Source: Candidatus Tayloriibacteriota bacterium
GTDB lineage: Bacteria; Patescibacteriota; Minisyncoccia; Phycocordibacterales; SIBU01
Length of the DNA: 35,211 nt
Assembly: GCA_016188455.1 (NCBI GenBank)
Contig: JACPHR010000029.1
Location: 1 to 35,211 of the forward strand
Direction of reading: 5' to 3'
Each line of letters starts with the position of its first letter. Position 1 is the stretch's first letter. The notes under the pieces were generated by a model. It was not told the origin of the DNA. It saw only the letters and a list, made by a program, of their open reading frames with translations, and searched no databases. Both the position numbers and the translations under genes were made by a program. Of the stretch, positions 1 through 35,211 are shown in pieces.

Positions 1-2
1 AC

Positions 3-131
3 AATTATCGCGGGGTTTCCAAATATCATTTCCCGATGTATCTTAAAGAGGTGGAGTACCGATTCAATCATCGAAACGACAACTTATTCAAACTCTTTAT
101 CAGCGTCTATTTTGGTTACGTTTCCGTCTAA
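3..131 (+). mobile_element. C-terminal fragment of IS1595/ISXO2-like DDE transposase, truncated by window start
   Basis: Frame 3 reads NYRGVSKYHFPMYLKEVEYRFNHRNDNLFKLFISVYFGYVSV*, matching the HVSKKHLxRYLxEFxFRxNxR end of ISXO2-like transposases. Confidence 0.8.
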
Positions 132-285
132 TTACCTAAATTAAAGCATTCCTTTGCATAAGTTCCTGGAAAATTAATTTGTATCCGCCCAGTATATCGC
201 AAACCTCCAAACTTGCAAAATAACTCTTTTTAATTAAGATTGCATATGGAGTTTCTTTCGCAAAACACATAAAGAAAGGTTCAAG

Positions 286-1263
286 ATGAAACCGATACCG
301 AAACAAGTAGAACCAGTTTTTCTGGAAGGACTGAAGTTAATTAGCCGGGGAAAAGTCTGCGAGCTCTATACCGGCCTTCCGGGGAGGCCTGATCTGGGCC
401 TTAAGGTCATCTCCGACCGAGCGAGCGCCCATGACATCATCCTTCCCTTCCCTGTGCCGAACAAAGGTATTTACCTCAACCTTATTGATTGGTGGTGGCG
501 GCAACAAATGCCGTGGGTGAGACATGACGTAGTCGCTATCGGGCCAAAGATTGACGAGTATCTGCCAAAAGAGCATCGGGGCAAGCCGAATCTCCATCGC
601 CGTGCGAGAATTATCAGTCTCCTTCAAGCGCTTATGGTGGAGCTGGTCTTCCGCTGGCTCTTGACCGGCACAGGGTTGAAAAAGTACAGGCAAAATAAAG
701 GCGTCGTCTGCGGACAAAAACTGGTGGACGGACTGGTGGAATGGAGTGAAATCAATCCTTCGGTTGCCACGCCAACCACCAAAGACCCCGATGGCCACGA
801 TGTCCATATGGACCTTGATGAAGCTGTCAGACGTTTCGGAACGAGCCCTTTTGAACTCACTCATCCCTTATTTGAAGTTGGCAGGAGAATCGCGGCAACG
901 CATGGAATCATGATAGCTGATACCAAATTTGAGGTTGGCCGAAACGAGCGGGGTGAATTGGTCCTTATTGACGAAGTTCTGACTTCGGATTCAAGCCGTT
1001 TCCTTCCCGAGAAAGAAGTACAGATGGCTCGGACAACCCCGGGTTACAAACCGGCATCGTTTGATAAACAGCCGATACGGGATTACCTCTTAAATGTCCT
1101 GGGGGTCGGCGCAGAAACGCCACTTACTGACGAAGTGATTGCAAATGTCCACAATCACAGGTACCCCGATGATATTGGCGAAGAGACGACTGCGCGGTAT
1201 GAGAAATTACACAAAATGCTTACCGGCATGACGGCCGTGGGACACCTGGGTACTTTGGGTTGA
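286..1263 (+). CDS. purC: Phosphoribosylaminoimidazole-succinocarboxamide synthase (SAICAR synthetase)
   Basis: Motifs GKVCELY, SDRASAHD, TPTTKDPDGHD, IMIADTKFEVG, LIDEVLTSDSSRF. Confidence 0.95.
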   Translation: MKPIPKQVEPVFLEGLKLISRGKVCELYTGLPGRPDLGLKVISDRASAHDIILPFPVPNKGIYLNLIDWWWRQQMPWVRHDVVAIGPKIDEYLPKEHRGKPNLHRRARIISLLQALMVELVFRWLLTGTGLKKYRQNKGVVCGQKLVDGLVEWSEINPSVATPTTKDPDGHDVHMDLDEAVRRFGTSPFELTHPLFEVGRRIAATHGIMIADTKFEVGRNERGELVLIDEVLTSDSSRFLPEKEVQMARTTPGYKPASFDKQPIRDYLLNVLGVGAETPLTDEVIANVHNHRYPDDIGEETTARYEKLHKMLTGMTAVGHLGTLG

Positions 1264-1283
1264 GTTCCAAGTAAAATTACTCG

Positions 1284-1314
1284 AATCGAGCCTTAAATGC
1301 GGCTCGATTTTTTT
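1284..1314 (+). terminator. Rho-independent terminator after purC
   Basis: AATCGAGCC-TTAAATGC-GGCTCGATT followed by a T-run. Confidence 0.85.
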
Positions 1315-1331
1315 ATACAGAGACGCGAATT

Positions 1332-2390
1332 CTAAAGCTTGATTACTTTTTCCCACGGCAATCCGAGCTTGCCAAAATGCCCGTAGGCGGCCGTCTGCCG
1401 GTATATGGGACGCAGAAGATTGAGCCGCTCAATGATTTTCCGAGGGCGAAAATCAAAATGTTTCCGCACCAGCGCCGAAAGGTCTTTGCCTTTTTCATCC
1501 ACCGCGTATACCATCAAAGGTTCAATGTGGCCAATGGCGTAAGCGACCGAAACCAAACATTCTTTGGCGTAGCCATTCGCCACCAGATTTTTTGCCACGA
1601 AGCGGCACATGTAAGCGCCGGAGCGGTCAACTTTGGTCAAATCCTTTCCGGAAAAACAGCCTCCGCCGTGTGGAATGAGCCCCCCGTAAGTGTCCACCAT
1701 AATTTTCCGGCCGGTAAGCCCGGCGTCAGCTTCAAAGCCGCCCGGCACGAACGAACCGGTGGGATTGACGAGAATTTCAACTCCTTTGGCGAGCGGGCCT
1801 AGCGTGGGTCGGATTAATTTTTCCGTAATAGTTTTCTTTATTTCGGCGTGCGTAATCCCTTTGGCATGCTGGCAACTGACCAATACGGTCCTGATTTTCC
1901 CGCCATGAAAAGTAATCTGGGTTTTGCCGTCGGGCTTAAGCCACTTGACCGCGCCGCTAGTCCGCAATTTCTCCAGACCTTTGGCAAGTTTGTGGACCAA
2001 CACCACGCCAAGCGGCAAAAACTCCGGCGTCTCGTCGGTGGCAAAACCGTACATAATGCCCTGGTCCCCCGCCCCGCCCGTGTCCACCCCTTGAGCGATA
2101 TCCGGCGACTGCTGCACTATAAAAACTTGAATGTCCAACTTCTTGTTATAGCCTATGCTTTTGTAGACGCTGGCCGCGATTTTTTTGTAATTGACTTTGG
2201 CTTTAGTAGTCACTTCCCCGCCCAAAACCAAATGGCCGTGACTGCCGAAGGTCTCCACCGCCACTCGGCTCTTCGGGTCTTGTTTCAAACACTCGTCTAA
2301 AATGGAGTCCGAAATCTGGTCGCAGACTTTGTCCGGATGCCCCGAGGTGACACTCTCCACCGTGTACGTGCCGTTTGAATTTTTTTTCAT
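1332..2390 (-). CDS. metK: S-adenosylmethionine synthetase
   Basis: Motifs VTSGHPDKVCDQISDSILD, GAGDQGIMYGFA, SGKDLTKVDRSGAYM. Confidence 0.97.
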   Translation of the reverse strand: MKKNSNGTYTVESVTSGHPDKVCDQISDSILDECLKQDPKSRVAVETFGSHGHLVLGGEVTTKAKVNYKKIAASVYKSIGYNKKLDIQVFIVQQSPDIAQGVDTGGAGDQGIMYGFATDETPEFLPLGVVLVHKLAKGLEKLRTSGAVKWLKPDGKTQITFHGGKIRTVLVSCQHAKGITHAEIKKTITEKLIRPTLGPLAKGVEILVNPTGSFVPGGFEADAGLTGRKIMVDTYGGLIPHGGGCFSGKDLTKVDRSGAYMCRFVAKNLVANGYAKECLVSVAYAIGHIEPLMVYAVDEKGKDLSALVRKHFDFRPRKIIERLNLLRPIYRQTAAYGHFGKLGLPWEKVIKL

Positions 2391-2421
2391 ATTTTGGAAA
2401 TTAGATTAGTAATGAGAAATT

Positions 2422-2449
2422 AAAAAATCTTTCCCTTTAAGGAAAGACT
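2422..2449 (-). terminator. Intrinsic terminator of the metK leader (riboswitch expression platform)
   Basis: Minus strand AGTCTTTCC-TTAAA-GGGAAAGATTTTTTAA, directly after the aptamer and before the metK start. Confidence 0.8.
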
Positions 2450-2455
2450 TTGCGA

Positions 2456-2568
2456 CATTATCTTCCCCTAAACGGGATTGGGTTGAGCACTTTATCCCTC
2501 GACTTCGCTCGGGACAAGTTGCTGGATGGGTCGTAAAGCCAATGACTCTCGCCATCCTCTTGATAACT
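2456..2568 (-). promoter_or_regulatory. SAM-I (S-box) riboswitch aptamer controlling metK
   Basis: Minus strand GTTATCAAGAGGATGG...CCATCCAGCAACTT...AAGTGCTCAACCC...GGGGAAGATAAT: P1 (GTTATC/GATAAT), AAGAG, P2 (GGATGG/CCATCC), GCAAC, GTGCT and GAAGATAA core in S-box order. Confidence 0.92.
2495..2514. repeat. TCCCTCGACTTCGCTCGGGA palindromic repeat, in the P3 arm of the SAM-I riboswitch
   Basis: Shares the CCCTCGACTTCGCTCGGG core with 6128-6147 inside trmD. Confidence 0.85.
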
Positions 2569-2584
2569 ATTGATTTGTGATAAA

Positions 2585-2612
2585 AGTATAATACTGTAGG
2601 GGGGAAAAGCAA
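2585..2612 (-). promoter_or_regulatory. Sigma70-type promoter of the metK leader
   Basis: Minus strand TTGCTT-N16-TATACT just upstream of the riboswitch P1 and downstream of the ncRNA terminator. Confidence 0.6.
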
Positions 2613-2633
2613 TAACAGTAACTGCTTTGGAAT

Positions 2634-2665
2634 AAAAAAGCCGGCTCGTGTCAAACGAAACCGGC
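2634..2665 (-). terminator. Intrinsic terminator of the candidate ncRNA
   Basis: Minus strand GCCGGTTTCGTTTGACACGAGCCGGCTTTTTT. Confidence 0.75.
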
Positions 2666-2908
2666 ATCTTGTCTGCGACCGAAAAGAAAGAACGGGGCTG
2701 GATGCGGGTATCACCGTACTGCTTGGAAAGGTCGCAGCCCACTTAACGCGACCTTTTACCTATCAGTTCCCAAAACAACTGATAGAGCCAGTTCCCAGGA
2801 GGCTCAAGGTTCCGCAGATAAGTCCGGCCCGCTGCTCACGCGTCTGTGCCTGTGCCCGCACACCAAACGCAGGTTGTCAGTCGTCAGGACAATCCCCCAC
2901 CCAGCTCC
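2634..2908 (-). ncRNA. Candidate structured noncoding RNA of unassigned class, with its own terminator
   Basis: Long-range closing stem between minus-strand GGAGCTGGGTGGGGG (2908-2894) and CCCGCATCCAGCCCC (2708-2694); internal hairpins GCGTTTG/CAGACGC, GAGCC/GGCTC, CTATCAGTT/AACTGATAG, AAAGGTCGC/GCGACCTTT; terminator at 2634-2665. No convincing CDS. Confidence 0.6.
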
Positions 2909-3017
2909 AAAAATCAACTTATCACAACCGCGAAAAATATGCAAGAAACTTGGCTGTGATACAATACTGTGCCATGAGAACTTCCCATTTTCGTGTCTAT
3001 TCGTTTACATTCGCTCC

Positions 3018-3054
3018 GCCTGCCAAAGCCTGAGCTTTGCGATGGCGGGCAGGC
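3018..3054. repeat. Palindromic repeat GCCTGCC-AAAGC-CTGA-GCTTTG-CGATGGC-GGGCAGGC
   Basis: Nested inverted repeat GCCTGCC/GGCAGGC with inner AAAGC/GCTTT, intergenic. Confidence 0.7.
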
Positions 3055-3137
3055 ATAATTTTCAATTTCAATGCCAAATAATCTTCCGTCTTAAAATTTC
3101 GTATCCTTTCGTATATTCGTATCTAAATTGTCGTATT

Positions 3138-3824
3138 ATGAAAAAGGTGGCCATTTTTGACGTTGACGGCACGCTCTTCCGCTCCAGCTTCTTGATTGAG
3201 CTAGTGGAAGCGCTCGTGGCGCGCGGCGTTTTTCCGAAGCAGAGCCGTAAAATGTATGAGCGCCAATTTAAGCTTTGGCTCGGCCGCGAGGGAAGCTACG
3301 AGGCCTACATTGAAGCGGTGGTGGAAACTTTTATGAAGCATCTCAAAGGCGTCGCCTATGAAGATTTTGAGCGGGTGGGCCTGGAAGTGGTGGAGGCCAA
3401 CAAAAATAAAATTTACCGCTATCCCCGAGACCTGGCGAAAAAACTCAAGCGCCGGGGCTACTTTCTGCTGGCAATTTCACAGTCGCCGAAGGGCCTCTTG
3501 GATACCTTTTGCCGGCGGCTCGGTTTTGACAAGGTCTACGGCCGTTTCTACGAGCTCGGGCCTTCGGACAGATTCACCGGCGAGGTCGTGGACCTGCACC
3601 TCATTGCCAACAAGGCAAACATCGTCCGCCGAGCAGTCGCCAAGGAAAGACTGTCACTCAAAGACTCGTACGGCATCGGCGACACCGAGGGCGACATCCC
3701 GATGCTTGAACTGGTGACGCACCCGATTTGCTTTAACCCGAACCAAGCCCTCTATCGCTACGGCAAATTAAACGGCTGGAAAATTGTGGTGGAACGCAAG
3801 GATGTGGTGTATGAGATGAGATAA
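3138..3824 (+). CDS. HAD-superfamily (SerB-like, HAD-IB) phosphatase
   Basis: MKKVAIFDVDGTLFRSS, AISQSPKG, GIGDTEGDIPMLELV. The supplied ORF starts at 2874; the ATG at 3138 directly precedes the DxDGT motif. Confidence 0.85.
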   Translation: MKKVAIFDVDGTLFRSSFLIELVEALVARGVFPKQSRKMYERQFKLWLGREGSYEAYIEAVVETFMKHLKGVAYEDFERVGLEVVEANKNKIYRYPRDLAKKLKRRGYFLLAISQSPKGLLDTFCRRLGFDKVYGRFYELGPSDRFTGEVVDLHLIANKANIVRRAVAKERLSLKDSYGIGDTEGDIPMLELVTHPICFNPNQALYRYGKLNGWKIVVERKDVVYEMR

Positions 3825-3831
3825 ATGGTTT

Positions 3832-3864
3832 GCCCCGCCCCGTCCGCGGCGGGCGGGGCGGGGC
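3832..3864. repeat. GC-rich palindrome GCCCCGCCCCG-N11-CGGGGCGGGGC
   Basis: Perfect 11-bp arms between the HAD gene and the MFS gene. Confidence 0.8.
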
Positions 3865-3880
3865 ATGATACAATATTTTT

Positions 3881-5050
3881 GTGAAAAAAATCTTCGGCAT
3901 TGAGAAAAATGTTTTCTTCCTGGGGCTGGTGAGCTTCTTCAACGACTTCTCAAACGAGATGATTGTTTCGGTTTTCCCGGCGTTTTTCAGCTCGGTTTTA
4001 AAGTCCGGCGCGGCCTCTCTTGGATTCATAGAAGGACTAGCCGACGGACTCTCAAACCTTACGAAAATCTTCTCCGGCCGTATTTCTGACCGCATACAGA
4101 AAAGAAAAAGGCTCGCGCTCTTTGGCTACACGCTTTCGGTCGCCACCCGTCCCTTCTATCTTGTCTCATCGAGCGCGGCTCATGTGCTTGGCATCCGCGT
4201 CGTTGACCGAATCGGCAAAGGCATCCGCGAGGCGCCGAGGGACGCGCTGCTTTCCCTTTCCTCTCCGGCCGGAGCAGTCGGAAAATCATTCGGTTTTCAT
4301 CGCATGATGGACTCGGCTGGAGCAATTTTGGGCCCGCTCGGGGCTTTTCTTATACTGCACTCTCTTCCCGATTCTTTCAACACGGTTTTTACGGTAGCTT
4401 TTTTGTTAGGCATTATGGCGCTCTTTTCCTTCGCGTTTATAAAAGAGGTGCCAGTCGCGCATTATCAAGGAGAAATAAAAAAAATGCGTTTGCGCCTGAA
4501 ACATCAGACCAAAGAATTCAAAAGTTTTTTATTGGTCATCTTCGTGCTCTCGCTTGCCAACCTGCCAGTGGCGCTTCTTTTGCTTCGTACCAAAGACCTC
4601 GGGCTCGAAACAAGCTACATACCTCTGTTCTATCTTTTTTTCAACCTCTCGTTTACCGCATTTTCCTATCATGCGGGCAAAGTGGCGGATAGAATCGGGG
4701 ACAAGCCGGTAATCTTGGGCGGCTATCTGCTTATCGCGCTTGCCTACCTTTTGATGATTTACGACCACACGTTGACCGCTCTTGCCGTCGGCTTTGCAAT
4801 TCTTGGCATTGGGTACGCGCTGACCGACGGCATACAGCGCTCCTTCGCGGCGCGGCTCACCATTGCCGAAGAGCGCGGCAGCGCCTACGGACTCTTAAAC
4901 GCCGCCATCGGCTTCGGCGTGCTCTTTGCCGGCATCGTCGGCGGATTAATTTGGCAGTACTTCGGCGCGGTCTCCGCGCTCACGCTTTTTCTTGGCCTCA
5001 TCCTCGTAGCGCTCATCGGTTTCGGCTTGCTAAACCCCGCCAAGCGTTAA
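3881..5050 (+). CDS. MFS transporter
   Basis: 389 aa with about 12 hydrophobic segments; GRISDRIQKRKRLALFGY and DRIGKGIREAPRDALL loops typical of MFS. Confidence 0.85.
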   Translation: MKKIFGIEKNVFFLGLVSFFNDFSNEMIVSVFPAFFSSVLKSGAASLGFIEGLADGLSNLTKIFSGRISDRIQKRKRLALFGYTLSVATRPFYLVSSSAAHVLGIRVVDRIGKGIREAPRDALLSLSSPAGAVGKSFGFHRMMDSAGAILGPLGAFLILHSLPDSFNTVFTVAFLLGIMALFSFAFIKEVPVAHYQGEIKKMRLRLKHQTKEFKSFLLVIFVLSLANLPVALLLLRTKDLGLETSYIPLFYLFFNLSFTAFSYHAGKVADRIGDKPVILGGYLLIALAYLLMIYDHTLTALAVGFAILGIGYALTDGIQRSFAARLTIAEERGSAYGLLNAAIGFGVLFAGIVGGLIWQYFGAVSALTLFLGLILVALIGFGLLNPAKR

Positions 5051-5106
5051 ACCGTTCTGCATTTTCGACTTTACATCCTCAATCTTTTTTCCTTCACTTC
5101 CACCGG

Positions 5107-5124
5107 CTTATTCGCGCGAATGGT
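5107..5124. repeat. ArsR-A flanking palindrome, downstream copy: CTTATTCGCGCGAATGGT
   Basis: Exact inverted copy at 5457-5474; core ATTCGCGCGAAT is a perfect palindrome. Confidence 0.85.
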
Positions 5125-5175
5125 TCAAGAGAAAAAATAGCACGCGCAGGAAGGGGCGAGAAGGAAAAACAGAAG

Positions 5176-5445
5176 TTACAACAAACGAAGCACGTAATCC
5201 GTAATCCGGTGCGGCGAAGAAGACAGGCTGTACCACATTTGAAGGCTTCGCTGTTCACGTTCTACCAATTCGGCGGCATACAAAACTGCCAAGTGTTTGG
5301 ATGTGGCTTTGAAAGACAAACGCAAAATCTCGGCGAGTTCACCTACCGTCCCCTCTGAATGCTTTTTAAGATACGAAAGAATGGCGAGCCTGCGCCGATT
5401 CCCTATTGCCTTAAGAACTCTTTCAAATTTTCTAAAATCATTCAT
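5176..5445 (-). CDS. ArsR-family winged-helix transcriptional regulator (paralog A)
   Basis: MNDFRKFERVLKAIGNRRRLAILSYLKKHSEGTVGELAEILRLSFKATSKHLAVLYAAELVEREQRSLQMWYSL; homologous along its length to 33204-33464. Confidence 0.85.
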   Translation of the reverse strand: MNDFRKFERVLKAIGNRRRLAILSYLKKHSEGTVGELAEILRLSFKATSKHLAVLYAAELVEREQRSLQMWYSLSSSPHRITDYVLRLL

Positions 5446-5456
5446 TCTTTTATTGT

Positions 5457-5474
5457 ACCATTCGCGCGAATAAG
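5457..5474. promoter_or_regulatory. ArsR-A flanking palindrome, upstream copy (candidate operator)
   Basis: ACCATTCGCGCGAATAAG, 11 nt upstream of the ArsR-A start; inverted copy of 5107-5124. Confidence 0.7.
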
Positions 5475-5516
5475 TCCATAGCGGAGTGTGAGTGGATGTA
5501 AAGTGCAGAATTAGAA

Positions 5517-6275
5517 TTATTTTTTGCGCTTTGAGCGCCACCCGTCTATTTTGGCGCGGTGACCCGAGAGAAGAATTTTCGGTACGCGGTATTTTTTGCC
5601 GTGGTATTCAAAAACTTCGGGACGGGTATAGACATCCGAACTAGCGACGCGCGACTCTTCAATTGAATTAAAATCTCCTAGAACGCCCGCCACCTGACGC
5701 GAGATGGCGTCAATCATAATCATGGCCGGCAGTTCCCCGCCGGTCAGCACATAGGGTCCCACCGAAACTTCTTCTGCCTTCATTCGCGTCATTCGCCCTG
5801 ATTCGCGGATTGATGTCGTGTTTATAACTTTCTTCACCCGTGCGTCTATGCCTTCGTAGCGGCCGCAGATGATAACAATGTCGGTGCACTTCCGTGCCAA
5901 CTTTTTACCGTACTCATTAGTGAATTGTTTCCCAGACGGGCTTAACCAAACCATCTTAACATTTGACTTTTGACTTTTGACTTTTGACTTTCTTGAACCC
6001 TGAATCCTGAATCCTGAATCTTTCAAAACGGCTTCTACAGCTTTGATTACCGGCAGTGCTTGAATCACCACGCCCGGTCCGCCGCCGTAGGGTTTTTTAT
6101 CTATTCGCCTGTCTTTTTTCTTTCCCGCCCCTCGACTTCGCTCGGGGTAAATAAAATCGCGCGGGTTGTAAAATTTTACCCTGATTTTTTTATCCTCAAT
6201 CGCCCGCTTCAAAATGGACTCCCCGAGGTAGGAATCAAAGGCCCGAGGAAACAAGGTAACGATGTGGAAAGTCAT
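5517..6275 (-). CDS. trmD: tRNA (guanine-N1)-methyltransferase TrmD, with repeat-derived insertions
   Basis: MTFHIVTLFPRAFDSYLGESILKRA, KPYGGGPGVVIQA, IICGRYEGIDARV, YVLTGGELPAMIMIDAISR. Insertions YPERSRG and DSGFRIQGSRKSKVKSQKSNVK. Confidence 0.95.
   Translation of the reverse strand: MTFHIVTLFPRAFDSYLGESILKRAIEDKKIRVKFYNPRDFIYPERSRGAGKKKDRRIDKKPYGGGPGVVIQALPVIKAVEAVLKDSGFRIQGSRKSKVKSQKSNVKMVWLSPSGKQFTNEYGKKLARKCTDIVIICGRYEGIDARVKKVINTTSIRESGRMTRMKAEEVSVGPYVLTGGELPAMIMIDAISRQVAGVLGDFNSIEESRVASSDVYTRPEVFEYHGKKYRVPKILLSGHRAKIDGWRSKRKK
5962..6020. repeat. Short tandem repeats in trmD: (TTGACTT)n and (TGAATCC)n
   Basis: ATTTGACTTTTGACTTTTGACTTTTGACTTTC followed by TTGAACCCTGAATCCTGAATCCTGAATC. 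Confidence 0.9.
6128..6147. repeat. CCCCTCGACTTCGCTCGGGG palindromic repeat inside trmD (encodes PERSRG)
   Basis: Same family as 2495-2514. Confidence 0.85.
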
Positions 6276-6362
6276 ATACGCAATAGTAAATAGAAAATAG
6301 TAAATAGTAAATAGAAGAAGGGAAAAAATTTAATGAACTACCGCTGTTTTCTCTCATAAAAA

Positions 6363-6390
6363 ACCCCCGAAAGGCGAACCTTTCGGGGGT
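6363..6390 (-). terminator. Terminator of the aminotransferase gene
   Basis: ACCCCCGAAAGG-CGAA-CCTTTCGGGGGT; minus-strand T-run follows. Confidence 0.85.
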
Positions 6391-6411
6391 GTGAGTAATC
6401 TGACCTTCAAA

Positions 6412-7632
6412 TCAGTAAGCGACTGCGGCGGTTTCAAATGCCACGCGAATCTCGTCCGCCACTGATACGATATCATTCTGCGCGACCGAATAGCGAATAT
6501 AGGGGTTGAAATCAACCCCCACGATTCCCACTCGTTCAATCATAAGCGAATTGAAGTGCTCGGCGTTCTTCACTGCCTCTCCAAACGCCATCCTCGGGGC
6601 ATGCCAGAGCGAGAAAAATCCGGCTCCCGGCTTGCACGCAAGGCGCATGCGGCAGTTCGTAAGGATATTGATGAAACAATCTAACCGACTGTTATACTCG
6701 CTGCTCAGCGACTCAATGAGATCAAAATGATTTTCAACGAGACGAAGTAGTCCGGCCGCCATAGGCGCCGCGAATCCGCTGTCGGTATTTCCTTTGATGC
6801 GGGCAACGTCGGCGATGAAGTCGGAAGAGCCGACCATCGCGCCGACCCGCCAGCCCGTGCAGTTTCCAAGCTTGGAGCCGGAAAATGCCTCGGCCCAGGA
6901 GAGTTCTGGAAATTCGCACGCCACATCAGTGAGAGTGCAATGACTCGCGCTGCTTGCCAGTCCGGCGTATGCCGCATCGTTCCAGATACGGATATCATGT
7001 CGCTCGCAGAAGTGGCAGAGCAAAAGCAGCCACTCCATGATTGCCACCTGTCCGGACGGATTGTGCGGATAGTTCATCATGACAAGCTTCGCCTTGAAAT
7101 CTCCGCTGCCGATATCCTTCGAAATCTGAAACAGGTCATCAGGGAAGAAGCGGAAATTATTGGCGGGGCCAAGCTTAAGCGAGTGATGATACAACAGTTG
7201 ACCAAGATACCCGGCGCACCAGTCTTTTGGAGTGGGATAGCCGGGATCAGTCGTCGTTGCCACCTGAAGGCCGAAGGATTCCTTCGCGCCGCATGCAAAC
7301 GGAATGAGCGGAATCATCGGCTTGATGCCGGGAATGGGGAGAAACGAGAGTTCCTTCCGCTGGCTCAAATCAATTTTCACATGCGTCTGCACGAATCGGC
7401 GAGCGAAATCAGGCACGCCGGGACTGCCGTTGTCCTGATATTCATGCATGAACTCATCCTCTGAGAGCACGGCAGTCGCAGCGGCAGTTCTAGCTTCGAG
7501 AAAGGCCGGCCCGGAGGGCTGGCCGATGGAGAGCTTGATGATTTTTCTTCCCGCTTTTTCTGCCTCCGCAGTTTTCCGCTTGATTCGCTGAAACAGGTTT
7601 TCACCGGCTTCGGACAGTCTGGATTTTCTCAT
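6412..7632 (-). CDS. PLP-dependent class I/II aminotransferase, possibly LL-diaminopimelate aminotransferase-like
   Basis: KIIKLSIGQPSGP, DPGYPTP, MNYPHNPSGQVA, SGSKLGNCTGWRVG (PLP lysine region); adjacent to lysA and a dapB remnant. Confidence 0.8.
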   Translation of the reverse strand: MRKSRLSEAGENLFQRIKRKTAEAEKAGRKIIKLSIGQPSGPAFLEARTAAATAVLSEDEFMHEYQDNGSPGVPDFARRFVQTHVKIDLSQRKELSFLPIPGIKPMIPLIPFACGAKESFGLQVATTTDPGYPTPKDWCAGYLGQLLYHHSLKLGPANNFRFFPDDLFQISKDIGSGDFKAKLVMMNYPHNPSGQVAIMEWLLLLCHFCERHDIRIWNDAAYAGLASSASHCTLTDVACEFPELSWAEAFSGSKLGNCTGWRVGAMVGSSDFIADVARIKGNTDSGFAAPMAAGLLRLVENHFDLIESLSSEYNSRLDCFINILTNCRMRLACKPGAGFFSLWHAPRMAFGEAVKNAEHFNSLMIERVGIVGVDFNPYIRYSVAQNDIVSVADEIRVAFETAAVAY

Positions 7633-7660
7633 TTTGGTATTTCCTTTTTGTTTGGTTGAT

Positions 7661-8953
7661 TTACAGAGTTAGAGTTTTCGGTTCAAACCGAAGGGTGGCG
7701 CGAAGGTCGTTGTCGGTCTCCGCCCGCCGAATCAGTTCAACCGTGCCGTTTCTACGCAGGAGCAATTCCTTGGGACGAGTGCGGCCGTTGTAGTTGAAGC
7801 CCATGGCAATACCGTGGGCTCCGGTATCGTGGGTGACGATAAAATCACCTTTTCCTTCGCCGACTTGTATTTTAGGAAGCTCCCGGTCCGTCGCCAGTCG
7901 ATCGCAATTTTCGCAAATCGAGCCGACAATGTTAACAATCTCGGTGCCTTGTTCAGTGCCTCGTGATTTACCGTCCCGGTCTAGCACCGTGATGTGGTGA
8001 TACGCGTTGTACATGGCCGGGCGCATAAGCGCCGGCATGCCGGCGTCAACTCCAATGTGCGTCTGATAAATGTCCTTGCGGTTAATCGCCCGCGACACCA
8101 AAACGCCATGGGGACCGGTCATGTATCGGCCGCTTTCCATGTAGAGCTTGGGTAGCCAGTTATGATCCTCGGCAAAGTTCGAAAAAAGTAATTCGCACTC
8201 CTGACCGAGCTTCTCAATGTCGAATTCCTCATGTTCCCCGGGAATATACGGGATACCGATGCCGCCTCCCATATTGACAAACGAGAGGCAGATACCAAGC
8301 TCTTGATGAAGAATAAGAGTCGCGCGCAGAAGCATGCGAACCGTTTCCACCATGTACTGATAGTTGCGCTCATTTGAGCAGACCATGGTATGCAAGCCGA
8401 ACTTCGTCTCCCCGCGTTTGTTGGCCATGCGGTACGCGGATATGAGTTGATCCCATGTAATTCCGTACTTTGCTTTCTCCGGCTCTCCGATGATGGAATT
8501 GCCGGTACGTTCCTTCCCGGGATTTAACCGGAAGCAGATAATTTCGGGAAACGGCTCGGGCACTTTAGCGATAAGACTCACGTCATCAAGATTGATGACG
8601 CAGCCGCCGTCCGCCTGCGCCGCCCTGAATTCATCCTGCGTCGTGTTGTTTGACGTGAACATAATCTCTTTCGGCGTCGCGCCGGCTTCGCGCGCCAGCT
8701 CAAGCTCAATCTTTGAACTGCAATCAAAGCCGAAACCGAGCCGGTGCATGATGGAGAGGATTGCGGGATTCGGCAAGGCTTTTACCGCAAAGTATTCGCA
8801 AAATCCAAGACAGCCAGCGAAAGCGTTTTTGAGCCGCTCCCCCGTTTCTTCAATGCCGATTTCGTCATAGACATGAAAAGGTGTTTTGAATTCCCGGGCA
8901 ATCGCCGGCAGGTGAGGAAAAAGTCGTTCCTCAAATTTTTTTGACATGGGCAT
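7661..8953 (-). CDS. lysA: Diaminopimelate decarboxylase (group IV PLP decarboxylase)
   Basis: TPFHVYDE, YFAVKALPNPAIL, GFGFDCSSKIELELA, VNMGGGIGIPY, GSICENCDRLATDRELP. Confidence 0.88.
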   Translation of the reverse strand: MPMSKKFEERLFPHLPAIAREFKTPFHVYDEIGIEETGERLKNAFAGCLGFCEYFAVKALPNPAILSIMHRLGFGFDCSSKIELELAREAGATPKEIMFTSNNTTQDEFRAAQADGGCVINLDDVSLIAKVPEPFPEIICFRLNPGKERTGNSIIGEPEKAKYGITWDQLISAYRMANKRGETKFGLHTMVCSNERNYQYMVETVRMLLRATLILHQELGICLSFVNMGGGIGIPYIPGEHEEFDIEKLGQECELLFSNFAEDHNWLPKLYMESGRYMTGPHGVLVSRAINRKDIYQTHIGVDAGMPALMRPAMYNAYHHITVLDRDGKSRGTEQGTEIVNIVGSICENCDRLATDRELPKIQVGEGKGDFIVTHDTGAHGIAMGFNYNGRTRPKELLLRRNGTVELIRRAETDNDLRATLRFEPKTLTL

Positions 8954-9097
8954 AGGTTTTCTCCTGTTGATGGTTGGACTGTGATTAACGATCAGATTGA
9001 CAAAGACCTACTGGCAGGTCTCCTGCCAAATCTAGCCACACCCTACAGATAAAATGAAAGAAGTCAAGCTGGCGTAAGGCCGTTAAGAAAAGAAAAA

Positions 9098-9129
9098 ATG
9101 CCGCGTGATTCCTAAGAACCAAGCGGCAT
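9098..9129 (-). terminator. Terminator of the dapB remnant
   Basis: Minus strand ATGCCGCTTGGTTCTTAGGAATCACGCGGCATTTTTT. Confidence 0.8.
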
Positions 9130-9153
9130 CAGAGCTTTATGAAACGACTGGCA

Positions 9154-9450
<297 letters not shown>

Positions 9451-9452
<2 letters not shown>

Positions 9453-9492
9453 AAAGAAAAGCGGCGAGGTAATCCTCGCCGCTTTTCTTTTT
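9451..9492 (-). terminator. Terminator of the KH-domain gene (potentially bidirectional)
   Basis: AAAAAGAAAAGCGGCGAGG-TAAT-CCTCGCCGCTTTTCTTTTT, perfect 19-bp arms. Confidence 0.9.
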
Positions 9493-9530
9493 GCTATTCA
9501 CAATTCTTGAATCCTGATTCTTGATTCTAC

Positions 9531-9848
9531 CTAAATCTTAAGGTCTTCAAGCGATTCGTCTACCGTCTTACTCGCCTTGATCTCGCGGGGCGGCGCTCCT
9601 TCCGGCTCGTTAATCTTCAGGTTGACGCGGGCATTGTTCTTCATGCCGACGACCCGAAGCAGAGTGCGGATGGCTTTCGCCGTGTTGCCCATTCGGCCGA
9701 TGATTTTGCCCATGTCGGCGGGATTGAGCGAGAGCGTCAGAAGCACTCCCATCTCGTCAACCGTCCGGACGATTTTAACATCGCTCGGATTATCAACAAG
9801 CGCCTTAACCACGTACTCAAGGAATAAAACATCACCTTCCTGTTTCAT
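9531..9848 (-). CDS. KH-domain RNA-binding protein (KhpA-like)
   Basis: LEYVVKALVDNPSDVKIVRTVDEMG...NPADMGKIIGRMGNTAKAIRTLL: GxxG KH motif; next to rpsP as commonly seen. Confidence 0.88.
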   Translation of the reverse strand: MKQEGDVLFLEYVVKALVDNPSDVKIVRTVDEMGVLLTLSLNPADMGKIIGRMGNTAKAIRTLLRVVGMKNNARVNLKINEPEGAPPREIKASKTVDESLEDLKI

Positions 9849-10017
9849 AGCGGTGTATTTTGATTTTTAATCTGGAAATTTACGCCCCGAAAATTTTCGC
9901 AAAAATTTAAGGGGTAAACAGTCGTTTCGACCGATTATGCGGTAATAATCTGTTCCGCTTTGCTTACGTACTGCTGGAGAGTAGTATAAAGCATCAAGTA
10001 AAAAGTATCAAGCGGCG

Positions 10018-10044
10018 AAAAGCCCCCGCTAAGCGGGGGCTTTT
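10018..10044 (-). terminator. Terminator after rpsP
   Basis: AAAAGCCCCCGCTAAGCGGGGGCTTTT. Confidence 0.85.
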
Positions 10045-10055
10045 CTTATTTGATT

Positions 10056-10484
10056 CTAAGCCTTCACCTCCTCTTTCGGAGTCTCGGCTTGGGCTACGGC
10101 CTCGGCTGTCGGCTCTGCTTTATTTTCCTCCTGCGGTTGGCTACCCGCCCCATTAGCCGCTCCGGCTTTTTCGGGGTCGGTGGCCGGTTGTTTCGCCTCT
10201 TTCGCAATCGGCCGCTTCTTCGGCAACACATTAATCTTTTTGCCTTCAATTACTTTGGCGTGCAGCAGAAAATTATGGAGCGTGCCGGAAAGCCGAGCCC
10301 CTTTTGAGAGCCAGTATCTTACCCGCTCCGCATCAACCAGTTTGCTTTTATCGTCGCGCGGGTCGTACGAACCGAGCACTTCAAGAAACCGCCCGCTCTT
10401 GGCGCTGTGCCTGGCATCGGTCAACACCACCCGAAAGGTCGGGATGTGTTTTCGGCCCACGCGCTGTAACCTGATTTTTAGCAT
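10056..10484 (-). CDS. rpsP: 30S ribosomal protein S16 with acidic/Ala-rich C-terminal tail
   Basis: MLKIRLQRVGRKHIPTFRVVLTDARHSAKSGRFLEVLGSYDP; start taken at the MLKIRL Met. Confidence 0.93.
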   Translation of the reverse strand: MLKIRLQRVGRKHIPTFRVVLTDARHSAKSGRFLEVLGSYDPRDDKSKLVDAERVRYWLSKGARLSGTLHNFLLHAKVIEGKKINVLPKKRPIAKEAKQPATDPEKAGAANGAGSQPQEENKAEPTAEAVAQAETPKEEVKA

Positions 10485-10569
10485 AAACGCCATACTAACA
10501 AACTGGCTCGGTAAGGTCAAACTTCAAACGGTGGCTTAAAATCGGCACTTCTGCTACAATGCCATAGCT

Positions 10570-12579
10570 GTGAAAAAATATCAAAAAATCAAAACGGCAA
10601 AAGGCTCCGGGGAAACACTGCGGGGCGTCGTCCGCATTGCCGGCAAGGGCCTGGGATTCGTGGAGGCGGAAGGTTTCAAAGAGGACATCCTGATTGAAAC
10701 GGAAAATCTCAACACCGCCCTTCACAAAGACGAAGTGGCAGTCGCCCTTCTGCCAAAACCTAAAAACCAAAGGCTCTCCGGTAAAGTCGTGAAAGTCGTC
10801 AAGCGCGCCAAGCACCGGTTCGTCGGCACTTTGGAGTCCGAAAAGGGCAAGTTTTTTCTTGTGCCGGACGACAAAAAAATGTACAAAGACATTCTAATTC
10901 GCCCCGGCAAAAACACCAAGGACGGTTTGGGAATGAAAGCGCTGGCCGTAATAAAACGGTGGCAGGACCCGAAGAAAAATCCCGAGGGCGAACTTGTCAA
11001 AGTCATCGGCCGCAAGGGCGACAACGACGCCGAGATGGCGGGCATTGCCCTGGAAAAAGGTTTTGATGAAAGCTTCCCCGAAGCGGTGGAACGGGAAGCG
11101 GAAAACCTGGCTCGGCGGGCCGGAAAAATTACCGCCGAGGAGTTGGCGAAACGCCGCGATTTTAGAAATACTCTCACCTTCACCATTGACCCCGTTGACG
11201 CCAAAGATTTTGATGACGCTATCTCGTTCCGAGAAATCCCAAATCACAGAGACCAAATCCCAAACTACGAAATCGGCATTCACATCGCCGACGTCTCGCA
11301 CTTTGTCCGGCAAAAAACCGAGCTTGACCGCGAAGCGAGGAAGCGTGGTTTCTCCGTCTACCTCGTTGACCGAACCATTCCCATGCTTCCCGAAGCACTG
11401 TCAAACAATATCTGCAGTTTGAAACCAAACGAGGACCGGCTGACGTTTTCCGCCGTGTTCATAATCAACAGTGGCGGCATGGTCAAAGAACGTTGGTTTG
11501 GTAAAACCGTCATCCATTCCACAAAACGCTTCACCTACGAATCTGCCCAAGAACTTCTCAATCAAGGTTATATAGGTCAGACCTATCCGCAATCTAAGAT
11601 AGGTCTGACCTATAAAAAAGAACTTCAGACGCTCAACCGCCTCGCCCAAAAAATGCGCGAAAGAAAATTCAAAGCGGGCGCCATTGATTTTGAGCAGGAC
11701 GAAATCCGTTTTGAGTTGGACGGCGACGGAAAACCGGTGCGAATTTACAAAAAAGAGCGCTTGGCTACCCACAAGCTCGTTGAGGAATACATGCTTCTGG
11801 CCAACCGCGAAGTGGCCGAGTTTATTTACAAAACGCGGGAGAAGCGTAAAAGTCAGGAGCCTTTTATTTATCGCGTCCACGACATTCCCGACCGGGAAAA
11901 AATCGCCGAGCTTGGCATCTTCCTCCGGGCGCTCGGCCACGCCCTGCCAGACTCGGGCGGCAAGGTTTCCTCCAAAGATTTGCAAATGCTTTTCAAACAG
12001 CTTGAAGGCCGCGCCGAAGAGTCAATGATTAAAACGGCAACCCTCCGCTCTATGGCCAAAGCGGTTTATTCCACTAGAAATATCGGGCATTTCGGCTTGG
12101 CTTTTACATACTACACCCACTTCACCTCCCCCATCCGCCGCTATGCCGACCTTTTGGTGCATCGAGTATTAGAGCATCATTTGAACGGCACGAGAATCCC
12201 GCCGCATGAATGGCAAAGCTATGAAAAAATGGCGCGGGAAAATTCCGAGCAGGAAATCGCGGCGGCCGAAGCCGAGCGCGATTCCAAAAAATACAAGCAG
12301 GTTGAATACATGCGGGAAAGAATCGGCCAAAGCTTTGAAGGCGTTGTCTCCGGCGTAACCGAGTGGGGCATGTACATTGAAGAAAAGGAGACGCGCTGCG
12401 AAGGTATGGTCAAGCTCCGCGACCTCGGCGACGACTTTTACCTTCTGGATGAAAAAAATTACTGCTTGGTCGGCGAAAAAACCAAAAAGCGATTCGCCAT
12501 CGGCGACTCGGTGCGTTTCAAAGTGGCCGGCGCGGACTTGGAGCGGAAAACCTTGGACTATGCGTTGGTGCAAAACTAG
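10570..12579 (+). CDS. rnr: Ribonuclease R / RNase II family exoribonuclease
   Basis: FTIDPVDAKDFDDAIS, YEIGIHIADVSHFV, LVDRTIPMLPEALSNNICSL, HFTSPIRRYADLLVHR, C-terminal S1 domain. Confidence 0.95.
   Translation: MKKYQKIKTAKGSGETLRGVVRIAGKGLGFVEAEGFKEDILIETENLNTALHKDEVAVALLPKPKNQRLSGKVVKVVKRAKHRFVGTLESEKGKFFLVPDDKKMYKDILIRPGKNTKDGLGMKALAVIKRWQDPKKNPEGELVKVIGRKGDNDAEMAGIALEKGFDESFPEAVEREAENLARRAGKITAEELAKRRDFRNTLTFTIDPVDAKDFDDAISFREIPNHRDQIPNYEIGIHIADVSHFVRQKTELDREARKRGFSVYLVDRTIPMLPEALSNNICSLKPNEDRLTFSAVFIINSGGMVKERWFGKTVIHSTKRFTYESAQELLNQGYIGQTYPQSKIGLTYKKELQTLNRLAQKMRERKFKAGAIDFEQDEIRFELDGDGKPVRIYKKERLATHKLVEEYMLLANREVAEFIYKTREKRKSQEPFIYRVHDIPDREKIAELGIFLRALGHALPDSGGKVSSKDLQMLFKQLEGRAEESMIKTATLRSMAKAVYSTRNIGHFGLAFTYYTHFTSPIRRYADLLVHRVLEHHLNGTRIPPHEWQSYEKMARENSEQEIAAAEAERDSKKYKQVEYMRERIGQSFEGVVSGVTEWGMYIEEKETRCEGMVKLRDLGDDFYLLDEKNYCLVGEKTKKRFAIGDSVRFKVAGADLERKTLDYALVQN
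11572..11613. repeat. Paired palindromes ATAGGTCAGACCTAT / ATAGGTCTGACCTAT inside rnr
   Basis: Two 15-nt odd palindromes (11572-11586, 11599-11613); a third copy at 26484-26502. Confidence 0.9.
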
Positions 12580-12625
12580 AAAATGCTCAAGCGCGCGAGA
12601 AAAAACAAAAAGTATGAACAGAAAA

Positions 12626-12651
12626 AACCCGACCAATAAATCGGTCGGGTT
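12626..12651 (-). terminator. Terminator of the downstream minus-strand ORF
   Basis: AACCCGACC-AATAAATC-GGTCGGGTT; T-run on the minus strand. Confidence 0.75.
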
Positions 12652-12676
12652 GGTAAGTTAAATTACGCCGAGACGC

Positions 12677-12994
12677 CTAGCCGGCGGCCGAGAGCGATAC
12701 GGCACAGGGCGCGGCGAAGTGTGGTGCCTGCCTTTCGGCGTCAACCTCCGCCATTACGGCGGCAAGAGACTCGGGATGGTCAATCCTGAAAACTTTGTCT
12801 TGCCCGTCGAAAAAAGTCAGTGTCGGCCCCGCCATGTTATCACAGGGCAAAACGATGGCATTGAGCGGCCAGCTGTCAAAAAAACGCCGGTAGGTTTCTC
12901 CAAGTTTGACGCAAACATAACCGGGGGGCGTCAGACCGGAGGTGAACATTTGATTGGGGTGGAGTTCTGAAACTCTGACTGCTGTGGTCTTCAT
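12677..12994 (-). CDS. Hypothetical protein
   Basis: MKTTAVRVSELHPNQMFTSGLTPPGYVCVKLGETYRRFF...; open frame with a terminator downstream; start trimmed from 13084. Confidence 0.55.
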   Translation of the reverse strand: MKTTAVRVSELHPNQMFTSGLTPPGYVCVKLGETYRRFFDSWPLNAIVLPCDNMAGPTLTFFDGQDKVFRIDHPESLAAVMAEVDAERQAPHFAAPCAVSLSAAG

Positions 12995-13200
12995 TTTAAT
13001 TTTGGTTGATTGATTTTTGTGGAACTGAAACCCTGAATCCTTTATAGCATAAAAAGAAAACAGCCGCAACAAGCTCAAAGCCAAGGCAAGGCATAAATTA
13101 AATCTGTGTTTGCCAGTGTTCTACTATCCTGGCGATCGCCTGAATGGTAGAAATGATGCGTAAGTAAGACTGAAGCTGCCAGAAAACACCGGTCATCGGT

Positions 13201-15495
13201 TCATTTCGCCACCGCCACCGCGTCGTCAAAAGCGATGGAAAGCATCTTAGAGACGCCGCCGGCGCCCATGGTAACGCCGTAGAGTAGGCCAGCATGGAAC
13301 ATGGTTTCGCGGTTATGAGTGATAAGAATCAGTTGGGAGAGCTTAGCAAGATTTTCAATCATATCGCCGTACTTTTTAGAATTAGCTTCATCCAGGGCGG
13401 CGTCGGTTTCGTCAAGCACAATAAAGGGTGGCGGATTGACCTGGGAAATGGCGAAAAGCAGGGCGATTGAGGTAAGAGCGCGTTCACCGCCCGAGAGCAT
13501 CATCAAGCCTTTGATTTTTTTGCGCGGCAAACTGACTTCAATCTCAATACCCTCCGAAATTTCGTCGGGCTCCTCCGATGAAATTTCGGAGGGCAAGCCC
13601 TCTGCCGTAAGGTCAAAGTCAGTATCGTTTTTCTTTTTCTTCGCTTCTTTCACCACTTGAAGACTGGCGCTGCCACCGCCGAACATCAGAGTGAAAAACC
13701 GTTGAAATTGGCTGTTGATTTTTAGCACCCCCTCGCGAAATTCGTGGTCAAGCTTTTCTTCAAGTTCGGCTATAATGTTTTTAAGCGAAGCGGCCGATTG
13801 CGACAAATCCCCCAATTCGCTTTCAAGAAAGCCGTCGCGCTCGGCCGTTTCCTTGTATTCCTTGAGAACCTCTTCCCCGCCCCCGGCGCCCGCTTCCTCA
13901 ATTCTGATTTTCATTTTTTCTATCAAGCGGCGGCGGTCATCCTGAAACGGCCGGGCTTCGGCCGCCATTGCCGCCCCGCTTAGCGGGGCCCCTTTCTCAT
14001 CCGCAATCACAAAGTCCTCAAAGCGCAACGCCTCCCGGCCGAGAAGCGAAGCCGCTTCGTGCAACGCTCTTTTAAAATCGGCTTCAACGAGCGTCAATTT
14101 TTCTTCTCTCGCCTGGAGCGCGGTCAAAACTCCGCGAACAGTATTTTCCTCCGTCATAATCCGAAACATGTCCCGCTCGGCCGACCGGCTGGAATCTTTC
14201 TCCCGCTCAAGCCGCGCCTGCAAAGCGACGTAACTTTTGTGGAGCGCCATTTCACGCTCATGGCATAGCCGCAATTTTTTCTCCAAGCCTTCACGCTCCG
14301 CTCTGAGCCTTTGGACTTCCTCTCCCGACCGCCCCCATGACGAAGCGGTGTTTACATGTTTATACCGCCCGATAAGCTCCAAAAATGTCCGCCGGATAAA
14401 AACAAAAAAGGCCTCAACGGAACTTTCGTCGCGCCGATTTTCCAACTCTTTGATTCTGGTCTCAATGACGGCAACCACATTTTGCACGGCCGCCAGCGGC
14501 ACGGTTTGACTGCCCTCTCGCGAAGCAGTCTCGCGTTCTCTTTTTAGTATCCGCTCCTCGCTCTCCATGGCGCCCTCGACGCGGCCAAGTTCGCGCGCCA
14601 GCTTGTCCTTCTCTCTCCTTAAAAGAGACAAGTCGCTTTCCAGCTTGATAGCTTCATCCGACTTGGCGTCGCGTCTGGCCGATTGCTCCAAAGTGCCGTT
14701 GACTTTGGCAAGCTCGCCCTGAAGCCGCTTCAGTGCTTCGCTCGGTTTCCGCTGCTCGTCGTCCAAGAGTTTTTTCTGATGCACCAGATAAGCGCTCTCT
14801 CGTTTGAAATACTCTTGGCAAAGTTTCCGCGCTTCTGCCTTGAGCTCAAACGTCCGCTCTATTTTCTCAACCTGTTTTTTCAAAAATTTAAGATGAGGGG
14901 CGATTTCCCGGCGGAGCGATTCCACCGACTTCATATTCTCCTCGGTTTTTAGAAGCTTGCGTTCGCTTTCTTCCCGCTTGTATTGATAAATTTTAAGACC
15001 CAAGGCGTCTTCAAGCATGTCCCGCCGCTCGCGGCTGTTGGCGTTTAAAATTTTGTCCGACTCGCCCTGGGAAATAATATGGTGGCCGGAGGCTCCGATA
15101 TGGGCCGCGGCCAAAAGCTCAATAATATCTTTGAGCCTGACCTGAGTGCCGTTGACGGAATACTCGCTTGAAGCATCGCGGTAAATCACCCGCTCAATGT
15201 AAACCTCGTCAAAATCAACGTTAAGCAGACGCTTCCGGTTGTCAAAAATCACTTTCACCGAAGCGCGGTTGGCGCGGGTAGCGTTGCCGCCGCCGTTCCA
15301 AATCAAATCTTCCGTGCGCTTGCCGCGCATGGACTTTATGGACTGTTCGCCCAAGACAAAACTAAACGCCTCGGCAATGTTGCTCTTGCCAGAGCCGTTC
15401 GGCCCCACCACTGCCGTAATCGGCGTCGCGAAATTAAGCTCTGTCTTTTTGGCGAAGGATTTGAAACCGGTTAACTCCAAACTCTTTAAGTACAT
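13201..15495 (-). CDS. SMC-like chromosome segregation ATPase, shortened (764 aa)
   Basis: N-terminal MYLKSLELTGFKSFAKKTELNF...GPNGSGKSN, IISQGESDKILN; C-terminal MMLSGGERALTSIALLFAI, FIVLDETDAALDEAN; coiled coils between, no recognisable hinge. Confidence 0.9.
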   Translation of the reverse strand: MYLKSLELTGFKSFAKKTELNFATPITAVVGPNGSGKSNIAEAFSFVLGEQSIKSMRGKRTEDLIWNGGGNATRANRASVKVIFDNRKRLLNVDFDEVYIERVIYRDASSEYSVNGTQVRLKDIIELLAAAHIGASGHHIISQGESDKILNANSRERRDMLEDALGLKIYQYKREESERKLLKTEENMKSVESLRREIAPHLKFLKKQVEKIERTFELKAEARKLCQEYFKRESAYLVHQKKLLDDEQRKPSEALKRLQGELAKVNGTLEQSARRDAKSDEAIKLESDLSLLRREKDKLARELGRVEGAMESEERILKRERETASREGSQTVPLAAVQNVVAVIETRIKELENRRDESSVEAFFVFIRRTFLELIGRYKHVNTASSWGRSGEEVQRLRAEREGLEKKLRLCHEREMALHKSYVALQARLEREKDSSRSAERDMFRIMTEENTVRGVLTALQAREEKLTLVEADFKRALHEAASLLGREALRFEDFVIADEKGAPLSGAAMAAEARPFQDDRRRLIEKMKIRIEEAGAGGGEEVLKEYKETAERDGFLESELGDLSQSAASLKNIIAELEEKLDHEFREGVLKINSQFQRFFTLMFGGGSASLQVVKEAKKKKNDTDFDLTAEGLPSEISSEEPDEISEGIEIEVSLPRKKIKGLMMLSGGERALTSIALLFAISQVNPPPFIVLDETDAALDEANSKKYGDMIENLAKLSQLILITHNRETMFHAGLLYGVTMGAGGVSKMLSIAFDDAVAVAK

Positions 15496-15596
15496 GACTA
15501 AAATAATAACATTTATAGGAAAAGAAAACCGCGCCTTTAATTTTTATCGAAAACAAAGAAACACTTTTCCTAATCCGTCCATCCCTTATTCGTGCG

Positions 15597-15616
15597 CCTG
15601 CCTGCCGGCAGGCAGG
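15597..15616. repeat. CCTGCCTGCCGGCAGGCAGG perfect 20-bp palindrome
   Basis: Identical copy within dnaE at 22123-22142. Confidence 0.9.
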
Positions 15617-15698
15617 AATTAGCCGATGATAAATTTGAAATAATTGATTGACTTTTTATGAAAAAGGAATAACATAAAAACAGATTGTTTTGCCTGTT

Positions 15699-15971
15699 AT
15701 GAAAAAGAAACTCCTTGAAAAAACCCTGCCAACCTATCGGATGGCAACAACAGCACACCACATTTCTGGCGATATTAGCCGAGATCAGCCGTCTCTCTGT
15801 ATTATCAGGGAAGAAAACAGGGAATGGTTTATCGGCAGTTGGGTCTTCGGTCTAGGATTCTTCGGGGTAAGATTCCCAAAGCGCACAACCCGGAAACTCA
15901 CCCCAGAGGAAATCAAAATGTATGATGGAATGTATGTAACCCTTCAACCTCACCCCATCAAAATCACGTAA
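15699..15971 (+). CDS. Small hypothetical protein
   Basis: MKKKLLEKTLPTYRMATTAHHISGDISRDQPSLCIIREENREWFIGSWVFG...; followed by a terminator. Confidence 0.55.
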   Translation: MKKKLLEKTLPTYRMATTAHHISGDISRDQPSLCIIREENREWFIGSWVFGLGFFGVRFPKRTTRKLTPEEIKMYDGMYVTLQPHPIKIT

Positions 15972-16004
15972 CCGCGTCGTAAACGGAAGTGCTTTCACAA
16001 ATCA

Positions 16005-16031
16005 AAACCGGTCATCTCCGATCGGTTTTTC
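16005..16031 (+). terminator. Terminator after the small hypothetical gene
   Basis: AAAACCGGTC-ATCTCC-GATCGGTTTTTC. Confidence 0.75.
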
Positions 16032-16095
16032 TTTTCTCAACTTGCAACTTTATAACTTTACACTTTCAAACTCGCTCTGAAATCATCGGATGATT

Positions 16096-16785
16096 TCAGA
16101 GCCACCCCTTCACCTTCAACCCCTGATGCGCCGCGCTCTGTTCCGCTTCCTGTTTGGACTTGCCCTCTCCTATAGCCACTCTGTCCCGACCGATTTCAAC
16201 CGCCACCGTAAAGTGCTTGTTGTGGTCAGGGCCAGTTTCCTTGAGCACGGCGTACGAGGGCGTGATGCCATCAATTTCCTGCGCTTTCTCCTGAAAAAAA
16301 CTCTTGGCGTCAAGCCAAGCTTTGTTGGCAACGATGCCTTCAATGAGCGAGAGAATGTGTTTTTTGATAAAGGCTTCCGCCGCGGCGTAACCCTGGTCAA
16401 GAAAGAGAGCGCCGATAAAAGCCTCCATGGTATTGGCCAAAATATACTGGCGCGCCCGCCCGACATCCTTGGCTTCGCCCCGACTAAGCAGGAGAAACTC
16501 ATTCATGCCGAGCGAGGCGGCCACGTCGGAGAGGGTTACGGCGTTGACTAAGGCGGAACGGTAGGAGGTCAAATCGCCCTCGGTTTTATCGCGATACTTG
16601 TTGTACAGAAAGTAAGTGGCGACCAGCTCAAGCACCGCGTCGCCCAAAAACTCAAGCCGCTCGTTGTGTTCAAGCGCGCCCTGGCGGTTTTCATTGATGA
16701 AGGAACGATGAGTAAACGCCTTCTGAAGCAGGCTTTTATCCTTAAAAAATATGCCGAGCCGGTCTTCAAATTTTGCAAAATCCAT
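16096..16785 (-). CDS. rnc: Ribonuclease III
   Basis: HNERLEFLGDAVLELV signature, NTMEAFIGALFLDQG, C-terminal dsRNA-binding domain. Confidence 0.96.
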   Translation of the reverse strand: MDFAKFEDRLGIFFKDKSLLQKAFTHRSFINENRQGALEHNERLEFLGDAVLELVATYFLYNKYRDKTEGDLTSYRSALVNAVTLSDVAASLGMNEFLLLSRGEAKDVGRARQYILANTMEAFIGALFLDQGYAAAEAFIKKHILSLIEGIVANKAWLDAKSFFQEKAQEIDGITPSYAVLKETGPDHNKHFTVAVEIGRDRVAIGEGKSKQEAEQSAAHQGLKVKGWL

Positions 16786-16888
16786 GGTAGTAAAATTAGA
16801 ATGTAAAAACGAAAATGGAAAGTGACAATATAAAAATTAAATGGAGTCAATACTGTCAATTTTTAATTCTCAGCTGTCATTTTCAACT

Positions 16889-17803
16889 TTAATTTTTCAA
16901 TTTTGAATTGAGTAGAATGTTTACCGCTTTGGTGACAATCGGCAGAATATCGTTGTATAAATTAAGCGACACGATGTCCGCCATCTTAAACCATCGGGCG
17001 TCATCAAGACCGCCGGAGGAGCCCAGGGTGATGTTTTCAAACTTGGCTTCGGCCAAAAAATAATTCACCTGCTTCCTGATTTTGCCTTTGTCCGGGTCAG
17101 AAGCAATGTACTCGTTCTTGCCAAGCGCCTCTTTGATGACGACGTCAAGGCCGAGCTCCTCTTTCATCTCCCGTATCGTCCCCTTCTTTTCATCTTCGGC
17201 TTCTTCAATCTTGCCTTTAGAAAGCGTCCAATGGCCGAAGATGTCGTGTACCAAAGCCAGATAGATGTTGCCGCCGTCTTTGGCATAGACCACCGCCCCG
17301 CCGAGCTTCTGTACCGGCATTTTTTCGTAAGGCACTTCCATCTTCCGCTTGCCTTTTTTGGAAACGGCGTCCTTGCCGGGCTCGCCCAGTTCTTTGTAGA
17401 CCGAGCCTAAAACGCCGTTGACAAACTTGCCGCTGTTCTCGCCGCCGTAAGTCTTGGCCAGTTCAATCGCCTCGTTGATCGCCACCTTCTCCGGCACTTC
17501 GCTTTTGTCGGCAAAGAGCAGTTCATAAAGCCCGATGCGCAAGATATTGCGGTCAATGATGGAAATTTTATCAAGCGGCCAATCGGGAGCGGCTTTTTCA
17601 ATGATATTGTCTATGTCCCGACGCTTCTCCACGATGGAGAGCAGGAGCGAGCGCATGAAAGAGGTATCGCCGAGGCCGGGAGCGAATTCGCCGACGTCAC
17701 GCTCCAAAATGGCCTCAACGTCGTCCGTTGGCCGCGCCCCTTTGAAATCCCACTCAAAGAGCGTTTGGAGAACTGTTGACCTTGCAAGGTGCCGATTAGC
17801 CAT
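16889..17803 (-). CDS. NusB antitermination domain fused to a Nudix hydrolase domain
   Basis: N-terminus MANRHLARSTVLQTLFEWDF...VAINEAIELAKTYGGENSGKFVNGVLGSV (NusB); C-terminus GKIEEAEDEKKGTIREMKEELGL matches the Nudix box Gx5Ex7REUxEExGU. One uninterrupted ORF. Confidence 0.9.
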   Translation of the reverse strand: MANRHLARSTVLQTLFEWDFKGARPTDDVEAILERDVGEFAPGLGDTSFMRSLLLSIVEKRRDIDNIIEKAAPDWPLDKISIIDRNILRIGLYELLFADKSEVPEKVAINEAIELAKTYGGENSGKFVNGVLGSVYKELGEPGKDAVSKKGKRKMEVPYEKMPVQKLGGAVVYAKDGGNIYLALVHDIFGHWTLSKGKIEEAEDEKKGTIREMKEELGLDVVIKEALGKNEYIASDPDKGKIRKQVNYFLAEAKFENITLGSSGGLDDARWFKMADIVSLNLYNDILPIVTKAVNILLNSKLKN

Positions 17804-17847
17804 GAATGATTTTGTTAACGAACATTAGTGAGTTTTACAAAATCTTC

Positions 17848-17945
17848 ACCCAGCACTTTCTAAGATTCTAAACAATGTTGTAATTGGGTATTGAGAGCAA
17901 GCTCTAAAGTACCGCCACATGTTAGATTTTTAGAAAGTGCTGGGT
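17848..17945. repeat. Long inverted repeat / stem-loop upstream of nusB-nudix
   Basis: ACCCAGCACTTTCTAA (17848-17863) and TTAGAAAGTGCTGGGT (17930-17945), perfect 16-bp arms extended imperfectly by GATTCTAA/TTAGATTT; inner AGAGC-AA-GCTCT hairpin. Confidence 0.9.
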
Positions 17946-17963
17946 CAGGAAAAACATAGTCGC

Positions 17964-18191
17964 TTAGGCTCCTTGTTTTTCTCTGGCCTTCGCCTTCTTC
18001 GCTTTCTTCTCAATCTTGGCGTGCACATTAAGCACTTGCCTGCCCCGATACTTGCCGCAGGTGGTACAAACCCGATGGCGCAAAGCCATAGCGCCGCAGT
18101 CTTTACAGAGGGAAAATCGCGGCCCATTCAAAGCGAAGTGGGAGCGCCGATTGCCCCTATGACTCCTCGTGGCGCGCATTCGTACTACCAT
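17964..18191 (-). CDS. rpmF: 50S ribosomal protein L32
   Basis: MVVRMRATRSHRGNRRSHFAL...CKDCGAMALRHRVCTTCGKYRGRQVL; zinc-ribbon Cys pairs. Confidence 0.88.
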   Translation of the reverse strand: MVVRMRATRSHRGNRRSHFALNGPRFSLCKDCGAMALRHRVCTTCGKYRGRQVLNVHAKIEKKAKKAKAREKQGA

Positions 18192-18227
18192 GGTTTGAAA
18201 GGATACACTATCTTGAAAAATTTGCAA

Positions 18228-18277
18228 TCCCGTTAGAGGCCGCGAGGGCTCGCAGCGACCCTCTGCCTCTAACGGGA
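18228..18277. repeat. Inverted repeat TCCCGTTAGAGGC / GCCTCTAACGGGA in the rpmF leader
   Basis: Perfect 13-bp arms with internal AGGG/CCCT pairing. Confidence 0.85.
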
Positions 18278-18285
18278 CAAACAAA

Positions 18286-18307
18286 AAGGCAGGGTTGAAC
18301 CTGCCTT
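18286..18307 (-). terminator. Terminator after the 18325-18933 gene
   Basis: AAGGCAGG-GTTGAA-CCTGCCTT with a T-run on the minus strand. Confidence 0.8.
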
Positions 18308-18324
18308 AACTTCCTAAATCAATC

Positions 18325-18933
18325 TCAGCCCAAATCCGAATGAGCCGCCAAAATTTTACCGTAACGGCTCGCGACGGCCTTGTCCTTCGCCAGAAACCCG
18401 AGAGCGTGAATTAGCGCTTCTTGGTGAAACCGAAGACCGCGCTCATGCATCATCTCGAGCAGGGTCTCCGCCTCAAACCAAGTGGGCGGCCCCAGGGTTT
18501 CGCCCGGATGCTCAACCCCCGTTTTGGGGTCAGTCTTAGCCGGCTCGTCAAACGGCTTGGTCCGCAACTCGCCCCGCTTGATGCGGGCGAGAAAAACGTG
18601 CTTTTCGTGAATACCGCCGCCCTTGTCCGGGTCGCCATCGCATTGCTTGACCCAAATTGACTCCCCAGAGTTATCAAACTCAAAGTGGAAATCGTTGGGG
18701 TTAAGAGGCATTTCTTGATGCATGCCGTTGATTGCGGTCTGCGTCGGCTCCTCGCCCTTAATGCCCGTTTCGTTCGGGAAACGCCAGGTAGTCCAAGGGT
18801 TCCCATTCTTCTTCCGGGTGTACTGGAAAGCGAGAAATCTCACCTCACCGCCTTCAGACGGTTCCCAGAACACCACCATTGAAGAGTGGGTTACTTTCAC
18901 CGGCTCTTTTGCCGAATTTGCCGAATCTTGCAC
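18325..18933 (-). CDS. Hypothetical protein, possibly degenerate Nudix fold
   Basis: WRFPNETGIKGEEPTQTAINGMHQEM resembles a Nudix strand/box with the catalytic REUxEE replaced. Confidence 0.55.
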   Translation of the reverse strand: MQDSANSAKEPVKVTHSSMVVFWEPSEGGEVRFLAFQYTRKKNGNPWTTWRFPNETGIKGEEPTQTAINGMHQEMPLNPNDFHFEFDNSGESIWVKQCDGDPDKGGGIHEKHVFLARIKRGELRTKPFDEPAKTDPKTGVEHPGETLGPPTWFEAETLLEMMHERGLRFHQEALIHALGFLAKDKAVASRYGKILAAHSDLG

Positions 18934-19076
18934 ATGCCCTCCATCGTTGGGGGTTTATTGTTTTTGGAGAGCAAAGCGCCGTGCGACAAAAGCACAGCAA
19001 TCTCCTACTTGGCATAATATCATCTTACAAAATAAAGTCAAGTAGTTGGGGGGAAATCCCGGAAAACCCTTTGATT

Positions 19077-19676
19077 TCAAAGATTTTTTAAAAAACTGCG
19101 CCGATGGACGGCTGAGGGGCCGTTTTTTTTAAGCGCCTTATAATGCGCCCTCGTGCCGTAGCCTTTGTGCTTCTCAAAACCATAGGCCGGATAAAGCTTG
19201 GCCAGTTTTATCATGCGGCGGTCGCGCCTTACCTTGGCCACGATTGAGGCGAGAGCAATGAGCGGTTCGGTCTCGTCGCCGTCAATAATTGTTTGCTGAC
19301 GGCGAAACGCCGCCGGCCCTTTGAGTCCGCCGTCAAGCAGAAGCCGACATTCATTGGGCGCGAGCGACAGTTTGCCTAAAGAACGTTTGACAGCCAGCCT
19401 AATGGCGTAAGCCAAACCTCTTTTGTCAATAACGGCGTGGCCGACAAATGAAGTCCGAAAATCGAGACGGCCTTTTTCAGCCGCCTCTTTAATTTTTTGG
19501 AAATACTCTTCTCTACGTTCCGTATCAAGCTTCTTGGAATCAAGAACGCGCTCATCTTTAAAAAATTTTAAAGCGTGGCGCCTCATTCTTTGAGACACGA
19601 CACAAACACCGATGCAAACCGGCCCGGCCAAAGGCCCTCTGCCCACTTCGTCAATGCCAACCAGATACTTAACCAT
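19077..19676 (-). CDS. rnhB: Ribonuclease HII
   Basis: MVKYLVGIDEVGRGPLAGPV, LDSKKL, ALASIVAKVRRDRRM, YGFEKHKGYGTRAHYKAL. Confidence 0.95.
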   Translation of the reverse strand: MVKYLVGIDEVGRGPLAGPVCIGVCVVSQRMRRHALKFFKDERVLDSKKLDTERREEYFQKIKEAAEKGRLDFRTSFVGHAVIDKRGLAYAIRLAVKRSLGKLSLAPNECRLLLDGGLKGPAAFRRQQTIIDGDETEPLIALASIVAKVRRDRRMIKLAKLYPAYGFEKHKGYGTRAHYKALKKNGPSAVHRRSFLKNL

Positions 19677-19829
19677 AACGCTACATAAGCCGACCCAAAT
19701 GGCTTTATTCATTTGACGCAATTTCCTCCCGCAGTCATAACTCCGTATGAGGGGTCGTAAGCAAAATCAGTCCCGTCACAGGCCTTTACCCCGCCAAAAG
19801 TTTAATTAAGGTAAAGCCGCTTTTCTGCT

Positions 19830-20066
19830 TCATGGTAATTGAGATATCGGTGGAGCGCCGAGGAAAGGAACCAGCCCGGATAATCCGGCGTTGAGGGACA
19901 AGAAAAAATAGACGGCAAAAATCGAGGAAACGGCGACCACAAAGAGCAGGAAATAAATCGCTTGGGTTTCAGTGCGGACAATTTTATTCCGGACAAGGAA
20001 GCGCGCCAGAGGCGGCGGCTCGCCGCTTCGGACAATGCGGGAATAAAGAAGGGGTTGACGATTCAT
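19830..20066 (-). CDS. Small single-TM membrane protein (paralog of the next ORF)
   Basis: PPLARFLVRNKIVRTETQAIYFLLFVVAVSSIFAVYFFL. Confidence 0.6.
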   Translation of the reverse strand: MNRQPLLYSRIVRSGEPPPLARFLVRNKIVRTETQAIYFLLFVVAVSSIFAVYFFLSLNAGLSGLVPFLGAPPISQLP

Positions 20067-20096
20067 GTTTGCGTTTTTTGCCTGCTCGTAAAAACT

Positions 20097-20372
20097 CTAA
20101 GGTTGCTCGCCCAAAGCGTCTCCCAGCGCCGGAAACGCGCCCGGCGCGACGTTTTGGTCGGGCCGCACGCCGCTATTGAAGGAACTTTTGAGAACCCAGA
20201 GCGTCAAAAGAGTTGCGCAGACGGCAATACCGACCAGCGCGTAGTTCGCTTGCCTCTCGTTCTTCACTATGCCGGTCTTCAAAAGCAGTTTCACCAATGT
20301 TGGTGAGCCGCTAGGAGCCGGGGTAAAACGCTCCGTTGAATAACTATTCTCTTCAAATTGCACGTCAGACAT
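20097..20372 (-). CDS. Small single-TM membrane protein
   Basis: PTLVKLLLKTGIVKNERQANYALVGIAVCATLLTLWVLKSSF; collinear with the 19830-20066 protein. Confidence 0.6.
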   Translation of the reverse strand: MSDVQFEENSYSTERFTPAPSGSPTLVKLLLKTGIVKNERQANYALVGIAVCATLLTLWVLKSSFNSGVRPDQNVAPGAFPALGDALGEQP

Positions 20373-20459
20373 GGTTTGCTTTAAATTATAGTATAATCAG
20401 CATTATATACCTTATTATGAGTACGAGTAAATTCGTCATCTGCATACCCACAGTCATTA

Positions 20460-20494
20460 CCCCAGTAGTACAAAGCAAAACTTTGACTACGGGG
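20460..20494. repeat. CCCCAGTAGT...ACTACGGGG hairpin repeat, dnaE upstream copy
   Basis: CCCCAGTAGTACAAAGCAAAACTTTGACTACGGGG. Confidence 0.85.
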
Positions 20495-20518
20495 AAGGTA
20501 GCTTTCAAATATAATAGC

Positions 20519-23500
20519 ATGAAAAACTTTGTACATCTACACACGCATAGCCATTACAGTTTGTTGGCAGCCCTGCCAAAAGTGGACGAGTTAGTATCGG
20601 CGGCCAAGGCGGCTGGCATGACCGCTCTGGCGCTTACCGACAACGGCAATCTCTACGGGGCGATTGAATTTTATAAAGCCTGCAAAAGCGCGGGCATAAA
20701 ACCGATTCTCGGCGTGGACGCTTACCTGGCGACCCGGGGCCGCTTTGACAAACAGGCCGGAGTGGATAACCGGCGAATGAGACTGGTGCTTCTGGCCAAA
20801 AATCTCGCTGGCTACAAAAATCTCATCAAGCTCGTCACCGCCGCCCATCTTGAAGGTTTTTATTACAAACCCCGTGTTGACAACGAACTGCTTGAAAAAT
20901 ACGGCGACGGCCTGGTGGCCGTATCGCCGTCACTCCGCGGGACGGTCTCGGAAGCTCTTAAAAACGGCGACCTCGGCGGGGCGCGCCGGCTAGCGGACCG
21001 GTACAAAAAAATCTTCGGCCCTGAAAACTTTTTTTTGGAAATCACCTGCCATCCGGAAATTGAAGGCCATGAAAAAAACATGGCGGCCCTTGAAGCTTTC
21101 GCCGCGGAGAGCCAAACGGCGCTCATGGCGGCGCACGACGTTTATTATATGACGCCCGGCGATAAAAAAGCCCGAGACACTTTGACGCTCGTCAACAGTA
21201 ACGCCGAGTTGAGCGACCGAACTTTCGGCCCGGAAGACAACGGCGACTTTTCTTTCATCGGCGCGGCAGAGGCCGATAAATATTTCAAAGGCCGGCCGGA
21301 AGCCCTCGCCAACACGGCCAAAATAGCCGGCATGTGCAATCTGGAGCTGGTTTTGGGTAAATGGGTTTTTCCCAATTACCCGGCGGCGCCCGGCAAAACT
21401 CTTGACGATGAACTGCGCGCCCTAACCTACGACGGTCTGAAAACCAGAGGGCTCGAAGAAACTCCGGCAATCGTTGAGCGGATAGAACACGAATTGAAAG
21501 TTATCCGCGACAAAGGCTACGCGCCGTATTTTCTCGTTGTCTCCGACCTTCTGCGCCACGCCCGGCAGGAAAAAATTTTGAGCACCACCCGAGGCTCCGC
21601 CGCCGGTTCGCTCGTCTCCTACCTGGCATACATCAGCACCATTGACCCGATGGAATACAAACTGCCGTTTGAACGGTTCCTCAATCCCGAAAGGCCCAGC
21701 GCGCCGGATATTGACATGGACATCGCCGACACCAGGCGGGACGAATTGATTGAGTACGCCAGGCAAAAATACGGCACCGACAAAGTGGCCCAGGTCGGCA
21801 CTTTCGGCACCATGATGGCCCGCGGCTCGGTGCGCGACGTGGCGCGGGCGCTCGGCCACCCGTATGGTCTGGGAGACAGAATTGCCAAGCTCATACCCAT
21901 GGGCTCCCAGGGCTTCCCGATGTCCATTGACCGGGCGCTTGAGCTGGTGCCGGAACTGAAGGAAAGCTACCACAAAGAGGCCGAGGTCAAAGAAATTATT
22001 GACCTGGCTAAAAAAATTGAAGGCTGCGCCCGGCACATTTCGGTGCACGCCGCCGGCGTGGTCATCGCGCCCAGGCCTTTGGTGGAGTTCACGCCGCTTC
22101 AGTTTGACCCGAAAGGCGGAGGCCTGCCTGCCGGCAGGCAGGGTAAAATCATCACTCAGTACAACATGTACGTCATGGAAGACGTCGGCCTGCTGAAACT
22201 TGATTTCCTCGGCATCAAAAACCTTTCCATCCTGGCCGACGCCGTTTCGCTGGCAAAAAAACTGGAAGGCAAGGACATTGACATTGAAAATATCCCGCTC
22301 CACGACAAAAAAACTTTCGGCATGCTGACTTTGGGCATAACCGGCGGATTGTTCCAACTAAACGGCCAGGGGCTGACCCGCTACCTCAAAGACCTTCGGC
22401 CGACGAGCATTCACGACATCAACGCCATGGTGGCGCTCTACCGCCCGGGCCCCATGGAGTCCATTCCGCAATACATAGAACGCAAGCATAATCCGGCGCT
22501 CATCAAATATCTTGACCCTCGGATGAAAAAAATCCTTTCGGAATCCTACGGCGTCATCACCTACCAAGACGACGTCATGCTCATAGCCATTGAACTGGCC
22601 GGCTACTCGTGGCTTGAGGCCGATAAACTCCGCAGAGCCATGGGCAAAAAAATTCCGGCGGAGATGGAAGCCCAGAAAGAAAAACTTTTGCAGGGCCTGG
22701 TCAAAAACGGCATGACGGCAAAAAAAGCCGAGGAACTCTGGAAGTTGATTGAGCCCTTTGCGGCCTACGGCTTCAACAAAGCCCACGCCGCCAGCTACGG
22801 CAGAGTGGCCTATCAAACGGCTTACATGAAAGCCAACTTTCCGGCCATCTATATGTCGGCGGTCCTGACCGCCGAGTCGGGTGATGTGGAAAAAATCGCG
22901 GAGATTATCGGCGAGTGCAATCGGATGGGCATACAAGTCCTGCCGCCGGCCATCAATGAAAGTTTTGCTGGTTTCACTGTCGTAAAACCCGCAATCAACA
23001 ATAACCAAGAAACAATAACCAAAAAAGAAAATGAGAAAATCAGATTTGGGCTGACCACCATTAAAAATTTCGGCGAAGGCATTGCCGACAGCATCATCTC
23101 GGAGCGCAAACAGAAGGGCAGATTCAAATCGCTTGGCGACTTCCTTGACAGAATTCATGACAAAAATCTTAACAAAAAATCGCTTGAAGCCTTGATCAAG
23201 TCGGGGGCGTTGGATGATTTCGGAGAACGAGGAAGGATGCTTGCCAATATGGAACATCTCCTGACTTACAACAAAGAAAAGGCGGCCGCCCCGGAAAATC
23301 AAGAATCGCTTTTCGGCGGCCTCGCCTCGGAAGGCTCGGCTGCCGACTTGTCCCTCTCCCCCGCCGCGCCCGCGAGCCAGACCGAAAAACTGCTCTGGGA
23401 AAAAGAGCTTCTCGGCCTCTACATTTCAGGGCACCCGTTGGACAAATTCAAGGGCGTTTTAGAAAAACGCGACGTCACCATCGCCAGAGTAAAAACCGAA

Positions 23501-23758
23501 ATGAAAGAAGGTATGATGGCGGTGGTTGGCGGCATCATTGAAGAAGCCAAGCCGATTTTCACCAAGCAAAACGACCAGATGATGTTTGTCCGGCTCTCCG
23601 ACCTCTCTGGCTCAATTGAAGTGGTGGTCTTTCCTCGGGTGTTTGAACAATTTAAAAAATTTCTGGTGGCCGAAAAATGCGTCGCCATCAAAGGCAAGAT
23701 TTCCAATCGGAACGACGAAGTCGGCCTCATCGCTGAAAAAATAAAAGAGTTGGCGTGA
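20519..23758 (+). CDS. dnaE: DNA polymerase III alpha subunit
   Basis: MKNFVHLHTHSHYSLL (PHP), GILxVDAYLA region, TTRGSAAGSLVSYL, PDIDMDIADTRRDELIEY, GFNKAHAASYGRVAYQTAYMKANFP. ORF track starts at 20336; the ATG at 20519 precedes the PHP motif. Confidence 0.96.
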   Translation: MKNFVHLHTHSHYSLLAALPKVDELVSAAKAAGMTALALTDNGNLYGAIEFYKACKSAGIKPILGVDAYLATRGRFDKQAGVDNRRMRLVLLAKNLAGYKNLIKLVTAAHLEGFYYKPRVDNELLEKYGDGLVAVSPSLRGTVSEALKNGDLGGARRLADRYKKIFGPENFFLEITCHPEIEGHEKNMAALEAFAAESQTALMAAHDVYYMTPGDKKARDTLTLVNSNAELSDRTFGPEDNGDFSFIGAAEADKYFKGRPEALANTAKIAGMCNLELVLGKWVFPNYPAAPGKTLDDELRALTYDGLKTRGLEETPAIVERIEHELKVIRDKGYAPYFLVVSDLLRHARQEKILSTTRGSAAGSLVSYLAYISTIDPMEYKLPFERFLNPERPSAPDIDMDIADTRRDELIEYARQKYGTDKVAQVGTFGTMMARGSVRDVARALGHPYGLGDRIAKLIPMGSQGFPMSIDRALELVPELKESYHKEAEVKEIIDLAKKIEGCARHISVHAAGVVIAPRPLVEFTPLQFDPKGGGLPAGRQGKIITQYNMYVMEDVGLLKLDFLGIKNLSILADAVSLAKKLEGKDIDIENIPLHDKKTFGMLTLGITGGLFQLNGQGLTRYLKDLRPTSIHDINAMVALYRPGPMESIPQYIERKHNPALIKYLDPRMKKILSESYGVITYQDDVMLIAIELAGYSWLEADKLRRAMGKKIPAEMEAQKEKLLQGLVKNGMTAKKAEELWKLIEPFAAYGFNKAHAASYGRVAYQTAYMKANFPAIYMSAVLTAESGDVEKIAEIIGECNRMGIQVLPPAINESFAGFTVVKPAINNNQETITKKENEKIRFGLTTIKNFGEGIADSIISERKQKGRFKSLGDFLDRIHDKNLNKKSLEALIKSGALDDFGERGRMLANMEHLLTYNKEKAAAPENQESLFGGLASEGSAADLSLSPAAPASQTEKLLWEKELLGLYISGHPLDKFKGVLEKRDVTIARVKTEMKEGMMAVVGGIIEEAKPIFTKQNDQMMFVRLSDLSGSIEVVVFPRVFEQFKKFLVAEKCVAIKGKISNRNDEVGLIAEKIKELA
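22123..22142. repeat. CCTGCCTGCCGGCAGGCAGG palindrome inside dnaE (encodes LPAGRQ)
   Basis: Identical to 15597-15616. Confidence 0.9.
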
Positions 23759-23794
23759 CTTACCCCAGCACCAGGGACCATACGGGCTCGCGCT

Positions 23795-23824
23795 CCCCAG
23801 TAGTACAGCAGACTGACTACGGGG
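23795..23824. repeat. CCCCAGTAGT...ACTACGGGG hairpin repeat, dnaE downstream copy 1
   Basis: CCCCAGTAGTACAGCAGACTGACTACGGGG. Confidence 0.85.
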
Positions 23825-23853
23825 CGAGTCGCCCTCGTATTTTAGAACATTTA

Positions 23854-23884
23854 CCCCGTAGTTCCGTCCTCGGATACTATGGGG
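23854..23884. repeat. Inverted, diverged copy of the dnaE-flanking hairpin repeat
   Basis: Reverse complement CCCCATAGTATCCGAGGACGGAACTACGGGG. Confidence 0.75.
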
Positions 23885-23910
23885 CGCACTCGCCCTGGGA
23901 TTGGTGCGGG

Positions 23911-23973
23911 GTTATTATCCGCAAACGACATAATCCGCCCCGCAAGCGGGGCGGATTATGTCGGCGGATAATA
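23911..23973. repeat. Nested large hairpin between dnaE and purD
   Basis: Outer TTATTATCCGC/GCGGATAATAA; inner CATAATCCGCCCCGC-AA-GCGGGGCGGATTATG (perfect 15-bp arms, 23929-23960). Confidence 0.85.
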
Positions 23974-23976
23974 AAA

Positions 23977-24001
23977 ACCGGCTTTCCCAAAGAAAACCGG
24001 T
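23977..24001 (-). terminator. Terminator of purD
   Basis: Minus strand ACCGGTTTTCTTTGGGAAAGCCGGTTTTTATT. Confidence 0.8.
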
Positions 24002-24012
24002 GTCAAAGCTAT

Positions 24013-25305
24013 TCAACAAGGGCCGCCGGCAATGTCAGGGCGCATCTGACTGCCGCCATCAATGCGAACGAGCTTAGCGGCCGCATACGCCGCGCGGGTA
24101 GCGTATTTTAAGTCCGAGCCCCACGCCGTTACGCCAAGAATCCGCCCGCCCGCCGTCACCAGGTCAGAGCCGAGAAGCCGGGTACCGGCATGAAAGATTT
24201 TGACATCCCACAAGCCGCGAAGATTATCCAAGCCTTCAATCTTCTTACCGAGCACGGGCTTTGCCGGATAACCCGGAGCGGCAATCACCACGCAGACCGC
24301 CGACCGGTCATATTTAACTTTAAGCGGCACCGAACAAAGTTCCTCTTGAGCGGTGGCCAGCAAAAGTCCGGCAAGGTCGTTCTCGAGCCTCGGCACAATG
24401 ACTTGCGTTTCCGGGTCACCAAAACGGACGTTGAACTCAAGAATCTTCGGACCGCTTTTGGTCATCATAATGCCGGGATACAAAAGCCCGCGGAATACGA
24501 CACCCTCTCTCCGGCAACCTTGAAGAAAAGGCTTCATAATGCTTTCGGCCACCTTCTCAATTTCCTGAAGCGAGAGATAGGGGTACGGGGAATAGGCGCC
24601 CATGCCTCCGGTCTGCGGCCCTTGATTGCCGGGACAAAGCCGTTTGTGGTCCTGCGCCGCCGGCAATAATTTCCAGCTCGTGCCGTCGCACAAAATATGG
24701 AGTGAGAGCTCAAAACCGTCCAGCCACTCTTGAATCACTATCCGGTCGCCCGCTGGACCCAACTGCCGCTTGAGAAGCAGGTTTTCAATAGCTACGTCGG
24801 CTTCGGCCACAGCCTGGCAAGGAAAAGAACCTTTGCCGCCGCACAAACCGTCGGCCTTGACGACACAGCGGCCGCCAAGCGAACGGGCGTAGGCTTTAGC
24901 CTCATGCAGGTCGTTGAAACATTCGCCCGGCGCGAAAGGCAATTTGTGCCGACGGGCAAACTCCTGGGCGAAACATTTGGACCCTTCGAACCGGGCCGCC
25001 GCTTTGTTGGGGCCAAAGACGGTAAGCCCCGCAACCTCAAAGATGTCCGTAATACCCTCGCAGAGCGGACCTTCCGGTCCGATGACCGTGAGGTCCACCG
25101 CGCGCTCTTTGGCAAATCGCCGAAGACCGAGGGTATCCGTAATCGGTATTGGCACCCAAACAACCTTCTTGCCGTTGGCAAGCGTCTCTTCAGCCATTCC
25201 CGGATTGCCCGGGGCGCACCAGATGTCCGTAACATCAGCCGATTTCGCCAAGCCGGCCACCAAAACATGCTCCCTGCCGCCGCAGCCGATCATTAAGATT
25301 TTCAT
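24013..25305 (-). CDS. purD: Phosphoribosylamine--glycine ligase
   Basis: MKILMIGCGGREHVL, VIGPEGPLCEGITD, VVKADGLCGGKG, GPQTGGMGAYSPYP, EFNVRFGDPETQV. Confidence 0.95.
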   Translation of the reverse strand: MKILMIGCGGREHVLVAGLAKSADVTDIWCAPGNPGMAEETLANGKKVVWVPIPITDTLGLRRFAKERAVDLTVIGPEGPLCEGITDIFEVAGLTVFGPNKAAARFEGSKCFAQEFARRHKLPFAPGECFNDLHEAKAYARSLGGRCVVKADGLCGGKGSFPCQAVAEADVAIENLLLKRQLGPAGDRIVIQEWLDGFELSLHILCDGTSWKLLPAAQDHKRLCPGNQGPQTGGMGAYSPYPYLSLQEIEKVAESIMKPFLQGCRREGVVFRGLLYPGIMMTKSGPKILEFNVRFGDPETQVIVPRLENDLAGLLLATAQEELCSVPLKVKYDRSAVCVVIAAPGYPAKPVLGKKIEGLDNLRGLWDVKIFHAGTRLLGSDLVTAGGRILGVTAWGSDLKYATRAAYAAAKLVRIDGGSQMRPDIAGGPC

Positions 25306-25558
25306 AAAGGCCTTTCATTTTTTGTTCGTCATTTCAAGCCGAGCGTTGCTCGGCGCGTTTCCAAACTGAAGTCTAGCTTTTTTAGAAAATTTGTCAAAAA
25401 TCCGGCTTACGCCATAGCAATATACTAATCCGCCGCGGCGGACTAATACTGAAAACGGCTACGAATAAAAACCGAAGCGCAACCGAACCTAAGTCACGGC
25501 GCACGAAGCGCACCGTGGCTTATTAGTTTCTCATTTATGAATCGTAAATCTTAAATCT

Positions 25559-26416
25559 TTAATCTACTATGTACACATCCTGATTGTACTCCCCCGTGCC
25601 GACAAGCTCGGCCTCGCCGCGCAGGATTTTTTCAAACGGCCGGCAGGCAAAACAGCCCGCGGGGCCGCGGGGGCAATTAAACTTTAAGCCCTCGCGGGCT
25701 TCTTTGACTTTACGGGCGACGGCCAGCACCGAAGCGCGGCCGGTTTCCAAATCGGGCAGCGCCACCGGCATCGGCGCGTCATCGCGGTCAAGATACCAAT
25801 AGCTGGCGCCGAGGAGCGGCCTCTCCTGGCAATGTTTTAAAAGGAGATGATAAATCGGCAACTGGAGCGAGTCATCGCTTTCTTCACTGCGGCCGGTTTT
25901 AAAATCAATCAAACGCACGGCGTCGGACTCCGGCAGGTATTCAAGCCAGTCAATTTTGCCGCAGAGAATTATGTTATCGTCTTCGGAAAGATAAAAATTC
26001 GGCAGCATGCCATTGACTCCAAGCTTCAGGCGCACGGTTTTGTTTTTAAGCGGGCCCGGGTGCTTTAAGACCCGCTCAATCATGGCTCGGCCGCGCTCTT
26101 TCATTGCGGCCTCCTCGGCGGCATCTTTGAAGCCGCCGCGCTTGCCAGAAACTTTTTGCCAAATCTTATCAAACTCCGCCAAAAGCGGCCGGTTGAAACG
26201 CTCTTCGGCTTTGAAATTTTGCAAACCTTCCACCACTTCATGGACAACCTGGCCGAGGGCGAGAGCGGGATTAATAGTGTTTATTTTTCTGCCGGTCTTG
26301 GGATTTTTGTAGATATTGCGAAGATAATAAAGCCGAGGACACTTGAGAAAATCCCCCATTGACGAATGCGAAACCCACACGGCGCTGTATTTATTGGGTT
26401 TTGTGTTTGGTGCCAT
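25559..26416 (-). CDS. PD-(D/E)XK nuclease superfamily protein (RecB/Cas4-type)
   Basis: SHSSMGDFLKCPRLYYLRNIYK, ALGQVVHEVVEG, CGKIDWLEYLPESDAVRLIDFKTGR, LQLPIY, C-terminal Cys cluster CPRGPAGCFAC. Confidence 0.85.
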   Translation of the reverse strand: MAPNTKPNKYSAVWVSHSSMGDFLKCPRLYYLRNIYKNPKTGRKINTINPALALGQVVHEVVEGLQNFKAEERFNRPLLAEFDKIWQKVSGKRGGFKDAAEEAAMKERGRAMIERVLKHPGPLKNKTVRLKLGVNGMLPNFYLSEDDNIILCGKIDWLEYLPESDAVRLIDFKTGRSEESDDSLQLPIYHLLLKHCQERPLLGASYWYLDRDDAPMPVALPDLETGRASVLAVARKVKEAREGLKFNCPRGPAGCFACRPFEKILRGEAELVGTGEYNQDVYIVD

Positions 26417-26483
26417 TAAATAATTCTAACACAAATCCCCCGCTCCCCGCATTGCGGAGAGCGGGTTTCCTTGAGTTCTATAG

Positions 26484-26502
26484 ATATAGGTCAGACCTAT
26501 AT
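26484..26502. repeat. ATATAGGTCAGACCTATAT palindrome (third copy of the rnr repeat)
   Basis: Intergenic; matches 11572-11586. Confidence 0.85.
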
Positions 26503-26505
26503 TAG

Positions 26506-27534
26506 TCAAAAGCCTAACCAATTCATAATAGAATCCCAAAGACCGCCGCCCGACTGAAAGACGCTGGCGCCTTGGATGTCTCTCCGAGACTTGTTTTCCA
26601 TCAAAGGCGCCACTACATCCCCAAGGGTATCCATGGCATCAAAGAACGCCTCAATGTCATCGTTTGAAGGAATACCTGACTTCAGCCTGCTAAGCTGGCT
26701 TGTAAGATTCTGCAACAAAGGCTCCGCTTCTGATACGTCAACCTTTCGCCTCTTAAGATTTTTAATGGTATTGGTGGCATTTTTCAAAAGTTTCGGCGCG
26801 CCGATTAGATGGTCAATGAGCTGTCGGCAATCGTTAAGGTCTTCCATTGAGTGCGCCGCATCTTGCAAATCATCAAGGTCGTCCATAGTCGTAGCGCTTT
26901 TAGCTTTGACAGTGGCATCGGCAAACACAGTGATCGTATCCGAACACTCCTGCGTTAAACTAAAACCTCGCTTCTTGAGAGTAGCCACGCGCTTGTTGAT
27001 TTGATTAACCGCCTGGTTGAACATCCTCGCCATTTGGGCGGCCTGTTTTTTCACCATAGCCTCCTCGCGCTTCTGCTGTTCGGCCTCGTTATTATTCTGG
27101 TCTTGCTCGTTGGCAACATCCAAACCGTTCTGTCCCATACTCTGTCTATTTTGATTGAAATTACCCTGACCTTGGCTACCGAAGCCGGGCTGACCCATCT
27201 TCTGATTGGCATTCATCCGCTCGCCCTGCATCATACTCGGTAGCGGAGGCATCATCGGCTTTTGCTGATAACCATATCGGCTGTCTGTGCCACCCATCAT
27301 ACCCCGTTCACCTTGGGGTGGAAGCGGCGGCTGACTTGGAGAAAACGACCGCCCTTGTGATGTTGCGCCCAACTGATCAGGCGGAGGGGGCGGTGGCGAT
27401 GGTTGCGTCTGGCTCGTCGGCGGTGGCATTGTGGTATCTTGCTCGGCGGTTTGGGCTTGGGCAATAAAACCAATAAGCGATAGACCGGCCAGGGCCGCGC
27501 CTACTAAACTTATCTTCAGTGCTTGTGTTCTCAT
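26506..27534 (-). CDS. Hypothetical secreted protein with Pro/Gln/Met-rich linker
   Basis: N-terminal hydrophobic signal MRTQALKISLVGAALAGLSLIGFIAQAQ, low-complexity middle, helical C-terminal half. Confidence 0.75.
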   Translation of the reverse strand: MRTQALKISLVGAALAGLSLIGFIAQAQTAEQDTTMPPPTSQTQPSPPPPPPDQLGATSQGRSFSPSQPPLPPQGERGMMGGTDSRYGYQQKPMMPPLPSMMQGERMNANQKMGQPGFGSQGQGNFNQNRQSMGQNGLDVANEQDQNNNEAEQQKREEAMVKKQAAQMARMFNQAVNQINKRVATLKKRGFSLTQECSDTITVFADATVKAKSATTMDDLDDLQDAAHSMEDLNDCRQLIDHLIGAPKLLKNATNTIKNLKRRKVDVSEAEPLLQNLTSQLSRLKSGIPSNDDIEAFFDAMDTLGDVVAPLMENKSRRDIQGASVFQSGGGLWDSIMNWLGF

Positions 27535-27640
27535 ATTGAAAATTGGGTTAATTAAGTATAAACACATTCTATCACCGCGCGGGCTTTACCGCTTATTGAT
27601 TATCCACAACCGCTAACGATCAGAAAACCTCCATCAAGGT

Positions 27641-28048
27641 TCAACCTTGATGGACTACACCGGCAAAGCGCGCAAAGATGATAAGACCGGCGAGAAAGAC
27701 CAGCGCGCCGAGAACGGCGCCGGCAAGCGTCAGGCGCCTGTGTTTCCGCTTCTGCCGCTGTTTTGAAATTTCGGTAAGAGGCGAACCGAGAAACGGCTTT
27801 TGTTTCAGGCTGATTGGTCGGCGTAACGGTAACGAAGATTCGTCGGGCGGCGGGACGTAAATCCGAGGCGGCTCGGGCGCGGCCGCCGCCGCTTCGCGGG
27901 GCGGCCGCTTCAAAAAAGCCAGGCTGTGCTCAATTTCCTCGGCCGACCAGCGCAAGGCTTTAAGCATCACCCGCAGGGTCCTTTCGGGAATCGGCGGTTT
28001 TGATTCTTTGATTTGAAAAAGATAATCTATCTGATCGTCGGAGAGCAT
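27641..28048 (-). CDS. Hypothetical protein with C-terminal TM segment
   Basis: MLSDDQIDYLFQIKESKPPIPERTLRVMLKALRWS... and TM LTLAGAVLGALVFLAGLIIFA; hairpin CCATCAAGG/CCTTGATGG at its 3' end. Confidence 0.65.
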   Translation of the reverse strand: MLSDDQIDYLFQIKESKPPIPERTLRVMLKALRWSAEEIEHSLAFLKRPPREAAAAAPEPPRIYVPPPDESSLPLRRPISLKQKPFLGSPLTEISKQRQKRKHRRLTLAGAVLGALVFLAGLIIFARFAGVVHQG

Positions 28049-28057
28049 CCGTTAAGT

Positions 28058-28106
28058 ATACCCCCACACCAATGCTACTCCAAGCGGCTTTGGTGTGGGG
28101 GTATAG
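28058..28106. repeat. TATACCCCCACACCA...TGGTGTGGGGGTATA hairpin repeat, copy 1
   Basis: About 15-bp perfect arms; same arms at 28907-28950. Confidence 0.9.
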
Positions 28107-28146
28107 CAAGTCCGCCGCATTCCGTTATGCACATTTTAAAACCAGA

Positions 28147-28896
28147 CTAATCCTTGGCGGCCCGAAGAGCCTGCGGATGCTTCACGCTCCAGGCGTAAAG
28201 GGCCGCGGCGGCGGAGGCGGCGACGTTGAGCGATTGACACCTCGGGTTTATGGGAATGGAGAGAAGCACGTCGCAGAGCTCGCGGGTTTTGAGCCGAATG
28301 CCCTTTTCTTCGTTGCCGAGAATAAATAAAGTCGGAGCGTCAAATTTTTCTTCCGTGATATTTTGTTTTGCCCCGCCGTCAAGACCGTATACCCAAAACC
28401 CGAGCTCTTTGAGCTTGCGCACCGCACTGTTAACGTTTGAAATTGAAACCAAAGGAATCCGAAAAATCATGCCGGCGGAAACTTTTACCACCGAGCCGGT
28501 CACTGGCGCCTGATTGTGCTCCGGCATTAAAACGCCAGAGACCCCAAACGCCGCCGCGCTGCGGATAATGGCCCCGACATTTTGCGGGTCAGAAAGCTCT
28601 CCCAAAAGCACCAGCGCCGTGTCTGGGCCGACAATGAGATTTTTGCAAAACTCTTCGTAACTTCGCGTCAAGCGCGAAAGCGACACGACCCCTACAATGC
28701 CCTGATGCACTGCGGAGTCGTCAAAATCCTGCGGCATTTTATGGTAAAACGGTATAGCGTGCTTTTTAACGAGCATAAGCAGTATCGCATCATCAAAATT
28801 CTTGGCCGCGAAGATTTCCTCCAATGTGTGGGGCGCGTACGTAAGCGCCTCCGTAACCGCGTGCGTACCGTAAATGTAGACTTTGTCGTGCGTCAT
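28147..28896 (-). CDS. TrmH/SpoU-family RNA 2'-O-methyltransferase (RlmB-like)
   Basis: YIYGTHAVTEAL, LLGELSDPQNVGAIIRSAAAFG, ILGNEEKGIR, IPINPRCQSLNVAASAAAALY; start at M28 of the supplied ORF. Confidence 0.93.
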   Translation of the reverse strand: MTHDKVYIYGTHAVTEALTYAPHTLEEIFAAKNFDDAILLMLVKKHAIPFYHKMPQDFDDSAVHQGIVGVVSLSRLTRSYEEFCKNLIVGPDTALVLLGELSDPQNVGAIIRSAAAFGVSGVLMPEHNQAPVTGSVVKVSAGMIFRIPLVSISNVNSAVRKLKELGFWVYGLDGGAKQNITEEKFDAPTLFILGNEEKGIRLKTRELCDVLLSIPINPRCQSLNVAASAAAALYAWSVKHPQALRAAKD

Positions 28897-28906
28897 AATT
28901 TCAAAG

Positions 28907-28950
28907 TATACCCCCACACCAAACTTGCTTACAAGTTTGGTGTGGGGGTA
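28907..28950. repeat. TATACCCCCACACCAAACTTG-CTTA-CAAGTTTGGTGTGGGGGTA hairpin repeat, copy 2
   Basis: Same arms as 28058-28106; located upstream of the trmH-family gene. Confidence 0.9.
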
Positions 28951-29003
28951 ACCCAAAATGCCCTGAAGATGCGACAAGACGGGCTTTGTTGTAGTATACG
29001 GAC

Positions 29004-29723
29004 ATGATGAAAAGAAGATTTAATGGCAAAGACCGAAAATTTTGGAACGTGGAATATAAAACGGCGAATCACTTGGCCCTATCGGATAAGCCGAGCGAGG
29101 ATTTGGTGAAATTCACGAGGTGGCTTGAACGGCAATACGGTAAGACTTTTTTAAACAAAACGGGCTCTGTCCTCGACCTCGGCTGCGGCAACGGGCGCAA
29201 TCTCATCTACCTCGCGCGAACCTTCGGCGTGAAGGGCGTCGGTTTTGACATTTCAAGCGAAGCCGTCGCTCAAGCCAAAAGAACCAGCGCGGGTTTGCCG
29301 ATTGAATATCGGACACAGAGTATCGCCAATCCTCTGCCCTTGGCCGCTGAATCGCAAACTCTGGCGCTTGACATGATGACCTCGCATTTTCTCAACGCCC
29401 TTGACCGGCAAAATCTGCTCTCGGAAATCGCCCGCGTGCTCAAGCCCAATGGCTGGCTTTTTCTTAAAACCTTTCTCCGGGAGGAAGACAAGCACGCCGA
29501 ACGTCTGCTCCGGGAACATCCGGCGGGCGAAGCGGGCTCCTACATTCACCCAAAAATCGGCCTGGCCGAACACGTGTTCACGCAATCGGAAATTGAAAAG
29601 GCTCTGGCCGGACAATTTATCATCCAAAAAATCGCCAAATCCCACGGCCATCTGCGCCGCGGCGCGGCTTTCAAACGCCGTAGCATTTCGGTCTATGCCC
29701 AAAAAGCTTCACTCCGAGCCTAA
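29004..29723 (+). CDS. Class I SAM-dependent methyltransferase
   Basis: VLDLGCGNGRNLIYLA motif I, GVGFDISSEAVAQAK, EIARVLKPNGWLFLKTF. Confidence 0.88.
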   Translation: MMKRRFNGKDRKFWNVEYKTANHLALSDKPSEDLVKFTRWLERQYGKTFLNKTGSVLDLGCGNGRNLIYLARTFGVKGVGFDISSEAVAQAKRTSAGLPIEYRTQSIANPLPLAAESQTLALDMMTSHFLNALDRQNLLSEIARVLKPNGWLFLKTFLREEDKHAERLLREHPAGEAGSYIHPKIGLAEHVFTQSEIEKALAGQFIIQKIAKSHGHLRRGAAFKRRSISVYAQKASLRA

Positions 29724-29845
29724 AAACTCGGCGTTTTCTCTTTGTCGCCCATTATTTCTTATCCACTTGCCATTGCCCCAAAACCGAACCATGATATATA
29801 ATAGAAGAAGTAATTTTATAAGTTTATTAATTTTGATTATTTAAC

Positions 29846-30484
29846 ATGTCCAACACAACAAAGTGGGTGATAGGGATAGTGATAGTGGCGGCGGTGATTT
29901 TGGGTCTGTGGCGGGGAGGCTTTTTCGGCGGCGGCAAGAGGGCGACGAACGATGCGCAGTCAGCGGCCGCTTTAAAAACTGCCGGCGATAAAGCGGCGCC
30001 AGTTGACGTTTCAGACGCCACTATCGCTCAAGAATCGGCCGCCATTGACGCGCAAGTGCGCGTGTCGGGAAGTCAGTTTGCCGCTTTCAGCCAGGCGCCG
30101 ACCGTGGCGAAGGCTGATTTGCTTGCCGGTCAATTTGGCGGTATCTCAAATCTCATGACCAAACTGGCAAACCGGATTCAAACGCGGGTCAACATTCTGG
30201 CAAGCATGGGGTTTGACACCAAAGCGCTTCAAGGACCTCTCTCCGACATGAATCTCCAGGTTTCCTACGCGGTTTCGCAAATCGGGGTCGCGGGCCAAGC
30301 CGCCGCCAAGATTAAGCCGGAGAACGGAAGTGCGGCGCAGGCCAATATAAACAGCGCGGCCATCCAGCAAATGGTGATTGAACTGCAAAAGCCTCAAGGC
30401 TACTTGGAAGCGGCCCAGAAAGATATCAAAGCCATCATCGCCGCCTTTAAGGCGCTCAACACCTCTCAACGGCCGAGCCGTTAA
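29846..30484 (+). CDS. Hypothetical membrane-anchored/secreted protein
   Basis: N-terminal TM KWVIGIVIVAAVILGLW, Ala/Gln-rich helical remainder. Confidence 0.7.
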   Translation: MSNTTKWVIGIVIVAAVILGLWRGGFFGGGKRATNDAQSAAALKTAGDKAAPVDVSDATIAQESAAIDAQVRVSGSQFAAFSQAPTVAKADLLAGQFGGISNLMTKLANRIQTRVNILASMGFDTKALQGPLSDMNLQVSYAVSQIGVAGQAAAKIKPENGSAAQANINSAAIQQMVIELQKPQGYLEAAQKDIKAIIAAFKALNTSQRPSR

Positions 30485-30503
30485 GCAACCACGGACGGCG
30501 TAA

Positions 30504-30543
30504 AAACCCGCCCCCATCCGCCGCGGCGGATGGGGGCGGGTTT
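30504..30543 (+). terminator. Perfect 40-bp palindrome, likely terminator-like
   Basis: AAACCCGCCCCCATCCGCCG|CGGCGGATGGGGGCGGGTTT; core TCCGCCGCGGCGGA also at about 25429-25442. Confidence 0.75.
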
Positions 30544-30586
30544 CATTATCGCTTGTCCGTCTTCAGTGAAATCTTTCCCCGTTCCG

Positions 30587-30841
30587 TTAAGATAGATGCG
30601 CGGAGACGAGCTTAGTCATCTCAAACATATTGACGACATCTTTGCCAGCGAAAACTTTTTTTAGAGCCGCGTCGGCTTTGATGTTGCGCTTATTCGCGGG
30701 GTCCTGAAGATTTTTGCTCTTGATGTAGGCCCAAAGCTTCTTGACCACCTCCGAGCGGGGCAAAGGTCCCGGCCCGACTACCGCCGCCAGTTCGGCGCTC
30801 ACCTTAAGCGGCTTCATAAACGCGGAGTTTTCTTTTGCCAT
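30587..30841 (-). CDS. SWIB/MDM2 domain protein
   Basis: FMKPLKVSAELAAVVGPGPLPRSEVVKKLWAYIKSKNLQDPANKRNIKADAALKKVF. Confidence 0.92.
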   Translation of the reverse strand: MAKENSAFMKPLKVSAELAAVVGPGPLPRSEVVKKLWAYIKSKNLQDPANKRNIKADAALKKVFAGKDVVNMFEMTKLVSAHLS

Positions 30842-30937
30842 GTATTTACTTGCCCGCCTAAACTTTTTTAAAAGTTCGCGCGGGTTGGTTAATTAGTAAC
30901 CCTAATAGCTTACCACACAAACCGCGCGAAGGGAAAA

Positions 30938-30976
30938 GCTTATGGGGGCTTATGGCTTATGGGGGACTTATGGGGA
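30938..30976. repeat. Degenerate tandem repeat of GCTTATGGGGG
   Basis: GCTTATGGGGGCTTATGGCTTATGGGGGACTTATGGGG. Confidence 0.75.
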
Positions 30977-31015
30977 TACGTCCGTTATTTAACAAAATTT
31001 CATGTCCTAATTTGA

Positions 31016-31318
31016 TTACTTCTTCGGTCTCCCCGGCCCCCGCAAAGTACTCCCCAAATTATATCGTTCAACCATTCTCTGCGTCCACGAATCAGACCCG
31101 TACGGCGCTCCTTTGGTAAGAGAGTAACGAATCTTCCCAAGATCGTCTTCCTGCAAAAGCGCATTGACTGATTCAAGGTAATTTTCAGGAAGAGTGGTCG
31201 GGAGAGTCGCAAGAAGAGTCCTGTCTTCTTTATTCCCCCTGAGGCGACGAAACAGACTTGACCACGGCCAATCTTCAACGCGTTTGAAAAGACAGGCGCA
31301 TATTTTTTTGCACAGCAT
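31016..31318 (-). pseudogene. C-terminal remnant of REP-associated tyrosine transposase (RAYT, IS200-like)
   Basis: VEDWPWSSLFRRL...LLQEDDLGKIRYSLTKGAPYGSDSWTQRMVERYNLGSTLRGPGRPKK is the typical RAYT tail; the HUH/Tyr catalytic half is absent. Confidence 0.8.
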
Positions 31319-31471
31319 CGCGGCAAAAAGATCCGCCTGAAGATCGTGGACGCTTCTTTTGAAAACAACCTGCTCACCGTGACCCGCGTCATCCCCGAAG
31401 GCAGGCGCGAGATGAGCTACGAGGCATTTCTGCGCGGTCTGAAAGATACTGGCTAAAAAATAAGGCCGCGG

Positions 31472-32725
31472 TTAGGCGACCTTAAGCCGGCATTCGGCGC
31501 CAACCAGGATAGTGTCAATTCTGCGCTGCAGAACGACACTCACCCGGAGCGGCAGTGCGAATGCCTTGATACAGGCGAGGGCTTCAGCGATTGAAAGGCC
31601 GAAAAAAGCGCTGGCCTTTTCAATCGACACCTGGAAACGCATCACCGCGGCGTAGCAGACCGCATTGCGGCAGAGTTCTTTCCTGTCTTCGCCAAGGAAT
31701 ACCCGCGAACTGATTTCCTTCAGGGTCTTCAGTATGCGCTCTGCCGAGTGCATCGGCAGAACCGGAAGCACGAGCGCCTTCGCCGCCCGCTCATCTCCCT
31801 CAAATGCGGCGGAGAGCCGCGCGATAAGCGAAGGACTTCGGCGAAGCTTGGCTATAGCTCCATCCTGAACCTGACGGATGCGCTCTCGCGTCACCTTAAA
31901 AAAATCGCCGACTTTTTCAAGCGTCTGCGGTTCAAACCCGTTCAGTCCGAAACGCCGCTCCAACACCGCCCGTTCGCGAAGCGTTAACCCGTTGAAGACA
32001 TCTTTAAGTATCGCCTTCCGTTCCCTCAAGAACGTCTCCTCCGCAGGATTCTCCGCCTTTTCATCGGCGACATGAGCGTGCCACGTATCGCTTTCATCAC
32101 CCAGCATCGGCGAGTCAAGCGAATGCGGCGCGCCGAAATACAGCGCCCGCGCGCGCTTAACGATGGAGGGAGTTATCCCGCCGAGCTCCTCCGCCAACTC
32201 CTCATCGGTCGGCTCCCGTTCAAGTTCTTCGGAAAGCGGACCAAGTACTCGGGAGATGCGGCTGGCCACCGAAAGCACGTGCACCGGGACCCGCACCTGC
32301 CGCGCCGTATTATACAAGGCGCGCTGGATACTCTGATGTATCCACCACCGCGCGTACGTGCAGATGCTGAATCCTCGCTCGGGATCGTATTTCCTGACCG
32401 CCTTCATGAGGCCTACGGCGCCCTCCTGGACCAAATCGCCGATCGCAAGCCCCCTACCGCTGTAACGGCGGGCGATGGAAATGACGAACCGCAGATTGTG
32501 ATTCACCAAGGTCTCAAAATCGCGCCTCTTTCTGAAACGCCGGTAGCGTCTGGCTATCGCTTCCGTCCTCTCACGCGACAACACCGGATACTGTCCCATG
32601 CTGCTCAGCATATACTCAAATTCCTCCAGTGGATACGGCAGCGCCTCTCTGTTGGATCCTTCCGGGGGGACGCGCCGCCGCACTGGGGGCAGCGGCGCTG
32701 CCGCTTTTTTCTTCGTTCCTTTCAT
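31472..32725 (-). CDS. Sigma-70 family RNA polymerase sigma factor with ~110-aa C-terminal extension
   Basis: LVNHNLRFVISIARRYSGRGLAIGDLVQEGAVGLMKAVRKYDPERGFSICTYARWWIHQSIQRAL; LTLRERAVLERRFGLNG...TLEKVGDFFKVTRERIRQVQ. Confidence 0.93.
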   Translation of the reverse strand: MKGTKKKAAAPLPPVRRRVPPEGSNREALPYPLEEFEYMLSSMGQYPVLSRERTEAIARRYRRFRKRRDFETLVNHNLRFVISIARRYSGRGLAIGDLVQEGAVGLMKAVRKYDPERGFSICTYARWWIHQSIQRALYNTARQVRVPVHVLSVASRISRVLGPLSEELEREPTDEELAEELGGITPSIVKRARALYFGAPHSLDSPMLGDESDTWHAHVADEKAENPAEETFLRERKAILKDVFNGLTLRERAVLERRFGLNGFEPQTLEKVGDFFKVTRERIRQVQDGAIAKLRRSPSLIARLSAAFEGDERAAKALVLPVLPMHSAERILKTLKEISSRVFLGEDRKELCRNAVCYAAVMRFQVSIEKASAFFGLSIAEALACIKAFALPLRVSVVLQRRIDTILVGAECRLKVA

Positions 32726-33014
32726 GTCTCCTCCTATATCAATGTTCTCCTATATTATATCTCAAGGTGCGTCAAAAAGCTACGCCTATACTAGCACGGG
32801 ACGCGCTGAAAAAAAAGAAAACGCTCTCTGTGCGGTTCAAGAAGTGGTTCAACGAGATGATCCGTAACCACGGTCAAGAGATTCCGAATCGGCCAAACCG
32901 CAAGGTGTTCATCCTGCACGACAAAAAAGTCCGGGAAAATCCTTCTCCTGCATACGCGGCGCTTCGCGCCGCGCGGGAAAAATTTGCTTCTTCTGACACA
33001 AGTTTTATTCGGGC

Positions 33015-33084
33015 TGCGGGTCAGGGACTCGAACCCCAATACTCGCCTCCAAAGGGCGATGTCCTACCATTAGACGAACCCGCA
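33015..33084 (-). tRNA. tRNA-Gln (anticodon TTG)
   Basis: TGCGGGTTCGTCTAATGGTAGGACATCGCCCTTTGGAGGCGAGTATTGGGGTTCGAGTCCCTGACCCGCA: 7-bp acceptor, TCGCC-CTTTGGA-GGCGA anticodon arm, GGTTCGAGTCC T-arm; CCA not encoded. Confidence 0.95.
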
Positions 33085-33147
33085 ATGTCGATTGCCAACA
33101 TAATTTACAGCAAAAACCGGATTTTCACAACCGATCGCTCATTCATT

Positions 33148-33173
33148 CGGCTAATTCGTGCGAACTAGCCGAG
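33148..33173. repeat. ArsR-B flanking palindrome, downstream copy
   Basis: CGGCTAATTCGTGCGAACTAGCCGAG; direct repeat of 33490-33523. Confidence 0.9.
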
Positions 33174-33203
33174 ATGGAATTTTGTTTTGAAAAAATTTGG
33201 GCG

Positions 33204-33464
33204 TCACAAAAGCGAAAGTATGTGGTCAAGAGTTGGATGCCTTTTAGAACTTAGGCGATAGTGCATTTCGACCGAACGTTGTTCTTTTTCCAAAAGCCCC
33301 GCCGCGTACATAACACTGAGATGCCGAGAGGTGGAGCGGAAAGAAAGCTTTATTGCTTCAGCTAATTCCCAAACTGACGCTTCTTTGCGCTTTTTCAAAA
33401 ATTGGACGATGGCAAGCCTCCGCTTGTTCGCCAGGGATTTCAGAGTTTGCTCAAGTTCTTTCAC
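33204..33464 (-). CDS. ArsR-family winged-helix transcriptional regulator (paralog B)
   Basis: MKELEQTLKSLANKRRLAIVQFLKKRKEASVWELAEAIKLSFRSTSRHLSVMYAAGLLEKEQRSVEMHYRLSSKRHPTLDHILSLL. Confidence 0.87.
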   Translation of the reverse strand: MKELEQTLKSLANKRRLAIVQFLKKRKEASVWELAEAIKLSFRSTSRHLSVMYAAGLLEKEQRSVEMHYRLSSKRHPTLDHILSLL

Positions 33465-33489
33465 AAAAATTATTGTTTTCTTTTTTGTA

Positions 33490-33523
33490 AATCTCGGCTA
33501 ATTCGTGCGAACTAGCCGAGATT
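33490..33523. promoter_or_regulatory. ArsR-B flanking palindrome, upstream copy (candidate operator)
   Basis: AATCTCGGCTA-ATTCGTGCGAAC-TAGCCGAGATT, 11-bp perfect arms, 25 nt upstream of the ArsR-B start. Confidence 0.75.
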
Positions 33524-33548
33524 AATTATAACATAAACATCCGCCTTA

Positions 33549-34589
33549 TCAAGATGCACTTTGGTGAAATAATTTCATGAGCGCAAGTTCAACGGGAAGC
33601 GCGGGGATGTAGGCGCGGCCGACAGAGTTGTAGGCCGCCAAGAGTTCTGAGAGAAGAGCCGAAGAAATGCCGGAATCTTTCGCGCCGGCCAAATTTTTCA
33701 AAAATTGAAAATCTTCCGGCGAAAGCTCATTGGCGATTTCTTTCTCCATCTCCTTGGCGTAGCGCAGAAGCAGAATGAAGCGCAGTTTTTGCAGAACCAG
33801 CTCCAAAAAAACTTTGGCGTCAACCCCAGCCCCGAGCGCCCCGTGCAAGGCGGCAAGCGCGGGCTCAAACGCCTTGCCCGAAAGCGCTTCAACGAAACCG
33901 TTGACCAGCGAGCCTTTCGGCGCGCCGGTTACCGTTTCCACTTCCGCCAAAGAAATTTTTTTGTCTTCGGAAGCGCTGATGATTTTCTGCAAAATGCCCT
34001 GGGTGTCGCGAAACGACCCGTCGCCGAGAAGGGCTATCAGTTCGGCCGCTCCGGCTTCAAGCGTAAAGCCTTCCTTCTTGGCGATGGCCGCCGCGCTTTG
34101 TTTCAGAATTTCCCGAGTCGGCTTTTTCAGCCGAAAAACCTGACAGCGCGAAATGACGGTTTCCGGTAGCTTGCCAATCTCCGTGGTCGCCAAAATAAAA
34201 ACCACGTGCTTCGGCGGCTCTTCCAAAGTTTTGAGAAGCGCATTGAAAGCCGATTTGGAAAACATGTGCACCTCGTCAAAAATGTAAACCTTGTAGGGAG
34301 ATTCAAAGGGCAGGGCGCTGACCGCTTCATTGAGCACGCGCATTTCGTCCACGGTGTTGTTTGACGCCGCGTCAATTTCGTATGTATCGTTGGCGCTGGC
34401 GCCGATTGACTGAGCCACGATGCGGGCGAGGGTGGTTTTACCGGTGCCGCGCGAGCCGGCAAAAAGATAGGCGTGGAAAATATGCCCGAGCTTAAGCGCT
34501 CCTTCAAGGGTTTTGACGATATGATCCTGGCCGATGACTTCCGAAAAGGCCTTCGGCCGATATTTGCGATATAAAGCGAGCTCTGACAT
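33549..34589 (-). CDS. dnaX: DNA polymerase III gamma/tau subunit, short form
   Basis: MSELALYRKYRPKAFSEVIGQDHIVKTL, GSRGTGKTTLARI, YEIDAASNNTVDEMR, YIFDEVHMFSKSAFNALLKTLEEPP. Confidence 0.95.
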   Translation of the reverse strand: MSELALYRKYRPKAFSEVIGQDHIVKTLEGALKLGHIFHAYLFAGSRGTGKTTLARIVAQSIGASANDTYEIDAASNNTVDEMRVLNEAVSALPFESPYKVYIFDEVHMFSKSAFNALLKTLEEPPKHVVFILATTEIGKLPETVISRCQVFRLKKPTREILKQSAAAIAKKEGFTLEAGAAELIALLGDGSFRDTQGILQKIISASEDKKISLAEVETVTGAPKGSLVNGFVEALSGKAFEPALAALHGALGAGVDAKVFLELVLQKLRFILLLRYAKEMEKEIANELSPEDFQFLKNLAGAKDSGISSALLSELLAAYNSVGRAYIPALPVELALMKLFHQSAS

Positions 34590-34615
34590 TGCCGTATTAT
34601 AGCAGAAAAGAAAAA

Positions 34616-34641
34616 GGCGGGAGAAACAAACATCTCCCGCC
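34616..34641 (-). terminator. Terminator of the 34650-35012 gene
   Basis: GGCGGGAGA-AACAAACA-TCTCCCGCC with a minus-strand T-run. Confidence 0.85.
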
Positions 34642-34649
34642 GCCCGGAA

Positions 34650-35012
34650 TCAGGAAAACCCTAACGCTCTCGCGATTGCCACGCATACGTTGACAACGCG
34701 AAACAGAAAGCCGCGAACGCCCGATGGAGCGGCTTGTTCCGTTTCGCTGCGAGTTCTTTCGGCTTCAGCGCGAAGAAAGTCGAAGTCGTCTCTGCCGGCA
34801 ACCAAAGACTGGATGTAGGTGTTGAGAAAGTTGAGCCTGCGCGCCTCGTCAACTTCATGCCAACGTTCGCCGCGTTTAAACCATCTGGCAATATCGTCGA
34901 GCACGCGAGAATCATAGCGCAATGAAGAAGCCGTTTGCTCCAGAAGGTCAATCTGCGCGACGTGTCGAGGAAAGCGGGAACGCAACTCCGTGAACGGATT
35001 TTGTTTATTCAT
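34650..35012 (-). CDS. Hypothetical protein
   Basis: MNKQNPFTELRSRFPRHVAQIDLLEQTASSLRYDSRVLDDIARWFKRGERWHEVDEARRLNFLN...; terminator downstream. Confidence 0.65.
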   Translation of the reverse strand: MNKQNPFTELRSRFPRHVAQIDLLEQTASSLRYDSRVLDDIARWFKRGERWHEVDEARRLNFLNTYIQSLVAGRDDFDFLRAEAERTRSETEQAAPSGVRGFLFRVVNVCVAIARALGFS

Positions 35013-35041
35013 AAAATCAACGGTTTTAATCTGAAGTCATT

Positions 35042-35211
35042 TTACTCCACCGTTGGCACGGCGCAAGTCCGTGTATAAGGCCACCCATCTTTGCACTCTT
35101 GGCCTCCGATTAGCTGGTAACGAGGCAATGATAGCATGTAGCCGACCGGCGACAGTTTGTTCTCAAAGGCGAAGTGTACCCGCTCAGTGTTGTAGAACAC
35201 AAGGTAATCCA
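35042..35211 (-). mobile_element. C-terminal fragment of rve/DDE integrase-type transposase (IS481/IS3-like), truncated by window end
   Basis: Minus strand DYLVFYNTERVHFAFENKLSPVGYMLSLPRYQL...TVE*; YNTERxHxAxxxKxPxxY motif. Confidence 0.82.

Follow-up and report, generated by a model that had tools for sequence, protein, structure and literature searches.

Why should a small regulator gene lie between two copies of the same palindrome? The question arises from a window of 35,211 nucleotides (the whole stretch of DNA analysed here) from a Candidatus Tayloriibacteriota genome of 893 kb in 31 contigs, in which a sequence-only reading had described two ArsR-like genes, A and B, each with a palindromic site on both sides. 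All of the evidence that we bring to bear on it is sequence, mostly from metagenome assemblies, and the relatives of these ArsR proteins belong nearly all to Patescibacteria.

The two ArsR-like loci of the window

The direct repeats of about 29 bp that had been reported on both sides of ArsR-B proved to be exact: TCGGCTAATTCGTGCGAACTAGCCGAGAT occurs twice and only twice, at 33147-33175 and 33494-33522, one copy on each side of the gene and with zero mismatches. In the 700-bp region around B the longest exact repeat is 29 bp, against at most 13 bp across 200 shuffles, and the upstream copy forms the centre of the 34-bp palindrome AATCTCGGCTAATTCGTGCGAACTAGCCGAGATT (Table 1). The only gene between the two palindromes encodes an 86-aa winged-helix protein which, by its ArsR-type domain, is a member of the ArsR/SmtB family of transcription factors: it matches PF01022 in a profile search (1.9e-8) and NCBIfam HTH_metalloreg (62.6 bits, cut-off 55), and its AlphaFold model (pLDDT 92.5) has the ArsR fold, with CadC, HlyU, PagR and NolR as fold matches in the PDB. 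The metal- or thiol-sensing cysteines of the metalloregulatory subgroup are missing in B, and among 86 relatives 78 have no cysteine and none has two or more.

Table 1. Coordinates of the two ArsR-like genes, their flanking sites and the promoter of B.
Feature	Position	Strand	Remarks
Paralog A, ArsR-like	5176-5445	-	89 aa from internal ATG; PF01022 1.1e-10; 52% identical to B
Upstream site of A, ACCATTCGCGCGAATAAG	5457-5474	none	From sequence and repeats
Downstream site of A, CTTATTCGCGCGAATGGT	5107-5124	none	Inverse of the upstream site of A
ArsR-like winged-helix protein B gene	33204-33464	-	86 aa; GTG start; no Cys
Upstream palindrome of B, AATCTCGGCTAATTCGTGCGAACTAGCCGAGATT	33490-33523	none	34 bp, imperfect; putative operator, from the repeats and family-wide covariation with the recognition helix
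Downstream palindrome copy of B	33147-33175	none	29 bp identical, direct orientation; 26-bp palindrome at 33147-33172
Probable sigma-70 promoter of B, TTGATA-16-TATAAT	33525-33552	-	11/12; extended -10

ArsR-B has dnaX (33549-34589, minus strand) upstream and a tRNA-Gln gene (33011-33085, minus strand) downstream. The upstream palindrome lies right next to an 11/12 sigma-70 promoter, whose -10 element stops just 1 bp ahead of it, and this points to B repressing its own synthesis; among the upstream sites examined, -10 elements follow in 49 of 83, a moderate enrichment over 36 ± 4. We considered an RNA element at B and rejected it: Rfam gave the tRNA-Gln only, a terminator-like site is absent there, and palindrome centres are conserved as TTCGNNCGAA, where the loop would be too short for the centre-adjacent G/C pairs to form in RNA, so that recognition as DNA is likelier. 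A phage origin was also set aside, as viral contigs yielded zero relatives.

The second claim, of a core common to A and B, held as well. The pattern TTCGNGCGAA has six strand-wise matches in the window, which together are the four A and B sites, where 1.1 matches would be expected and 0 of 100 shuffles reach six. Within the sites of A, ATTCGCGCGAAT is found at 5110-5121 and 5460-5471; these sites are asymmetric, 18 bp long and mutually inverted, and those of B are direct repeats.

Palindrome-bracketed units in the genome and the phylum

Is the arrangement peculiar to these two genes? Our genome-wide statements rest on pattern searches with TTCGNGCGAA and CTAATTCNNNNGAATTAG, profile searches with PF01022 and PF12840 and selected stretches, and by these means at least nine palindrome-bracketed ArsR units were found, with palindromes of two types. 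Six units are of type 1 (A, B, one on contig C14, two on C20 and one on C29), and three are of type 2 (C4, C8 and C27), with more distant ArsR proteins and the palindrome cores TTCTTGAGAA or TTCCTAGGAA. The expectation that ArsR genes of the genome would come with paired sites held for nine units and not for the ArsR genes on C23 and C21, whose proteins are both less related. An ArsR gene at C23:12840 (L021) has a single perfect 38-bp palindrome, upstream only (ACACATCAACTTTTCACTATAGTGAAAAGTTGATGTGT), and in the second C20 unit the downstream site is split at its centre by another palindromic repeat (CGCCTGCC...GGCAGGCG; C20:27270-27330, L008). The proposal that A and B are a duplicated and diverged pair fared less well: the two are 52% identical, B clusters with units from other genomes and not with A, in a tree that is poorly resolved, and an orthologue of A stands beside trmD in a genus mate, which leaves duplication a weak account of this particular pair and no more than one part of the picture.

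The bracketing extends to other genomes. Among 80 homologous loci from other, public Patescibacteria genomes the core lies on both sides in 71 and on at least one side in all 80, against a background of 0.04 per 450 bp in the same contigs. The consensus is asymmetric and alike for upstream and downstream sites (TATTCTCTAATTCGCGCGAATAGGCGAATAG); where the loci are asymmetric (n = 47) the copies point in the same direction in 37 and are inverted in 4, and the centre-to-centre spacing of paired sites is conserved, with a median of 330 bp. In a separate sample of 192 genomes of the phylum, drawn independently, only six contained a unit protein; the close homologues outside the source genome were bracketed in 4 of 4 cases, and two distant homologues lay between palindromes of another pair, AGTCGNNCGACT, so that the layout outlasts the sequence. 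A general Patescibacteria repeat was rejected because the extended site, in a phylum-wide pattern count, proved rare in all but a few genomes.

Does the protein read the palindromes between which it is encoded? We calculated mutual information between the bases of the sites and those columns of the 86-residue protein that vary, separately for upstream and downstream sites, and for both the top three columns are 43, 44 and 47, which sit on the recognition helix (42-54) predicted by the AlphaFold model; the wing residues 65/66 also rank high. Residue 43 follows base pair ±11, residue 44 the centre and +7, and residue 47 positions 6, 7 and 10. When the set was thinned to 40 loci of less than 62% identity, columns 47, 44 and 43 ranked first, second and third for the downstream sites, and for the upstream sites 44 came out on top, with 47 in third and 43 in sixth place. 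The two sites of a unit have the base at -11 in common in 75% of loci versus 38% when shuffled, the shuffles removing shared ancestry only in part. Within a unit site the arms complement each other and change together as far out as ±18 bp from its centre, beyond the consensus. Such a concentration on DNA-reading residues, found twice, is difficult to obtain by descent alone, and the peak at 43, 44 and 47 for both sites suggests that the protein very probably binds both palindromes of its own unit. With nine units in the genome, dozens in Patescibacteria and covariation at both sites, the idea of a self-contained regulator with a site on each side is borne out.

Unit boundaries and solo palindromes

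Alignments between units stop at the outer palindrome edges (the downstream end lies -1.5 bp, IQR -1.5 to 1.5, from centre+16), and in 337 pairs of homologous loci with aligning units the flanks are homologous in 6 and not in 331, although ends at operator edges would also be expected from conserved operators in diverging intergenic DNA. The neighbour genes are nearly all unrelated between loci, which rules against an operator of a conserved neighbour, except for dnaX (5 of 86 loci) and GIY-YIG genes (4 of 86); the downstream neighbour is convergent with the unit in 22 of 86. Where dnaX is the upstream neighbour (L073, L078, L114, L131 and window 33204-34589) the ArsR proteins do not form one clade, and the position may be either a shared old one or an insertion hot spot. 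The GIY-YIG genes, encoding small nucleases, lie directly 3' of the unit (L075, L102, L143, L149). Downstream of dnaX, where the source genome has ArsR-B, the genus mate G003 has a different gene (MFTKGKLKEETIALRRKGLSYSEILKQI..., L173), for an HTH protein of homing-endonuclease-like appearance, and then a tRNA; the dnaX-tRNA gap thus receives different insertions.

Comparison within the genus shows the units both present and absent. A type 2 unit lies between murC and rsmI in G002 and G003, and G001 is without it, murC and rsmI being only a few bases apart; the A unit beside trmD is common to the source genome and G003, and the B unit beside dnaX and the trpS unit are missing in G003. At the C14 locus the source genome has palindrome, arsR and palindrome, in G003 a single palindrome (CTATTCTCTTATTCGTGCGAATAAGAGAATAG) stands without the gene, and in G002 both are missing, so that unit and solo palindrome are alternative states of one place. 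On these comparisons the ArsR unit appears to behave as a discrete insertable module, the mobility of which we infer; movement would be infrequent, given that the murC-rsmI and trmD units are syntenic across the genus. The module encodes no transposase, sequence comparison revealed no excision product, and the intergenic DNA of the genus mates is too diverged for a target-site duplication to show at the unit ends.

How often, then, do the palindromes occur without the gene? About half of the type-1 sites in the genome are dispersed solos. Sites mostly without an adjacent ArsR gene had been named as a ground for refuting the unit, which stands nonetheless, and the solos add a mobile or relic dimension that had not been proposed. 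Each solo most resembles one or two of the units resident in the genome, and the one at C23:8569 is identical to a C14 site over 32 bp. Several lie in frame within genes, as inserts of 32-44 bp that encode FSNSRELEN and SANSRELAD in dus and tgt, and HSNILENVGM and variants in iscS, pheT and tsaD; such palindromes explain odd peptide inserts (FSNSRELEN, HSNILENVGM) in conserved proteins. The iscS and pheT palindromes are found at the same codons in G003, where the core is ATGTTCTGCAGAA versus ACATTCTTGAGAA here, changed alike in both genes, and those of tgt, tsaD and dus occupy a variable stretch and are missing from the genus mates compared.

Possible explanations and known systems

The explanation that we favour, and hold with moderate confidence, is a compact module of palindrome, promoter, arsR-like gene and palindrome, which, as the comparisons show, comes and goes as a whole in Patescibacteria, with the palindromes as its bounds, and whose ends would be bound by its own protein. 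To judge from the covariation, the ArsR-type protein would recognise the palindromes at both ends; as the upstream one overlaps or adjoins the promoter, the protein would repress its own synthesis, and the downstream one, which has no consistent promoter, may best be taken for the module's second end. Lone palindromes, which keep DNA specificity matching that of the genome's own proteins, could result from loss of the gene between the copies or from palindromes spreading alone. As the module has no recombinase, movement would require a trans-acting or host activity, and the module would work like a REP-RAYT unit with a self-limiting repressor in place of the transposase. We can put forward only tentatively the larger proposal of a class of minimal mobile element, the sole product of which would be a repressor that binds both ends, limits itself and helps its palindromes to spread, even in frame into housekeeping genes, with a specificity that changes together with all palindromes of the genome and so gives rise to separate, non-interfering families in one cell. 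If true, there would be a palindrome-bracketed element with a repressor and not a transposase at its heart, in a phylum about whose mobile DNA little is known. The units would also be a natural record of transcription-factor/operator co-evolution, comprising dozens of protein-site pairs with two internal copies each.

Need the unit move at all? A stationary autoregulator with two operators, the dimers of which loop the gene of about 330 bp, or the downstream operator of which stops read-through, would account for the covariation with both sites, for the conserved spacing, for the synteny of some units within the genus and for the promoter adjoining the B palindrome, and the solos would be its regulon sites. 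We nevertheless consider it rather unlikely, because neighbour genes are hardly ever common between loci, G003 has a single palindrome at the orthologous place, presence in the phylum is patchy (6 of 192 genomes) and solos lie within the coding sequences of dus, tgt, tsaD, iscS and pheT, far from promoters. ArsR/SmtB and SdpR-type autorepressors (CadC, CzrA, HlyU, PagR, NolR) resemble the unit in fold, in family and in a palindrome, in B a putative operator, at the own promoter, but the unit differs in its second, downstream operator copy, in the absence of a linked target gene and in the near-constant absence of cysteine.

Alternatively, the palindromes could be ends mobilised in trans by a recombinase of the Y1/RAYT or another type, with ArsR as merely the commonest cargo. 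The genome does have four Y1_Tnp genes, at least three with palindromes nearby, one type-1 pair flanks a RelE-like toxin ORF, and the prevalence of the same asymmetric orientation at both sites (37 versus 4) would be expected of single-strand hairpin ends. That the ArsR units and the Y1 transposases use the same palindromes was, however, rejected, as those of the RAYT-like Y1_Tnp genes L203, L204 and L205 (G000 C19, C14 and C18) are their own and differ in sequence (AGGTTGAACCT, AAGGAGACTCCTT, AGGTCAGACCT), and the covariation makes the ArsR protein more than mere cargo; this explanation seems to us improbable. From the Y1_Tnp genes with palindromes of their own it would seem that REP-RAYT-like units exist in Patescibacteria.

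The favoured module does resemble RAYT-REP systems, in which one gene is bracketed by its own palindromes, with dispersed solos, as an insertion-sequence-like unit (PMC2817692): both have the bracketed gene, the solos and a palindrome kept by complementary changes. What the ArsR gene encodes, however, is no Y1 HUH transposase but a winged-helix repressor, its palindromes are mostly direct and not inverted, they number tens and not hundreds, and a GTAG-type head was not seen in the consensus. The Rickettsia palindromic elements, found in frame within conserved coding genes of a reduced genome (PMC10969869), are comparable to the in-frame inserts in dus, tgt, tsaD, iscS and pheT, which are shorter (32-44 bp versus about 150 bp, the Rickettsia families being compared by description and not by sequence identity) and are linked to an encoded DNA-binding protein of matching specificity. 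A repressor as the element's gene is not described for REP-RAYT (PMC2817692) or the Rickettsia elements (PMC10969869), and we found no description of a palindrome-bracketed ArsR element in the literature searched.

A chromosome-organising or partition-like role, with an ArsR-like protein acting on dispersed palindromes as on the AspA centromere or on sites of the nucleoid-associated kind, and with nucleation at the flanking pair, recalls AspA, the centromere-binding protein of plasmid pNOB8 and a small winged-helix relative in sequence and fold, and would suit the iscS and pheT sites, which genus mates retain at identical codons with cores changing in concert, but it is very improbable given several paralogs of differing specificity in one genome with few sites each, a phylum mostly without the system and units lost with no obvious replacement. 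AspA, which presumably binds a palindromic site close to its own gene, differs in belonging to a partition operon, and we know of no bracketed unit or in-gene solos for it.

The two type-1 palindromes around the RelE-like ORF (85 aa) lie in G000 at C8:17242-17719 (L007 1043-1520), and an apparent truncated antitoxin reading frame precedes the ORF; these may be the ends of the unit around a different cargo, or else solos that are near each other by chance.
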